A DNA stretch of 64,000 bases from Halopseudomonas litoralis (lineage in GTDB: Bacteria; Pseudomonadota; Gammaproteobacteria; Pseudomonadales; Pseudomonadaceae). The notes below the pieces were generated by a model. It was not told the DNA's origin and ran no database searches. It was given only the letters and a program-made list of their open reading frames with translations. How positions within the stretch are numbered: position 1 is the stretch's first letter; the number at the start of each line of letters is the position of its first letter. The stretch is taken from positions 744,001 to 808,000 of the forward strand of contig NZ_LT629748.1 of NCBI RefSeq assembly GCF_900105005.1. The letters are read 5' to 3'. A program made the position numbers and the translations under genes. Shown in pieces: positions 1 through 64,000 of this stretch.

Positions 1-1889
1 ATTCGACCATCAGTCATCTGGGCCTGATTACCCTGTTATTCGGGTTGGATACGCAACTGGCTGCGGTCGCCGCCGTGTTCCACATCATCAATCACGCGAC
101 GTTCAAGGCCTCGCTGTTCATGGCCGCGGGGATCATTGATCACGAGACCGGTACCCGGGACATGCGCCGGATCAATGGCTTGTGGAAATACATGCCGCAT
201 ACTGCAACGCTGGCGATGGTGGCGGCATCTGCGATGGCCGGTGTTCCACTGCTCAATGGCTTCCTCAGCAAGGAAATGTTCTTTACCGAGACACTTCAAC
301 AACACCAGTTCGGTAACTACAGTTGGATAGTGCCCCTGGTTGCGGTGTTGGCCGGCCTGTTTTCGGTGGCCTATTCGCTGCGTTTCATTCATGACGTGTT
401 TTTCAACGGCAAACCGGTGAACCTGCCGAAATTTCCACCGCATGAGCCGAGCCGCTACATGAAGATTCCGGTGGAGATCCTGGTCGGGCTGTGTCTGCTG
501 GTGGGCTTGCTGCCGGGCTTTACAGTGGCTGCGCTGCTGGCGGTAGCCGCCAGTGCGACCTTGGGTGGAGATCTGCCGGAATACAGTCTCGCCATCTGGC
601 ACGGCTTCAATCTGCCGTTAGCCATGAGTTTTGTGGCATTGATGCTGGGTGTGATGATCTACTTTGGTCGACGTCAACTATTGGGTTGGTACGTGCATCT
701 GCCACAGCTGGATGCGAAGAATACCTTCGAGCGCTTTATCCAGCGTCTGGTAAACCTGGCTGCGGGGTTTATCCTGCGTATCGAGGCTGTGTCGCTGCAG
801 CGCTATCTGCTGTGGATGCTGCTATCGGCACTCTTGGTGAGCGGCTATTGGCTGCTGCAGTTGCCGTCGCTGCGCGGCACGGTGCCGATGACGCAGGTGG
901 ACGGTGCTACGCTGACCTGCGCGCTGCTGCTGATGGCGGCGGCCGCCGCGACGGCGATCTGGCATCGGCGGCGGTTGGTTTCCCTGGTCATGCTCAGCGT
1001 GGTGGGGTTGTTTGTGGCGCTGGCCTTTGCCCGGTTCTCTGCACCGGATCTGGCGCTGACTCAGCTGTCCGTTGAGTCTGTCACCATCATTCTGATGATG
1101 TTGGCGCTATTTTTCCTACCACGTACCACGCCAGTGGAGTCATCGACATGGGGTCGTGGTCGCGATCTGCTGATTGCCGGACTGACTGGGGCTCTGGTGA
1201 CCGTGCTATGTCTGGCGGTACTGACGCGCCCTTATGACAGTATTGCCGGCTTCTTCCTGGCCAACAGTCTGACCGGGGGCGGCGGCACCAATGTGGTGAA
1301 CGTGATATTGGTGGATTTCCGTGGCTTCGATACCATGGGCGAGATCACGGTGCTGGCGATCGCAGGTGCGGCAATCTACGCGCTGATCAAGGGGCTACGC
1401 CTCAGCAGGCCGGTAACGGATACTGCCGAACGCGTCTGGGCGCAGGACACGCATCCCTTCATGCTGGTGAATCTCTCGCGGCTCATCCTGCCGCTGGCAT
1501 TGATGGTGTCGATGTACATCTTCCTGCGTGGTCACAACCTGCCGGGTGGCGGTTTCATTGCCGGCCTGATTACAGCCGTGGCTCTGATTCTGCAATATAT
1601 CGCCAGCGGCAATGCCTGGACTCGTGCACGCTGGGGCATCGATTACCATCATCTGGCGGGTGCCGGTGTTGTCATTGCAGGTCTTACCGGCGTGGGCAGT
1701 TGGCTGTTCGGCTATCCATTCCTGACCAGTGCCTTCGATCATTTTGCCATACCTCTGGTGGGTGAAATCGAACTGGCTACGGCGATGCTGTTCGATCTGG
1801 GGGTCTATCTGACCGTGGTTGGAGCTACCCTGTTGATCCTTTCCAATCTGGGCAAACTCTCAATCACTGCTGTCAGGGAGCCGCAATAA
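1..1889 (+). CDS. mnhA: Na+/H+ antiporter subunit MnhA/MrpA fused to MnhB domain (5' partial)
   Basis: C-terminal part of the large Mrp/Mnh antiporter subunit. The reading frame is open from base 3 to the TAA at 1887-1889; the start lies outside the window. The fragment begins in the conserved membrane region with STISHLGL and continues through the proton-pathway stretch around [13 protein letters not shown], typical of complex I NuoL-like subunits. After about residue 480 it changes to the MnhB-type domain ([14 protein letters not shown]). MrpA and MrpB are therefore fused, as in group 2 Mrp systems of Pseudomonas and rhizobia. Many hydrophobic segments are visible. It acts in the inner membrane, exchanging Na+ or K+ for protons together with MnhC-G. 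The stop overlaps the mnhC start by one base (TAATG), so translation is probably coupled. Confidence 0.95.
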
Positions 1890-2215
1890 TGGAGCTGCTG
1901 TATGCCCTCACGCTGGGTGTGTTGACCATGTCCGGAGTCTATCTGCTGTTACGGGCACGTACCTTTCCGGTGGTAGTGGGGCTGACCTTGATCAGTTATG
2001 CGGTCAACCTGTTCCTGTTTGCCATGGGCCGGTTGCATACCGGTAAGCCGGCGGTGCTGGCTGAAGCAGCTGAATATGCCGATCCGTTGCCGCAGGCGCT
2101 GGTGTTGACGGCGATCGTGATCGGCTTTGCCATGACCGCCTTTGCTCTGGTACTCGCGTTGCGCGGGCAGGGCGAGTTGGAAAGTGACCATGTCGATGGA
2201 CGGAGAAAGTCTTGA
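1889..2215 (+). CDS. mnhC: Na+/H+ antiporter subunit MnhC
   Basis: A 108-residue small membrane subunit of the Mnh/Mrp complex, homologous to NuoK of complex I. Three hydrophobic helices are visible: residues about 3-22, 28-46 and 70-92. The conserved family stretch DPLPQALVLTAIVIG sits before the last helix. The start ATG overlaps the mnhA stop, and the stop TGA (2213-2215) overlaps the mnhD start, so the gene is tightly coupled on both sides. Length and order are normal for group 2 Mrp operons. Function is assigned from family membership and operon position. Confidence 0.95.
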   Translation: MELLYALTLGVLTMSGVYLLLRARTFPVVVGLTLISYAVNLFLFAMGRLHTGKPAVLAEAAEYADPLPQALVLTAIVIGFAMTAFALVLALRGQGELESDHVDGRRKS

Positions 2216-3738
2216 TGGGTCATTTGCCAATTCTGCCGATTCTTCTGCCCATGTTCACGGGTGCACTGTTGTTGCTGAGTGGTCGGCGCGGCGAAGGGTT
2301 CAAACGCCTGCTGTGCCTGTTGGCGACGTTGCTGCAGATCCCGCTCGCGCTCATGCTGATGGGGCAGGCAGGCGACGGGCTGCAGGTCTATGCTGCCGGT
2401 AACTGGATGCCGCCGTTCGGTATCGTGCTGGTGGTGGATCATTTGTCAGCACTGCTGCTGATGGTCACCGCAATACTGGCGACGGCGGCCGTAATCTACG
2501 CCATCCGCGGCGATGACCACCTTGGCCCGAACTTCCATGCGTTGTTCCAGTTCCAGTTGATGGGTATCAACGGTGCGTTCCTGACTGGAGATCTGTTCAA
2601 CCTGTTCGTGTTCTTCGAGATTCTGCTCATCGCCTCCTATGCCTTGCTGCTGCATGGCAATGGATCGGCTCGCGTGCGTTCAGGGATCCACTACGTCCTG
2701 CTCAATCTGTTTGGCTCGGCGCTGTTTCTGATCGCGGTAGGCACTCTGTACGGTGTCGTCGGCACGCTGAACATGGCCGACCTGTCGCAGCGTATTGCGC
2801 AGCTGTCGGCAGAGGATGCGCCGCTGGTGGGCGCAGCAGCCATGTTGTTGCTGGTGGTCTTCGGCCTCAAAGCGGCGGTATTTCCCTTGTATTTCTGGCT
2901 GCCGAGAGCCTATGCCGCGGCCACGCCCCCGGTGGCTGCGCTGTTTGCCATCATGACCAAGGTCGGTATCTATTCGATTCTGCGGGTCTATACGCAGATC
3001 TTCGGCGAGACGGCCGGCCCACTGGCCTATCTGGCCGAATCCTGGTTATGGCCAGTAGCGCTGCTGACACTGGTGCTCGGGACTATCGGCGCGCTGGCAG
3101 CCGGTACCCTCAATGGTCTGGTCGCTTACCTGCTGGTGGTCTCGGTCGGCACCTTGCTGGCGGGACTCTCCCTGGGGAGTCATGAGGCTCTGGTAGGCAG
3201 TCTCTATTATCTGGTGCATTCCACCTGGATCTGCGGGGCCTTGTTCCTGCTTGCAGGTGTTATTTCCCGTTGCCGCGGCCCGCGCTTTGTCAGCCGCCTG
3301 GTTCCAGGGCCAGCCCTGCCAAAACCGATGCTGCTGGGTGGGCTGTTCTTTGTCGCGGCGATATCGGTGATCGGGCTGCCGCCGCTGTCCGGCTTCCTCG
3401 GTAAGCTGTTGCTGCTGCGTTCTGCTGGTACCGGTATGGAGGCGGCCTGGCTCTATCCACTGTTGCTGGGTAGTGGTCTGATCGTGATCATTGCCGGCAG
3501 TCGCGCCGGCAGCAGTCTGTTCTGGCGGACCGACCCAGCCGCCAGCGGCGGAGAGCCGCTGGATGGCATACGTGTGGTGTCGGTGATATTGCTGCTGTTG
3601 TGTTCACCGCTGCTGGTGGTGTTTGCGGATCCCATGCTCGACTATCTGGATGCCACAGCCAGGCAATTGCTGGACCCTGCCAGCTATGCCCAACAGGTTC
3701 TGAACAGCCAACCCACAGCTGGCGGAGGTGGACATTGA
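2215..3738 (+). CDS. mnhD: Na+/H+ antiporter subunit MnhD
   Basis: A 507-residue polytopic protein of the NuoM/NuoN-like proton-conducting family, one of the two large subunits of the Mrp antiporter. The typical motif around residues 110-125 (LTGDLFNLFVFFEILLIASY) and the core FGLKAAVFPLYFWLP near residue 220 carry the conserved membrane Glu and Lys residues of this family. ATG 2215 overlaps the mnhC stop. A TTG one codon upstream (2212) is possible but less likely. The C-terminus is slightly hydrophilic. The stop TGA at 3736-3738 overlaps the mnhE start by one base. Confidence 0.95.
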   Translation: MGHLPILPILLPMFTGALLLLSGRRGEGFKRLLCLLATLLQIPLALMLMGQAGDGLQVYAAGNWMPPFGIVLVVDHLSALLLMVTAILATAAVIYAIRGDDHLGPNFHALFQFQLMGINGAFLTGDLFNLFVFFEILLIASYALLLHGNGSARVRSGIHYVLLNLFGSALFLIAVGTLYGVVGTLNMADLSQRIAQLSAEDAPLVGAAAMLLLVVFGLKAAVFPLYFWLPRAYAAATPPVAALFAIMTKVGIYSILRVYTQIFGETAGPLAYLAESWLWPVALLTLVLGTIGALAAGTLNGLVAYLLVVSVGTLLAGLSLGSHEALVGSLYYLVHSTWICGALFLLAGVISRCRGPRFVSRLVPGPALPKPMLLGGLFFVAAISVIGLPPLSGFLGKLLLLRSAGTGMEAAWLYPLLLGSGLIVIIAGSRAGSSLFWRTDPAASGGEPLDGIRVVSVILLLLCSPLLVVFADPMLDYLDATARQLLDPASYAQQVLNSQPTAGGGGH

Positions 3739-4241
3739 TGACCGTAAAATCCTGGTTCCCACACCCATGGCTCAGTCTGCTGTTGCTGGTGGTCTGGCAA
3801 TTGCTGATGAATGGAGTGTCGGCAGGCTCATTGATCATGGGCGCAGTGCTTGGCCTGCTGATCCCCATTCTGACTCACCTGTTCTGGCCGGACCCGCCCA
3901 GAGTGCACCGGCCGCTGGTGTTTATGGGGTTTGGTTTTCGCGTGCTCAGCGATATTCTCATGGCCAATTTCGAGGTGGCCAAACTGATCCTCGGGCCCAG
4001 CCGTCGGTTGCAGCCAGCCTTCGTTGTCTATCCGCTTGATCTGCGCCACGAGTTCAGTATCAGCCTGTTGGCCACCACCGTCTCACTTACCCCGGGTACA
4101 GTGTCGGCGGATGTCAGCCAGGATCATCGCAGCCTGTTGATACATGGGTTGGATGTGCCTGATGAACGGGAGCTGATCAATACCATCAAACAGCGTTATG
4201 AGAAGCCGCTGATGGAGGTATTCGAATGCTCCAGAACGTAA
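3738..4241 (+). CDS. mnhE: Na+/H+ antiporter subunit MnhE
   Basis: A 167-residue subunit of the Mrp complex with no complex I counterpart. Two or three N-terminal membrane helices (about residues 8-60) are followed by a cytoplasmic domain containing the family signature LATTVSLTPGTVSAD and the later LLIHGLDV. The start ATG 3738 overlaps the mnhD stop and gives the expected MnhE N-terminus; an upstream in-frame extension lies wholly inside mnhD and is rejected. The 3' end overlaps mnhF by 16 bases, again suggesting translational coupling. Confidence 0.95.
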   Translation: MTVKSWFPHPWLSLLLLVVWQLLMNGVSAGSLIMGAVLGLLIPILTHLFWPDPPRVHRPLVFMGFGFRVLSDILMANFEVAKLILGPSRRLQPAFVVYPLDLRHEFSISLLATTVSLTPGTVSADVSQDHRSLLIHGLDVPDERELINTIKQRYEKPLMEVFECSRT

Positions 4242-4495
4242 TCATCATCTGTCTGGGCATGATATCGGTGGCGATGGTGCTCAATCTGCTGCGCCTGTTC
4301 AAAGGGCCGGACCTGCCCGACCGCGTACTGGCGCTGGACACCCTGTATATCAACGCCATTGCGCTGATCGTGCTGATGGGCATGTTGTTGCGATCCAGTC
4401 TGTATTTTGAGGCGGCATTACTGATCGCGGTCATGGGCTTTGTCGGAACGGTGGCAGTAGCCAAATATCTATTGCACGGCGATATCATCGAATAA
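4226..4495 (+). CDS. mnhF: Na+/H+ antiporter subunit MnhF
   Basis: An 89-residue membrane subunit with three predicted helices (about residues 3-21, 34-52 and 60-80). The conserved Asp-containing segment GPDLPDRVLALDTL between helices 1 and 2 is the hallmark of MnhF/MrpF. It belongs to the mnhACDEFG antiporter and has been linked in the family to cation and bile-salt efflux. It overlaps mnhE by 16 bases and is followed after 9 bases by mnhG, whose ribosome site (AAGGAG) lies in that gap. Confidence 0.95.
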   Translation: MLQNVIIICLGMISVAMVLNLLRLFKGPDLPDRVLALDTLYINAIALIVLMGMLLRSSLYFEAALLIAVMGFVGTVAVAKYLLHGDIIE

Positions 4496-4504
4496 GGAGC
4501 ACTC

Positions 4505-4834
4505 ATGGAAAGCGCTATCGAATGGCTGGTGGCTGCCTTGTTGCTGCTTGGCAGTCTGTTTGCTCTGATTGGCTCATTCGGCCTGTACAAGTTGCCTGAT
4601 TTCTACATGCGCCTGCATGGGCCGACCAAGGCGACTACCCTGGGTGTTGGCTCGCTGGTGCTGGCATCCGTGTTGTATTTCAGTGCGGAAGGGGAGGTCG
4701 GGTTGCACGAACTGCTGATCACGCTGTTTCTGTTCATGACGGCACCCACCAGCGCCAGCATGTTGGCCAAGGCAGCGATGCAGGTGCATGTTCAGCGGGT
4801 GGAGCGTACCAAGGGTCAGCCTTGGGAGCAGTAA
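4505..4834 (+). CDS. mnhG: Na+/H+ antiporter subunit MnhG
   Basis: A 109-residue last subunit of the Mrp antiporter. Three hydrophobic helices are visible, with the family motif GLYKLPDFYMRLHGPTKATTLG at residues about 27-48 and the C-terminal LFLFMTAPTSASMLAKAA. The start is supported by AAGGAG seven bases upstream. It ends the operon; a strong inverted repeat 14 bases downstream probably terminates transcription. Subunit order A(B)CDEFG is complete from mnhA onward. Confidence 0.95.
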   Translation: MESAIEWLVAALLLLGSLFALIGSFGLYKLPDFYMRLHGPTKATTLGVGSLVLASVLYFSAEGEVGLHELLITLFLFMTAPTSASMLAKAAMQVHVQRVERTKGQPWEQ

Positions 4835-4847
4835 GAGAGTAGTGTGC

Positions 4848-4875
4848 GATCAGGCCGGAATATGCCGGCCTGATC
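4848..4875. terminator. Convergent hairpin between mnhG and OmpA-family lipoprotein gene
   Basis: A perfect 11-bp stem (GATCAGGCCGG paired with CCGGCCTGATC) with a 6-base loop lies between two convergent genes. There is no strong T-run on either side, so the terminator call rests on position and stem strength. It could serve both strands. Confidence 0.6.
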
Positions 4876-4882
4876 CGCGGAA

Positions 4883-5425
4883 TTACTTCGCCAGCGCGAT
4901 GCTGGTGGGGTAGGGGGTAAGGATGATTTCGACCCGGCGGTTCAGCTTGCGGCCGGTGTACGTGGAATTATCCGCACGGGGCTGGTTGTCGGCCATGGCG
5001 CGCAACTGCATGCGCTGGCGCTCGATGCCGCCGAGTCGCAACACACTGGCCACCGCTTGCGCCCGCTCCATGCTCAGCTTCTGGTTCAACTCATGACTGC
5101 CATCGCTGTCGCTGTGGCCGGTGACTGTCAGCTGGCTGGCGCTGTCGACCTTGAGAGCCTGGGCAATCTTGCTCAGCGGTACCAGGCCGGAAGGCAGGAG
5201 CAGGGTACGCTTGGGATGAAAATTGCCATCCACCGGAATCAGCAAACGGATCTGCTCACCTTCGCGTTCAACCTCGTAACCTTGCTGTTCGGCAATGCTG
5301 GTGATATTGACTATGCGCGATTCGGCCCAGGAGGGTGCCGGCGGAGCCTGTACGCTTTCCTGCTTGGAGGAACAGGCGGTGACGAAAACCAGAGACGCAA
5401 GGGCGAACGTTTTTATGATATTCAT
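4883..5425 (-). CDS. OmpA-family outer membrane lipoprotein
   Basis: A 180-residue lipoprotein with a C-terminal OmpA-like peptidoglycan-binding domain. The N-terminus has a short signal peptide ending in a lipobox-like VTAC (Cys18). Residues about 95-175 show the OmpA_C pattern: VTGHSDSDG, then LSMERAQAVASVL, and the closing NRRVEIIL. The protein probably sits in the outer membrane and touches the cell wall through that domain. It is transcribed alone, convergent with the mnh operon and divergent from the next lipoprotein gene. The specific name is not certain; Pal is unlikely because no tol genes are near. Confidence 0.85.
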   Translation of the reverse strand: MNIIKTFALASLVFVTACSSKQESVQAPPAPSWAESRIVNITSIAEQQGYEVEREGEQIRLLIPVDGNFHPKRTLLLPSGLVPLSKIAQALKVDSASQLTVTGHSDSDGSHELNQKLSMERAQAVASVLRLGGIERQRMQLRAMADNQPRADNSTYTGRKLNRRVEIILTPYPTSIALAK

Positions 5426-5551
5426 GTTCTATCCAGACAGTGGGTAGTCAATTCGAAAGTGCATACAGATTAGCACCGCATAGTCGAATTGTGATCACCA
5501 AACACAAGCAATTCATCGGTTTATGGCCGATTCTTCAAAGAGGTTCACATT

Positions 5552-6205
5552 ATGGCAGTTTGGTTTGGCCGGTTACCGGTATTGGCAGGCATGCTCTTCT
5601 CCTTGACATTGACCGGTTGTGCGTCCTGGTCGCTCTGGCCAGTAGGGCAGAAATCTGCCGGCCAGCAGCGGGTATCAGGGCTGCTGGAGCGTGGCGATCA
5701 TTGGACATTCAGACCCTGTGGTCAGGAGCACGACCGCTTGCTTCAACCAACTCCCGAACTGGAAAAGCTGTTCGACAATGTCAGCCAGCCGGGGCAGTTG
5801 TCGATGTTCGCAGAACTCGTGGTGACGGAAGAAAATGGCCGCTGGATAGTACAGAAAACCCATCGTCTGCAGTCCACTGGGCGTGGCTGCATGGACAACA
5901 GCGCCAAGGCGAGTCAATGGGTAGGTTTCAGCTACGACCCGGCCTGGCGGGTGGATATCACTGCGCAGGGGATGCAATTGACAACCGAGGATGCGGAGAG
6001 CGGACGGCAATTATCGACCATCAGCGAGCAACTGCCTGATGGTGTGCAGGTGTTTCGCGGCGTGCATGATCAGGGACTGGAACTGTGGCTATACCCGTCC
6101 GGCTGCATCGAGCGCAGCACCGGCGATTATCATCACCTGAGCGCTACCTTGGTGCGTGATGGGCAACGACTGCGAGGTTGTGGGTATCAAGGCGCCAAGC
6201 AGTAA
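5552..6205 (+). CDS. Predicted lipoprotein of unknown function
   Basis: A 217-residue protein with a clear type II signal peptide; the lipobox LTGC puts the lipidated Cys at residue 23. The mature part is hydrophilic and has paired cysteines (RPCG near 55, GRGCM near 110, SGCIE near 178, RGCGYQ near the end). The C-terminal pattern, a Cys in a short loop followed by a closing GCGY, resembles small extracytoplasmic domains found in uncharacterised proteobacterial lipoproteins. The start is backed by AGAGG upstream. It is divergent from the OmpA-family gene and convergent with livF. No specific function can be given. Confidence 0.75.
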   Translation: MAVWFGRLPVLAGMLFSLTLTGCASWSLWPVGQKSAGQQRVSGLLERGDHWTFRPCGQEHDRLLQPTPELEKLFDNVSQPGQLSMFAELVVTEENGRWIVQKTHRLQSTGRGCMDNSAKASQWVGFSYDPAWRVDITAQGMQLTTEDAESGRQLSTISEQLPDGVQVFRGVHDQGLELWLYPSGCIERSTGDYHHLSATLVRDGQRLRGCGYQGAKQ

Positions 6206-6207
6206 GT

Positions 6208-6240
6208 AGAGAGGCCTTTGTGGGGCAGGCTTGGCCGCGA
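6208..6240. repeat. Degenerate REP-like sequence after lipoprotein gene
   Basis: The stretch GGCCTTTGTGGGGCAGGC followed by TTGGCCGCGAACAGCC resembles the short intergenic REP palindromes of pseudomonads (a GGGCAGGCTTGCC-type core). The palindrome is imperfect. It lies in the 56-base gap between the convergent lipoprotein gene and livF. This is pattern recognition only. Confidence 0.3.
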
Positions 6241-6261
6241 ACAGCCTGGCATAGAGACTGT

Positions 6262-6963
6262 TCAGGCCCCCAGATACGCTTCGCGTACCTGGGGATTGGC
6301 CAGCAATTCCTCGCCGCTGCCCTGCATGATAATGCGGCCGTGCTCCATCACATAGCCGCGGTCGGCCAGTTTCAGCGCCTGGTTGGCGTTCTGTTCGACC
6401 AGAAAGATGGTCACACCCTGACGGCGCAGCTCTTCAATGATCTCGAAAATCTGCTGAATGATGATGGGTGCCAGTCCCAATGAAGGTTCATCCAGCAGCA
6501 ATAATCGGGGCCGGCTCATCAATGCCCGGCCAATGGCGAGCATCTGCTGTTCGCCACCGGACATGGTGCCGGCGCGTTGCTGATAGCGCTCCTTAAGACG
6601 CGGAAACAAGGCCAGGGCGGCTTCCAGTTGTGATTGAACCTGATCACGCTCCAGAAAGAAGGCGCCCATGGCCAGATTCTCTTCCACCGTCAACCGGCCG
6701 AACACGCGTCGCCCCTCCGGTACTATGGCTATATCCCGGCGCATGATATCGCAGGTGTCCATACCGGCCAGTTCGTCATCCTGATAGCGGATGCTGCCGC
6801 TGACCGGGGCCGGATCGCCACAGAGGGTCATCAGCAGCGTGGTCTTGCCTGCGCCGTTGGCGCCGATGAGAGTGACGATTTCACCCTGTTGCACCTCCAG
6901 ACTGACGTTGTGCAGTGCCTGGATCTTGCCGTAGAAAGTATTGACGTCGGTGAAGGACAGCAT
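6262..6963 (-). CDS. livF: Branched-chain amino acid ABC transporter ATP-binding protein LivF
   Basis: A 233-residue ATPase of the HAAT (Liv/Bra) importer. Walker A GANGAGKTTL is near residue 34, the signature MSGGEQQML near 137, and Walker B LLLLDEPSLGLAP near 155. LivF pairs with LivG on the cytoplasmic side of the LivH-LivM channel. The ATG lies 3 bases after the livG stop, and it is the last gene of livKHMGF. Length and order match Pseudomonas braG. Substrates are likely Leu/Ile/Val, but periplasmic proteins of this class may also take other amino acids or amides. Confidence 0.95.
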   Translation of the reverse strand: MLSFTDVNTFYGKIQALHNVSLEVQQGEIVTLIGANGAGKTTLLMTLCGDPAPVSGSIRYQDDELAGMDTCDIMRRDIAIVPEGRRVFGRLTVEENLAMGAFFLERDQVQSQLEAALALFPRLKERYQQRAGTMSGGEQQMLAIGRALMSRPRLLLLDEPSLGLAPIIIQQIFEIIEELRRQGVTIFLVEQNANQALKLADRGYVMEHGRIIMQGSGEELLANPQVREAYLGA

Positions 6964-6966
6964 GGT

Positions 6967-7737
6967 TCAGGTCTCTCCCAGATAGGCTTTGATCACCTCG
7001 GGATCACGGCATACCTGCTCAGGTGTTCCCGCCGCCAACGGACAGCCCTGATTGATCACCACCACATGATCGGAAATACCCATTACCAGTTTCATGTCGT
7101 GCTCGATCAGCAAAATGGTCAGCCCATGCTCGCTGCGCAACTCTGCGATCAACGCCTGAAGGTCGACGGTTTCCCGTGGATTGAGGCCGGCGGCGGGCTC
7201 GTCGAGCATCAGCAGCCGGGGTTGAGTGACCATGCAGCGGGCGATTTCCAGGCGGCGCTGTTGACCGTAGGCCAGGGTGCCGGCGGTACGGTTGGCAAAC
7301 TCCAGCAGACCGGTACGCTCCAGCCATTGCGCGGCACGGTCCAGCGCTTCCTTTTCGCTGCGGCGAAAGCTCGGCGTTTTCAGCAGGCCAGCGAGCATAT
7401 TGGTATTCATGTGATGATGTTGGGCTACCAGCAGATTCTCCACTACGCTCATCTGCTTGAACAGCCGCACATGCTGGAAGGTCCGCACCATACCCATGCG
7501 CGCCAGTTTGAAGCCGGGCATGCCGCTGACTTCTTCACCATGAAAGCGGATGCTGCCGGCGCTCGGCTTGTAGAAGCCGGTCAGGCAGTTGAAAACGGTG
7601 GTCTTGCCGGCGCCATTGGGGCCGATCAGCGAGACGATCTGGCCTTCCTCGACCTGCAGTGCTACCTGATCCACTGCCAGCAGACCACCGAAGCGCATGC
7701 ACAGGCCGGATACATCCAGTAACGGGGCGGCGCTCAT
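6967..7737 (-). CDS. livG: Branched-chain amino acid ABC transporter ATP-binding protein LivG
   Basis: A 256-residue ATPase, partner of LivF. Walker [13 protein letters not shown] is near residue 38; the signature appears in the LivG form [13 protein letters not shown] near 155, followed by Walker [14 protein letters not shown]. The LivG-type insert between Walker A and the signature ([20 protein letters not shown]) is present. The start overlaps the livM stop by 4 bases. Confidence 0.95.
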
Positions 7738-8990
7738 GTGCGCAACTCCATGTGCGGACGCTTCATCGGCAGCAGGCCCTGGGGTCGCCAGATCATCATC
7801 AGCACCATCAGCAGGCCGAACAGCAACATGCGGTACTCATCGAACTGGCGCGCCACTTCGGGCAACAGTGTCATGATGATCGCGGCCAGAATCACCCCCA
7901 GCTGGGAGCCCATGCCCCCGAGTACGACAATCGCCAGAATGATCGCCGACTCGATGAAGGTGAAGGATTCGGGGCTGATGAAGCCCTGACGCGCAGCGAA
8001 GAAGCAGCCGGCAAAACCGGCGAAGGTGGCGCCGATGGTGAAGGCGTTGAGCTTGACCGCGGTGGGATTGATGCCCAGTGAGCGGCAGGCGACCTCGTCC
8101 TCGCGCATCGCTTCCCAGGCGCGTCCCACCGGCATCCTCAGCAGCCGGTTGATGACGAACAGGGTCAGCAGCACCAGTAACAGGGCGAGAAAGTACAGGA
8201 ACATCACCCGGTGCACCGAGTTGAATTCGATACCGAAGAAGTCGTGGAAGGTCTGCATTCCTTCGCTGGCGCGGCGGCTGAACTCCAAGCCGAACAGCTC
8301 CGGTTTGGGGATGCTGCCGATACCGTTGGGGCCGTTGGTCAGACTGGTGAGGTTGTTAAGCAGAATGCGGATGATTTCGCCAAAACCCAGGGTGACGATG
8401 GCCAGATAATCGCCACGCAGACGTAGCACCGGAAAGCCCAGCAAAAAGCCGAACAACGCTGCCATCGCGCCCGCGGCGACCAGCCCGGTCCAGAAGCCAA
8501 TGCCGAAATACATTGCCAACAGGGCGTAGGTATAAGCACCCACGGCGTAGAAGCCGACATAGCCCAGGTCCAGAAGGCCGGCCAGACCGACCACGATATT
8601 CAGCCCCAGCCCGAGCATCACATAGATAAGCACCAGAGTCGCCATATCGATATTGCTGCGATTGCCGAAGAACGGCCAGACCAGGGCGGCGGCGATCAGA
8701 AAACACCAGGTCAGCCTGTGTACCGCCGGCCGCGCGGCCAGGATACTGAAGGCGGCGGGAGTGCGGGGCAGGGCGGGGAGCTGGGACCAGAGCGCGGCCA
8801 GCTGGTCGCGGAACAGGTTGAACAGGAAAATGAACAATGCAGCGCCAGCAATTTTCAACGCCACATCCGCCCCTGCACCAGTCAGCACCAGGCTGATGCC
8901 CTGCTGGTTCAGTCGCACACCCATCAGCAAGCCGCTGAGCACTACCACAACCACGGCAGAGATCAGTGCCGGTTTCAGATTGCGCATCAT
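7734..8990 (-). CDS. livM: Branched-chain amino acid ABC transporter permease LivM
   Basis: A 418-residue inner-membrane permease. As usual in gammaproteobacterial LivM, an N-terminal region of about 100 residues with two or three helices precedes the core BPD_transp_2 domain. The domain carries the conserved [25 protein letters not shown] and, later, a cytoplasmic EAA-like segment [20 protein letters not shown]. It forms the channel with LivH. It overlaps livG and livH by 4 bases each. The P. aeruginosa homologue is BraE. Confidence 0.95.
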
Positions 8991-9913
8991 ACCTTTTCCA
9001 CCTCCGGGCGCCCGAGAATGCCGCTGGGGCGGAACAGCAGAATCAGGATCAGCAGACTGAAGGCCACCACGTCTTTGTACTCGCCGCTGAAATAGCCTGC
9101 CGTCATCGCCTCAGCCACGCCCAGCAGCAGGCCGCCGAGCACCGCCCCGGGAATGCTCCCGATACCGCCGAGCACGGCTGCAGTGAAGGCTTTCAGTCCG
9201 GCCATGAAGCCGATGTAGGGGTTGATTACGCCGTAGTACATACCCAACAGCACGCCAGCTACCGCGGCCAGGGCGGCACCGATGATGAAGGTAAGGGCGA
9301 TGATGCTGTTGGTGTTGATACCCAGCAGGTTGGTCATCTTCAGGTCTTCGGCACAGGCGCGACAGGCGCGGCCCATGCGCGAGCGGGTGATGAACAGGGT
9401 CAGCAGCGTCATGCTGATCAGGGTCACCACGAAAATGATTATCTGCATGTAGGACAGGGTGGCGTGAAAGCCGGTGGCCGGACCTATGTCGATACCGCCG
9501 CGCACCAGGTTGGGCATGGCGATATCCCGCGAGCCCTGGGCCAGACGTACCAGGTTCTGCAGAAAGATCGACATGCCGATGGCGGAAATCAGCGGGATCA
9601 GGCGGTTACCGCCGCGCAGGGGCCGATAGGCGACTCGTTCGATGCTGTAGCCGTAGGCACTGGTGACGATCATGCTGACTACCAGCGCAGCGATGATCAG
9701 CAAGGGCAAGGATTCGATACCCAGTAACGCCAGGGCAGCCAGCACGATGAAGGCGATGTAGCTGCCGATCATGTATACCTCGCCGTGGGCGAAGTTGATC
9801 ATGCCTATGATGCCGTAGACCATGGTGTAACCGATGGCGATCAGTGCATAGGTACTGCCGACGGTCAGACCGTTGAGCAGTTGCTGAAGCAGATAGTAGA
9901 AACTGTCGGGCAT
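8987..9913 (-). CDS. livH: Branched-chain amino acid ABC transporter permease LivH
   Basis: A 308-residue permease of the Liv importer. The family-typical N-terminus reads [20 protein letters not shown], followed by [11 protein letters not shown], a LivH hallmark. ATG 9913 is preferred because it gives the family N-terminus and length. A GTG at 9946 would add 11 residues but sits inside a strong intercistronic hairpin with no ribosome site. Eight or so hydrophobic helices are visible, with the EAA-like loop [17 protein letters not shown] near residue 195. Confidence 0.93.
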
Positions 9914-9945
9914 GGCAACAGACTCTTCTGAAACATCCTTGAACA

Positions 9946-9972
9946 CGGGGCCGGCGATTGCCGCCGACCCCG
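9946..9972 (-). promoter_or_regulatory. Intercistronic hairpin between livK and livH
   Basis: An 11-bp stem with one U-G pair on the minus-strand transcript (CGGGGUCGGCG with CGCCGGCCCCG) lies directly after the binding-protein gene. Such hairpins after periplasmic binding-protein genes commonly stabilise the upstream mRNA or stop part of the transcripts, so that binding protein is made in excess. Here that is inferred from position. Confidence 0.55.
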
Positions 9973-9979
9973 AACTACG

Positions 9980-11107
9980 TTACTTGCTCAGTGCGGTCTT
10001 GGTACCGTCTTCGTGCCACTCATAGACAACGAAATTGAAGTCTTTCAAATCGCCCTTTTCATCAAAGGCCAGCTTGCCGGTGGGGGTGTCGAAGGTATTG
10101 TTGCGCAAAGCCTCGGCGACGTCGAAGGGGTCGGTGCTCTCAGCCAGGCGGATGCCATCGGCAATCACCTGTACCGCAGCGTAGGAGGGGAAGACGAAGG
10201 GGCCGCGCGGGTCCTGCTTGCGTTCCTTGAACGCTTCGACAAGAGGAGCGTTTGCCGGGTCTTCGTCGAAGGCCTTGGGCAGGGTCACCAGCATGCCCTC
10301 GGCGGCCGCACCGGCGATCGCGCTGATATCACTGTTACCGACGCCTTCCGGTCCCATGAACTTGACGTTGAGCCCTTGCTCTCTGGCCTGGCGTAGAATC
10401 AATCCGAGCTCGGGGTGATAACCGCCAAAGTAGACGAAGTCCACCTGCGCTTGACGCAGACGTGCAATCAGTGCGGAAAAGTCCTTGTCGCCAGCGGTGA
10501 TGCCGTCAAAGATCGGCACGTCGATACCTGCCTCGGTCAGCACGCCGCGTACGGCGGTGGCAATACCTTCGCCATATTGCTGCTTGTCATGAATGACCGC
10601 TACTTTTTCCGGCTTGATGTTCTCAACGATGAACTTACCGGCGGTCGGGCCCTGCAGGCTGTCCAGGCCGATGGTGCGGAAGATCAGTTCATAACCCCGG
10701 CTGGTGATATCCGGGCTGGTCGCCGCAGGTGTGACCATCAGAATGCCTTCGTCCTCGTAGATATCCGTGGCGGGCTGAGTGGAACTGGAGCAGAGATGGC
10801 CGACCACGAAGCTGATGCCATCGTTGACAATGCGGTTGGCTACCGCGACCGCCTGTTTCGGATCGCAGGCATCATCGAAGACCACGCCTTCCAACTGGCT
10901 GCCGTTAACGCCGCCAGCCTTGTTGATCATGTCGATTGCCATATTGGCGCCGGTGAACTGCATATCACCATACTGCGCGACGGCACCTGTGACCGGGCCG
11001 GCGAGCGCTATTCTGATAGTCTCGGCGGCCAGCGTCAGGCTGCTGATACCCGCCAGGGCGGTGACTGCCACGAACTGAGAAAGGACTTTGCGATGTGTCT
11101 TTTTCAT
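9980..11107 (-). CDS. livK: Branched-chain amino acid ABC transporter substrate-binding protein
   Basis: A 375-residue periplasmic binding protein (type 1 fold, Peripla_BP_6). A signal peptide with Lys/Arg start is followed by a cleavage site near SLTLAA (about residue 28). The mature N-terminus IRIALAGPVTGAVAQYGDMQFTG and the later VVGHLCSSSTQPA are typical of LivJ/LivK/BraC, and two cysteines (DDACDPK and GHLCSS) match the conserved disulfide of this family. It delivers substrate to LivHM. As first gene of the operon it is divergent from the DUF2288 gene across 152 bases. Confidence 0.93.
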   Translation of the reverse strand: MKKTHRKVLSQFVAVTALAGISSLTLAAETIRIALAGPVTGAVAQYGDMQFTGANMAIDMINKAGGVNGSQLEGVVFDDACDPKQAVAVANRIVNDGISFVVGHLCSSSTQPATDIYEDEGILMVTPAATSPDITSRGYELIFRTIGLDSLQGPTAGKFIVENIKPEKVAVIHDKQQYGEGIATAVRGVLTEAGIDVPIFDGITAGDKDFSALIARLRQAQVDFVYFGGYHPELGLILRQAREQGLNVKFMGPEGVGNSDISAIAGAAAEGMLVTLPKAFDEDPANAPLVEAFKERKQDPRGPFVFPSYAAVQVIADGIRLAESTDPFDVAEALRNNTFDTPTGKLAFDEKGDLKDFNFVVYEWHEDGTKTALSK

Positions 11108-11259
11108 GCCAGTTGCTCACTGTTTTATTGGAGTTGTATTTGAACTGTAGCGGAGGCGATGCCGTCTGGCCATACCGCCGTGCATATCGCAACTGGATAT
11201 TGCATATGGCGCTGTGATGGTTACCATGCGCAGCATCATTTTCCATGAGGTAGAAAATC

Positions 11260-11559
11260 ATGTCCGCGCCAAGCGAAACCTACGCCGCCATTCTCGGCGC
11301 CACCGCCCAGATCGAATGGAATGCTCTGGAGCGGCACTTTGCCCGGGGCGAATTGTTGGTAGTCGACCGGGTACTGGATCTGGTGGCGGTCGCTCAGGCG
11401 TTCATTGACGATGACAGCGAGAAAGTACAGAGCTGGATGGCGCAGAACCAGGTGGCAGTGGCGACCGACGAACAGGCAGCGGATTGGCTGGAGCGCAATC
11501 CTGATACCCTGTGGGCCGTGGTGATCAGGCCGTGGGTGTTGGTGCAGGAGCGGGATTGA
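11260..11559 (+). CDS. DUF2288 family protein
   Basis: A 99-residue soluble protein recognised as DUF2288: an N-terminal helix YAAILGATAQIEWNALERHFARG, a middle VLDLVAVAQAFIDDD, and a C-terminal WLERNPDTLWAVVIRPWVLVQ. The family is widespread in gammaproteobacteria and cyanobacteria with no known function. The start has a GAGG-type site upstream (CATGAGGTAGAAAATC). Only 15 bases separate its stop from the convergent phnE2 stop. Confidence 0.8.
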   Translation: MSAPSETYAAILGATAQIEWNALERHFARGELLVVDRVLDLVAVAQAFIDDDSEKVQSWMAQNQVAVATDEQAADWLERNPDTLWAVVIRPWVLVQERD

Positions 11560-11574
11560 ACGGGCGGTAGGGTA

Positions 11575-12339
11575 TTACCCCCAGCGCCGTCGCAGCCAGG
11601 CGCTCAGCGCATCGACCAGCAGCACCATCACCAGCATCGCCAGAATCACGCTCGAAGCTCTCGATTGCTGGAACAGGCTGAGGGTGACGTAGAGCATCTG
11701 GCCCAGTCCGCCGGCACCGACAAAGCCCAGCACCGCGGCCATGCGGATATTGTTTTCCCAGCGGTACAGGGTGTAACTCAGCCATTGCGCCAATACCCCT
11801 GGCAGGGTGCCGTAGCAGAATGCTGCGACCGGACCGGCGCCAGCATCACGCAGAGCACGGGTCGGGCTGGGCGGGGTGTTTTCCAGCGCTTCGGCAAACA
11901 ATCGGCCCAATACGCCGGTGGTGTGCAATGCCAGCGCCAGGGTGCCGGCGAAGGGGCCGAGGCCGGCTGCCAGCACCATGAGCGCGGCCCAGACCAGTTC
12001 CGGGACCGAGCGCAGGGCATTGAGCAGCAGGCGAGCGAGCATCTTGGCCACGGCGCCCAGCCGTCCGGCCGCCAACAGGCTCAGTGCGGCGCCGGCCAGT
12101 GCTGCCAGCAGGGTGCCGATGGCAGAAATGGCCAGGGTTTCCAGAGCGCCGTGAAAAATCTGGCGTAGCCAACCGGGGGAGCTGTCCGGCGGGAAGAACG
12201 AGCGTGCATAGCTGTTCATCTGCTCCAGGCTGTCACCCCTGAACAGTGCGGCCAGATCCAGCTTCAACCAGCTGAATGATGCGACCAGCGCCGCCAGCAG
12301 CAGACCGCCCCACAACAGAACCTCCAGATGACGCTTCAT
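11575..12339 (-). CDS. phnE2: Phosphonate-type ABC transporter permease (second copy, PhnE-like)
   Basis: A 254-residue inner-membrane permease of the PhnE family. Hydrophobic helices are visible, with the BPD_transp_1 loop EALENTPPSPTRALRDAGAGP near residue 140 and the family C-terminal FVGAGGLGQMLYVTLSLFQ. It is homologous to the gene just upstream; paired PhnE permeases probably form a heterodimer. The start overlaps phnE1 by 4 bases. Last gene of the four-gene minus-strand operon. The substrate is unproven: phosphonate, phosphite or an oxyanion such as selenate. Confidence 0.88.
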   Translation of the reverse strand: MKRHLEVLLWGGLLLAALVASFSWLKLDLAALFRGDSLEQMNSYARSFFPPDSSPGWLRQIFHGALETLAISAIGTLLAALAGAALSLLAAGRLGAVAKMLARLLLNALRSVPELVWAALMVLAAGLGPFAGTLALALHTTGVLGRLFAEALENTPPSPTRALRDAGAGPVAAFCYGTLPGVLAQWLSYTLYRWENNIRMAAVLGFVGAGGLGQMLYVTLSLFQQSRASSVILAMLVMVLLVDALSAWLRRRWG

Positions 12340-13184
12340 GCCAGCCTCCGCCGCAGCAGGTTGCTGAGTTGATCAGCGGCAAGTACCAGCATCAGGAAGG
12401 TCAGCAGGATGGTCACCACCTCGCCGCCGGCAAACATGCGGATCGACAGGTCGATCATCTGGCCGAGCCCGCCGGCACCGACAAAGCCCATGATCACCGA
12501 GGCGCGGATGGCGCATTCCCAGCGGTACAGCGTGTAGGAGGTCAGCTCCTGGGCCGCGGCGGGCAGAATGCCATAGAAAAATGCCGCCAGCCGTGAACTG
12601 CCGGCTTGCAACAGTGCCAGGGCTGGCTGGCGATCCACTGACTCGTAGATTTCCGCATAAACCTTGCCAAGCATGCCGCTGTAGGTAATGGCGATGGCCA
12701 ATACACCGGCGGTCGGCCCCAGACCCACCGCGCGCACGAACAGCAGGGCCCAGACGATTTCCGGAATGCTGCGCAGGACGATCAACAACAGGCGCGCCGG
12801 ATAGCGCAGCAGCTGGCCGAGACGGCTCGGCTGTCCCCGCGACAACGCCGATATTGATAATGCCTGAGTGGAAATCAGGCTCAGGGGTACCGCCAGCAGC
12901 AGTGCCAAGGCAAGCCCAGCGGTGGCCATGGCCAGGGTTTCCAGGGTGGCCTTGCCAAGCAGGGCGAGAAAGCTCGAGGACAAGTCCGGTGGCCAGAAGC
13001 CGGCCAGAAAACGCGAGAAGATATCGATGTTGCGCGGATCAACCAGCGTTGCCGGGTTGAACTCGGTCAGTACCAGGCCGGGCCAGAGCAACAGCAGGGC
13101 CAGGACGCTCAGCAGTAACCGCGGCAGGGCGGCCGGATCACGTGAGCTGGCAGACATCCTGGGACGGGTGATGCTCAGGTGCAT
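12336..13184 (-). CDS. phnE1: Phosphonate-type ABC transporter permease (first copy, PhnE-like)
   Basis: A 282-residue PhnE-family permease. The EAA-like loop EIYESVDRQPALALLQAGSSR is followed by FFYGILPAAAQELTSYTLYR and the conserved FVGAGGLGQMIDLSIRMF. The N-terminal 35 residues are hydrophilic, then the first helix (LLSVLALLLLWPGLV). The start at 13184 has AAAGG about 10 bases upstream and overlaps phnC by 10 bases; an internal ATG at 13157 is an alternative with a poorer site. Confidence 0.88.
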   Translation of the reverse strand: MHLSITRPRMSASSRDPAALPRLLLSVLALLLLWPGLVLTEFNPATLVDPRNIDIFSRFLAGFWPPDLSSSFLALLGKATLETLAMATAGLALALLLAVPLSLISTQALSISALSRGQPSRLGQLLRYPARLLLIVLRSIPEIVWALLFVRAVGLGPTAGVLAIAITYSGMLGKVYAEIYESVDRQPALALLQAGSSRLAAFFYGILPAAAQELTSYTLYRWECAIRASVIMGFVGAGGLGQMIDLSIRMFAGGEVVTILLTFLMLVLAADQLSNLLRRRLA

Positions 13185-13996
13185 CGGCGTGGCGCCTTTG
13201 CCGAAACCGTTGGCAGTACCGATTCTGGATCTGCGTCCATGACAGACTCGCTGAAGCTGTCATTGTTGTACAGCTGATCCAGTTCCGCCTGAGTGACGCG
13301 TTCCGCCGGCAGATCGAACAGCACCTGGCCGGCGCGCAGACCAATGATCCGGGGGAAATGCCGCAGTGCCAGATCCACCGCGTGCAGGCTGGCAACCAGG
13401 CTGATGCCGCGCTCGGCCGCGACCTTGCCCAGCAGGTTCAGGGTATGGTCGGCCAAGACCGGGTCCATGGCCGATACCGGTTCGTCGGCCAGCAACAGAT
13501 CGGCGCGTTGATACAGTACCCGAGCGATGCCGACGCGTTGCAACTGGCCGCCGGATAGCTGATCGCAGCGAGTGAACAGCTTGTCCTGCATATCCAGTGG
13601 TTCCAGTGCGGCGCGGGCACCGGCGGCATCCAGTGGATAGCACAGGGAGATCAGTGAGCGCAGCAGAGACCATTGACCCAGCCGGCCCGCCAGCACCGCC
13701 GTGACCACCCGCTGGCGCGGCGGCAAGGGTGGGCTCTGGTGAATCAGGCCGATGCGACTGCGCAGCCGGCGCAGGGCGCGACCTCTGAGTACAGCAGGAT
13801 TGCCGTTCAGCAATTGCAACTGCCCGGCGCTGGCCTCAAGACCGGTACCCAGCAGCCGCAACAAACTGGTCTTGCCCGCACCGGACGGGCCGATGATGGC
13901 GACCCGTTCGCCTTGGGTAATGCTCAGATCGATGTCGTGCAGGGCTTGAAAACCATTGGCGTGGGTCAGCCCCACGCCTTCAAGCCGTAGGCTCAC
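13175..13996 (-). CDS. phnC: Phosphonate-type ABC transporter ATP-binding protein
   Basis: A 273-residue ATPase of the PhnC family. Walker A GPSGAGKTSLLR is near residue 36, the signature LSGGQLQRVGIARVLYQ near 148, and Walker B LLLADEPVSAMDP near 170. The C-terminus has a short extension beyond the usual PhnC end. It drives uptake through the two PhnE-like permeases. It overlaps phnD by 4 bases and phnE1 by 10 bases, so the four genes are one coupled unit. Confidence 0.9.
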   Translation of the reverse strand: MSLRLEGVGLTHANGFQALHDIDLSITQGERVAIIGPSGAGKTSLLRLLGTGLEASAGQLQLLNGNPAVLRGRALRRLRSRIGLIHQSPPLPPRQRVVTAVLAGRLGQWSLLRSLISLCYPLDAAGARAALEPLDMQDKLFTRCDQLSGGQLQRVGIARVLYQRADLLLADEPVSAMDPVLADHTLNLLGKVAAERGISLVASLHAVDLALRHFPRIIGLRAGQVLFDLPAERVTQAELDQLYNNDSFSESVMDADPESVLPTVSAKAPRRCT

Positions 13997-14859
13997 TGCA
14001 GCAGGCCGGCGGAACGGGCAGCCTCTTCGATGCCCTTGTAGTTGTCGGCGGTGGTTTCAACAAAGCGCGAAGCTCGCTGCAGGTCCAGGATCGCCTTGTG
14101 CTCGGGGTTTTCCGGGTCCAGTTTGAGGAAGGCGGCTTTTATATCCTGTACCAGTTGGGCATCCAGGTCACCGCGTACTGTCCAGTTGTAGTCGAAGTAG
14201 GTCGGTGTGGTGCTGTAGACACGCACCTTGTCGGTATTCACCTTGTGTTCCTCGACCAGTTTGTCCCACACCGACGTGTTCAGTACGCCCGCGTCCACGC
14301 GGCCGGCTTCAACCCAGGCGACGGTGGCGTCATGGGCACCGGAAAAGCCGACGCGGCTGAAGTCTTCATCCGGGCTGATACCGTTCTGCATCAGAAAGTA
14401 GCGCGGCATCAGGTGACCGGAGGTCGAGGACACCGAGCCGAAAGCGAAGCTCTTGCCTTGCAGGTCCTTGTGATCATTGATCTGGGGATCGGCGGTGATG
14501 AAGGTGCTGGTGAACACTTCATCCTGCTCGCGCTGCACCAAGGGGATGGCATCACCGGTGCGCAGTCGTGCCTGGACGAAGGTGAAACCGCCCAGCCAGG
14601 CCATATCCAGCCGGCCAGCGCCCAGCGCTTCAACCACACCGGCGTAGTCGGATACCGCCTGGAATTTCACTTCCATGCCCAGCTCCTGCTGCAGATAGGC
14701 GCCCAGCGGTTCGAATTTGCGCAGCAGTTCGGTAGGTGCTTCATCAGGAATGGCGGACACGCGCAGTACCTTGGTTTCGGCGTGGGCAGGCAAAAAACTG
14801 GCGGCAAGGGTCAAGCAAGCACCGGCCAGGATGGCCAGTGGGCGGCGAAAAGTCGACAT
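13993..14859 (-). CDS. Phosphonate/putative selenate ABC transporter substrate-binding protein
   Basis: A 288-residue periplasmic binding protein of the PhnD superfamily. The signal peptide is residues 1-27 (cleavage at AHA). The mature start LRVSAIPDEAPTELLRKFEPLG and the following DMAWLGGFTFVQAR are closer to the branch named putative selenate-binding in protein family collections than to classical E. coli PhnD; this is from memory and needs a profile search. No C-P lyase, phosphite dehydrogenase or selD gene is in the window to settle the ligand. It heads the minus-strand operon with the ATPase and two permeases. Confidence 0.82.
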   Translation of the reverse strand: MSTFRRPLAILAGACLTLAASFLPAHAETKVLRVSAIPDEAPTELLRKFEPLGAYLQQELGMEVKFQAVSDYAGVVEALGAGRLDMAWLGGFTFVQARLRTGDAIPLVQREQDEVFTSTFITADPQINDHKDLQGKSFAFGSVSSTSGHLMPRYFLMQNGISPDEDFSRVGFSGAHDATVAWVEAGRVDAGVLNTSVWDKLVEEHKVNTDKVRVYSTTPTYFDYNWTVRGDLDAQLVQDIKAAFLKLDPENPEHKAILDLQRASRFVETTADNYKGIEEAARSAGLLQ

Positions 14860-15345
14860 GTGATGCTCCGGTTCAATAGCGGAAGACTCCCGCTCAGTGG
14901 TCGAGGCTGGGCGAGGCGTGGCGCAAGTTTACTGGAACCGAGCGGGCGGGCAAACTGCTATGCACAAGTATGTTTGGTTCCTAAAGCCCGCAGCGTATTA
15001 CCTCGGCGCGCACCAGCTGTTCGCCGGAGTCGTTCTCGAGCCAGCCGAACGGATTCCAGCCCAGCCGGTACGCCGTCACTCGATAGTGTTCACCAGCGGT
15101 CAACTCCCACCTCAGCTCGAGGATGCAGGTACGACGTCGCGGCTCCGATGGTACGACAACTGGGTGTGGCAGCGAGGCAGGCGCGCTACGCCCTCAGAGC
15201 TGCGCTCTTTTATAAACCGGATTACTGGCCTCCGATCAACCGGGCGCATAGCGCTGGCGGCAGCGTCCTGCGCGCGGCATGCTCCGTGCATCGGGTAAAT
15301 CGCGCTGCGTACTTTCAACCAGCGCACCAACAGGGGAACTCAGGT
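14860..15345. other. Non-coding interval before the short-chain dehydrogenase gene
   Basis: This 486-base gap separates the divergent binding-protein and SDR genes. It must hold promoters for both, but none is clear to me. A minus-strand open stretch with protein-like composition (14981-15193) is described separately. The plus-strand open frame at 14897-15298 looks spurious: no ribosome site and no recognisable domain. Confidence 0.5.
14981..15193 (-). pseudogene. Possible remnant of a small protein gene
   Basis: On the minus strand a frame of about 70 codons, closed by TAG at 14983-14981, encodes a protein-like tail: WELTAGEHYRVTAYRLGWNP, then FGWLENDSGEQLVRAEVIRC. There is no ATG, GTG or TTG in a sensible place, and a TGA precedes it at about 15196. 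It could be the 3' end of a gene broken by a frameshift, or chance. No homologue is claimed. Confidence 0.25.
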
Positions 15346-16194
15346 ATGCAGGACTTTAACAACAAGGTAGCAGTGATCACCGGTGGCGGCAGCGGCCTGG
15401 GTCGCGAACTGGCATTGTGCTGCGCAGCACGTGGCATGAAGCTGGTATTGGGTGATGTGGACGAAGCCGGCATGCAGGAGACCTTGCGTCTGGTTGAAGA
15501 GACGCACCCGGGCACCGAAGGAATCACCATGCGTCTGGATGTATCCAGGCTGGAGCAGGTTCAGGAATTGGCAGCGCTGAGCAAGAGCCGCTTTGGTGCT
15601 GCGCACCTGATCTTCAACAACGCTGGCGTGAGCGTCAACGGACCGATCTGGCAGAGCACGGAGCATGACTGGGACTGGGTACTCGGCGTCAATCTGTACG
15701 GTGTGGTCTGGGGCATCAAGGCATTTACTCCGATGCTGATCGAGCAGAATGAAGGCCATATCATCAATACCGCATCCGCCGCCGGCTGGCTGAATGGCCC
15801 GAGCAGCGGGATCTACAACGTCAGCAAGACCTCGGTGGTAGCCATCTCCGAAACCCTGGCGCTGGACCTGCGCGACGCCCAGGCCAATGTCGGCGTGACC
15901 GTGCTGTGCCCGGCCTTCTTCCCCACCGGCATCCACCAGTCTGACCGCAACCGTCCGGCGGACAAGGCCGACACCGTCGAGAAGAGCGAAGTCTCGCTCA
16001 AGCGCGCCGCCGCGTTGAAATACGCCGTCGAGCATGGCCGCATCCCGGCAGCCGATATCGCCGAAATGACCCTCAAGGCGGTGGAAAAGGATCAGTTCTA
16101 TGTTTTCCCACACCGCAAGATCAAGCAACTGATCAAGCTGCGCGCCGAAGCAGCGGACCGGGAAAAGGGCGTGTTTGATTCGATGAATCCCTGA
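15346..16194 (+). CDS. Short-chain dehydrogenase/reductase (SDR)
   Basis: A 282-residue classical SDR oxidoreductase. The Rossmann motif TGGGSGLGRELA is at residues 12-23, NNAGV near 91, and the catalytic YNVSK near 158, preceded by the Ser in NTASAAG. The acidic residue in LGDVDEAG after beta-strand 2 suggests NAD(H) preference. The C-terminal extension (PHRKIKQLIKLRAEAADR) is typical of SDRs annotated as SDR family oxidoreductase in pseudomonads. The ATG at 15346 follows AGGGGAA at a suitable distance. The substrate is unknown. It stands alone, divergent from the ABC operon and 242 bases upstream of the flavo-cytochrome genes. Confidence 0.88.
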   Translation: MQDFNNKVAVITGGGSGLGRELALCCAARGMKLVLGDVDEAGMQETLRLVEETHPGTEGITMRLDVSRLEQVQELAALSKSRFGAAHLIFNNAGVSVNGPIWQSTEHDWDWVLGVNLYGVVWGIKAFTPMLIEQNEGHIINTASAAGWLNGPSSGIYNVSKTSVVAISETLALDLRDAQANVGVTVLCPAFFPTGIHQSDRNRPADKADTVEKSEVSLKRAAALKYAVEHGRIPAADIAEMTLKAVEKDQFYVFPHRKIKQLIKLRAEAADREKGVFDSMNP

Positions 16195-16263
16195 AGGAGA
16201 AAGAGTCGCCTGGGCGCGGTGAGGGTTATCGTTTCGTCCCACGGCGGGCACCGAACTTCCGGG

Positions 16264-16334
16264 GGGCGCTTCGCACGCCGTCGCGGCGAGGCGCCCCTCC
16301 TAGAATTGGTTCAGGCTCGGTTTCCTGTAGGAGG
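16264..16334. repeat. Paired inverted repeats after the SDR gene (REP-like)
   Basis: Two stems lie in the 242-base gap. The first is 11 bp with one G-U pair (16264-16274 with 16286-16296). The second is CCTCCTA at 16296-16302 with TAGGAGG at 16328-16334. The CTGTAGGAGGCC core is like the extragenic palindromes common in Pseudomonas genomes. It may terminate SDR transcription, but there is no T-run. Confidence 0.5.
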
Positions 16335-16436
16335 CCCGCCCCGGGTGTACCTCTGCTCCGATATCCTTGTTCTGAATATGGCGAAACAGAGCTTTTTGAC
16401 TACGCTGACATGGTGACCTCAAAGTGAGTGCCAGCC

Positions 16437-16973
16437 ATGTCGTCAGTTTCGCAGGAAAACAACGGAGCACCCGAGCCGGTGCCAGACGGTGCTCCGCAGA
16501 TCTCTCGACGGGTAATTCTTGGTGGGCTGCTGACTGCCTACACGGCGTCGCTGATTCCCTGGGCGGTGGCGCAATCGGCGCCGGATACCGATCGCGGTAA
16601 TTTTCTTGCCCTATCCGCACTGGTCGCCGGCCGACAATCGCTGGATAACGATCTGGCGATGCGCTACTACGATGCCCTGGCCGCAACCGATCCCGACTTT
16701 CCTTCCGCCGTCACCGCTCTGCTGACGCTGATCAACCAGCAGCAGATCGATCCCATGCAATTGCAGGCAACCCTGGACGAAAACCATCCCGAACTGGCGG
16801 GTGTGCCGCGCAAAATCGCCACTGCCTGGTTTCTGGGCATGGTCGATGTCGGCGACCGGGTAAAGGTGTTTGCCTACGAACATGCGCTCAATGCCGAGGC
16901 CGTCAGTGACGTACTCAAGCCACCCAGCTACTGCTATGGCGGCTACGGCAGTTGGGCCAATAAGCCAAGCTGA
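16437..16973 (+). CDS. FAD-dependent dehydrogenase small (gamma) subunit, Tat-exported
   Basis: A 178-residue protein of the membrane-bound FAD sorbitol/gluconate dehydrogenase small-subunit family. The N-terminus carries a twin-arginine signal, SRRVILGGLL, followed by a hydrophobic stretch and an AQSA-type cleavage site. The mature part (ALSALVAGRQSLDNDLAMRY) and the C-terminal YCYGGYGSWANKP match the family. In related complexes this subunit carries the Tat signal and co-exports the flavoprotein, which has no signal of its own. ATG 16437 is chosen; an upstream GTG (16428) adds three residues. It is followed after 10 bases by the flavoprotein gene. Confidence 0.85.
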   Translation: MSSVSQENNGAPEPVPDGAPQISRRVILGGLLTAYTASLIPWAVAQSAPDTDRGNFLALSALVAGRQSLDNDLAMRYYDALAATDPDFPSAVTALLTLINQQQIDPMQLQATLDENHPELAGVPRKIATAWFLGMVDVGDRVKVFAYEHALNAEAVSDVLKPPSYCYGGYGSWANKPS

Positions 16974-16983
16974 GGAGCGCCCC

Positions 16984-18630
16984 GTGTCCGAACAGTTGTC
17001 TGCTGATTTTGTGGTCGTCGGCTCCGGTATCTGCGGCGCGCTGACGGCTCTGGTACTGGCGCAGCGGGGCGCGTCGGTGATCATGCTGGAAGCCGGGCCG
17101 CGGGTCGGTCGAGCCGAATTGCTGGCCAACTTCCGCAATTCCCCACGGCGCGGTGACTGGATGTCGCCCTATCCCTTCTCGCCATGGGCGCCCCATCCGG
17201 TTTACCGACCGGAGGACAATGAGTATCTGGTGCAGGCCGGGCCTTATCCCTATCCCGCGGAATACATCCGCATGGTCGGCGGCACCACCTGGCATTGGGC
17301 GGCGCTGGCCTGGCGCTACGTTCCCAATGACCTGCGCATGGCCAGCCTGTATGACGTCGGCGTTGACTGGCCTTTCACTTATGACGAACTCGATCCCTAC
17401 TATCAATGGGCCGAGGAGTTGATGGGCGTGGCGGCGGCAGGGGAGGAGCATCCCGAATCGCCGCGCAGCCAGCCTTATCCGTTGGAGCCCGTCGCCGAGC
17501 CCTGGGCCATGCGTCGCATTCGCGAGCGGCTGACCGGCACCTATGCGGTGGCCAACAACCCGGTGGCGCGTAACAGCCGCACCTTCGGCGGTCGTCCGGC
17601 CTGCTGTGGCAGCAACAACTGTCAGCCGATCTGTCCGGTCGACGCGCAGTACCACGGCGGTATCTCGGTGGCGGCAGCAGAAGCTGCCGGGGTAAGGCTG
17701 ATCAGCAGCGCGGTGGTCTACAACCTGGAGCACGACGAGCAGGACAGGATCGTCGCCGCTCATTATTACGATCCTGACAAGAACAGCCATCGCATTACCG
17801 GCAAGACCTTTATCGTCGCCGCCAACGGCATTGAAACGCCGCGGCTGCTGCTCATGTCCACCAGCGACCGCTTCCCCAACGGCATCGCCAACAGTACCGA
17901 TATGGTCGGTCGGTATCTGATGGATCACCCCAGCACCTCGCTGACCTTCGACGCCGATGAGGAAATCTGGCTCGGCCGGGGACCGCAGAGCCCGAGTTCC
18001 ATCAGTGCCCTGCGCGACGGCGCCTTTCGTTCGGAGTATTCCGCCTACCGGCTGGACTTCACCAATATCTCGCGGGTCGACAGCACCACCCAGCGGCTAT
18101 TGAAAGAGGGCGTCTACGGTCCCGAATTCGAGCGGCGGCTGCGTTACAGCGCGGCCCATGAAATGAGCGTGAAAACCGTCCTCGAAGTGCTGCCCGTTCC
18201 GGACAACCGCATTGCCCTGAGCGAACGCAAGGATGCCTTGGGTCTGCCGCGCCCCCAGGTGCATTACGCTATCGATGCCTATACCCGTGGCGGCGCCCAG
18301 GACGCAAAACAGCATTTCACCCGGATAGCCGAGCTGATGGGGGGCAGTAATCTGCGTTTCACTGCGGATGACTACTTCGCCAATAACCAGCATATCTGCG
18401 GCACCGTGAGCATGGGAGATGATCCAGCGGTATCGGTCTGTGACGGCTGGGGGCGCACCCATGACCACGAGAATCTGTTTCTGGTCGGCACCGGCGTGCT
18501 GCCGACCGCCGGTACCTGTAACTCCACCTTGACGGCGGTGGCGGTGGCCTTGCGCTCGGTCGACGCGATGCTGCCCGACCCGACCATTGCGCGCGAACCC
18601 GCGGCGGCGGCCGAGAGGACAGGGTCATGA
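16984..18630 (+). CDS. GMC-family FAD-dependent dehydrogenase, catalytic subunit
   Basis: A 548-residue flavoprotein. The FAD-binding GSGICGALTALVLAQRGA begins at residue 13 with LEAGPR after it; the C-terminal GMC_oxred_C part has HICGTVSMGDDP and TAGTCNSTLTAVA with the active-site His and Asn positions. A Cys-rich stretch ACCGSNNCQPICPVDA near residue 208 matches the [3Fe-4S] motif of bacterial FAD glucose/gluconate/sorbitol dehydrogenases. The GTG at 16984 follows GAGGAG by 8 bases and removes an overlong upstream extension. No signal peptide, so export with the Tat subunit is inferred. The substrate may be a sugar, sugar acid or alcohol. Confidence 0.9.
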   Translation: MSEQLSADFVVVGSGICGALTALVLAQRGASVIMLEAGPRVGRAELLANFRNSPRRGDWMSPYPFSPWAPHPVYRPEDNEYLVQAGPYPYPAEYIRMVGGTTWHWAALAWRYVPNDLRMASLYDVGVDWPFTYDELDPYYQWAEELMGVAAAGEEHPESPRSQPYPLEPVAEPWAMRRIRERLTGTYAVANNPVARNSRTFGGRPACCGSNNCQPICPVDAQYHGGISVAAAEAAGVRLISSAVVYNLEHDEQDRIVAAHYYDPDKNSHRITGKTFIVAANGIETPRLLLMSTSDRFPNGIANSTDMVGRYLMDHPSTSLTFDADEEIWLGRGPQSPSSISALRDGAFRSEYSAYRLDFTNISRVDSTTQRLLKEGVYGPEFERRLRYSAAHEMSVKTVLEVLPVPDNRIALSERKDALGLPRPQVHYAIDAYTRGGAQDAKQHFTRIAELMGGSNLRFTADDYFANNQHICGTVSMGDDPAVSVCDGWGRTHDHENLFLVGTGVLPTAGTCNSTLTAVAVALRSVDAMLPDPTIAREPAAAAERTGS

Positions 18631-20039
18631 CGATCAGGATAGTGCCGAAACAGCGTGTCTGTCAGTTGCTCGGCGGTGTGCTGATCGCCGCCAGCCAGGC
18701 GCTGACAGCAGCCCCCGCGGACAATGAATCGATGAGCCATGGCGAATATGTAAGCATCCTTGGCGATTGCGTTGCATGCCATACGGTACCCGGCGGGGAG
18801 CCCTTCGCTGGCGGGGTCAGATTACCGACACCGATCGGCGATATCATTGCCACCAACATCACGCCGTCGACCAGCGCTGGTATCGGCAACTACAGTCTCG
18901 AACAGTTCGATGCCGCCGTCCGCCAGGGCATTCGGGCCGATGGCAAGCGTCTCTACCCGGCCATGCCCTATACCGCCTACGCCAAGGTGTCGGATGAAGA
19001 CATCGCGGCGATGTATGAATGGTTCATGAATGAAGTCGAGCCGGTCGAGCAGCGACCGCCCGCCACCGAACTGCCATTTCCCTTCAATATCCGCTTGTCC
19101 ATGTCTGCCTGGAATCTGTTGTTCCTGGATGATCAACCCTTCACGCCCGATCCATCCCAGAGCGAGGAATGGAACCGGGGCGCCTATCTGGTGGAAGGTC
19201 TCACTCACTGTGGCACCTGCCACACGCCACGTAACCTGCTGATGGCCGAGGATAATGATCGGGCCTTGGCTGGCGGCGCGGTCGGCGCCTGGGCGGCGCC
19301 GGATATCACGCCTAACCCGGAGACCGGTATCGGCGACTGGAGTAGCGAGGAAATCGTTCAGTACATGAAGACCGGCAGCATCGCCAAAAGCCAGGCCTCC
19401 GGGCCGATGGCCGAAGCGGTTGATCACAGTTTGCGCTATGTCACCGATCAGGACCTGCACGCTATGGCTGTGTACCTGAAAAGCCTGCCGGCAGCGGAAG
19501 CGGGCGAGGTGGTGCAGGCCGTGCACACCTGGGGCGGGGAGGGCGATAAGCTGGCTGAGGTGCGTGGTATCGACTGGCCGGACGACCGTGATCAGCTGAG
19601 CGGTCCGCAACTGTTCGACGCCTATTGCGCCGCCTGTCACCAAGCGGCGGCGCAGGGTACGCCCGATGGCGTCATGCCGGCGTTGTTCAACAACACCGCC
19701 ACCGGCCGCACCCAGACCAACAATCTGGCGTTGGTGATCCTCGGTGGTATTCATTGGGTAGCCGAAGGGCACGAGGTGCATATGCCCGGCTTCGCCCATG
19801 AACTGTCGGATCAACAGATAACCACCCTCAGCAACTACCTGACCGACATGTATGGCAACCCCGAGGCTGAAGTGACGGTCGATCAGGTAGCCGCATTGCG
19901 CGAAGGCACGGCCACGGCTGACGGGCAGCCCGACCTGTTGCTGTTGGTGCGCATTGGCCTGCTGGTGGGCGTGGTTGTGGTGATTTTGCTGGTGATCTGG
20001 CTGCTGCGCCGTCGGCGTCATCACAGATCGCATTATTGA
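18627..20039 (+). CDS. Tri-haem cytochrome c subunit of the dehydrogenase, membrane-anchored
   Basis: A 470-residue protein with three CxxCH haem sites: CVACH (near residue 48), CGTCH (near 196) and CAACH (near 336). A signal peptide precedes the mature part, and a single C-terminal helix (VRIGLLVGVVVVILLVIWLL) followed by a basic tail anchors it in the inner membrane facing the periplasm. This is the layout of the cytochrome subunit of gluconate, sorbitol and alcohol dehydrogenases, which passes electrons to ubiquinone or a terminal oxidase. The ATG overlaps the GMC stop (ATGA), so the two are coupled. Confidence 0.92.
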   Translation: MTIRIVPKQRVCQLLGGVLIAASQALTAAPADNESMSHGEYVSILGDCVACHTVPGGEPFAGGVRLPTPIGDIIATNITPSTSAGIGNYSLEQFDAAVRQGIRADGKRLYPAMPYTAYAKVSDEDIAAMYEWFMNEVEPVEQRPPATELPFPFNIRLSMSAWNLLFLDDQPFTPDPSQSEEWNRGAYLVEGLTHCGTCHTPRNLLMAEDNDRALAGGAVGAWAAPDITPNPETGIGDWSSEEIVQYMKTGSIAKSQASGPMAEAVDHSLRYVTDQDLHAMAVYLKSLPAAEAGEVVQAVHTWGGEGDKLAEVRGIDWPDDRDQLSGPQLFDAYCAACHQAAAQGTPDGVMPALFNNTATGRTQTNNLALVILGGIHWVAEGHEVHMPGFAHELSDQQITTLSNYLTDMYGNPEAEVTVDQVAALREGTATADGQPDLLLLVRIGLLVGVVVVILLVIWLLRRRRHHRSHY

Positions 20040-20104
20040 AATATGGCACCTGGGGCCGGCAATCCTGTCGTAAACAGAGACGACCCCCGTTTTGGAGAAC
20101 TGCC

Positions 20105-20377
20105 ATGCGACTGACCTATCTTTGCGTACCCCTGTTCACCCTGCTGCTTGCCGGCTGTGGTGATGATGAAGAACCCACCTTCCCCGAAACCAACACCGCG
20201 CCGCAGACCGAGGAATACGGCACCCCAACCGATCCGACCAATGATCCGATGGACCCCAACAACACCACCGCTGAACCACCAGCTGACAGCGGCACCGGCC
20301 TGGGCACCGAATACGGCACCGATAGCGGTGAAGTAACCGACCCGGCTACCGGCGCAGGCTCCGGCACCACGCAGTAA
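20105..20377 (+). CDS. Small acidic low-complexity lipoprotein
   Basis: A 90-residue predicted lipoprotein. The signal peptide ends in LLAGC (Cys18), then an acidic, Thr/Pro/Asp/Gly-rich tail (DDEEP, TDPTNDPMDPNN) with repeated EYGT motifs follows. The start has GGAG 10 bases upstream. No domain is recognisable; composition suggests an unstructured surface or periplasmic tail. It lies 65 bases after the cytochrome gene and may be co-transcribed with it. Confidence 0.6.
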   Translation: MRLTYLCVPLFTLLLAGCGDDEEPTFPETNTAPQTEEYGTPTDPTNDPMDPNNTTAEPPADSGTGLGTEYGTDSGEVTDPATGAGSGTTQ

Positions 20378-20413
20378 CCCGCACCCTGTCACGGCCGGCC
20401 AGCCCAAACTTCC

Positions 20414-20439
20414 CGCTCCCTCTTTCAGAAGAGGGAGCG
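20414..20439. terminator. Hairpin between lipoprotein gene and fliE
   Basis: A 10-bp stem CGCTCCCTCT/AGAGGGAGCG with a 6-base loop follows the lipoprotein stop by 37 bases and precedes the fliE promoter. There is no T-run, so intrinsic termination is uncertain, but it separates two transcription units. Confidence 0.5.
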
Positions 20440-20481
20440 CGGTCGTGGCGAGCATCAATTTCTGCTGCTGAAACTCCAATC

Positions 20482-20497
20482 TGGCATCAATATTGCT
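20482..20497 (+). promoter_or_regulatory. Sigma-54 promoter of the fliE operon
   Basis: TGGCATCAATATTGCT matches TGGCAC-N5-TTGCW: GG at 20483-20484 and GC at 20495-20496 are exactly 10 bases apart. It lies 58 bases before fliE. In Pseudomonas, fliE is transcribed by RpoN with an activator such as FleQ or FleR. Confidence 0.75.
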
Positions 20498-20554
20498 ATC
20501 AACTCTGCAAAGCTGATCTTGCCGTCAAAATATTTACGGCCTGGAGAATGAGTC

Positions 20555-20890
20555 ATGACGCAGGGTGTTGAGTTCAATCGTCTGATGTTGCAGATGCGTT
20601 CCATGCAGGTGGAGGCGATGAGCCGTCCGCAGCCGGTGGCGCCGACTGCACCGCAGGATGTCAAGGCGCCGGCATTCGATGACCTCTTGCAACAGGCAGT
20701 CAATCGCGTCAATGAGCTGCAGCAGACTACCAGCGAACTGCAGACCGGTTATGAAAAAGGCGTGCCGGGTATCGACTTGGCGGAGGTGATGGTCGCCTCG
20801 CAGAAGTCCAGCGTTGCCTTTCAGGCCATGACCCAGGTACGCAACAAGTTGATCACCGCGTACGAAGACATCATGAAGATGCCTATTTGA
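20555..20890 (+). CDS. fliE: Flagellar hook-basal body complex protein FliE
   Basis: A 111-residue export-linked rod adaptor between the MS ring and the rod. The C-terminal helix is typical: [30 protein letters not shown] is recognisable in pieces, ending [10 protein letters not shown]. The start ATG at 20555 follows GGAG at a good distance. First gene of the flagellar block; a sigma-54-type promoter lies 58 bases upstream. In many pseudomonads fleSR lies just upstream of fliE; here a lipoprotein gene does. Confidence 0.95.
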
Positions 20891-20927
20891 TTCAGCCTGC
20901 TGTTATGTTTGATCGAGGATTTGATTG

Positions 20928-22655
20928 ATGGATGCTGCGAGCACCCCGAATACCCCCGCCACTCGACCTGACCCGGCTGCCGATACTGTGCGCAAGCCCT
21001 TCATGGGACTGGGTTTTCTGGATAATCTGGCGCAGCTGCCGATGCTGCGTCAGTTTGCCTTGTTGGTTGGTCTGGCTGCCAGTGTGGCGATTGGTTTTGC
21101 GGTGGTGCTCTGGTCGCAGCAGCCGGAATACCGGCCGCTGTACGGCAGTATGGATAACCTCGATGCCACGCAGGTGATCGAGGTGCTGCAGCAGAGCCGT
21201 ATCCGTTACAAGGTCGAGCCCAGCAGTGGCGCGCTATTGGTACAGGCGGACGATCTGGCTGACGCACGACTGCGCCTGGCCAGTGCCGGGGTTATTCAGG
21301 GTGACGGCAATCTGGGGTTCGAGATTCTCGACCGCGAGAAAGGCTTGGGCACCAGTCAGTTCATGGAGGCCACCCAGTATCGCCGTGGTCTGGAAGGCGA
21401 AATGGCGCGGACCATTTCCAGCCTGTACAACGTCAAGGCGGCGCGGGTGCATATCGCCATGCCACGCTCCACGGTATTCGTGCGCGATGATCGCAAGCCC
21501 AGTGCCTCGGTGCTGCTTGAGATGTATGCGGGTCGCAAATTGGAGCCCGCCCAGGTCATGGCCATCGTCAATCTGGTGGCGACCAGTGTGCCCGAGCTGA
21601 ACAAGGATCAGGTCACCGTGGTCGATCAGCACGGCAACTTGCTTTCCGATCAAAACGAATTGAACGAGCTGACCATTGCCGGTCGCCAGTTTGACCATAC
21701 CCGGCGCCTCGAGGACACCTATACCCGCCGGGTGCACAATATCCTGCAGCCGGTGCTGGGTACCGGCAATTACAAGGCGGAGGTCTCCGCTGATGTGGAT
21801 TTCAGCACCATGGAGTCCACCTCCGAAAATTTCAATCCCGAGTCCTCACTGCGCAGTGAGCAGGTGGTATCCGAGCAGCGCGCCAGCGGTCAGTCGCCGC
21901 AGGGTATCCCGGGTGCCTTGAGCAACCAGCCGCCGGGTGTTACGCAGGTGCCAGAACAGGTCATCGACCCCGAAACCGGCGAACCGATCGTTGTCGCACC
22001 GCCGCGTGATTCGAGAGAGCAGGCGACGCGCAACTATGAGCTGGACCGGCAGATCAGCTATACCCGGCAGCAGCAGGGCCGGTTGAATCGTCTGTCCGTG
22101 GCGGTGGTTGTGGACAATCATCAGCAGGTCAACGCTGAAACCGGCGAGACGACCAGTGTGCCGCTGAGCGAAGCCGAGTTGACCAGCCTGACTCAGCTTG
22201 TGCGTAACGCTGTGGGCTACGATGCGACCCGCGGTGACAGTGTCAGCGTGGTCAACAGTGCCTTCATGCCTGCTGGCGAGGCCGCCGAACTGCCGGAGAT
22301 ACCGTTCTGGACCCAACCCTGGTTCTGGGACATCGCCAAGCAGGCGCTGGGCATTCTGTTCATACTGGTGCTGGTGTTCGGCGTGCTGCGGCCGGTACTG
22401 AAAAGCCTCAGTGGCGGTAATCGCAATGCGGTCGCCGAGGGTGCGGACTACCCGGCCTTGAGTGATGCCGGATTATTGGCGGATGACTTGCGTGACGATA
22501 CCGTCAGCCTGTCCGGACCGACCAGCGGGCCGGCACTGCTGCCGCCACCGAGTGCCGGCTACGAGCAGCAGCTCAATGCAATCAAGGGCCTGCTGGCGGA
22601 AGATCCGGGTCGGGTAGCGCAGGTAGTCAAAGAATGGATCAATGCAGATGAGTGA
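20928..22655 (+). CDS. fliF: Flagellar MS-ring protein FliF
   Basis: A 575-residue MS-ring subunit. N-terminal hydrophilic tail, first membrane helix about residues 40-62 (FALLVGLAASVAIGFAVVLW), the YscJ/FliF ring-building motifs (EYRPLYGSMDNLDATQVIEVLQ region), a large periplasmic part, second helix near 465 (FWDIAKQALGILFILVLVF), and a C-terminal cytoplasmic tail ending in VAQVVKEWI, which binds FliG. ATG 20928 follows GAGG; a TTG one codon upstream is possible. The stop overlaps fliG by 14 bases. Confidence 0.95.
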   Translation: MDAASTPNTPATRPDPAADTVRKPFMGLGFLDNLAQLPMLRQFALLVGLAASVAIGFAVVLWSQQPEYRPLYGSMDNLDATQVIEVLQQSRIRYKVEPSSGALLVQADDLADARLRLASAGVIQGDGNLGFEILDREKGLGTSQFMEATQYRRGLEGEMARTISSLYNVKAARVHIAMPRSTVFVRDDRKPSASVLLEMYAGRKLEPAQVMAIVNLVATSVPELNKDQVTVVDQHGNLLSDQNELNELTIAGRQFDHTRRLEDTYTRRVHNILQPVLGTGNYKAEVSADVDFSTMESTSENFNPESSLRSEQVVSEQRASGQSPQGIPGALSNQPPGVTQVPEQVIDPETGEPIVVAPPRDSREQATRNYELDRQISYTRQQQGRLNRLSVAVVVDNHQQVNAETGETTSVPLSEAELTSLTQLVRNAVGYDATRGDSVSVVNSAFMPAGEAAELPEIPFWTQPWFWDIAKQALGILFILVLVFGVLRPVLKSLSGGNRNAVAEGADYPALSDAGLLADDLRDDTVSLSGPTSGPALLPPPSAGYEQQLNAIKGLLAEDPGRVAQVVKEWINADE

Positions 22656-23667
22656 AGAAGCCAAGCGTACCCAGAAACTCAGTAAACTCGACAAGGCGGC
22701 GATCTTTCTGCTGAGCCTGGGCGAGTCTGATGCTGCTGCCGTACTGCGTCACATGGGCCCGAAGGAAGTACAGCGGGTCGGCAGTGCCATGGCCGGGTTG
22801 CGTACCGTGCAGCGTGACCATGTGCAGCAGGTGATGGCGGACTTTATCGAAGTGGCTGGTGATCAGACCGGCCTCGGTGTCGGTGCCGACGGCTACATCC
22901 GCACCATGCTCACGCAGGCCTTGGGAGAAGACAAGGCCAACAGCCTGGTCGATCGTATTCTGATGGGTGGCAGCACTTCGGGACTGGACAGCCTGAAATG
23001 GATGGAGCCGCGTGCTGTGGCTGATGTTATCCGTTATGAACATCCGCAGATTCAGGCGATCGTGGTGGCCTATCTGGATCCGGACATGGCTGCCGAAGTC
23101 ATCGGCTATTTTGATCACAAGGTGCGGTTGGACGTGCTGTTGCGCGTGGCTGCGCTTAATACAGTGCAGCCCTCGGCGCTCAAGGAACTCAACGAGATTC
23201 TCGAAAAACAGTTCGCCGGCAACTCCAATACCACCCGCGCCAACATGGGCGGGATCAAGCGCACCGCTGACATCATGAATTATCTGGAGAGCGGCGCCGA
23301 AGCGCAGCTGATAGAATCCATCCGGGATATGGATGAGGATCTGTCGAACAAGATCGAGGATCTGATGTTCGTGTTCGACAACCTGGCGGATGTGGATGAT
23401 CGCGGTATCCAGACGCTGCTGCGCGAGGTATCGACCGATGTACTGGTCATTGCGCTCAAGGGCGCCGACGAAATGATCAAGGACAAGATCTTCCGCAACA
23501 TGTCCAAACGTGCCTCGGAACTGCTGCAGGACGACCTCGAGGCCAAGGGCCCGGTGCGTATCAGCGAAGTGGAAGCGGCGCAGAAGGAAGTGCTCGCCAT
23601 TGCCCGCCGTATGGCCGACGCCGGAGAAATCGTGCTCGGTGGCAAGGGTTCCGAGGAAATGATCTGA
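22642..23667 (+). CDS. fliG: Flagellar motor switch protein FliG
   Basis: A 341-residue rotor protein of the C ring that interacts with MotA. Typical segments: LDKAAIFLLSLGESDAAAVLRHMGPKEVQ at the N-terminus (FliF-binding), the middle EHPQIQAIVVAYL motif, and the C-terminal torque helix with LLREVSTDVLVIALKGADE and the charged residues DKIFRNMSKRAS. A second ATG at 22648 gives MSEEAKR, closer to other Pseudomonas FliG; either is possible. The start overlaps the end of fliF. Confidence 0.95.
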   Translation: MQMSEEAKRTQKLSKLDKAAIFLLSLGESDAAAVLRHMGPKEVQRVGSAMAGLRTVQRDHVQQVMADFIEVAGDQTGLGVGADGYIRTMLTQALGEDKANSLVDRILMGGSTSGLDSLKWMEPRAVADVIRYEHPQIQAIVVAYLDPDMAAEVIGYFDHKVRLDVLLRVAALNTVQPSALKELNEILEKQFAGNSNTTRANMGGIKRTADIMNYLESGAEAQLIESIRDMDEDLSNKIEDLMFVFDNLADVDDRGIQTLLREVSTDVLVIALKGADEMIKDKIFRNMSKRASELLQDDLEAKGPVRISEVEAAQKEVLAIARRMADAGEIVLGGKGSEEMI

Positions 23668-23705
23668 CGAAGTCCTGCACTGCGCGGATGCAGAGGTGAC
23701 AGAAA

Positions 23706-24503
23706 ATGACCGAGAAAAAGGACAGCGAGCTGATTCGCGCGGATCAGTTGCAGGCTTTCAACCTCTGGGATATGCCCAGTTTCGATGAGGCGCCGCATCA
23801 TGTCCCCCGCGATGTCGCCGAACCGGACCAGGTGCTGGAGCCGGAGCCGCAAGCTCCGGTTGCGGACGAGCCGCCCGACGAGCCGGAGGTCAAACCCTTC
23901 ACCGTCGAGGAGCTCGAACAAATTCGCGCCGAAGCCTATAACGAAGGTTTTGCCACCGGTGAACGCGACGGCTTCCATTCCGGTCAGTTGAAGGCCCAGC
24001 AGGAAGCCAAGACCCGTACGGATGCCCGGCTGGCCGAGCTGGAAGCTGTCATGGCCCAACTGCTGGAGCCGATGAAACAGCAGGATGAGCAGATCGAAGA
24101 CATGCTTCTGCAGCTATTGGAAAGCATGGTGCGCCAAGTCATACAGCGCGAGCTGCAGAGCGACTCCAGCCAGATTGCGCAGGTGCTGCGCGGGGCGCTC
24201 AAGGCGCTGCCGATGGGTGCCGACAACATTCGCATCTACCTCAATCCCGCCGATTTCGAAGCGGTGAAGCACATCCGTGAGCGCCATGAGGAAAACTGGC
24301 GCCTGCTTGAAGACGATCAGTTGCTCCCCGGCGGCTGTCGTCTCGAGACCGAGCATAGCCAGGTGGATGCCAGCCGCGAGACCCGTCTGCAGCAGATCAT
24401 CGAACAACTCTACGAACAACAGCGCGAACAGCGCGCGCATCCTCCTGAGGCCGACCTGATCATTGATGCTGGTGTTGCGGAGGCTGACAGTGGGCAATCC
24501 TGA
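23706..24503 (+). CDS. fliH: Flagellar assembly protein FliH
   Basis: A 265-residue regulator of the FliI ATPase in the flagellar export apparatus. The N-terminal half is acidic and low-complexity; the middle shows the FliH glycine/coiled-coil pattern ([21 protein letters not shown], then a long helix), and the C-terminal domain has [17 protein letters not shown], a stretch conserved in FliH and V/F-type ATPase stators. The ribosome site AGAGGTGA precedes the ATG. It overlaps fliI by 14 bases. Confidence 0.93.
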
Positions 24504-25839
24504 GCGCATCAGTTTTGCCCGTCGTCTCTCCCGCTATGCAGTCGCTGCCGAATTGCCCGCCGCACCGGTGGTCGAAGGCCGGCTGATCCGCATGGTCGGT
24601 CTGACGCTGGAGGCCGAAGGCCTGCAGGCACCGGTCGGCAGCCGTTGTGTGGTGATCAACGAAACACCCCAGGGCGAAACCCGGGTCGAAGCCGAAGTGA
24701 TGGGCTTTGCCGGCAGCAAGATCTACCTGATGCCGGTGGATCGTATGCAGGGCCTGCAGCCAGGAGCGCGGGTGGTACCGTCTGCTGGTGGCGGCAAGTT
24801 GCCGATGGGCGGCGACATGCTGGGGCGGGTGCTCGACGGTATCGGTCGTCCGTTGGACGGCAAAGGCGCCTTTAAATGCGAAGACTGGGTCGACCTCAAC
24901 GGCCCGGTAATCAACCCGCTCAAACGTCATCCCATCGAAGAGCCACTGGATGTGGGTATTCGCTCGATCAACAGCATGCTCACTGTCGGTCGCGGCCAGC
25001 GTCTCGGTCTGTTCGCCGGCAGTGGCGTGGGCAAGAGCGTATTGCTGGGCATGATGACGCGTTTTACCGAGGCGGATATCACCATTGTTGGTCTGATCGG
25101 CGAGCGGGGCCGTGAGGTCAAGGAGTTCATCGAACAGATTCTTGGCGAGGAAGGCATGGCGCGCTCGGTGGTGGTTGCCTCGCCGGCGGATGATGCGCCC
25201 TTGATGCGCCTGCGCGCAGCCATGTATTGCACGCGGGTGGCCGAGTATTTCCGTGACAGGGGCAAGAACGTCTTGCTGTTGATGGATTCGCTGACCCGCT
25301 TTGCCCAGGCTCAGCGCGAGATTGCCTTGGCCATCGGCGAGCCGCCGGCGACCAAGGGTTATCCGCCGTCGGTATTCGCCAAATTACCGGCACTGGTCGA
25401 ACGTGCCGGTAATGCGGAGGAGGGCGGTGGTTCGATTACGGCGTTCTACACCGTGCTGTCCGAAGGTGACGACCAGCAGGATCCGATTGCCGACGCCTCG
25501 CGGGCCATCCTCGACGGTCACGTGGTGCTGTCGCGGCGACTCGCCGAGGAAGGGCATTATCCGGCAATTGATATCGAAGCGTCGATCAGCCGCGCCATGC
25601 CGCAGATAGTGCCGCCGGAGCATCTGCAGCAGGCTCAGCTGCTCAAGCAGTTGTATGCCCGCTACCAACAGAATCGTGACCTGATCAGCGTGGGTGCCTA
25701 TGCGGCTGGCTCCGACCCGATGACCGACAAAGCCATCGCCAGGATTCCCGGCATTCAGGGCTTTCTGCGCCAGGGCCTGCGTGAGAGCTTCAATCTGACC
25801 GATAGCCGCGCTGCCATGGAGCAGCTGATCAATGAGTGA
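24490..25839 (+). CDS. fliI: Flagellum-specific ATP synthase FliI
   Basis: A 449-residue hexameric ATPase that unloads export substrates at the flagellar type III apparatus. Walker [12 protein letters not shown] is at residues about 173-183, Walker [13 protein letters not shown] near 260, and [13 protein letters not shown] after it. The GTG start at 24490 follows GCGGAGG by 6 bases and gives the normal family length and N-terminus; an upstream ATG at 24463 would add 9 residues and lacks a site. It overlaps fliH (14 bases) and fliJ (8 bases). Confidence 0.95.
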
Positions 25840-26287
25840 CAGCCGTGTGCGGCGCATGGCGCCCGTGCTGGATCTGGCGCTGGAAGAAGAAAAGAAGGCC
25901 GCTGGCATGCTCGGTGAATGTCAGAAGCAGCTTGATGATGCGTCAGCCCGCTTGCGTGATCTGGAGCATTACAGCGGCGAGTATGCCAAGGGCTGGACCC
26001 AGCGCGGCGGGGAAGGGGTCGGGCGTGAGTGGCTGATCAACTATCAGGCCTTCATGGCGCAGATGCAGACAGCCATCGAGCAGCAGAAGCAGACCTTGGG
26101 CTGGCATCAGCAGAGTCTGGAGCGCGCGCGGGACACCTGGCGCCAACGCTATCAACGGGTCGAAGCCCTGCGCAAGTTGATTGCCGGCTATCGAGAAGAG
26201 GCCCGGACTCGAGCCGACAAACAGGAACAGAAGTTGCTGGATGAACTGACTCAACGCGCCTTCGCCCATCGCCGGCAACCCGATTGA
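25832..26287 (+). CDS. fliJ: Flagellar export protein FliJ
   Basis: A 151-residue coiled-coil protein that connects the FliI ATPase ring to FlhA and escorts chaperones. Almost the whole chain is helical and charged, with the start [21 protein letters not shown] and the C-terminal [19 protein letters not shown] typical for the family. Overlaps fliI by 8 bases. Then a 152-base gap precedes the Hpt gene. Confidence 0.9.
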
Positions 26288-26439
26288 AGCATGTGTTCAA
26301 TATGTGAGCCAGTTGGCAATTCCATAAAAGGGTAACCTGTCGAGCGTAGTCTTTACCTGGCGGCTTGGGCATACTCCTGCCGCGTGCCGCGCCCCCCTTT
26401 GTGCGCTTGATCCCTTGGCTTCTTTTATCGGATACCCCC

Positions 26440-26784
26440 ATGCCTGAACGACTTTCCGATCTCGATCCGGATGTACAGACCATGCTCCGTGACCTGATGC
26501 AGGATGACTACGGTGTATTGTTGCAAACCTTTCTGCAGGACACCGACCGGCGACTATGCCAGTTGCATGAGAGTCTCGACCGCCACAATTGGGAAAGCTT
26601 CCGCCAGGCCGCCCACAGCTTCAAGGGCAGTTGCGGCAATATGGGCGCGCTGGCTCTGCTTCAGGCTTGTCAGCAAGCCGAAGAGGCGGCAGCGAATGCC
26701 GACTCGATCACTGCGGCTCACGTCTGCGACCTGATCGACCGCCTCTGTCTGCGCATCAGGCCCCAGTTGACCTGCCCGAACTGA
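26440..26784 (+). CDS. Hpt-domain phosphotransfer protein
   Basis: A 114-residue stand-alone histidine phosphotransfer domain. The phosphorylatable His is residue 59 in AAHSFKGSCGNMGALAL, the canonical HSxKGxxxxxG pattern. ATG 26440 gives a family-like N-terminus; an upstream start would add a 25-residue non-conserved extension. In several pseudomonads an Hpt (HptB-like) sits in or near flagellar loci with a response regulator and an anti-anti-sigma factor. Those partners are not next to it here, so its relay partners must be elsewhere. Confidence 0.85.
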   Translation: MPERLSDLDPDVQTMLRDLMQDDYGVLLQTFLQDTDRRLCQLHESLDRHNWESFRQAAHSFKGSCGNMGALALLQACQQAEEAAANADSITAAHVCDLIDRLCLRIRPQLTCPN

Positions 26785-26800
26785 TCACTCACTGCGTTTA

Positions 26801-26816
26801 TGGCCCGGACTTTGCT
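26801..26816 (+). promoter_or_regulatory. Sigma-54 promoter before fliK
   Basis: TGGCCCGGACTTTGCT matches TGGCACG-N4-TTGCW with GG (26802-26803) and GC (26814-26815) 10 bases apart. It lies 17 bases after the Hpt stop and 48 bases before the fliK ATG. Confidence 0.75.
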
Positions 26817-26863
26817 ATATCCATGTATCAAACGTCTATTTGCGTCTTCATGGAGAGTGCCCG

Positions 26864-28141
26864 ATGTCTGCCAGCCAGCCTTTGATGGCTCTGATGAGTA
26901 CCGATGTGCGGTCAGCCGCCAGGGTCGACAATGTCCGTGCTGCCTCGCCTGCAGACAGTCAGGGGGACTTCGCCGGGCTGTTGGCCGAACAACTGCCAGC
27001 GGAGCTGGAGTCGGCATTGAACCAGCTGAACCCGGAACAGCGGGATGCTCTGGAGCAGGCTGCGCTTGCCGCAGACGGCAAGACCTTGCCGCCACAGCTG
27101 CAGGATTGGCTGGAGCACTTGCCGTTGGATGATGACGCAGCTGAGCAGACCGGCGAGAGTGCGCTCGGTGTCATCGGGCAATGGATGCAGTGGTTGCAGG
27201 AGTCGGCCAGCCCGAACGCGGGACAGCCGCAGGCATCCGCAGCAGCGGGAACAACTACACATACCTTGGGTGGCCGCGAGGCAGTTGGCGGCATGCAAGT
27301 GACCGTCGATGGCGAGACGGCTGATCCGGACATGGACAGCGGGCAGGGCGGTCGTGAACTGTCAGCCAGGGAGCAGCTGGACCGACAGCCGGCCAGCCGG
27401 GAGCAGCCGCTCACCAATGATCTGAACCGACCGTCACGCCAGACCGCCAATGCCCAGCAGAACGTCCAGCAGGATTTCTCCGCTGCGCTGCAGCGCGCCG
27501 CTGGCACCCATGCTGACAGTCAGGCATTGCCTTCAGCCATGCTCGGCAAGCTGGCGGAGCAGCTGGAACGGGCCAGCACCAACCGCGGCAGCGGAGAAAC
27601 CGATGCGATTGATGGCCTGGCGCGACCGGGATCCTACAGTGCCGCTGCCGCAGCATTGACCGCGCGCCCGGTAGCAGCGCCGACGCAAGCCATGGGCGTG
27701 CCCTTCGGTCAGCCAAGCTGGGGCGAAGCGATGGTCGAGAAAGTCATGTGGATGTCCAGCCAGAACCTGCGCAGCGTTGAGATTCAGTTGGACCCCGCCG
27801 AGCTGGGCCCGCTGGAAATCCACATCCAGCAGCGCGGTCAGGAGTTGCAGGTCCAGTTTGTCAGCCAGAACCCATCCGTGCGTGAAGCGCTGGAAGCCCA
27901 GATGCATCGGCTGCGTGACATGTTCGGCCAGCAGGGGATGGAGCAGGCGGAGGTTACCGTGGCGGATCGTTCAGCAGGCGAACAGTCGCGCCAGGGTGAT
28001 GGTCAATCGGCTGAGCGATCTGCCGCGCAGGCGCAGGACCGCAGTACCCTGAGTGTCGGGAACAAAGACGACGTACTTGAGCAGCCGGCGCTCACGACAC
28101 AATGGTCGCCGGTGCAGCGGCTGGTGGATTATTACATCTGA
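26864..28141 (+). CDS. fliK: Flagellar hook-length control protein FliK
   Basis: A 425-residue hook-length ruler and export-specificity switch. The N-terminal 290 residues are Gln/Ala/Ser-rich and variable, as usual for FliK. The C-terminal Flg_hook domain is clear near 300-370: VEIQLDPAELGPLEIHIQQR, then SVREALEAQMHRLRDMFGQQG. It interacts with FlhB (present downstream) to switch export from hook to filament. The ATG at 26864 follows GGAG. It has its own sigma-54-type promoter. Confidence 0.9.
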   Translation: MSASQPLMALMSTDVRSAARVDNVRAASPADSQGDFAGLLAEQLPAELESALNQLNPEQRDALEQAALAADGKTLPPQLQDWLEHLPLDDDAAEQTGESALGVIGQWMQWLQESASPNAGQPQASAAAGTTTHTLGGREAVGGMQVTVDGETADPDMDSGQGGRELSAREQLDRQPASREQPLTNDLNRPSRQTANAQQNVQQDFSAALQRAAGTHADSQALPSAMLGKLAEQLERASTNRGSGETDAIDGLARPGSYSAAAAALTARPVAAPTQAMGVPFGQPSWGEAMVEKVMWMSSQNLRSVEIQLDPAELGPLEIHIQQRGQELQVQFVSQNPSVREALEAQMHRLRDMFGQQGMEQAEVTVADRSAGEQSRQGDGQSAERSAAQAQDRSTLSVGNKDDVLEQPALTTQWSPVQRLVDYYI

Positions 28142-28254
28142 CGCTGGGCTGCGATGATTTTGCCTGCTGAAATACGTTGAATATAAGACATTTCCCACCC
28201 ATGGCTTTATCCTAGCCGGGCATCTGCGGCCAACGGCTGCGAGCACGGCTTTTC

Positions 28255-28270
28255 TGGCATGATCAATGCA
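28255..28270 (+). promoter_or_regulatory. Sigma-54 promoter before fliL
   Basis: TGGCATGATCAATGCA fits TGGCACG-N4-TTGCA with one change in each element, GG (28256-28257) and GC (28268-28269) 10 bases apart. It is 50 bases before the fliL ATG, in a 178-base intergenic region that otherwise shows no gene. Confidence 0.7.
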
Positions 28271-28319
28271 CATACTCATATAAACGGGCTTGGCCCGCAT
28301 CTGGCGACGGAATTTTGTC

Positions 28320-28814
28320 ATGGCAAAGAATCAGGCAGGGGCTGTGGAAGCGGCGCCATCCAACAAGCGCAAACAGCTGATGCTGATCTGCATCGGTCTG
28401 GCAGCATTGCTGCTTTCTGTCGGCGGAGTCGCTTATGCGTTGCTGGCGAACAAGGACGACAGCACCGCTGCCGTCAGTCAGGAAGCTGTCAAGCTGCCGG
28501 CATTGTATCAGCCGTTGGAACCCGCTTTTACCGTGAACTATGCTCATGGCGGTCGGCAGCGTTATATGCAGGCCAACGTAGTACTGATGGGGCGTGATCC
28601 GGAAGCGATGGCAGCCGCGGCCGAACATCTTCCGTTGATCCGCAATCGACTGGTCATGCTGTTCAGCAGCGCGGAATTTGAAACCCTGATGACGGCTGAA
28701 GGCAAGGAGGCATTGCGCGCCCAGGCTACCCTTGCGGTGCAGGAACTGATGGAACAGGAGCTCGGGAAATCGGTCATTGAATCGGTACTGTTCACCAATC
28801 TGGTTCTGCAATAG
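28320..28814 (+). CDS. fliL: Flagellar basal body-associated protein FliL
   Basis: A 164-residue single-pass inner-membrane protein that supports stator function. The basic N-terminus (NKRKQ) is followed by one helix (LMLICIGLAALLLSVGGVAYALL), then a periplasmic domain with YQPLEPAFTVNY and a C-terminal LTNLVLQ-type end, all typical of FliL. ATG 28320 is used; an in-frame upstream extension into the promoter region is rejected. Confidence 0.9.
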   Translation: MAKNQAGAVEAAPSNKRKQLMLICIGLAALLLSVGGVAYALLANKDDSTAAVSQEAVKLPALYQPLEPAFTVNYAHGGRQRYMQANVVLMGRDPEAMAAAAEHLPLIRNRLVMLFSSAEFETLMTAEGKEALRAQATLAVQELMEQELGKSVIESVLFTNLVLQ

Positions 28815-28824
28815 GAATAATAAT

Positions 28825-29796
28825 ATGGCGGTTCAGGATCTACTTTCCCAAGATGAAATCGATGCTCTGCTGCACGGGGTCGACGAAGGTGTAATAGACG
28901 ACGAGCAGGACAGCCAACCGGGTGCGGTAAAAAGTTATGACCTGACCAGTCAGGACCGCATCGTGCGTGGCCGCATGCCCACGCTGGAAATGATCAACGA
29001 GCGCTTTGCCCGTTACACCCGCATCAGCATGTTCAACCTGTTGCGCCGTTCCGCCGATGTATCGGTAGGCGGGGTTCAGGTAATGAAGTTCGGCGAATAC
29101 GTGCACACGCTATATGTGCCGACCAGCCTCAACCTGGTGAAAATGAAGCCGCTGCGTGGTACCGCGCTGTTCATTCTGGATGCCCGGCTGGTATTCAAGC
29201 TGGTTGACAATTTTTTCGGCGGTGATGGCCGACATGCCAAGATCGAAGGGCGTGAATTCACTCCCACCGAACTGCGTGTGGTGCGCATGGTGCTGGAACA
29301 GTCCTTCGCCGATCTGCGTGAAGCCTGGCAGGCAGTCAAGGATGTGCAGTTCGAATACGTCAACTCGGAGGTCAACCCGGCATTGGCCAATATCGTCAGC
29401 CCCAGCGAAGTGGTGGTGGTGTCGACCTTCCACATCGAGCTTGATGGTGGCGGTGGTGAAATGCATGTGACCTTCCCTTATTCGATGATCGAGCCGCTGC
29501 GTGAAGTACTGGATTCCGGCGTGCAATCGGATGTGGACGAACATGACGAACGCTGGGTACGGGCGCTGCGCGAGGAGATCACCGCTGCCAAGGTACCCTT
29601 GAGTTCCACGGTGGTTCGCCGCGAACTCAAGTTGCGCGACCTGCTGAGCATGCAGGCGGGTGACGTGATTCCGGTGGAAATGCCCGAGCATATGGTGATG
29701 TGCGCCAATGGCGTGCCGACCTTCAAGGCCCGGCTCGGGTCGGTAAAGGGCAATCTGGCACTGCAGATTCTCGGGCCGATCACGCGTCCGCGCTGA
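28825..29796 (+). CDS. fliM: Flagellar motor switch protein FliM
   Basis: A 323-residue C-ring protein that binds phospho-CheY. The N-terminal CheY-binding peptide LLSQDEIDALLHGV is intact, the CheC-like middle domain shows FARYTRISMFNLLRRSADVS, and the C-terminal SpoA domain ends near ALQILGPITRPR. ATG 28825 follows AGGA; the start 48 bases upstream is inside fliL and rejected. Confidence 0.95.
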   Translation: MAVQDLLSQDEIDALLHGVDEGVIDDEQDSQPGAVKSYDLTSQDRIVRGRMPTLEMINERFARYTRISMFNLLRRSADVSVGGVQVMKFGEYVHTLYVPTSLNLVKMKPLRGTALFILDARLVFKLVDNFFGGDGRHAKIEGREFTPTELRVVRMVLEQSFADLREAWQAVKDVQFEYVNSEVNPALANIVSPSEVVVVSTFHIELDGGGGEMHVTFPYSMIEPLREVLDSGVQSDVDEHDERWVRALREEITAAKVPLSSTVVRRELKLRDLLSMQAGDVIPVEMPEHMVMCANGVPTFKARLGSVKGNLALQILGPITRPR

Positions 29797-29847
29797 TTGA
29801 CCCGCAACCGCAGTACTCTTGAAAGAGATAAACGAGGATCAGGCAAG

Positions 29848-30315
29848 ATGGCTGAGGACAAACAGGACGACATCAGTCCGGAAGAGCAGGCGCTGGCCGA
29901 TGAATGGGCGGCAGCGCTGGATGAGGCTGGCAATGCCAGTCAGGACGACATCGATGCATTGCTGGGAGGCAGCGATGGCTCCAGGCCGATGCCGATGGAG
30001 GAATTCAGTGCTTCCGAGCGTCTTCCAGCCGGCGAGTTGTTTGGTGGTGCCGACGGTCCCAACCTGGACGTGATTCTGGATATCCCGGTGACCATTTCGA
30101 TGGAAGTGGGCAATACCGATATCACCATCCGCAACCTGCTGCAGCTCAATCAGGGCTCGGTGGTGGAGCTGGATCGTTTGGCGGGGGAGCCGCTGGATGT
30201 GAAGGTCAACGGCACCTTGATCGCCCATGGCGAAGTGGTGGTGGTCAACGAGAAGTTCGGCATCCGTCTGACCGACGTGATCAGCCAATCCGAACGCATC
30301 AAGAAGTTGAGTTGA
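29848..30315 (+). CDS. fliN: Flagellar motor switch protein FliN
   Basis: A 155-residue C-ring protein. The variable acidic N-terminus includes a second EIDALLGG-like motif (SQDDIDALLGGS) as in Pseudomonas FliN; the C-terminal SpoA domain carries VTISMEVGNTDITIRNLLQL, then VVVNEKFGIRLTDVIS. ATG 29848 follows GAGGATCAGG. It is followed immediately by fliO. Confidence 0.95.
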   Translation: MAEDKQDDISPEEQALADEWAAALDEAGNASQDDIDALLGGSDGSRPMPMEEFSASERLPAGELFGGADGPNLDVILDIPVTISMEVGNTDITIRNLLQLNQGSVVELDRLAGEPLDVKVNGTLIAHGEVVVVNEKFGIRLTDVISQSERIKKLS

Positions 30316-30316
30316 C

Positions 30317-30745
30317 ATGTCCTTGCTGCGCGCGCTGATTACAGCGTCGACGGTATGTCTATCATTGCCGCTGGCCGCAGCGCCGGCGGCCACGCAGAAC
30401 GAATCCGGGACCACGCTGATCGGGCAGCTGGCCCAGCTGGGGCTGGGGTTGGTCATCGTCGTCGGGCTGATTTTTCTGCTTGGCTATCTGATGCGACGGG
30501 TCGGCCCGATGGCGTCGCAGGGCGGGCAACACATCCGGTTGGTCAGCAGCTACCCGCTGGGGCCGCGTGATCGGCTGGTACTGGTCGACGTTGGCGGGCA
30601 ACAGATGCTGCTGGGTATCTCGCCCGGCCGCATCAATACCCTGCACGTATTCGACGAGCCGGTAGCCGATGCGGAGGGCGGTGCGGTGAGCGGCGATTTT
30701 GCCCGTAAGCTGCAGGCGATACTCAAACGGGAGCAGAAGCCATGA
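30317..30745 (+). CDS. fliO: Flagellar biosynthetic protein FliO
   Basis: A 142-residue membrane protein that helps assemble the FliP ring. A signal-like N-terminus ([11 protein letters not shown]) precedes one strong helix ([22 protein letters not shown]) and a cytoplasmic domain with [26 protein letters not shown], the FliO signature. It starts 1 base after the fliN stop and overlaps fliP by 4 bases. Confidence 0.92.
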
Positions 30746-31494
30746 TCCGCTGGAGTCTGTTGCTGCTGATGTTACTGGCGCCGATGGTATTCGCGCAATC
30801 GGCGGGCGACCCGCTGAGCCTGCCGGCCATTACTCTGACCACCGACGCCGAGGGCGAGCAGACCTACTCGGTCAGTCTGCAGATTCTGCTGTTGATGAGC
30901 GCCCTGACGTTCATTCCGGCGTTTGTAATGATGATGACCAGCTTTACCCGCATCATCATAGTTTTCGCCATTCTGCGTCAGGCGCTGGGGTTGCAGTCCA
31001 CGCCATCGAGCCAGATTCTGGTGGGGTTGGCGCTGTTTCTGACCCTGTTCATCATGGCGCCGGTATTCGAACGCATCAATGAAAGCGCGCTGCAGCCTTA
31101 CCTGGACGAGCAACTGGCACCGCAGCAGGCGCTGGAGCAGGCCAGTGTGCCATTGCGCGAATTCATGCTGGCGCAGACCCGCGAAACGGATCTGGAACTC
31201 TTTGTCCGCCTGGCCAAGCGCACCGATCTGACCGGTCCGGATGAAGTACCGTTCCACATCCTGGTGCCGGCCTTCGTTACCTCCGAATTGAAGACGGCTT
31301 TTCAGATCGGCTTCATGATCTTTATTCCGTTTCTGGTAATTGATCTGGTGGTCGCCAGTGTGTTGATGGCCATGGGTATGATGATGCTGTCGCCACTGAT
31401 CATCTCATTGCCATTCAAGATCATGCTGTTTGTGTTGGTGGATGGTTGGGCGTTGATCATAGGTACGCTGGCCGCCAGTTTCGCAGTCACATAG
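30742..31494 (+). CDS. fliP: Flagellar export apparatus protein FliP
   Basis: A 250-residue export-gate protein. A cleavable signal peptide ([15 protein letters not shown]) is followed by the conserved [31 protein letters not shown] in pieces, and by the C-terminal [15 protein letters not shown]. It forms the FliPQR pore in the MS ring. Overlaps fliO by 4 bases; 11 bases before fliQ. Confidence 0.95.
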
Positions 31495-31505
31495 GAGTAC
31501 CGCGT

Positions 31506-31775
31506 ATGACGCCTGAAATCGCTGTTGATCTGTTCCGGCAGGCGATCTGGCTGACTACCGTGATGGTGGCGGTCATTGTCCTGCCGAGTCTGGCGGTAGG
31601 CCTGATGGTGGCGGTATTTCAGGCCGCAACCCAGATTAACGAGCAAACCCTGAGCTTCCTGCCGCGCCTGCTGTTCACCTTCATGACCTTGATTGCATTG
31701 GGTCCCTGGCTGGTGCGCGAGTTGATCGAGTTCACCGAGCAGCTATATCACAATATTCCCGGATTGATTGGCTGA
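31506..31775 (+). CDS. fliQ: Flagellar export apparatus protein FliQ
   Basis: An 89-residue two-helix gate subunit. The typical start EIAVDLFRQAIWLTTVMVAV and the middle FQAATQINEQTLSFLPR are present. ATG 31506 follows GGAG (in CATAGGAGTACC). The stop TGA overlaps the fliR ATG by one base. Confidence 0.95.
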   Translation: MTPEIAVDLFRQAIWLTTVMVAVIVLPSLAVGLMVAVFQAATQINEQTLSFLPRLLFTFMTLIALGPWLVRELIEFTEQLYHNIPGLIG

Positions 31776-32551
31776 TGATCGAGTTGGCCGGCAGCGATAT
31801 CGGCCGCTGGGTAGCGGGTTACCTGTGGGTACTGTTTCGTATCGGCGCGCTGTTCATGACAATGCCGGTGATAGGCACGGCCTTGATTCCGGTGCGCATT
31901 CGTCTCTATTTCGCTCTGGCCCTGACCTTTCTCGTGGCGCCGCAGATCGCCAGTGTGCCTCAGCTGGATGCGCTGGCGCTGAGCACCTGGGTGGTGATCG
32001 GCGAGCAGATCCTGATCGGCGCGGCAATGGGCTTTCTGTTGCAGCTGCTGTTCCAGATCCACGTGGTGGCCGGGCAGATAGTCGCCATGCAGATGGGCCT
32101 GGGCTTCGCTTCGATGAACGATCCGGCCATGGGGATTTCCGTGGCGGTGGTGGCGCAGGTGTTCACCATGCTGGTCACGCTGCTGTTTCTGGCCATGAAT
32201 GGACACCTGGTGGTCATTGAGGTGCTGGTCGAGAGTTTCACCACCTTGCCCATCGGCGAGACGCTGCAGGCGGCGCACTTCCAGACGCTGGTGTTGCGCT
32301 TTTCCTGGGTCATGGCGGCGGCATTGCTGATCGGTCTACCGGCCATTACCGCACTGTTGATCGTCAACCTGTCTTTCGGGGTGATGATGCGTGCCGCGCC
32401 GCAGTTGAATATCTTCTCCATCGGCTTTCCGCTGACACTGGTTTTCGGTTTGTTCATCCTCTGGGTACTACTGGGCAGTGCGGCGGAGCAATATCACCTG
32501 TTTGCCTCTGAAGCACTGGTCTGGCTGCGCGAAATGGTCGGTGCGCGCTGA
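31775..32551 (+). CDS. fliR: Flagellar export apparatus protein FliR
   Basis: A 258-residue polytopic export-gate subunit. Recognisable segments: LWVLFRIGALFMTMPVIG, the conserved GEQILIGAAMGFLLQLLFQ and ASMNDPAMG. It completes the FliP5Q4R1 core. The start and stop overlap fliQ and flhB by one base each. Confidence 0.95.
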   Translation: MIELAGSDIGRWVAGYLWVLFRIGALFMTMPVIGTALIPVRIRLYFALALTFLVAPQIASVPQLDALALSTWVVIGEQILIGAAMGFLLQLLFQIHVVAGQIVAMQMGLGFASMNDPAMGISVAVVAQVFTMLVTLLFLAMNGHLVVIEVLVESFTTLPIGETLQAAHFQTLVLRFSWVMAAALLIGLPAITALLIVNLSFGVMMRAAPQLNIFSIGFPLTLVFGLFILWVLLGSAAEQYHLFASEALVWLREMVGAR

Positions 32552-33684
32552 TGGCCGAGGATAGCGGTCAGGAACGCACAGAAGACCCCACGGCGAAACG
32601 CCAGAAGGAGTCCCGTGAAAAAGGGCAGGTGGCCCGCTCTAAGGAACTCAACACCCTGGCGGTGGTGATGGTCGCTGCGCTGGGGCTGTTGATGCTCGGC
32701 CCGGAAATGGCTCGCAAGCTGATGGATCTGATGGTCTACAACTTCTCGCTGGAGCGTGAAGTACTGTTCAGCACCGATACCATGGGGCTGCATCTGCTGG
32801 ACTCCATTCGCCAGGGCTTCAGTGTGCTGGGGCCGTTGTTTCTGATGCTGCTGATTGCCGCGCTGGTCGGCCCGGTGATGCTTGGCGGCTGGCTGTTCAG
32901 TGCCAAGCTGCTGGCACCCAAAGGGGAGCGTCTCAATCCGCTGGCAGGTATCAAGCGGATGTTCTCGATCAAGGCGCTGGTTGAGCTGCTCAAGGCATTG
33001 GGCAAGTTCTTCGTCGTACTGGCCATGGCATTGCTGGTGCTCTATATGCGCACCGATGATTTGCTGGCGCTGAGCAATGAATCTCTGCCCGGGGCGATTT
33101 TCCACAGTGGCTGGGTGCTCGGCACCTCGCTGTTGCTGCTGGCCTGCTCATTGATCCTGATTGCTGCGGTGGATGTGCCGTTCCAGATATGGGACAACAA
33201 GCAGAAGACGCGCATGACCAAGCAGGAAGTGCGTGATGAGTACAAGGATTCCGAAGGCAAACCCGAGGTCAAATCACGGGTGCGCCAGTTGCAACGGGAA
33301 ATGGCCGAGCGGCGTATGATGGGTGAAGTGCCCAAGGCCGATGTGGTGATCACCAACCCGACGCATTACGCGGTAGCGTTGAAATACGATCCGGTGCACT
33401 CCGGGGCGCCGGTAGTATTGGCCAAGGGGGCGGATTTTCTGGCACAGAAGATTCGCGAAGTGGCGACCGAGCATGATGTGATCATTCTCGAATCACCGCC
33501 GCTGGCGCGAGCGGTGTATCACAGCACCGAGCTGGACCAGCCGATTCCTGCCGGGCTGTACCTGGCAGTGGCTCAGGTACTGGCCTATGTCTACCAGGTG
33601 CGCCAGTTCCATGAGGGCAAAGGCAAACGCCCCGGCCCAATGCCGCCGCCACCGATACCGGATGATTTGCGCCGGGATGAGTAA
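32551..33684 (+). CDS. flhB: Flagellar export switch protein FlhB
   Basis: A 377-residue protein controlling export specificity. N-terminal EDSGQERTEDPTAKR is typical, followed by four membrane helices and a cytoplasmic domain with the autocleavage motif NPTH at residues 269-272 (in ADVVITNPTHYAVALKY). The motif is intact, so cleavage and the FliK-triggered switch should work. The C-terminal tail (PMPPPPIPDD) is proline-rich. It ends the continuous flagellar run; flhA does not follow. Confidence 0.95.
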   Translation: MAEDSGQERTEDPTAKRQKESREKGQVARSKELNTLAVVMVAALGLLMLGPEMARKLMDLMVYNFSLEREVLFSTDTMGLHLLDSIRQGFSVLGPLFLMLLIAALVGPVMLGGWLFSAKLLAPKGERLNPLAGIKRMFSIKALVELLKALGKFFVVLAMALLVLYMRTDDLLALSNESLPGAIFHSGWVLGTSLLLLACSLILIAAVDVPFQIWDNKQKTRMTKQEVRDEYKDSEGKPEVKSRVRQLQREMAERRMMGEVPKADVVITNPTHYAVALKYDPVHSGAPVVLAKGADFLAQKIREVATEHDVIILESPPLARAVYHSTELDQPIPAGLYLAVAQVLAYVYQVRQFHEGKGKRPGPMPPPPIPDDLRRDE

Positions 33685-33785
33685 AGCTGGCTGACCTCCT
33701 TCGTGGGCAAGCAGTGCCGGGCTTGCGGTTGATTGCTGCGGACGGGTATAAGCTTAACAGCTGATATTCAAATGGCAGGAGCACG

Positions 33786-34505
33786 ATGATGTCTGACAGT
33801 TCACGTATTTCGTTGTTTGCGGTAGTGGCGGCGGCATTGCTGGCGTTGGCACTGGCTTTCATGGCAGTGAGTATCAAGACCGGTCTGTTGCAGTTTCGCG
33901 ACGCCGATCGGGTGGTCAGCGTCAAGGGGCTGGCTGAGCGTGAGGTGGAAGCGGATCTGGCCCTGTGGCCGATCAACTTCACTGTGCTGGGCGATGGCCT
34001 GGACGCGTTGCAGAGTGATATCGAAACCCAGCAGAACCTGATTCGCTCCTTTCTGTTGCTCAAGGGTTTTGCCGAAAGCGATCTGCAGCTCGCCATGCCG
34101 AAGATCACTGATCAGCATGCCAACCTGTATGGCTCGAACATGCCGCCGCAGCGTTACCGTGCCGAAGTGACGGTGCTGGTGCGTACCGGGAACATCGAGC
34201 AGATCAAAAGCGGTATGCAGAGCGTTGGTGAACTGGTCAAGTCCGGGGTCGCACTGACCCAGAGTTACGAACATCAGCCGCAATTCATCTTCACCCAGCT
34301 CAATTCGATCAAGCCGGAAATGATTGCGTTGGCGACCCAGGAGGCGCGGGCCGCTGCGGATCAGTTTGCGCGCGATGCGGGAGCCGAGGTGGGTAGTATT
34401 CGGCGTGCTTCGCAGGGGTATTTCTCGATCGAGGACGTGGACCCTTACACACCGGAAATCAAGAAGGTGCGCGTGGTCACCAGCGTTGACTATATCCTGC
34501 GTTGA
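33786..34505 (+). CDS. SIMPL domain (DUF541) protein
   Basis: A 239-residue protein with an N-terminal membrane helix (about residues 9-28) that may anchor it to the inner membrane, and a SIMPL/DUF541 domain beginning with VVSVKGLAEREVEADLA and ending VVTSVDYILR. Family relatives (YggE-like, BP26) are periplasmic and linked to stress tolerance, but no biochemical role is agreed. AGGAG precedes the ATG. A SIMPL-type gene near flhB is also seen in other pseudomonads as far as I recall. The gap from flhB is 101 bases and holds only a weak inverted repeat. Confidence 0.85.
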   Translation: MMSDSSRISLFAVVAAALLALALAFMAVSIKTGLLQFRDADRVVSVKGLAEREVEADLALWPINFTVLGDGLDALQSDIETQQNLIRSFLLLKGFAESDLQLAMPKITDQHANLYGSNMPPQRYRAEVTVLVRTGNIEQIKSGMQSVGELVKSGVALTQSYEHQPQFIFTQLNSIKPEMIALATQEARAAADQFARDAGAEVGSIRRASQGYFSIEDVDPYTPEIKKVRVVTSVDYILR

Positions 34506-34636
34506 GCTGAGCACTGTTGATGCTGCTGCCAAGGTTGGGCGGCGCAATCTATAGCATCAATAAGCGCAGCGGGAGCCTGACAGGGCGGGACTCGCGTAAT
34601 AGACTGGTGCATCCTGTTTCAGCAAGTGGTGTGTTG

Positions 34637-35506
34637 ATGACGTTGTTGCCCTGGTCTCATCTGTGTTCCGCCGGCTTCACTCTGCGTGGCTGGCATACGC
34701 TGCCCAGCGGTAAGCCGCTGCTGCATTTCATTCATGGCAATGGTTTCTGCTGCCGTACCTACGAGCCGATGCTGGCGCTGCTTGCCGAGCATTTCGACCT
34801 TTGGTTGTGCGATATGCAAGGTCATGGCGACAGTGATCACGGTGGTACGTTCGTTGGTTGGAATCGCAGCGCCGAGCTGGCGGTGGAGGCCTTCGTTGCC
34901 GGCAAGGTGATATTTGGCCAAGTACCGCGCTACGCTCTTGGCCATAGTTTTGGCGGGGTTATGACCAGCCTGATGCTGGCGGCCCACCCGCAGATGTTCC
35001 AGCGGGCCGTCTTGCTCGACCCGGTACTCTTCCCGCAGCTGGAGATGTTGAAGCGCGGTCTGCTGGGCTCGCTGGTGCGTAATCCGTTGGCCGAGGGTAC
35101 GCGTAAACGCCGTAGCCAATGGCCGGATCGGCAGTCGGCTTTCGATAAATTACAGGGGCGCGGCATTTTCCAAGGCTGGGCAGAAGCTGGTTTGCGCGCG
35201 CATATTGCCCATGCATTGCGCGATGAGCCGGGGCAGGGCGTGGTACTCAAGTGTGCGCCCACCCGGGAGGCTGAAATTTTCGAGTCGGCACCACGCGGCT
35301 TATGGCGCGCCGTGCGCCGGATCCAGACGCCGGTGCGGCTGATTCACGGTGACAGGACTTATCCCTTCGTAAGGCAGTCTGCCGAGCGATTGGCAGCATC
35401 GAACCCACACGTCACTGTTGATCAGCTGCCCGGTGGGCATTGTTTCATGCAGGAGGATCCGGAGCCGGCGGCGCAGCGGGTGGTCAAGTTTCTATTGTCG
35501 CAATAG
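34637..35506 (+). CDS. Alpha/beta hydrolase fold protein
   Basis: A 289-residue hydrolase. The oxyanion-hole motif HGNG is near residue 33, the nucleophile elbow GHSFGG has Ser104, and a C-terminal GGHCFM supplies the His. An Asp in LIHGDRTYPF is the likely acid. No signal peptide. ATG 34637 is chosen because the family alignment normally begins here; an upstream start at 34517 would add 40 non-conserved residues. The substrate is unknown. It is monocistronic or follows the SIMPL gene, and is convergent with the ectoine operon. Confidence 0.8.
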   Translation: MTLLPWSHLCSAGFTLRGWHTLPSGKPLLHFIHGNGFCCRTYEPMLALLAEHFDLWLCDMQGHGDSDHGGTFVGWNRSAELAVEAFVAGKVIFGQVPRYALGHSFGGVMTSLMLAAHPQMFQRAVLLDPVLFPQLEMLKRGLLGSLVRNPLAEGTRKRRSQWPDRQSAFDKLQGRGIFQGWAEAGLRAHIAHALRDEPGQGVVLKCAPTREAEIFESAPRGLWRAVRRIQTPVRLIHGDRTYPFVRQSAERLAASNPHVTVDQLPGGHCFMQEDPEPAAQRVVKFLLSQ

Positions 35507-35507
35507 C

Positions 35508-35536
35508 GTAGCGCCCGAACGTGGACTGGGCGCTAC
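35508..35536. terminator. Convergent hairpin between hydrolase gene and ask
   Basis: A perfect 9-bp stem GTAGCGCCC/GGGCGCTAC with an 11-base loop in a 57-base convergent gap. No T-run; assigned by position and may act on both strands. Confidence 0.5.
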
Positions 35537-35563
35537 ATCCTGAAGGGCAGCTCGGCCCCGGTA

Positions 35564-36994
35564 TCAGGCAGCGACGATAACGTCGCCGTGATTCTCCGGT
35601 TCGATCAGTGCCTGGTGCAGCGCTACTACCGCGGCGTCGTAATCTTCTTCATTGATGATGCACTGCATCTCCACCTGACGGATTGACTGGTGGATCGCCT
35701 GGATGCTGATGTCCGCCTTGGCCAGCGCCGCGACCGTCTTGGCCAGGATGCCCTTGACCTTGAGGTCTGAGCCAATGGCCGAGACGATGGCAATGTTATG
35801 CAGGTGCAGGTCGGCCATCGGGTAGCGTTCCTTGATCAGGCGGATCGCCCGAGTCAAAGCCTTGCGCGAGCCTGAGATGTAATAGGTGATGCTGTTGGCA
35901 TCCGAATCCTTGTTCACTACATACAATTTCAGCTGCTTGAGCAGACGAGTGATCTCGATGTCATAGCCGACATCACCGAGCATTTCCTGATCGAAGACTT
36001 CCAGCCCGAATACATCCTTACGCCCGGCGATGATTTCCACGCAGGGTTTTTCGCTGCAGTAGTTCTGGCTGATGGTGGTGCCGCCATGATCCGGTTCGAA
36101 GGCGTTCTTGATACGCAGTTGAATACCGGCCCGACGCAGTGTGCGTGCAGCTCGGGGGTGGATGGCTTCCATCCCCAGGTTGGACAGCTGGTCGGCTACG
36201 TCATAGTTGGTGCGGCCGATGGTGACAACCTTGTCGACGCCCACCTGGTTCGGGTCAGCGCTGGACAGGTGATACTCCTTGTGGATGATCGCTTCATGGG
36301 CGCCGGTGCTGGCGGCAATCTGCGCGAAAGTGATTTCGCTGTAGCCACGATCAAAGGTATTCATCAGCCCTTCACCGCAATGCGTATAACCGGTGGCAAC
36401 CACCAGTTCACGGCTGAGGTCGATGCCGGCAAAGCTGTCGCTGATCATGTCCTGAAAGCTTTTGGGTTCGCTCTGGTTCCAGCCGGTCAGGTCGACCATG
36501 CGCGCATTTACCCCGCTCTTCTTCAGCGCCAATACGGTGTTGAAGGCACTATGCGCTTCGCCAAGCGAGGCAAGCATTTCGCGGACCTTGATCAATTGGC
36601 CGGTCAGCTGGAAGTGCCCGTAGGAACACAGTTGCTGAAGGCTGAGCATGCAGTCGCGAGCATCGTTGATGCGGCCATTGATGAAGCGGTCAGCTGCCTG
36701 GCGCTCGTAATCACCGGTGAAGAGCTCGGCGTTTTTTGCCAGCATGCGATCACGCACTTTCTCCAGGGCTTCGGCCCAGGCGTCCTCATTGTCTGCATCG
36801 GCGAAGCGTTCATATACACCCGGCTCGCCGCTTTTCTTGTGTTCCAGCAGCAAGTCGGTCATGCCGCCATAGGCGGAGACCACAAAGATGCGGTTATAGA
36901 TTTCAGCGTTACGACGTTCGCCGATAAAGAGGGTATTCAGTACTTCGTCGAAGCGGCTCATGGATGTGCCGCCGATTTTTTCTACTGTATGCAT
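35564..36994 (-). CDS. ask: Aspartate kinase of the ectoine pathway (Ask_Ect)
   Basis: A 476-residue aspartokinase that makes aspartyl phosphate, first step to L-aspartate-semialdehyde and ectoine. KIGGTSMSRF at the N-terminus is the kinase substrate-binding motif, and two ACT-like regions follow residue 350. The length and the long insert (residues 70-150) match the Ask_Ect isoform, which is reported to be less feedback-inhibited than the lysine/threonine enzymes. It is the last gene of ectABCD-ask, 37 bases after ectD. This layout is known from P. stutzeri. Confidence 0.92.
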   Translation of the reverse strand: MHTVEKIGGTSMSRFDEVLNTLFIGERRNAEIYNRIFVVSAYGGMTDLLLEHKKSGEPGVYERFADADNEDAWAEALEKVRDRMLAKNAELFTGDYERQAADRFINGRINDARDCMLSLQQLCSYGHFQLTGQLIKVREMLASLGEAHSAFNTVLALKKSGVNARMVDLTGWNQSEPKSFQDMISDSFAGIDLSRELVVATGYTHCGEGLMNTFDRGYSEITFAQIAASTGAHEAIIHKEYHLSSADPNQVGVDKVVTIGRTNYDVADQLSNLGMEAIHPRAARTLRRAGIQLRIKNAFEPDHGGTTISQNYCSEKPCVEIIAGRKDVFGLEVFDQEMLGDVGYDIEITRLLKQLKLYVVNKDSDANSITYYISGSRKALTRAIRLIKERYPMADLHLHNIAIVSAIGSDLKVKGILAKTVAALAKADISIQAIHQSIRQVEMQCIINEEDYDAAVVALHQALIEPENHGDVIVAA

Positions 36995-37031
36995 AATCCC
37001 GGTTCTTTTTTGAAATGAATGTCGTCCCTGC

Positions 37032-37949
37032 TCACGGATACTGCTGAGGGCCTATCTCCAGCGGCTCGACCGGGCCGCGCTCGGCGACGAAGTCGGGACG
37101 TGGGGGCCTGCCGTCAAAGGGCGTGGTCGGCAGGTTGTCTACATGGTTGTAGACGAAGAACAGATTGCTGCGCGGGCTGGGAGTAATATTGCTGTTGGAC
37201 CCATGCAGAGTATTGCAGTCGAACAATACTATGCTGCCGGCCTTGCCGGTGGCTTGAGCAACCCCACCCTGATCAACCAGTTTGCTGAGGCTGTCATCAT
37301 CGGGGATACCGAACTCCTGCCGACGCAGGGAGCTTTCGTAATGGTTTTCCGGGGTCTTGCCGACACAGCCTATATAGTGCTCATGCGAGCCCGGAATCAG
37401 CATCAATGGGCCATTCCAGGGGTTGTTATCGGTCAAGAGCACCGAGCAACTGATGGTGCGCATGCGCGGCAACCCATCCTCGGTATGCCAGGTCTCGAAA
37501 TCGGAATGCCAGTAGAACTCCTTGCCTTGGAAGCCAGGTTTGAAATTCAGTCTGGACTGGTGCACGTAGATATCACCGCCCAACAGGAAGCGAACCAACC
37601 CAGCGGTACGCTCATCCCGGGCAACCCGGGCCAGCAGTGGGTTGCTGCGATGAATGGCGAACGCCGAGCGCAAGGCGCCACTGTCGGGTTCGCGAATGGC
37701 TGCAGGCGATCCCAGTACCTCCGGGTCGCGGCTCATGCGCTCAAGCTCTTGCTTGAACACGGCGACTTCTGCTGCGGTGAAGACCTCCGGTAGAACCAGA
37801 AAGCCATCGCGCTTGAAGCGCGACAGCTGTTCCATGGTCAGCGGGGCATCCTGCAGATCCTGCCGGTAGATAACCGGATCGATCCGTTGTTGCCAGCTGG
37901 GTGCTTTGTGCTGGCGTGACGGGTAAAGGTCAGCTTGCACGGTAGACAT
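37032..37949 (-). CDS. ectD: Ectoine 5-hydroxylase EctD
   Basis: A 305-residue non-haem Fe(II)/2-oxoglutarate dioxygenase converting ectoine to 5-hydroxyectoine. The iron facial triad is visible: His and Asp in FYWHSDFETWHTEDG and the distal His in DCNTLHGSNSN. The signature region ending TEDGLPRMR is the EctD consensus. The length matches the family. It lies 24 bases after ectC. Its presence suggests the organism makes hydroxyectoine, which is common in salt- or heat-stressed strains. Confidence 0.95.
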   Translation of the reverse strand: MSTVQADLYPSRQHKAPSWQQRIDPVIYRQDLQDAPLTMEQLSRFKRDGFLVLPEVFTAAEVAVFKQELERMSRDPEVLGSPAAIREPDSGALRSAFAIHRSNPLLARVARDERTAGLVRFLLGGDIYVHQSRLNFKPGFQGKEFYWHSDFETWHTEDGLPRMRTISCSVLLTDNNPWNGPLMLIPGSHEHYIGCVGKTPENHYESSLRRQEFGIPDDDSLSKLVDQGGVAQATGKAGSIVLFDCNTLHGSNSNITPSPRSNLFFVYNHVDNLPTTPFDGRPPRPDFVAERGPVEPLEIGPQQYP

Positions 37950-37973
37950 TATTTCTCCTGATCTTGTGACAGT

Positions 37974-38363
37974 TCAGGCCAGGTCGGCGGGGTAGACGCC
38001 GTTTTCATCATGTACTTCCCGGCCGGTCAGTGGCGGGTTGAACACGCAGGCCATTTTCATGTCCTCGGTGCCACCGCGCAGCATGTGCTCATCGTTCTTG
38101 TCGAGAATGTACAAAGTGCCCGGTTCGATCTTGTAGATCTTGCCGTCGGCCAGTGTTTCGATCTCGCCATTGCCGCTCATGCAATACACTGATTCCAAAT
38201 GGTTTTGATACCAGATATGCGTTTCGGTTCCAGCGTAAATAGTGGTGATATTGAAAGAGAAGCCCATCTGGTCTTCCTTCAGGATCATCCGGGTACTGTC
38301 CCAGGTCTCGGTCACTACCTTGCGTTCGGATGCTTCACAGTCTTTCAGGTTGCGTACGATCAT
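37974..38363 (-). CDS. ectC: Ectoine synthase EctC
   Basis: A 129-residue cupin that cyclises N-gamma-acetyl-L-2,4-diaminobutyrate to ectoine. The family start [16 protein letters not shown], the cupin stretch [22 protein letters not shown] and the end [14 protein letters not shown] are all present. It follows ectB after 13 bases and precedes ectD. Confidence 0.97.
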
Positions 38364-38376
38364 GTGATTCTATTCC

Positions 38377-39663
38377 TCAGGATGCTTGATTCTTGACGTC
38401 GGCGCTCATTACTTTGGCAAAGGCTGCGTCAAGAATGGTCATGGCCTTGTCTATCTGCTGTTCACTGATGATCAGCGGGCACAGGCATTTGACTACCTGG
38501 CTGTGGTTGCCGCTGGTTTCGATGATCAGTCCGTTTTCAAAAGCCTCACGGCAGATGGCGGCGGCGGTGTCGCCGTCCGGGCAGCTGATACCGATCATCA
38601 TGCCGCGGCCTTTGACGAACAGTGAATCGGGGCCATGGCGGCGGACGATTTTCTGCATGCGTTCGCGAATCATCGTGCCCTTGGCCTTGACGCTGTCGGC
38701 GAATTCCGTATCGGTCCAGAAATGCTCCAGAGCAGCGGCAGCGGTGACGAAAGCGTGATTGTTACCGCGGAAGGTACCGTTGTGCTCGCCCGGCTCCCAC
38801 TGGTCCAGTTCGCGGCGCATGACTACCACGGCGAAGGGCAGGCCATAACCGCTGAGCGATTTGGACAGGGTGATGATGTCGGGCTTGATGCCCATTTCCT
38901 CAAAGCTGAAGAAGGTACCGGTACGGCCACAACCAGCCTGAATGTCGTCGACGATCAGCAACATGTCGTGTTTGCGGCAGAGCTTCTCCAGCTTGCGCAT
39001 CCACTCGGCGGAGGCGGCATTCAGGCCACCTTCGCCCTGAACCACTTCAACGATAACCGCGGCCGGCTTGTCCACGCCGCTGCTCGGATCGGAGAGCAGC
39101 TTATCCATCATCGAGATGGTGTTGACCTTGTCGCCGAAGTAATTGTCGTAGGGCATGCGGCTGACATCGGTCAGCGGTACGCCGGCGGCGCCACGGTGGT
39201 GCTGGTTACCGGTAGCAGCCAGGGCGCCGATGGAGCAGCCATGGAAGCCGTTGGTAAAGCTGATCACGTTGCTGCGACCGGTAACCTTGCGCGCCAGTTT
39301 CAGAGCCGCTTCGACGGCGTTGGTGCCGGTGGGGCCGCTGAACTGGACAACGTAGTCACCAAAACCGCGAGGGTTGAGGATGACCCGGTCGAAGGTTTCC
39401 AGAAAGCGTTCCTTGGCAGCGGAATACATATCCAAGCCATGAGTCACACCGTCGTGCTGCAGGTATTCGATCAGAGCTTTCTTCATGACCGGATGGTTGT
39501 GGCCATAGTTCAGCGTGCCGGCGCCGGCGAGAAAGTCGATATAGGATTTGCCGTCGCGGGTAAACAGCTCGGCGCCGCGGGCCTGGTCGAAAATGACCGG
39601 GAAGGAGCGGCAGTAGCTGCGAATACCGGATTCGTTCTGTTCAAACTGTTCAAAAGTGTTCAT
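38377..39663 (-). CDS. ectB: L-2,4-diaminobutyrate transaminase EctB
   Basis: A 428-residue PLP aminotransferase (class III) converting aspartate-semialdehyde and glutamate to diaminobutyrate. DDIQAGCGRTGTFF marks the PLP-binding region, and the active-site Lys is in LSKSLSGYGLP. The N-terminal FEQNESGIRSYCRSFPVIF is typical EctB. The start overlaps the ectA stop by 4 bases. Confidence 0.97.
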   Translation of the reverse strand: MNTFEQFEQNESGIRSYCRSFPVIFDQARGAELFTRDGKSYIDFLAGAGTLNYGHNHPVMKKALIEYLQHDGVTHGLDMYSAAKERFLETFDRVILNPRGFGDYVVQFSGPTGTNAVEAALKLARKVTGRSNVISFTNGFHGCSIGALAATGNQHHRGAAGVPLTDVSRMPYDNYFGDKVNTISMMDKLLSDPSSGVDKPAAVIVEVVQGEGGLNAASAEWMRKLEKLCRKHDMLLIVDDIQAGCGRTGTFFSFEEMGIKPDIITLSKSLSGYGLPFAVVVMRRELDQWEPGEHNGTFRGNNHAFVTAAAALEHFWTDTEFADSVKAKGTMIRERMQKIVRRHGPDSLFVKGRGMMIGISCPDGDTAAAICREAFENGLIIETSGNHSQVVKCLCPLIISEQQIDKAMTILDAAFAKVMSADVKNQAS

Positions 39664-40187
39664 ACAGTCTCCTGGTTATCAAGTTGGACTGGTAAGGCAA
39701 AGGGACCGGCGCGATACAGCACTTCATCATCATGCTGGCCGTTGAAATGGTGGGCCCGGCTGAATACCACCTCGGTGCTGGCGGTCACACCCAGCTGGCG
39801 GAAGGCCTTGGCGAACAGCGCTTCGGAGGCGCCATTGCCGGGAGAAATCGTGGTTTCGAGCCAGCACACGCCGTCAGCGGCGGTGCGCTCGACCAGCGCC
39901 ATCAGCATGCTGATACCCAGCCCCTGACCGCGCATGCTGTCGTCCACGGCGACCTGCCAGATGAACAGCGTGTCCGGACGCTCCGGTGGACGATAACCGG
40001 AAATGAAGCCGACCAGCTCGCCGTTGCTGTTGTCAGCGGCGATGGAGGTGGCGGCGAAGTGGGAGCATTGCAGCAGGTTGCAATAGACGGAGTTGGTATC
40101 CAATGGAGGGCAGCGCTCGATCAACTGGTTGAGCGCGTAACCATCTGTGTCGCTTGGACGGCGTAGCGAAAATGCGGTGGAAGACAT
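39660..40187 (-). CDS. ectA: L-2,4-diaminobutyrate N-acetyltransferase EctA
   Basis: A 175-residue GNAT acetyltransferase that acetylates diaminobutyrate with acetyl-CoA. The acetyl-CoA-binding segment DDSMRGQGLGISMLMAL and the upstream FISGYRPPERPDTLFIWQVA are EctA-like. First gene of the minus-strand ectoine operon; its upstream region holds a plausible promoter. No ectR-type MarR regulator is adjacent. Confidence 0.95.
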   Translation of the reverse strand: MSSTAFSLRRPSDTDGYALNQLIERCPPLDTNSVYCNLLQCSHFAATSIAADNSNGELVGFISGYRPPERPDTLFIWQVAVDDSMRGQGLGISMLMALVERTAADGVCWLETTISPGNGASEALFAKAFRQLGVTASTEVVFSRAHHFNGQHDDEVLYRAGPFALPVQLDNQETV

Positions 40188-40220
40188 CGTTTCCCGATAT
40201 TTACTTGTAAATTCATTTTT

Positions 40221-40250
40221 ATGATAAACACATCCAAAAAATTATCACAA
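40221..40250 (-). promoter_or_regulatory. Putative ectA promoter
   Basis: On the minus strand TTGTGA (40250-40245) and TATCAT (40226-40221) are 18 bases apart, ending 34 bases before the ectA ATG. The region is AT-rich against GC-rich neighbours. The two hexamers match sigma-70 consensus in 4 of 6 and 5 of 6 positions. Osmotic control cannot be read from this. Confidence 0.4.
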
Positions 40251-40424
40251 CCGGCCAATCCCGTGGCTTGTACGCCATGCCGGTTATTACAGGAATGTTT
40301 ACAGGTGTTATATGTTTGTCACAAATATCGCTATAGCCCCGATACGGCAAGTGCTTCAGCGGGATGCTAATGGGACAGCCGATGAGCTTGAATGATCGAT
40401 TTTTTCGAGCGGAATTTTTTTATG

Positions 40425-40461
40425 TAACAGCCTTCTGACTCAGCGGTCGAAGTGGCTGTTA
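40425..40461 (+). promoter_or_regulatory. Structured hairpin in the speA leader
   Basis: TAACAGCC (40425-40432) pairs with GGCTGTTA (40454-40461). Inside it TTC pairs with GAA and GAC with GTC, leaving a 6-base loop. It lies 66 bases before the speA ATG, in a 339-base ectA-speA gap with A/T-rich tracts. It could be a regulatory leader or, less likely, a terminator, since no T-run follows. Confidence 0.35.
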
Positions 40462-40526
40462 TTACGACCAGCGGGAACAAACTGGTTTATCCTGAGACCT
40501 GATGAATACAATTCGAGGAGTTTTTC

Positions 40527-42446
40527 ATGGTGTCACCGCGGCGTTCGCGCAAAGAAGATGCTTCCGCCTGGACGGTCGCAGACAGTCGAAGTGTCTACGG
40601 CATTCGCCATTGGGGAGCGGGCTACTTCAATGCCAGCGATCGGGGCAATGTCGAGGTATCTCCACGCGCTGCTGCCGATGCGCCGATTGACCTGCACGAA
40701 CTGGTCGGTCAGTTGCGTGACAGTGGGCTGGATCTGCCGTTGTTGCTGCGCTTTCCGGATATCCTGCAGGACCGTGTGCGGCAGCTGACCGGGGCTTTCG
40801 AGCAGAACATCGCCGAGCTCGAGTATGCCAGTGGTTATACCGCGCTGTACCCGATCAAGGTCAACCAGCAGGAGGCGGTGGTGAAGAACATCATTGCCAC
40901 CGAAAACGTATCCATCGGGCTGGAGGCGGGCTCCAAACCGGAGCTGATGGCCGTGCTGGCCATGGCGCCCAAGGGCGGCACTATCGTCTGCAATGGCTAC
41001 AAGGATCGCGAGTTCATTCGTCTGGCCTTGCTCGGGCAGAAGCTTGGTCACAATGTGTTCATCGTCATCGAGAAGGAGTCCGAGGTTGGGCTGGTCATCG
41101 AGGAGGCGGCAGCCCTCGGCCTGATGCCCCAGGTCGGGCTACGCGTGCGGTTGTCTTCGCTGGCATCGAGCAAGTGGGCGGACACCGGCGGCGAGAAATC
41201 CAAGTTCGGGTTGTCTGCTGCGCAGTTGCTGCGTGTTGTCGAGCAGTTCCGTGCTGCCGGGCTGGAAGCCGGCGTGCGGTTGCTGCACTTTCACATGGGC
41301 TCGCAGATCGCCAATCTGGCGGATTACCAGCATGGGTTTCGTGAGGCGATTCGTTATTTCGGCGAGCTGCGGGCGTTGGGTCTGCCGGTCGACCATATTG
41401 ATGTCGGTGGCGGGCTGGGGGTGGATTACGACGGTACCCATTCGCGCAATGCCAGCTCGATCAATTACGACATTTATGAGTATGCGCGTACCGTGGTATC
41501 GATGCTGCGCGAATTCTGCGATGAGCAGGGCTTGCCGCACCCGCATATCTTCTCTGAAAGCGGGCGAGCGATGACCGCGCATCATGCGGTGCTGGTGGTG
41601 CAGGTGACCGATGTCGAGCGGCATAACGACACCGTGCCGCCGCTCGATGATCTGGATGAACTGCCGCAAGTGGTGCGTGACCTGGTCGGGCTGCTGGGGC
41701 AGACGGATATCGAAATGGTCACCGAAACCTATTGGCGGGCTACCCATTACATCAGCGATGTGGCCGCTCAATATGCCGAGGGCAAGGTCACATTGGCGCA
41801 GAAGGCGTTGGCGGAACAGTGCTATTACGCCCTATGCAATCGCCTCCATGCCTTGCTCAAGGCACGTCAGCGTTCCCATCGTCAGGTGCTCGACGAGCTG
41901 AATGACAAGATGGCGGACAAATACATCTGCAACTTCTCGGTATTCCAGAGCCTGCCGGATACCTGGGCGATCGACCAGGTGCTACCGATCGTGCCACTCA
42001 ATCGTCTCGATGAAGAACCGCTGCGCCGCGCCGTGCTGCAGGATCTGACCTGTGATTCCGATGGCAAGATTCGCCATTATGTGGACGAGCAGAGTATCGA
42101 AAACACCTTGCCGGTGCATGAACTGCGCGACGGCGAGGATTATATGCTGGGTATCTTCATGGTAGGGGCCTATCAGGAGATTCTGGGAGACATGCATAAC
42201 CTATTCGGTGATACCGACTCGGTGAATGTCTATCAGCTGGATGACGGTCGGGTGGTGCATGGCGGCATCGAAACCCATGACACTATCGAGGACATGCTGC
42301 GCTATGTGCATTTCGAGCCGGATGAACTGATGGCTCGTTACCGCGACAAGGTCGCGAGTGCACGCCTGAGCACGGCGGAACGGGCGCGTTATCTGGATAT
42401 TCTGCGTCTTGGTCTGACGCGCTCATCCTACCTTGGGGGCGGTTGA
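40527..42446 (+). CDS. speA: Biosynthetic arginine decarboxylase SpeA
   Basis: A 639-residue PLP enzyme converting arginine to agmatine for putrescine synthesis. The PLP Lys lies in [15 protein letters not shown] near residue 113, with later family motifs LHFHMGSQ and [16 protein letters not shown]. Length is normal. ATG 40527 follows GAGGAG at 6-7 bases. The stop TGA abuts the ligB stop on the other strand in one TGATCA palindrome. Putrescine also links to stress tolerance, but no co-regulation with ectoine is visible. Confidence 0.96.
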
Positions 42447-44114
<1,668 letters not shown>

Positions 44115-44254
44115 TCAGTGAGGCAGTGTCGCGGGCGTGGCTGAGGCAGGCAAGCGGCCAGGGCTGAAAATGTGGGCGAGGTGGCATTTCTGGATGGCGC
44201 CCAGGCTGCGCAATGAGCACCGATTTATTGGTGTGGGGCTCTCCCACACCAACC

Positions 44255-44905
44255 TCAGGCGGTGGCGGCCTGCCGACCAGCCAACAGGCGCAGAATGGCG
44301 TTCAGCAAGATCCCGTACAGCGGAACGAACAGCATCAAGCTGATAGCCAGTTTGATGACATAGTCCACAGCGGCGATCTCCACCCAGTTGGCTGCCATGA
44401 ACGCATTGTCGCTGCGCCAGAAGGCCACGGAAAAGAACACGAAGGTATCGATCAGGTTGCCGACAATCATCGCGGCGCTGGGAGCCACCCACCATTGGGG
44501 GAGCTTGCGCAGGCGGTCAAAAACCTGGATGTCGAGAAACTGGCCGACCCCATAGGCGAGAAAGCTCGCCAGCGAGATACGCAGTACGAAGTGGTTCAGC
44601 TGATTCAAGGTATCAAAGCCACGGAAAGAGCCTTCCTGGAACAGCACAGAGAACACATAGGACACCAGCAGAGCCGGCAGCATGACCCGGGCGATGACTT
44701 TGCGCGCAGCTTGTTTACCGAGCAGGCGTACGGTCAGGTCGGTGGCCAGGAAAATGAATGGGAAGCTGAAGGCGCCCCAAGTGGTATGCCAGCCAAACAT
44801 AGAGAAGGGCAGCTGGACAAGATAGTTGCTGGCGATAATGATGAGAATGTGGAATGCGATCAGGCAGGACAGAGCCATGCGCAGGCGCGAGGGGGTCGAG
44901 TTCAT
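44255..44905 (-). CDS. yhhQ: Queuosine precursor (preQ0/preQ1) transporter YhhQ
   Basis: A 216-residue inner-membrane protein of the VUT (YhhQ/QueT) family that imports 7-deazaguanine precursors for queuosine in tRNA. Six or so helices are visible, with the family stretch SNYLVQLPFSMFGWHTTWGAF and the later GNLIDTFVFFSVAFW. The ATG at 44905 follows AAGG by 6 bases. That AAGG forms part of a preQ1-I-like aptamer immediately upstream, which supports the substrate call. Transcribed alone after a hairpin that separates it from the hydrolase gene. Confidence 0.93.
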   Translation of the reverse strand: MNSTPSRLRMALSCLIAFHILIIIASNYLVQLPFSMFGWHTTWGAFSFPFIFLATDLTVRLLGKQAARKVIARVMLPALLVSYVFSVLFQEGSFRGFDTLNQLNHFVLRISLASFLAYGVGQFLDIQVFDRLRKLPQWWVAPSAAMIVGNLIDTFVFFSVAFWRSDNAFMAANWVEIAAVDYVIKLAISLMLFVPLYGILLNAILRLLAGRQAATA

Positions 44906-44911
44906 GCAGCA

Positions 44912-44942
44912 CCTTTTTGAAGGATGGGGTTAGGGAACCCAT
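44912..44942 (-). promoter_or_regulatory. preQ1-I riboswitch aptamer controlling yhhQ
   Basis: The minus-strand leader fits the H-type pseudoknot of the preQ1-I class: stem 1 ATGGG (44942-44938) with CCCAT; loop TTCCCT; AACC with the preQ1-binding C; an A-rich loop 3 (CCTTCAAAAA); and a final GG pairing with CC. The order and lengths match the T. tengcongensis type II aptamer closely. The last GG is the Shine-Dalgarno of yhhQ, 6 bases before the ATG, so ligand binding should hide the ribosome site. Confidence 0.8.
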
Positions 44943-44978
44943 GTCGCCGGGATGGCGACGGCGCGTACTATACCTGTT

Positions 44979-45007
44979 TGCGGTGTTGGCTTCCAGCCAA
45001 CACCGCA
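44979..45007. terminator. Hairpin between epoxide-hydrolase-like gene and yhhQ
   Basis: A perfect 12-bp stem TGCGGTGTTGGC/GCCAACACCGCA with a 5-base loop lies 21 bases after the minus-strand hydrolase stop. It is followed by AAC rather than a T-run. Its position favours a terminator, but it could also belong to the yhhQ leader. Confidence 0.5.
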
Positions 45008-45028
45008 GCATCAGACGACCCGCTTGGC

Positions 45029-45988
45029 TCAATAATGTCGCTTGAGAAAATCCAGCAGCAGCGGATTCACCTCTTCCGGCTTCTGACTCTGTACCCAGTG
45101 ACCGCAGCGCTCGATCACGTGCTGCTCAACCTTGGGTATGACCTGGGGCATGCGTTCGATGGTGAAGGTTTCCAGCTTGGCGACCGGATCACGGTCGCCG
45201 ATGATGAATAGCGCAGGTTGCAGTATCTGCTTGCCGGCCAGATCAGCGGTGCGTTCCCAGTTGCGCTCATAGTTGCGATACCAGTTCAGCGGACCGTGAA
45301 AGCCATTGTCCAGATAGGTTTCCACATAGACCTCGAAGGCCTCTGGTGGACACCAGGCCGGCGGGACTTCAGGGTCCGAGTAATCGTCAAGCCAGCGCGA
45401 ATCAGCTGGCTTGTCCGAGATGAGGCCGTTGTAGCCACCGGAGGGGCGTCCGTGCATTACCTTACGCAACGTACGGGGGATATCCGCTTCCAGTTCCGCC
45501 TCGGCCGGGCCGGGCTCCTGAAAGTAGAGGATGTAGAGGAACTTGTCCTTGAAGCGCTCGCGCATCATCTCGATGACCGGGCGCTTAGGGCGGCCGCCGA
45601 AGGGCACGGACATGCCGGACACGACCTTGACCCGCTCCGGCTCGAATAGTGCCAGATACCAGGCGATGTTGGCGCCCCAGTCGTGGCCGACCATAGCTAC
45701 CTGCTGATGTCCGAAGTGATCCATCGCCGCCTGGATATCGCCGCACAGGGTAGGGATGTCATACGCCTCGATTGCAGCGGGCGCACTGCTGCGACCATAG
45801 CCGCGCATTTCCGGGGCGAATACGCGGTAGCCGGCGTCAGCCAGTGCCTGCATCTGATGGCGCCAGGAATACCAGCACTCGGGGAATCCATGCAGCAGCC
45901 AGACCGGCTGCCCATTGTCCGGTCCGGCGACATGCACGCTGAGCTGGATGTCATTGACATCCAGAATATGTTGTTCTGTTTGCAGCAT
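45029..45988 (-). CDS. Epoxide hydrolase-like alpha/beta hydrolase
   Basis: A 319-residue hydrolase. HGFPE (residues 33-37) and the nucleophile motif GHDWGA with Asp103 are typical of soluble epoxide hydrolases and haloalkane dehalogenases; the C-terminal His is in RCGHWVQSQKPEEV. Tyr residues of the lid are plausible near 150-220. An Asp nucleophile rather than Ser separates it from the other hydrolase in this window. ATG 45988 follows GGAGAG; a longer upstream start would add 62 non-conserved residues. Natural substrate unknown. Confidence 0.85.
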   Translation of the reverse strand: MLQTEQHILDVNDIQLSVHVAGPDNGQPVWLLHGFPECWYSWRHQMQALADAGYRVFAPEMRGYGRSSAPAAIEAYDIPTLCGDIQAAMDHFGHQQVAMVGHDWGANIAWYLALFEPERVKVVSGMSVPFGGRPKRPVIEMMRERFKDKFLYILYFQEPGPAEAELEADIPRTLRKVMHGRPSGGYNGLISDKPADSRWLDDYSDPEVPPAWCPPEAFEVYVETYLDNGFHGPLNWYRNYERNWERTADLAGKQILQPALFIIGDRDPVAKLETFTIERMPQVIPKVEQHVIERCGHWVQSQKPEEVNPLLLDFLKRHY

Positions 45989-46221
45989 GGGCACTCTCCG
46001 TTTTTGTTTGCCGCCACTATGGCAAATCCATTGCCGACCAGCTTGCTCTATTGGTCGGGCAAATATCATCTGCATGTTCTGACTTATCCAGTACCACCAA
46101 TAGCTGCAGTTTCTCCGGCGCCTTTGTGCCCTGTGCCGATCTGGATCACAGGATGCCAATTGTTCCTCGAGCATCTGGATAGAAGTGGCTTAAGGACGTG
46201 GGCGATGATTTTTCGGGCGAA

Positions 46222-46665
46222 TCAGTCGCCGGCAGCCAGATGAAACTGCCCGCCCTCTGCTTCCAGAGGCCGTAGGCAGGTCTCGCAGAACGTCAGCGAG
46301 TCGAGTAGTTGGCCATGATCGACGCCGGACACCTCGCGGGGACGGTTACGCTGCAGATGGCCGTTGAGTGCCTCGATGGTGGTCATGCCGGTACTGATGG
46401 GATACCAGTCCATGTCCTCGATACTCCAGGCCAGCCCTGTTTCCGGATCCGGCGGGGGGAGGGTGGCGTCCTCGGAGGCCAGCAACCGGGCCGCTTCCTG
46501 AAACTCCAGCGCGGTGAGGTCGATAAACTGGCTCAGCGGGGTAACACCCAGCGTTCGGCACAACGCATCCAGCCCCTGCAGGTGTTCTGTCAGCTGTTGC
46601 AGAACGGTGCTGTGGAGCTGGAAGTGGCGCTGGTCCAGAGTGGCTAGGCGCAGGACGGCTGACAA
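46222..46665 (-). CDS. Hypothetical protein with C-terminal CxxC motif
   Basis: A 147-residue soluble protein with no domain I recognise. It is acidic with helical stretches (residues 3-60), WSIEDMDWYPISTGMTT in the middle and a CETCLRP motif near residue 131 that could bind a metal or be redox-active. No signal or membrane segment. The ATG is preceded by GGAG (in CCAGGAGAGTCCC). It lies between the outer membrane channel gene of the efflux module and the hydrolase gene. The 233-base gap downstream (45989-46221) shows no clear gene. Confidence 0.6.
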   Translation of the reverse strand: MSAVLRLATLDQRHFQLHSTVLQQLTEHLQGLDALCRTLGVTPLSQFIDLTALEFQEAARLLASEDATLPPPDPETGLAWSIEDMDWYPISTGMTTIEALNGHLQRNRPREVSGVDHGQLLDSLTFCETCLRPLEAEGGQFHLAAGD

Positions 46666-46694
46666 GGGACTCTCCTGGTGTGGGCTTTCAGGAG

Positions 46695-48071
46695 CTAGCT
46701 TACCGGGACATCCTGCCAGCCGCCACCCAGAGCCCGGTACAGATCCACCGTCGCCAGTAGCCAGGCCGCGCGTTGCTGCACCAGGCTATCCTGGCTCTGG
46801 AAGTACGAGCGTTGGGTATCGAGCAGATTCTGCAGGTCGATGGCGCCGGCCTTGTAGCGGGCCTGGGCCAGTTCGAAGGCGAGTTCCGACTCGTCGGTGG
46901 CGGCCTCCTGCAGCTGATATTGCCGGCGCGCCTGCTGTAATGCGCCGAGCGCGGTATCGGCATCGATCAGTGCATCCAGAATCGCTCGCTGATAGCCGAT
47001 CACTGCTTCCTGCTGGCTGGCCTCGCTGATATCCACCTGGGCGCGCAGCCTGCCGCCGTCGAAGATCGGCTGGGTCAGACCGGCGACCAGGCTCCAGGGA
47101 TTCAGCGGGTTGCTGACCAGATCGGACAGTGCTGAACTCTGCGCACCATAGCTGCCGGTCAGCTGAATGCTCGGGTAGAGCGCGGCGCGCGCAACGGTCA
47201 GGTTGGCATTGGCGGCGAGCAGACGCTGCTCGCTGGCGCGGATGTCCGGACGGCGGTTGAGCAGTTCGGAGGGCAGGCCGGCACCCGGTTCGGGCACGGC
47301 AATATCTGTCATTGCCGGCAGCGCGCCGGGTACGAACTCCGGCCCCTGGCCCAGCAGCAGGGCCAGGCTGTTGCGCAGTTGCAGGGTCTGCTGTTCAAGT
47401 GCCGGCAGGTTGGCACGTAGCTGGGCCACCAGCGCGCGCTGTTGGCTGACCGCCAGACTATCATCGGCACCGTAGCGGTAGCGGGCCTCGACGATGCGCA
47501 GCACCTGCTCGGCCGCCGCCAGATTATCCCGCGCCAGGCGCAGGCGTGCCTGGTTTTCCAATAGCTGGAACCAGTTGCTGGCGACACTGGCGTCGGTGGT
47601 TATGGCCAGTGCTTCCAGATCGTAGCGGCTGGCGTTCAGGTTGGCCGCAGCGGCTTCGACGGCGGCGCGGTTGCGGCCCCAGAAATCGATTTCGTAGCTG
47701 GCGCTCAGGCTGGCATTGAAATTGTTGTTCACATCACCGTCGCCGCTGTTGCCGCCACGCCGACCACTGACGCTGCCGTCGACATTTGGCAGCAGCGCAG
47801 CACCGCTCTGACGTAGTTGAGCATCGGCCTGCAGCAGGCGGGTCGCGGCGCTGGCCAGGTCGAGGTTGCCGGTGCGCGCCTGGGCCATCAGGCGGGACAG
47901 CTGTGGTGCCTCATATTGCATCCACCAGCGGGCTTCCGGCCAGAGCTGGGAGTCCGGTGTCTGGTTCCACTGGGTGGGCGGTTGCAGGGCGGCCTGCGGT
48001 ACCGGTGTGTTCAGGCTGCAACCTGCCAGCAAGACGGCGAATGAAAGGGTAAGAAAGTGTCTAGTCCGCAC
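46695..48071 (-). CDS. Outer membrane efflux channel, NodT/TolC-like lipoprotein
   Basis: A 458-residue OMF-family channel. The signal peptide ends in the lipobox LLAGC, and the two OEP repeats are clear: [19 protein letters not shown] and later [18 protein letters not shown], plus [18 protein letters not shown] 48071 gives a proper lipoprotein signal; a TTG at 48092 would add 7 residues. The start overlaps macB by 11 bases. It is the exit duct for the MacA-MacB pump upstream. Confidence 0.9.
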
Positions 48072-50010
48072 TGAGGGCCACCACTGGATCAAGATGCGCT
48101 GCCTTGTGGGCAGGCATGAAGCCGAAAATCAGGCCGGTTGCAAAGGCGCAGCCGAAGGCCAGCAGCACCGGGCCGGCGGTGAATTGGATCGATGTGCCGA
48201 AGGATTGCAGCATGGCTGCAAAGCCCAGGCCGACCGCCACACCGATGGCGCCACCAATGGCCGAGACCACCATGGCTTCGATGATGAACTGCTGCAGAAT
48301 ATTGCGTGTACGCGCTCCGGTAGCCATGCGGATGCCGATCTCCCGGGTACGCTCGGAGACGTTCACCAGCATGATGTTCATCACGCCGATGCCGCCGACC
48401 AGCAGGGAAATGGCAGCGATCGAGCCGAGCAGCACGGTAAAGGTGTCCTGGGTACTGGCAATATTTTCCAGCAAGGAGGCCATGTTGCGAATCTGGAAGT
48501 CTTCGATCCCCGAATGGTTGGCCATGATTGCCTGGCGCACTGCTTCCTGGGTGGCGTCGGAGAGACTGAGATCATCAATCAGTACGCTGATACTGCCCAG
48601 ATGCCGTGAGCCGATCAATCGGTTGCTGGCTGTATTCAACGGCACGAAGACCGCATCATCCTGATCCTGCCCCCAGGGCGTGGCGCCTTTTTCCTGCATC
48701 ACGCCGATGATCAGAAAGGGTACATTGCGGATCAGCATATATTGGCCCAGCGGGTCGGCATCGCCATACAGATTGGTGGCGACGGTGCGGCCGATTACTG
48801 CGACCGCGGCGTAGCGACGGTTGTCCTCGTCATTGATGAACACGCCTGAGGCCAGCGGCCAGCTCTTGGCCAGTGGATAATCGGCCGTGGTACCGGTGAC
48901 CTGGGTCTGGGCATCGGTGTTGCCGGCGCGCACGGTGGCGCGAGTATCGACTTCGGGTACGGCAGCGACCACGTTGTCCACCCGGGAGGCGACAACGGCG
49001 TCCTCGGGCGTCAGGGTGTTGGTGGTGCCGTCAGCCGAGCGCCGGGTATTGGGCGCGCCGGGTCGCACCAGCAGCAGATTGGTGCCCATGTCGCTGATGC
49101 GTTCGACCACGTCCTGGCGTGCACCGTTGCCGACCGCGAGCATGACCACCACCGAGGCCACGCCGATAACGATGCCCAGCAAGGTCAGCACGGTTCGGAA
49201 CAGATTGGCCTGCAGCGCCCGCAAGGCCATGCGCACCGCTTCATTGATATCACCGAAAGCGGCCAGACCCTGCTTGGGTGCGGGACGGGGCGGTGGTGTT
49301 GCCAGCTGCTGCGCGGGGCTGGGCTTGCGTCCGCTGTCATGAGTGATGCGACCATCGCGGATCTCGATCAGGCGGTCGGCATGGTTGGCGACCTCCCGAT
49401 CGTGGGTGATGACGATAACGGTCTTGCCGCGGGCATGCAGATCCTTCAGCAGCTCGAGCACGTCGTGGCCGCTCTTGCTGTCCAGTGCGCCGGTAGGTTC
49501 GTCGGCCAGTAGAATGCGCGCATCATTCATCAATGCGCGGGCAATGGAGACACGCTGTTGCTGCCCGCCGGACAGCTGGTTGGGGCGGTTCTGCAGGCGT
49601 TCGCCCAGGCCCAGCCCTGTGAGCAGTTCCTCGGCACGGGCATGGCGCACATCCCGCGGCAGACCGGCATAAATGGCGGGCACTTCCACATTCTCGGTGG
49701 CGTTGGCCGAGGAGATCAGATGGTAACTCTGAAAGATGAAGCCAAAGGTGCGGCTGCGCAGGCCAGCCAGCTGGTCGCTGTCCAGCCTGGCGATATCCTC
49801 ACCTTCGAACAGGTAGCGGCCGGTGGTGGGTTTGTCCAGACAGCCGAGCAGATGCATCAGCGTCGATTTGCCCGAGCCCGAGGCGCCCATGATGGCGACG
49901 AATTCACCGGCGTGGATGTCCAGCGCCACATCATGCAGCACCGTGGTCGACAGTTCGCCGTTGCGATAGGTACGACTGATGCCCTCGAGGCTGATCAATG
50001 GCTCGTTCAT
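48061..50010 (-). CDS. macB: MacB-type ABC transporter (macrolide/peptide export)
   Basis: A 649-residue half-transporter. The N-terminal ATPase has Walker [10 protein letters not shown] (near 41), signature [10 protein letters not shown] (near 145) and Walker [14 protein letters not shown]. The C-terminal MacB_PCD/FtsX part has a helix near 280, a periplasmic domain (350-500) and three terminal helices. It works as a mechanotransmitter with MacA and a TolC-type channel, expelling macrolides, peptides or siderophores in related systems. The start overlaps the macA stop (TGATG). Confidence 0.94.
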
Positions 50011-51164
50011 CAGAACCTCGGCCGGCGTTGGCCGCGCTCAGCTGTCGATGGGGCACTGGTACCGCCGGAGATCACGACTTCATCACCTTCCGCAAGCCCT
50101 TCCAGCACTTCAGCGCTGACCCGGGTCATGGTGCCGACGGTAATGACGCGATGCTGCGGCTGGCCATTTTCCAGTACCTGAACGGTGTAGCGCTTGCCTG
50201 CGCCGGCGCCCGGCCGTTGCTGCACTGGCTGCAGTGCGGATACCGGGATGGTCAGTACATTATCCGCGGCGGCCTTGACAAAGAATACCTGGGCGCTCAT
50301 CTGTGGCAGCAGCTTGCCGTCGGGGTTGGGCACGTCGAACAGGGCATTGAACAGCACCACGTTGTTGACGATTTCCGGGGTTGGCAGGATCTGCCGCAGC
50401 ACGCCTTCACGGCGCACGTCCGGTTGCCCGAGGGTGGTAAACCAGACCGGCATGTCGACTTTGAGCTGGGTGATATCCGCCTCTGAGACCTGGGTACGCA
50501 CGGTCATGGTGCTCAGGTCGGCTATCTGCACGATGATCGGCGCGGTCTGGTTGGCGTTCAGTGTCTGTCCCTGATTGGCCAATTGGTCGACCACAGTGCC
50601 GCTCATGGGGGCATAGATGCGGGTGTAGCTCAGGTCGGCGCGGGCTTCCTTGAGCTGGGACTCCAACTGGCGGATCTGCGCCTTGAGTGCGGCGATCTGT
50701 GCGGTGGCCGAGCGCAGGCTGGCGTCAGCCTGTTCCACGGCTTCCTGACTTGTGGCGTCGAGCTTGATGAGGTTGCGCTGACGTTCTGCCTGCAAGCGGG
50801 CCAGCGTCCGCGTGGCTTCGCGGTCGGCAAGTTGTGCCTGAAGGTTCTCCAGCTGGGCTTCGGTGGCTTCCACCTTGGCCAGATAGATGGTGTCGTCTAT
50901 TTCCGCCAGCAACTGGCCTTCTTCGACCTGATGACCTTCCTCGACGTGCAACACCTCCAGTTGGCCGGAGACCTGGGTGCCGACATCGACGTAATTGAGC
51001 GGCTCCAGGGTGCCCAGGGCGGTGACGCTGTCCTCGATATCGCTGCGTTCGACTGCCGCTGTGACCACTTCCGGTGCCTTTTCCGTCGGCCAGAAATACC
51101 AGGCCAACCCGGCAACGAGCGCCAGCACGGCTAACAGCCAGAGAAAACGCCTGGAAGATGACAT
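50010..51164 (-). CDS. macA: MacA-type periplasmic adaptor protein
   Basis: A 384-residue HlyD/RND-type membrane fusion protein. N-terminal helix ([19 protein letters not shown]), the lipoyl halves ([25 protein letters not shown] and the later [15 protein letters not shown]), a coiled coil in between (about residues 95-160), and the beta-barrel domain. Start ATG 51164 follows AAGGAT; an upstream start at 51194 lies in the intergenic region. A CpxR-like box lies 78 bases upstream. Confidence 0.92.
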
Positions 51165-51241
51165 AGAGGTATCCTTGATTCGAATCGTGTGCAATGGCGC
51201 ACAGTTTAACGAGGTGCAATGTCAATCGGGGCAGCGGCTGG

Positions 51242-51257
51242 GTAAAGAAACTGTAAA
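51242..51257 (+). promoter_or_regulatory. CpxR-like box upstream of macA
   Basis: GTAAAGAAACTGTAAA fits the CpxR consensus GTAAA-N4-8-GTAAA with a 6-base spacer. It sits between the response-regulator stop and macA, 78 bases before the macA ATG. On the macA strand it reads TTTAC-N6-TTTAC, an 11-base period typical of OmpR/PhoB-family sites. Unproven. Confidence 0.45.
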
Positions 51258-51263
51258 GCCGGA

Positions 51264-52646
51264 TCACTCCAACCAGCGATACAGCGTCCGGCGGGTGATG
51301 CCGAGGATGTCGGCCGCGCGACGCTTGTTGCCGCCGGTGGCCTGTACTACCTGCTGGATGTACTGGCGTTGTACTGTTTCCAGAGTGGGCATGCCTTCCG
51401 GCTCGTTGCTCACCGGGAGCTGTGTTGCCGGGCCGCTGGTGCTGGAGACGGGCAGCGGCTGGCCGGCTGGTTGTTCGCAGATCCGCTGTGGCAGATGGTG
51501 TATCTCGATCAGCGGGGTATCGCAGAAAGTGGCGGCGCGCTCCACGGCGTTCTGCAATTCGCGCACGTTGCCCGGGAAGGTATAACCCTGCAGTATGGCC
51601 AGCGCCTCATCGCTGAAGCCCTTGATGCTGCGCTGCTGGCGCGCATTGAAGCGGGTCAGGAAGAACTCGGCAAGACGCTGTATATCATCCCCCCGGGCGC
51701 GTAGCGGCGGAACCTGCAGGGCGAAGGTTTCCAGCCGGTAGAACAGGTCCTCGCGAAAACTGCCATCAGCCACAGCCTCGGTCAGATTGCGATTGGTGGC
51801 GCCGATGATGTGCACATCCAGTTGAATCTCATGATCGCTGCCTACCGGCCGCACCTTGCCGTCCTGCAGCACGCGCAGCAGCTTGGCCTGCAGCGAGAGC
51901 GGCATTTCGCCCAACTCGTCGAGCAACAGGGTGCCGCCATCGGCCTGCTGAAACAGCCCGGCTCGCTGATTGCGGGCGCCGGTGAAGGCGCCTGCCGCGT
52001 GGCCGAAGAACTCGCTTTCCATCAGCTCGCCGGGGATGCCGCCGCAGTTGACCACCATGTAGGGTCCATCCCGGCGGCTGCTCTGGTCATGCAGGGCGCG
52101 GGCGACCAGTTCCTTGCCGGTGCCGCTTTCGCCTTGCACCAATACCGGACCGTCGGCCGAGGCGATCTGGCGGATATTGTGAAACAGCTGCTGCATGGCC
52201 TGGCTTTGGCCGATGATGCCGTTGAACTGCTCGACGGCCAACAGGCTGCGGTAGTGCTGGACTTCATTGCGCAGGCGGCGGTTTTCCAGCAGGCGGCTGA
52301 CGGTCAGCAGAAAATGGTCCATTTCCAGCGGCTTGGTCAGAAAGTCATCGGCGCCGGCCTGCAGCGCCTTGACGGCCTGCTGCACCGAGCCGAACGCGGT
52401 AATGATAAGTACCGCCGGCGGCATGTCGCACTGGCTGAGCGCCGGCAGCAGGCTCAGGCCGTCGGCGCCGGGTAGCCGCAGGTCGCTCACCAGCAGGTCG
52501 GGCGTCTCGCTGTGCAGCACCTGCAAGCCCTGTTCGGCATCTGCGCAGGCGGTGACTCGGTAACCTTCAGCCTCCAGTTCTTCCTGCAACAGTTCGCGCA
52601 GGCCACGGTCATCTTCCACCAGCAGTATGTGGTCGGTCTGAGTCAT
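51264..52646 (-). CDS. Sigma-54-dependent response regulator (NtrC family)
   Basis: A 460-residue regulator. The receiver domain has LLVEDD and the phospho-acceptor Asp55 in SDLRLPG; the AAA+ domain has Walker A GESGTGKE near 169, the sigma-54-contacting loop GAFTGA near 217, and the arginine-finger region; the C-terminal Fis-type helix-turn-helix ends AADILGITRRTLYRWLE. It should activate RpoN promoters after phosphorylation by the overlapping histidine kinase. ATG 52646 follows AAGGAG. Targets unknown; macAB or the DUF4168 gene are candidates. Confidence 0.93.
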   Translation of the reverse strand: MTQTDHILLVEDDRGLRELLQEELEAEGYRVTACADAEQGLQVLHSETPDLLVSDLRLPGADGLSLLPALSQCDMPPAVLIITAFGSVQQAVKALQAGADDFLTKPLEMDHFLLTVSRLLENRRLRNEVQHYRSLLAVEQFNGIIGQSQAMQQLFHNIRQIASADGPVLVQGESGTGKELVARALHDQSSRRDGPYMVVNCGGIPGELMESEFFGHAAGAFTGARNQRAGLFQQADGGTLLLDELGEMPLSLQAKLLRVLQDGKVRPVGSDHEIQLDVHIIGATNRNLTEAVADGSFREDLFYRLETFALQVPPLRARGDDIQRLAEFFLTRFNARQQRSIKGFSDEALAILQGYTFPGNVRELQNAVERAATFCDTPLIEIHHLPQRICEQPAGQPLPVSSTSGPATQLPVSNEPEGMPTLETVQRQYIQQVVQATGGNKRRAADILGITRRTLYRWLE

Positions 52647-54139
52647 TGCTGCAGCTCCTTTGCGGACAGGACAAGGGGTAACGTCAGGCAAGCCGAGCAG
52701 CCACCGCCGGTTCGGTTGCTCAGAACCAGGGTGCCGCCATGTTCTTCGGCTACAGCCTGAACGATGGCCAGGCCGAGGCCAGTGCCTTCACCGGGAGATT
52801 TAGTGGTGAAAAAGGGCTCAAGCAGGCTTTCCAGGCTATGGTCCGCCGGTAACCCCGGGCCGTCATCGGTTACACAGATGGTCAATGTGCGGGAATCCGC
52901 CTCCGCGGTAATGCCTATCTGATTGGTCGATGCCTGAAGTGCATTGCGTAGCAGATTCAGCAAGGCCAGTTCCAGGCGCCCCGCATCGGCGCAGAAAGCC
53001 GGCAATGCCGGGGAGATCTGTGCATCCAGCACACGCTCGGCAGCTTCCAGCTCGGGACGCATGGCCTCGATCGCACTTTCGATCAGCAGCGCAGGTGTCA
53101 CGTCGCGGGGTTGAGTGGCGGCAGGTCGGCAGTAATCCAGCAACTGCCGTACCGTGCGGGTCAGCCGGCTGACCTGATTGCGGATGCCATCGAGGTTGCG
53201 CAGCTGCTGCTCGTCCAGGCTGCCGGAGCGTTGCAGGCGGCGAGCACGACCATCGATCACGCTCAGCGGTGCGCCGAGTTCATGGGCGATGCCCCGGGCC
53301 ATGCTGCCGATGGCGACCATCTTCTCGTTGTCCTTGAGGCGCGCCACCAGTTGGGTTTCGGCGGCGCGGTGCTCATCCAGGTCCCGGTGCGCCTGTTCGA
53401 TACTGTCGAGCATCTGATTCAGGCCGTGAGCGAGACTGGCTACCTCATCCGGCCCTTCCAGTGCGGCGCGGTGCGACAGATCCCCCTTGGCGACCCGCTC
53501 CATATGGGCCAGCAATTTGTCTACATGGCGACCGACGCCGCCGTAATGACCGAGCATCACCCCGGCCAGAATGACCAGACTGAACAGGCCCCAGACCAGC
53601 CAGGCGATGATGGTCAACTGCTGCAGAGCGTGGCCGAAATCACTGGCGCGCCGCGTGATCTGGATCAGACCCTGGATCTGCCCGGCAGTATCAAATAACG
53701 GTAGAAAGTGGGAAAACAGACTGCGTCCGGCGACCCGGCTGAATGCCTCCTGGCCTTCGCCGGTGGTGCGAATACGATCCGGGATGGTGGTGCCGGTAAG
53801 GTCGGTTTCGGTAATGCCAGCCGAGGCGATGCGATTGCCATCCACATCGAATACCGATGCGCCATAAACCTCACCCAGCACGAATACCGAACCCAGTGCC
53901 AATTCCACCGCCTGCATATTGCCCTGGTTCAGTGCCGAACCGACCGGAATGCTGATGGCTCGGCCAATCAGTTCCAGATCATTTTTAAGTCGCTGTTCCT
54001 GAAACTGACTGGCTTGACCCAAGCCGAAGCGGATGCCCAAGGCAGTGAGCAAGACGATAGGCAGCACGACGAAGAGCAGCAGGGTGCGTTGCAGACCATT
54101 GATACGAAGCCGGGCTTGGGGTGATGAGATTGTGTTCAT
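52643..54139 (-). CDS. Sensor histidine kinase
   Basis: A 498-residue membrane kinase. Helix 1 at residues 19-38, a periplasmic sensor region of about 130 residues, helix 2 at about 177-197, HAMP ([17 protein letters not shown]), HisKA with His286 in [19 protein letters not shown], and HATPase with DDGPGLP and [12 protein letters not shown]. The ATG overlaps the regulator by 4 bases. The sensed signal is unknown; its genomic link to MacAB suggests envelope stress or an exported substrate. Confidence 0.93.
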
Positions 54140-54332
54140 TTTTGACCGGGTATTTTTTGCTCATGTGCAGTATGTATACATTTATCGGAGGCGTCGGTAC
54201 AGAAATATTGAAGAGGAAAAACTGCATTAATTAATTAAAATTTATACTTTTCAATGAGTTACATTATTAAAACCGAAGCTGGCACGGATAATGGATTGTT
54301 TCGATTACTTTCAACTGAAGGAGAAGCACCTC
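54140..54332. promoter_or_regulatory. AT-rich divergent promoter region, kinase and DUF4168 genes
   Basis: This 193-base gap is unusually AT-rich (a TTAATTAATTAAAA tract near 54226-54240) and holds a perfect TGTATACA palindrome at 54173-54180. TGGCACG at 54280-54286 is an exact sigma-54 -24 element, but the -12 part reads ATGG instead of TTGC, so the promoter is doubtful. It probably contains both divergent promoters. Confidence 0.4.
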
Positions 54333-54716
54333 ATGAACAATCTCAAGACACTGACCGCCGCCATCGCTTTCGCCACCTTCGGGATCGGCGCTCCTGCTGT
54401 CATGGCTCAGGCCGGAGGCGCTCCTGCTCAGCAACAGTATGAACAGGGTCAGCCAGCGGCCGCCCCGATCAGCGATGACAACCTGGAAAAATTTGTTGAG
54501 GCCGATGCCGATGTGGCTGAGCTGCGTGACGAGTTTTCCGAGAAGCTGAGCAAGGCAGAAGACCAGGAAGAAGCTCAGAAACTCCAGCTTGAAGCCCAGG
54601 AAAAAATGGTTGAAGCAGTTCAGGACGCGGATCTGGACGTACCCACCTATAACGAAATCGCCACCCGCATGCAGACTGATCCAGAACTGCAGCAGCGTGC
54701 TCAAAGCATGAAATAA
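54333..54716 (+). CDS. DUF4168 domain periplasmic protein
   Basis: A 127-residue exported protein of the DUF4168 family. Signal peptide 1-27 (cleavage near VMAQA), then a Gln/Pro/Ala-rich linker and a helical, charged C-terminal region with DNLEKFVEADADVAELRDEF and DVPTYNEIATRMQTDPEL, typical of the family. The function is unknown. AAGGAG precedes the ATG. Its terminator is clear. It is divergent from the sigma-54 two-component genes, so co-regulation is possible. Confidence 0.85.
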   Translation: MNNLKTLTAAIAFATFGIGAPAVMAQAGGAPAQQQYEQGQPAAAPISDDNLEKFVEADADVAELRDEFSEKLSKAEDQEEAQKLQLEAQEKMVEAVQDADLDVPTYNEIATRMQTDPELQQRAQSMK

Positions 54717-54739
54717 GGCTGACTATGCAGTACAGAAGA

Positions 54740-54763
54740 GGGAGCCTGTGGGCTCCCTTTTTT
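54740..54763 (+). terminator. Rho-independent terminator after DUF4168 gene
   Basis: Stem GGGAGCC/GGCTCCC with a 4-base loop (TGTG) followed by six T residues. It ends the DUF4168 unit and lies 16 bases before the convergent LysR gene stop. Confidence 0.85.
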
Positions 54764-54778
54764 ATGCCTGTGCGCCAG

Positions 54779-56908
<2,130 letters not shown>

Positions 56909-56914
56909 ACCACA

Positions 56915-56945
56915 ACGAGCGGCAAGCGTGACGCCTGCCGCTCGT
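56915..56945. promoter_or_regulatory. Intercistronic hairpin between frmA and fghA
   Basis: A 10-bp stem ACGAGCGGCA/TGCCGCTCGT with an 11-base loop follows the frmA stop. No T-run follows. It may stabilise the frmA message or give partial termination before fghA. Confidence 0.45.
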
Positions 56946-56964
56946 GTTGAGTTCGGAGAATTCC

Positions 56965-57813
56965 ATGTCTATCGAATTGATTTCTGCCAATAAGAGTTTC
57001 GGCGGATGGAACAAGCGTTACCGGTATCGCTCAGCGGTGCTGGGCAGTGATACGGTCTTCGGCATCTATCTGCCGCCGCAGGCTGATCAGAGCGAGCCGT
57101 TGCCGGTGCTGTATTGGCTTTCGGGATTGACCTGCAACGATGAGAACTTCATGCACAAGGCCGGCGCGCAGAAGCTGGCGGCTGAGCTGGGCGTGGTCAT
57201 CGTCGCGCCGGACACCAGCCCGCGCGGAGAGGGCGTGCCGGATGATCCTGAAGGTGCCTGGGATTTCGGGCTGGGTGCGGGATTCTACGTCAATGCGACC
57301 GAGCAGCCCTGGGCTGGGCATTACCGTATGTATGATCATGTCGTCAGCGAGCTGCCGGCGGTGATCGAGGCGAATTTCCCGGTCTCGGATCAACGCAGCA
57401 TCAGCGGTCATTCCATGGGTGGCCACGGTGCGTTGATCTGTGCACTGAAGAACCCGGGACGTTACCAATCGGTATCGGCCTTCGCGCCCATCACCAACCC
57501 GATGGATTGCCCGTGGGGTCACAAGGCCTTCGGCAATTATCTGGGCAGTGATCGGGAGGCCTGGAAGCAGTGGGACGCCTGCGAGCTGATCGCCGATGCG
57601 CCGGAGCGCCTGCCGCTGCTGGTTGATCAGGGTGAGGCGGACAACTTCCTTGCCGAACAGCTCAAGCCTGAGGCTCTGGAAGCGGCTGCGGCCGCTGCTG
57701 GGCATCCGCTGACCTTGCGTTGCCAGCCGGGTTACGACCATAGCTATTACTTCATCGCCAGTTTTATCGACGATCATCTGCGTCATCATGCTCGGGCGCT
57801 AGGGCGACTGTAA
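56965..57813 (+). CDS. fghA: S-formylglutathione hydrolase
   Basis: A 282-residue esterase (esterase D family) that hydrolyses S-formylglutathione to formate and glutathione, second step after FrmA. The catalytic Ser150 lies in [11 protein letters not shown]; Asp is in [11 protein letters not shown] and His in [12 protein letters not shown]. The start ATG 56965 follows CGGAG. Length is normal. Co-transcription with frmA is likely. Confidence 0.95.
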
Positions 57814-57830
57814 CTCCGATTTATGGGGAG

Positions 57831-57947
57831 GGAAAAGGTTGGTCGGCAGGGTCTGCGCCGACACGTCGTAAATACGTCCCTGTAGGCTCGCGGTTGCCAT
57901 CCATGGCAACCGACGGTCGGCTCAAACCCTGCCGACCAACCTTTTCC
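57831..57947. repeat. Long inverted-repeat element (REPIN/MITE-like)
   Basis: A perfect 22-base inverted repeat (57831-57852 with 57926-57947; core GGTTGGTCGGCAGGGT) encloses an inner 9-bp stem (57891-57899 with 57904-57912). The unit is 117 bases and fills part of the 386-base fghA-ispF gap. I recall near-identical elements scattered in P. stutzeri-like genomes, but only this copy is in the window. No coding capacity. Confidence 0.75.
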
Positions 57948-58002
57948 AGAGCCTTTTGTATGGCTGATGGTTTTTAAGCCCTCAGCCACACTAATGCTCA
58001 TA

Positions 58003-58074
58003 CCTTTGCAGCGGGAGCGGCCTACAGGGATGTATTCACGGCGTGTCCCAGGTAGGCGGCTCCCGCTGCAAAGG
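58003..58074. repeat. REP-type palindrome pair
   Basis: CCTTTGCAGCGGGAGC (58003-58018) is the exact reverse complement of 58059-58074. The interior contains CTACAGGGATGTATTCACGG. This is the two-armed REP doublet (REPIN) style of pseudomonads, a different family from the element just before it. Confidence 0.75.
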
Positions 58075-58199
58075 CTACTCAGAACACGAAGCGGCAACAG
58101 ACCTGACTTTCGCAACATGCACAAAACCCCGCAACGCTTCTGCCTGTAACCCGGACGCTGTAATATCCCCCTTTCGTTTTTCAGCTCAGCAGGTGTTTC

Positions 58200-58673
58200 A
58201 TGCGCATTGGTCACGGCTATGACGTCCACCGTTTCGGTGATGGCGACTTCATTACTCTGGGTGGATTGCGGATTGCCCATGATCGGGGGCTGATTGCCCA
58301 TTCCGATGGGGATGTGGTGCTGCATGCGCTGACCGACGCGATTCTCGGTGCTGCCGCGTTGGGCGATATCGGCCGGCATTTCCCCGACACCGATCCGCAA
58401 TTCAAGGGCGCCGATAGCCGCGTGCTGCTGCGCCATGCCTTGTCGCTGGTGCATGCCAAGGGGTGGCAGGTGGGCAATGTGGACGTGACCATCGCCGCCC
58501 AGGCGCCGAAGCTGGCGCCGCATATCGACATCATGTGCCAGCGCGTGGCTGAGGATCTGCAGGTCGAGCTCGATCAGGTCAACATCAAAGCCACCACCAC
58601 CGAGAAGCTCGGCTTCGTCGGCCGCAAGGAGGGGATTGCCGTGGATGCGGTAGCCCTGCTGCTACCCCGATGA
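58200..58673 (+). CDS. ispF: 2-C-methyl-D-erythritol 2,4-cyclodiphosphate synthase IspF
   Basis: A 157-residue trimeric enzyme of the MEP isoprenoid pathway. The zinc ligands are in [11 protein letters not shown] (Asp8, His10) and [22 protein letters not shown] precedes. The C-terminal [19 protein letters not shown] is the family end. The start ATG 58200 matches the normal N-terminus. It overlaps truD by 4 bases and starts the conserved ispF-truD-surE-pcm run. Confidence 0.97.
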
Positions 58674-59734
58674 GCAGCGATGACAGCCAGTGGCTGGGCC
58701 CGCGGGCACTGGGTGAGCCCTGCGGGCGGGCGGTGCTCAAGGCGCAGCCGGAGGACTTTCGGGTTACTGAAGTACTTGATATTGAATTGAGTGGGCAGGG
58801 CGAACATCTCTGGTTGTTGATTGAAAAACGCGATCTCAATACTGAAGATGTAGCACGCCAGCTGGCCAAGGCGGCCGGCATCAAATTGCGCGATGTCAGC
58901 TATGCGGGCATCAAGGATCGCCGGGCAATTACCAGCCAGTGGTTCAGCCTGCAGCTGCCAGGTAAAGCCGATCCGGACTTCTCGCCGCTGTGGAGTGATA
59001 ATCTGCGCTGCCTGGCCGGCCAGCGCCATTCACGTAAATTGCAGCGCGGTGCGCACAGTGCCAATCGTTTCGTCATCCGCCTGAGCAGCTTGCAGGCCGA
59101 GCGCGAGCAGCTGGATGCGCGGCTGCAGACTATCGCTGGTGTGGGTGTGCCGAACTATTTCGGCCCGCAGCGCTTCGGTCGGGACGGCGGCAATATTGAT
59201 CAGGCGCGCCAATGGGCTGAGCGGGGCGGTCTGCCCCCGGCTCGTGGGACCCGGTCGCGTTTGTTGTCCACTGCGCGCAGTCTGCTGTTCAACCGCGTGC
59301 TGGCGCAACGGGTCCGCGATTCGAGCTGGAACCAGTTGTTGGCCGGTGATTGTCTGGCGTTCACCGATAGCCGCAGCCACTTTGCAGCCGAGCGGCTGGC
59401 AGCCGATGACCGTCGCTTCGAGGAGTTGGATATTCATCCCACGGGGCCTTTGTGGGGTGTCGGTGAGTTGCCGAGTGCGCAAGCCGTGCAGGTGTTGGAG
59501 CAGACGGTAGCGGCGGGCGAGCCGGGACTGTGCCAATGGTTGGAAAGTGCCGGGCTCGAACAGCAAAGACGTATCTTGCGCCTCCCCATAACGGGGCTGA
59601 CGTGGCATTATCCTTCACTGGATTGTCTTGAAATTGAATTCACCCTGCCGACCGGCTGCTTCGCTACCGCAGTATTGCGAGAACTGCTGTTGCTGACTGA
59701 TGAGCCTGGTGGCGGACTGGAAAGTGAAACCTGA
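58670..59734 (+). CDS. truD: tRNA pseudouridine(13) synthase TruD
   Basis: A 354-residue enzyme that makes pseudouridine at position 13 of tRNA(Glu). The catalytic Asp83 is in [30 protein letters not shown] is the conserved second motif. The start overlaps ispF (ATGA) and the stop overlaps surE by one base. Confidence 0.95.
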
Positions 59735-60498
59735 TGCGTATTCTCATTGCCAATGATGATGGTGTACTGGCGCCAGGGCTGACGGCTCTGCACGGTGCGT
59801 TGGACGATTATGCCGATTGCGTGGTGGTCGCGCCCCATGAAGACCGAAGCGGAGCCAGCAGCGCGCTGACACTGGACAAGCCGCTGCGCCCTTTCTACCT
59901 GGAAAACGGCTTTGTCGGCCTCAACGGCACACCTACCGACTGTGTGCACCTGGGGGTCAACTCCTTGTTTGCCGACAGTGTCGACATGGTGGTGTCAGGT
60001 ATCAACCTGGGAGCCAACCTGGGCGACGACGTGCTGTACTCTGGCACTGTCGCGGCGGCTCTGGAAGGGCGCTTTCTAGCCAAGCCGGCGATGGCCTTTT
60101 CGCTGGTCAGTCGCCAGACCGATAATCTGCCCGCTGCGGCAGCGATCGCTCGTACGCTGGTCGAGGCGCATGAGCAGCTTGAGTTGCCACCGCGCACTAT
60201 CCTCAATGTGAATATTCCCAACCTGCCGCTTGAACGCATCAAGGGCATTGTGCTGACCCGGCTGGGGCATCGCAACCGTGCGGCCAAGCCGGTCAAGTGG
60301 ACCGATCCGAGGGGCAAGGAAGGTTATTGGATTTCCGTGGCTGGTGATGCCGAAGATGGCGGCGAAGGAACCGATTTCAATGCGGTGATGCAGGGCTATG
60401 TGTCGGTTACGCCACTGCGTATCGACAAGACGCATTATGAAGTGTTCGATCACCTGGATGGCTGGCTGGGCAATCTGAGGGCGAAAACCAATGCGTGA
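59734..60498 (+). CDS. surE: 5'/3'-nucleotidase SurE
   Basis: A 254-residue survival phosphatase acting on nucleoside 5'- and 3'-monophosphates and short polyphosphate. The metal-binding ANDDG at residues 6-10, PHEDRSGAS near 37 and [10 protein letters not shown] near 70 are conserved. One base overlap with truD, 8 with pcm. Confidence 0.96.
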
Positions 60499-61159
60499 GG
60501 AGCTCTTGAAGTCCGGGATTGGCATGACTTCCCAGCGCACCCGCGAACGCCTGTTGGAGCGTCTGTTCGAAGAGGGTATCCGTAACCTCCATGTACTTGA
60601 GGCCATCCGCCGTACACCGCGCCATCTGTTTCTCGATGAGGCGCTGGCGCACCGGGCTTATGAAGATACCGCGCTACCCATAGGCCATAACCAGACACTC
60701 TCCCAGCCTTACATAGTGGCGCGGATGACCGAGTTGCTTCTGGCTGGCGGGCCGCTGGACAAGGTGCTGGAAGTTGGCACCGGTTCGGGGTATCAGACCG
60801 CCATTCTGGCGCAAGTGGTCGAGAGAGTGTTCTCTGTGGAGCGAATCATGCCGCTGCAGGAGCGAGCCAAGGCGGTGCTCAAGGATATCGACATCCGCAA
60901 CGTGGTATTCCGACATGCCGACGGCAACTGGGGCTGGCCACAATACGGGCCCTATGATGCGATTCTGGTCACCGCGGCGCCTGCCGAAGTGCCTACGGAG
61001 TTGCTTGGCCAGTTGGCAGATCGCGGGCGGATGGTGATTCCGGTTGGCGAACATGAACAATTTCTCACTGTTGTGACCCGCGAAGGGGATCAATTCATCC
61101 GCCAGCAGGTCGAACCTGTACGTTTCGTTCCCTTGCTGGCAGGAGCTATCCGCTTTTGA
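60491..61159 (+). CDS. pcm: Protein-L-isoaspartate O-methyltransferase Pcm
   Basis: A 222-residue SAM-dependent repair methyltransferase acting on isoaspartyl residues. SAM motif [18 protein letters not shown] is near residue 96 and [20 protein letters not shown] before it. The start overlaps surE by 8 bases. The stop TGA overlaps a TTG start of the next gene. Confidence 0.95.
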
Positions 61160-62094
61160 ATCGCCTTTTTTCCGAGTATCTATTGATCTTTTTCAAGGGC
61201 ATGGCCATGGGCGCTGCCGATGTGGTGCCGGGCGTGTCGGGCGGCACCATTGCCTTCATCACGGGTATCTATGACCGGCTGCTGGCTGCTATCAGCGCCT
61301 GCACTCCTAATAAGCTGGTGTGGCTGCTGCGTGGCCGGATTCGGGAAACCTGGCAGTCCATTGACGGTAATTTTCTGGTGGCGTTGCTGGCCGGGGTGGT
61401 TACCAGTATCGCCACCCTGGCGAATCTGATCAGCTATCTCCTGGGCGAGCACCCAGAGCTGGTCTGGTCTTTCTTCTTCGGCCTGATCCTGGTCTCGGTG
61501 GTACTGGTAGGTCGGGAAATTCAACGCTGGAACCTGTGGACCCTCGCGATGTTGCTGGTGGGGGCGGCCTTCGCTTATGTCATTACCGTGGCGGCACCGC
61601 TGCAATGGCCGGTCAATCCAGTGATGATCTTTCTGGCTGGCGCGATCGCCATCTGCGCCATGATTCTGCCCGGTATATCGGGCAGTTTCATCCTGTTGCT
61701 GCTGGGTTTGTACGCAACAGTGCTGGGCGCGGTGAGATCCTTCGATGTGACCTTGCTGACGGTTTTCATCTTCGGTTGTCTCGTCGGCATCCTGAGCTTT
61801 TCCCGATTGCTGTCCTGGCTGCTGCAACATGCACGCGATGTCACCCTGGCGTTTCTGACAGGGCTGATGCTAGGTTCGTTGAACAAGGTCTGGCCATGGA
61901 AGCAAACGCTGACCTGGCGTGAAAACAGCCAAGGCGTCATGGAGCCGCTGCAACAGGTCAATCTGTTGCCGAGCAACTATGAACTCCTTACCGGAGCAGC
62001 ATCCTACTGGACCGGTGGTGTAATGCTGATGCTGGCAGCTATCGTACTGGTGCTGGGGCTGGAATGGTTCGGCCAACGACTGCGCCAGGATTGA
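61156..62094 (+). CDS. DUF368 family membrane protein
   Basis: A 312-residue polytopic inner-membrane protein of the DUF368 family. The conserved [22 protein letters not shown] occurs at residues 16-37 and a second copy, [21 protein letters not shown], near 172, an inverted-repeat transporter feature. Members have been linked to polyprenyl-phosphate flipping. The TTG start at 61156 overlaps the pcm stop and gives the family N-terminus. Two bases separate it from nlpD. Confidence 0.9.
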
Positions 62095-62095
62095 G

Positions 62096-62959
62096 ATGCC
62101 AGTGAGAAAAACCTACCCGCGCGAAATATGGGGGATGATTGTGAGGCAATGGAGCAGCAGAGTCGGACTACCCGCAGTCTTGCTTCTTGCATCGTTGCTG
62201 GCAGCTTGCGCGGGACCCATCGGTAGCATTCCGGTTGACGATCGCAGTCGTGGCGGCAAGCGTGCTGATCAGGTGACGTCTGGCTCCCACATCGTCCGTC
62301 GTGGTGAAACCCTCTATCAGATCGCTTTCCGTTACGGCTGGGACTGGAAAGCCCTTGCCGCGAATAATGGCATGCGTGAGCCTTTTATCATCTATCCGGG
62401 ACAACGTATCAGCCTCGCGACCCGGGCAGGGGGAGTCACTCGCACTACCACTCCGATAGCCCAGGCGAAGCCGGCAACCGGTGCACCGGTGAAATCCACT
62501 CCGGTCCCGGTATCCGCTCCGGTTACAAGTAGACCGCAGAAACAAGCTGTTACAAAAAAACCGGCGCCCGTTGCAGCGCCCGCTGCGCTTACTGGCTGGA
62601 AGTGGCCGGCCCAGGGCCCATTGATCGCGCGTTTCCAGTCGAACGCCAGTTTGAATAAAGGGATTGATATTGCTGGCGAGTTGGGTCAGCCTGTTCTAGC
62701 CGCCGCAAACGGTACGGTTGTGTATGCGGGACGTGGGCTGCTGGGTTACGGGGACATGATCATCGTCAAACATGATGAGGATTTTCTCAGTGCCTACGCA
62801 CACAACAGCCGCTTGCTGGTTAAGGAAGGGGAGCAGGTCAGAGTCGGGCAGAGAATTGCGGAGATGGGTAACAGTGGCACCGACCGGGTCAAACTGCACT
62901 TCGAGATCCGCCGTCGCGGCCAACCGGTAGATCCCCTTGGTTATTTGCCCAAACTGTGA
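62096..62959 (+). CDS. nlpD: Lipoprotein NlpD, LysM and degenerate M23 domain
   Basis: A 287-residue outer-membrane lipoprotein that activates cell-separation amidases such as AmiC. The lipobox LLAAC follows a signal, then a LysM domain (HIVRRGETLYQIAFRYGWDW to YPGQRISL), a Pro/Thr/Ala linker, and an M23 fold (KGIDIAGELGQPVLAAANG, then RVKLHFEIRRRG). The zinc ligands of active M23 enzymes are replaced (GIDIA and KLHFE lack the first His), as in NlpD/EnvC. ATG 62096 has AGGA upstream; an internal ATG at 62135 would give a shorter signal. rpoS promoters are usually inside nlpD. Confidence 0.92.
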   Translation: MPVRKTYPREIWGMIVRQWSSRVGLPAVLLLASLLAACAGPIGSIPVDDRSRGGKRADQVTSGSHIVRRGETLYQIAFRYGWDWKALAANNGMREPFIIYPGQRISLATRAGGVTRTTTPIAQAKPATGAPVKSTPVPVSAPVTSRPQKQAVTKKPAPVAAPAALTGWKWPAQGPLIARFQSNASLNKGIDIAGELGQPVLAAANGTVVYAGRGLLGYGDMIIVKHDEDFLSAYAHNSRLLVKEGEQVRVGQRIAEMGNSGTDRVKLHFEIRRRGQPVDPLGYLPKL

Positions 62960-63023
62960 ACTTGCTTCAAGATAAATCGGTATCGGCGTTGTCATAATTT
63001 CCAGGCACACTGCAGGGAGCACT

Positions 63024-63050
63024 GGATTGGCGAAGCGGGGTAGCCAATCC
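63024..63050 (+). promoter_or_regulatory. Hairpin in the nlpD-rpoS gap
   Basis: Perfect 8-bp stem GGATTGGC/GCCAATCC with an 11-base loop, between nlpD and rpoS. It could terminate nlpD or shape the rpoS leader mRNA. Confidence 0.45.
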
Positions 63051-63058
63051 CGGCGATA

Positions 63059-63074
63059 GTCAGCGGAGGCTGAC
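63059..63074 (+). promoter_or_regulatory. GGA-loop hairpin in the rpoS leader (RsmA/CsrA-like site)
   Basis: GTCAGC-GGAG-GCTGAC forms a 6-bp stem with GGA exposed in a tetraloop, the shape that Csr/Rsm proteins bind. It ends 60 bases before the rpoS ATG. One site only; binding is not shown. Confidence 0.35.
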
Positions 63075-63134
63075 ACGCACCGGATTGCGCTATGCGATCC
63101 GACCGTGTTTCGACTGAAGATGGGGCATGCAAAA

Positions 63135-64000
63135 ATGGCTGTTAATAATAATGCGCCTGATGATCTGGAGCTTGTGGATCAGACCAGGCCTGACGAACCC
63201 GAGACTGCGGATGAGCCAGATCGCGTTCGGGTTGCCACTCCTCGTAATCACAAACGCGAAAATGCGTTTGAATTCACCCGGCAGCTTGATGCCACTCAGA
63301 TGTACCTCAATGAAATCGGCTTCTCACCACTTCTCACTCCCGAGGAAGAGGTTTATTTCGCCCGGCTCGCGCTGAAGGGTGATGAGGCTGGTCGCAAGCG
63401 CATGATCGAAAGCAATCTGCGGTTGGTGGTCAAGATTGCCCGGCGCTACGTCAACCGGGGGTTGACCCTGCTGGATCTGATCGAAGAAGGTAACCTCGGT
63501 TTGATCCGGGCTGTCGAGAAATTCGATCCCGAGCGCGGTTTCCGTTTTTCAACCTACGCCACCTGGTGGATTCGTCAGACCATCGAGCGGGCCATCATGA
63601 ATCAGACGCGTACCATACGTCTGCCGATTCACGTGGTGAAGGAGCTGAACATCTATCTGCGCGCTGCGCGCGAGCTGACCCAGAAACTCGACCATGAGCC
63701 AACGCCCGAGGAGATCGCCGAGCTGCTGGACCGCCCGGTCGCGGACGTCAAGCGCATGCTCGGGTTGAACGAGCGGGTGGCGTCGGTGGACGTTTCACTG
63801 GGAGCGGATTCGGACAAGACCCTGCTCGATACCCTGGCAGATGATATGGCTGAGGATCCGCTGGAGCGTCTGCAGAATGACGACCTCAATGCCAGTATCG
63901 ATATGTGGCTGTCGGAGTTGAGCGAGAAGCAGCGCGAGGTAGTCACCAGACGCTTTGGTCTGCGCGGCCATGAAAGCAGCACGCTGGAAGAAGTGGGTCG
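63135..64000 (+). CDS. rpoS: RNA polymerase sigma factor RpoS (3' partial)
   Basis: N-terminal 288 residues of the stationary-phase sigma factor. The frame from ATG 63135 is open to the window end. After a variable acidic N-terminus (about 50 residues) comes [20 protein letters not shown], then region 2 ([20 protein letters not shown]) and region 3 ([14 protein letters not shown]), ending in region 4 near [17 protein letters not shown]. This is RpoS rather than RpoD or RpoH by the N-terminal motif and the nlpD context. The ribosome site is weak (GATGGGG). Confidence 0.97.

Follow-up and report, generated by a model that had tools for sequence, protein, structure and literature searches.

The yhhQ locus and its leader

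On the minus strand of the window, that is, the whole stretch of 64,000 nucleotides that was analyzed, positions 44255-44905 hold an ORF of 216 aa belonging to the yhhQ family of transporters for preQ0/preQ1, precursors of the tRNA modification queuosine, and this is the gene that the initial annotation had placed directly downstream of a riboswitch. The assignment rests on NCBIfam NF008406, the 7-cyano-7-deazaguanine/7-aminomethyl-7-deazaguanine (preQ0/preQ1) transporter (337.5 bits, cut-off 252), and on a Pfam match to Vut_1; among the matches listed in a search for relatives, which may leave out records very near the window, are the proteins of Halopseudomonas bauzanensis (89% over residues 6-215) and Candidatus Pseudomonas excrementavium (85% over 1-216), which makes Halopseudomonas or a near relative the probable source of the DNA. 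The same genome carries queF, the preQ0 reductase (368.9 bits). The adjoining ORF at 42447-44093 (minus strand) presumably encodes a LigB-type NAD-dependent DNA ligase, and the upstream ORF at 45029-46174 is one that we take to be hydrolase-like. Between the latter and the yhhQ leader, a 12-base perfect inverted repeat with a 5-base loop can be seen by eye (44979-45007), which is followed by no T run on either strand and is thus not an ordinary terminator.

Closer to the gene, a possible -10 element, TATAGT (44967-44972, minus strand), was recognized by eye here and in close relatives, the promoter scan of the window having called no promoter on the minus strand. The mRNA is predicted to start near 44960, and a hairpin that begins a few bases after TATAGT, GUCGCC-AUCCC-GGCGAC (44943-44959, minus strand, drawn by RNAfold), would perhaps form its 5′ end.

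Flush with this hairpin lies the candidate aptamer of 31 bases, at exactly the minus-strand positions, 44912-44942, where a stem, a C-rich loop, an A-rich stretch and a closing GG had been described. The 33 bases from 44944 to 44912 read ACAUGGGUUCCCUAACCCCAUCCUUCAAAAAGG, and are followed by UGCUGC and the AUG of yhhQ at 44905. The 5′ strand of helix P1, AUGGG (44938-44942), leads into a short pyrimidine-rich loop, UUCCCUAAC (44929-44937), whose Escherichia coli numbering follows PMC10622847; then come the 3′ strand of P1, CCCAU (44924-44928), a variable linker of 5 nt, CCUUC (44919-44923), and the A-rich L3 together with the Shine-Dalgarno (SD), AAAAAGG (44912-44918). The closing AAGG coincides with the SD of yhhQ, 6 nt before the AUG, so that the placing of the final GG in the ribosome site, also part of the initial annotation, is borne out. 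All the marks of type III described in passages of PMC11625349 are found at the site: UU follows the 5′ strand of P1, AC precedes its 3′ strand, and there is AAGG.

Further positions were mapped from E. coli. The anti-SD of the loop (C9 C10 U11 in E. coli numbering) would correspond to 44934-44932, A13 to 44930, the preQ1-reading C (C14 of the E. coli crystal construct) to 44929, and the first SD adenine, which contacts preQ1, to 44915, all on the minus strand; the predicted pairs of P2 are 44932-44914, 44933-44913 and 44934-44912. The partner bases of P2 are present at the site, and they are invariant in the loop pattern used, hence without covariation.

Occurrence of the motif and its detection by models

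The arrangement is not one expected by chance. Allowing up to 3 mismatches, the window has one copy of the 19-mer of P1, loop and P1, where 0.01 would be expected; it also has a single instance of the loop pattern with AAAAGG no more than 30 nt downstream, for which 100 shuffles gave none. A covariance model, R1, was built from 25 leaders, of E. coli and others, none of them from Pseudomonadaceae, picked from the distinct set with a 9-nt loop and no long linker; omitted among the non-Pseudomonadaceae were the leaders with an extra C, those with long linkers (L104, L105, L117 and L136), and L085, L092, L095 and L111, and the leader tails were left unaligned by MAFFT. With E-values that are rough by the search tool's own statement, R1 finds the site at 44.1 bits and E 1.4e-10 as the sole match in the window at E up to 10, and at E 8.8e-9 as the single match in the whole genome at E up to 0.1. 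Together with a core near-identical to that of the E. coli yhhQ leader, this supports the proposed preQ1-I class, more exactly its type III.

The Rfam models behave differently. At the gathering threshold the whole window gives no match to any family, and at E up to 10 no preQ1 family appears in the 501 bases around the site; for RF00522 (PreQ1, Rfam 15), which the initial annotation had put forward as a check, the gathering score is 39 bits, which the site does not reach. However, the same model also finds nothing at E up to 10 on the 6-kb yhhQ locus of E. coli (L051), and matches none of 12 further motif-bearing loci chosen out of 115, so that its silence at the site is uninformative and cannot refute the assignment. 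Over 58 related genomes, under strict filters, it gives only sub-threshold matches (0/58 above the cut-off), that of the window's own genome lying elsewhere, at 1988213; among 14 controls one is above the cut-off, and the E. coli match, whose place is not shown, is below it. The failure of RF00522 on type III sites thus looks like a limit of the model, and a negative Rfam scan cannot be taken to mean that type III preQ1 switches are lacking.

The distribution of the motif was followed at 122 yhhQ loci: those of the window and 29 relatives (the best 30 of 40), that of E. coli, the best 80 of 584, and 11 of the 12 from a class sample, the copy of the window's own genome (L137) having been dropped; L052-L056, which had been found via the motif itself, were excluded from the count. 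In these sets, which lean to close relatives, some of the same species, and amount to 90 distinct segments, TTCCCTN[AG]C followed by A3+GG is present at 115 loci, the window included, and absent from seven (L106, L115, L141, L142, L144, L147 and L148). In the evenly drawn class sample, it is present in 6 of the 11 other genomes that encode a close YhhQ; the motif before yhhQ is, then, not universal. Within the genus (37 genomes, own included) all 32 with yhhQ have an adjacent motif, and none of the five without yhhQ has one (G001, G011, G013, G014, which is 81% complete, and G024); two genus genomes give a second, weak R1 match (E 0.02 and 0.05). Among 252 class genomes, R1 matches 10 at E up to 0.1: five at E below 5e-4 (own included), all directly before yhhQ, and five at E 0.01-0.1 whose sequences, on inspection, look like chance. 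The plain pattern occurs in 5 of 274 class genomes, every one before yhhQ.

Loop positions 12-14 in the 115 leaders read AAC (52), CAC (50), TAC (5) or CGC (8). The last group (L061, L092, L095, L102, L103, L111, L124 and L127), in which the conserved A13 is replaced by G (UUCCCUCGC), spans several genera, among them Comamonas, Acidovorax, Aliivibrio, Serpens and Aliidiomarina, and in seven of the eight five Cs in a row follow; possibly this is a natural variation of the preQ1 pocket in which the two changes are coupled.

Among the titles listed in literature searches, none dealt with L3 hairpins or with type III preQ1 switches of Pseudomonas. The subtype reportedly goes back to McCown 2014. 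In PMC10622847, where type III is reported almost only before yhhQ in gamma-proteobacteria, the word "Pseudomonas" stands once, in a reference, and in PMC11625349 it does not occur. The present census shows the smallest type of preQ1 riboswitch to be well represented in the Pseudomonadaceae.

Covariation of P1 and the adjoining hairpins

The covariation of P1 was measured in the 25 selected distinct leaders, across proteobacteria, with shuffles and column slides as controls. Standard pairs fill 98.4% of the cells (81.8 in shuffles), 20 cells are changed on both sides (4.2 in shuffles, sd 1.6), and the covariation score is 0.489, where shuffles give 0.138 and slides of 1 to 3 columns do not exceed 0.220; three of the five pairs show changes on both sides, a value reached by 46 of 500 shuffles and so not clear of the controls, and the seven further pair types are reached by 93 of 500 shuffles, with eight at slide +3. 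P1 is therefore backed by compensatory changes across proteobacteria, two of the five measures not being clearly above shuffles. In a census of 68 distinct 23-base cores (in nine with five Cs, reading of the 3′ strand began one base later), all 68 have G-C as the innermost pair, the second is G-C in 66 and A-U in two, the third is G-C in 66 and a mismatch in two, and the fourth and fifth pairs are open in two and five cores, respectively. In Pseudomonadaceae, P1 is mostly AUGGG/CCCAU and hardly varies, which makes a covariation test inside Pseudomonas weak. Of the two stems whose covariation among related Pseudomonas leaders had been proposed as a check, the first covaries at the wider scale, whereas the bases of P2 hardly vary, leaving the pseudoknot without covariation support.

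As for the ligand-free state, RNAfold favors in the core of the window a helix GGGUU/AACCC (-4.9), one register over, to P1 (-3.9 kcal/mol); with a CAC loop the gap shrinks (-4.3 vs -3.9), and in the E. coli leader P1 is the best structure. Leaders with AAC loops may accordingly have a competing ligand-free register, a result to be taken only as a lead, since both the pseudoknot and the ligand lie outside what RNAfold models. Other pairings were considered and set aside: a long-range helix GCGCC/GGUGC, seen in a 64-nt fold, depends on bases that lie before the predicted start and, by eye, is not kept in relatives, and a pairing CCAU/AUGG of the 5′ hairpin with P1 has only four pairs and, by eye, does not track the changes of P1.

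The 5′ hairpin itself pairs in 98.5% of the cells in 11 distinct leaders, the window included, with two of six pairs changed on both sides (reached by 21 of 500 shuffles), a weak covariation. The upstream stretch of the window does not quite beat its shuffles (p 0.06). The 28-nt stretch gives p up to 0.05 in 27 of 101 distinct leaders, which are non-independent and in which hairpins elsewhere in the stretch were counted too; a flush hairpin is also drawn by RNAfold in five Aeromonas leaders (p 0.08-0.26). In E. coli (z 0.41) and P. viridiflava (z 0.17) this stretch is no better than shuffles, so the hairpin is not needed for the switch.

Between the fifth pair of P1 and the A run, the linker ranges from 0 to 51 nt, some linkers containing hairpins, and 5 nt is the commonest length (40 of 115 leaders). 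In nine leaders of the genus, seven of them distinct (L034-L037, L039, L043 and L046), linkers of 34-38 nt fold into a covarying hairpin within L3 that beats shuffles at p 0.008-0.048; when its pairs are listed sequence by sequence, the inner six are standard in all seven, and four of the six change in type. Among the long linkers of Halomonadaceae, that of L117 gives p 0.042, and those of L104 (0.11), L105 (0.74) and L136 (0.59) do not beat shuffles. A tentative reading, which we hold to be less probable than its contrary, would be that type III switches have gained structured add-ons that go beyond the consensus in PMC10622847 and PMC11625349, in the form of the flush 5′ hairpin, in the window's group, and of an L3 hairpin, in genus relatives and perhaps separately in Halomonas. 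The L3 hairpin would hold down the effective length of the linker as the spacing widens to 24-38 nt. If so, such add-ons could tune the affinity, the mRNA stability or the kinetics of the same switch.

The proposed switch and its known relatives

The sequence and position of the site, the family to which it belongs, the covariation of P1 and the co-occurrence with yhhQ all point to the same reading: 44942-44912 on the minus strand is very probably a class I type III preQ1 riboswitch, which would shut off the translation of yhhQ when preQ1 is present. For the ligand, the P2 pseudoknot and the direction of control, we infer the behavior of the site from its E. coli homologue. The nascent yhhQ mRNA would fold P1, and preQ1, if present, would pair with C 44929; the A-rich tail would then cross P1, and the CCU of the loop (44934-44932) would pair with the AGG of the SD (44914-44912). 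With the SD covered, the ribosome could not bind and no preQ0/preQ1 importer would be made. In the absence of preQ1 the pseudoknot would open, and yhhQ would be translated.

A near-palindrome such as ATGGG-N9-CCCAT, located downstream of a possible promoter, could also be imagined as the DNA operator of a yhhQ repressor, acting without any RNA structure. This is extremely unlikely, because the outer arms differ from lineage to lineage and for the most part remain able to pair, because what stays fixed is the loop TTCCCTN[AG]C, which is asymmetric, together with the A-rich SD farther away, and because the E. coli version binds preQ1 as RNA, according to passages of PMC10622847. It is very improbable, too, that a conserved leader hairpin tunes translation through structure or temperature only, with no ligand, a possibility suggested by the alternative ligand-free folds, among them the 4-pair hairpin CCUU-CAAA-AAGG that RNAfold draws over the SD in the window and at two other loci. 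The sequence of that hairpin is not conserved, being found in only 3 of 115 leaders, the window included, and the fixed bases of the loop coincide with the ones that touch preQ1 or the SD in the structure from E. coli, as far as it is described in passages of PMC10622847.

The type III riboswitch proposed here resembles in part type II, the kind found in Thermoanaerobacter tengcongensis and Bacillus subtilis and represented by RF00522: both follow the plan of an H-type pseudoknot, and both have AC before the 3′ strand of P1 (passages of PMC11625349). That the site should itself be a type II preQ1-I aptamer is almost inconceivable, however, given the UU after the 5′ strand of P1, the short pyrimidine-rich loop, the AAGG tail and the yhhQ target, which are type III features. 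In T. tengcongensis the loop includes a guanine, and a smaller part of the SD is buried (passages of PMC10622847); RF00522 does not detect the site.

The closest likeness is to the yhhQ leader of E. coli MG1655 (L051), which reads AUUGGG UUCCCUCAC CCCAAU GGUUAAUC AAAAAGG UACAAU AUG and is of class I type III. In passages of PMC10622847, its aptamer is described as crystallized with preQ1 (PDB 8fza), and a 36-mer RNA as binding preQ1 with a KD of about 58 nM; specificity comes from C14 of the crystal construct, P2 joins the loop to the SD through U11-A28, C10-G29 and C9-G30, the first SD adenine touches preQ1, and the deletion of one to three L3 nucleotides shifts the affinity up to about 4-fold. 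The natural linker variants collected here, from 0 to 51 nt, offer a ready series in which L3 length could be set against affinity. The two leaders share the downstream gene, the loop UUCCCU-N-AC, the AAAAAGG tail and the position of the SD; they differ in a single, variable base of the loop (A at 44931 as against C12 in E. coli), in the number of P1 pairs (five as against six), in the linker (5 as against 8 nt) and in the hairpin flush with the 5′ side of P1, which is a feature of the window. Judged by its sequence, the site belongs to a known subtype, the E. coli kind, of which it is a well-formed and ordinary example with minor variations.
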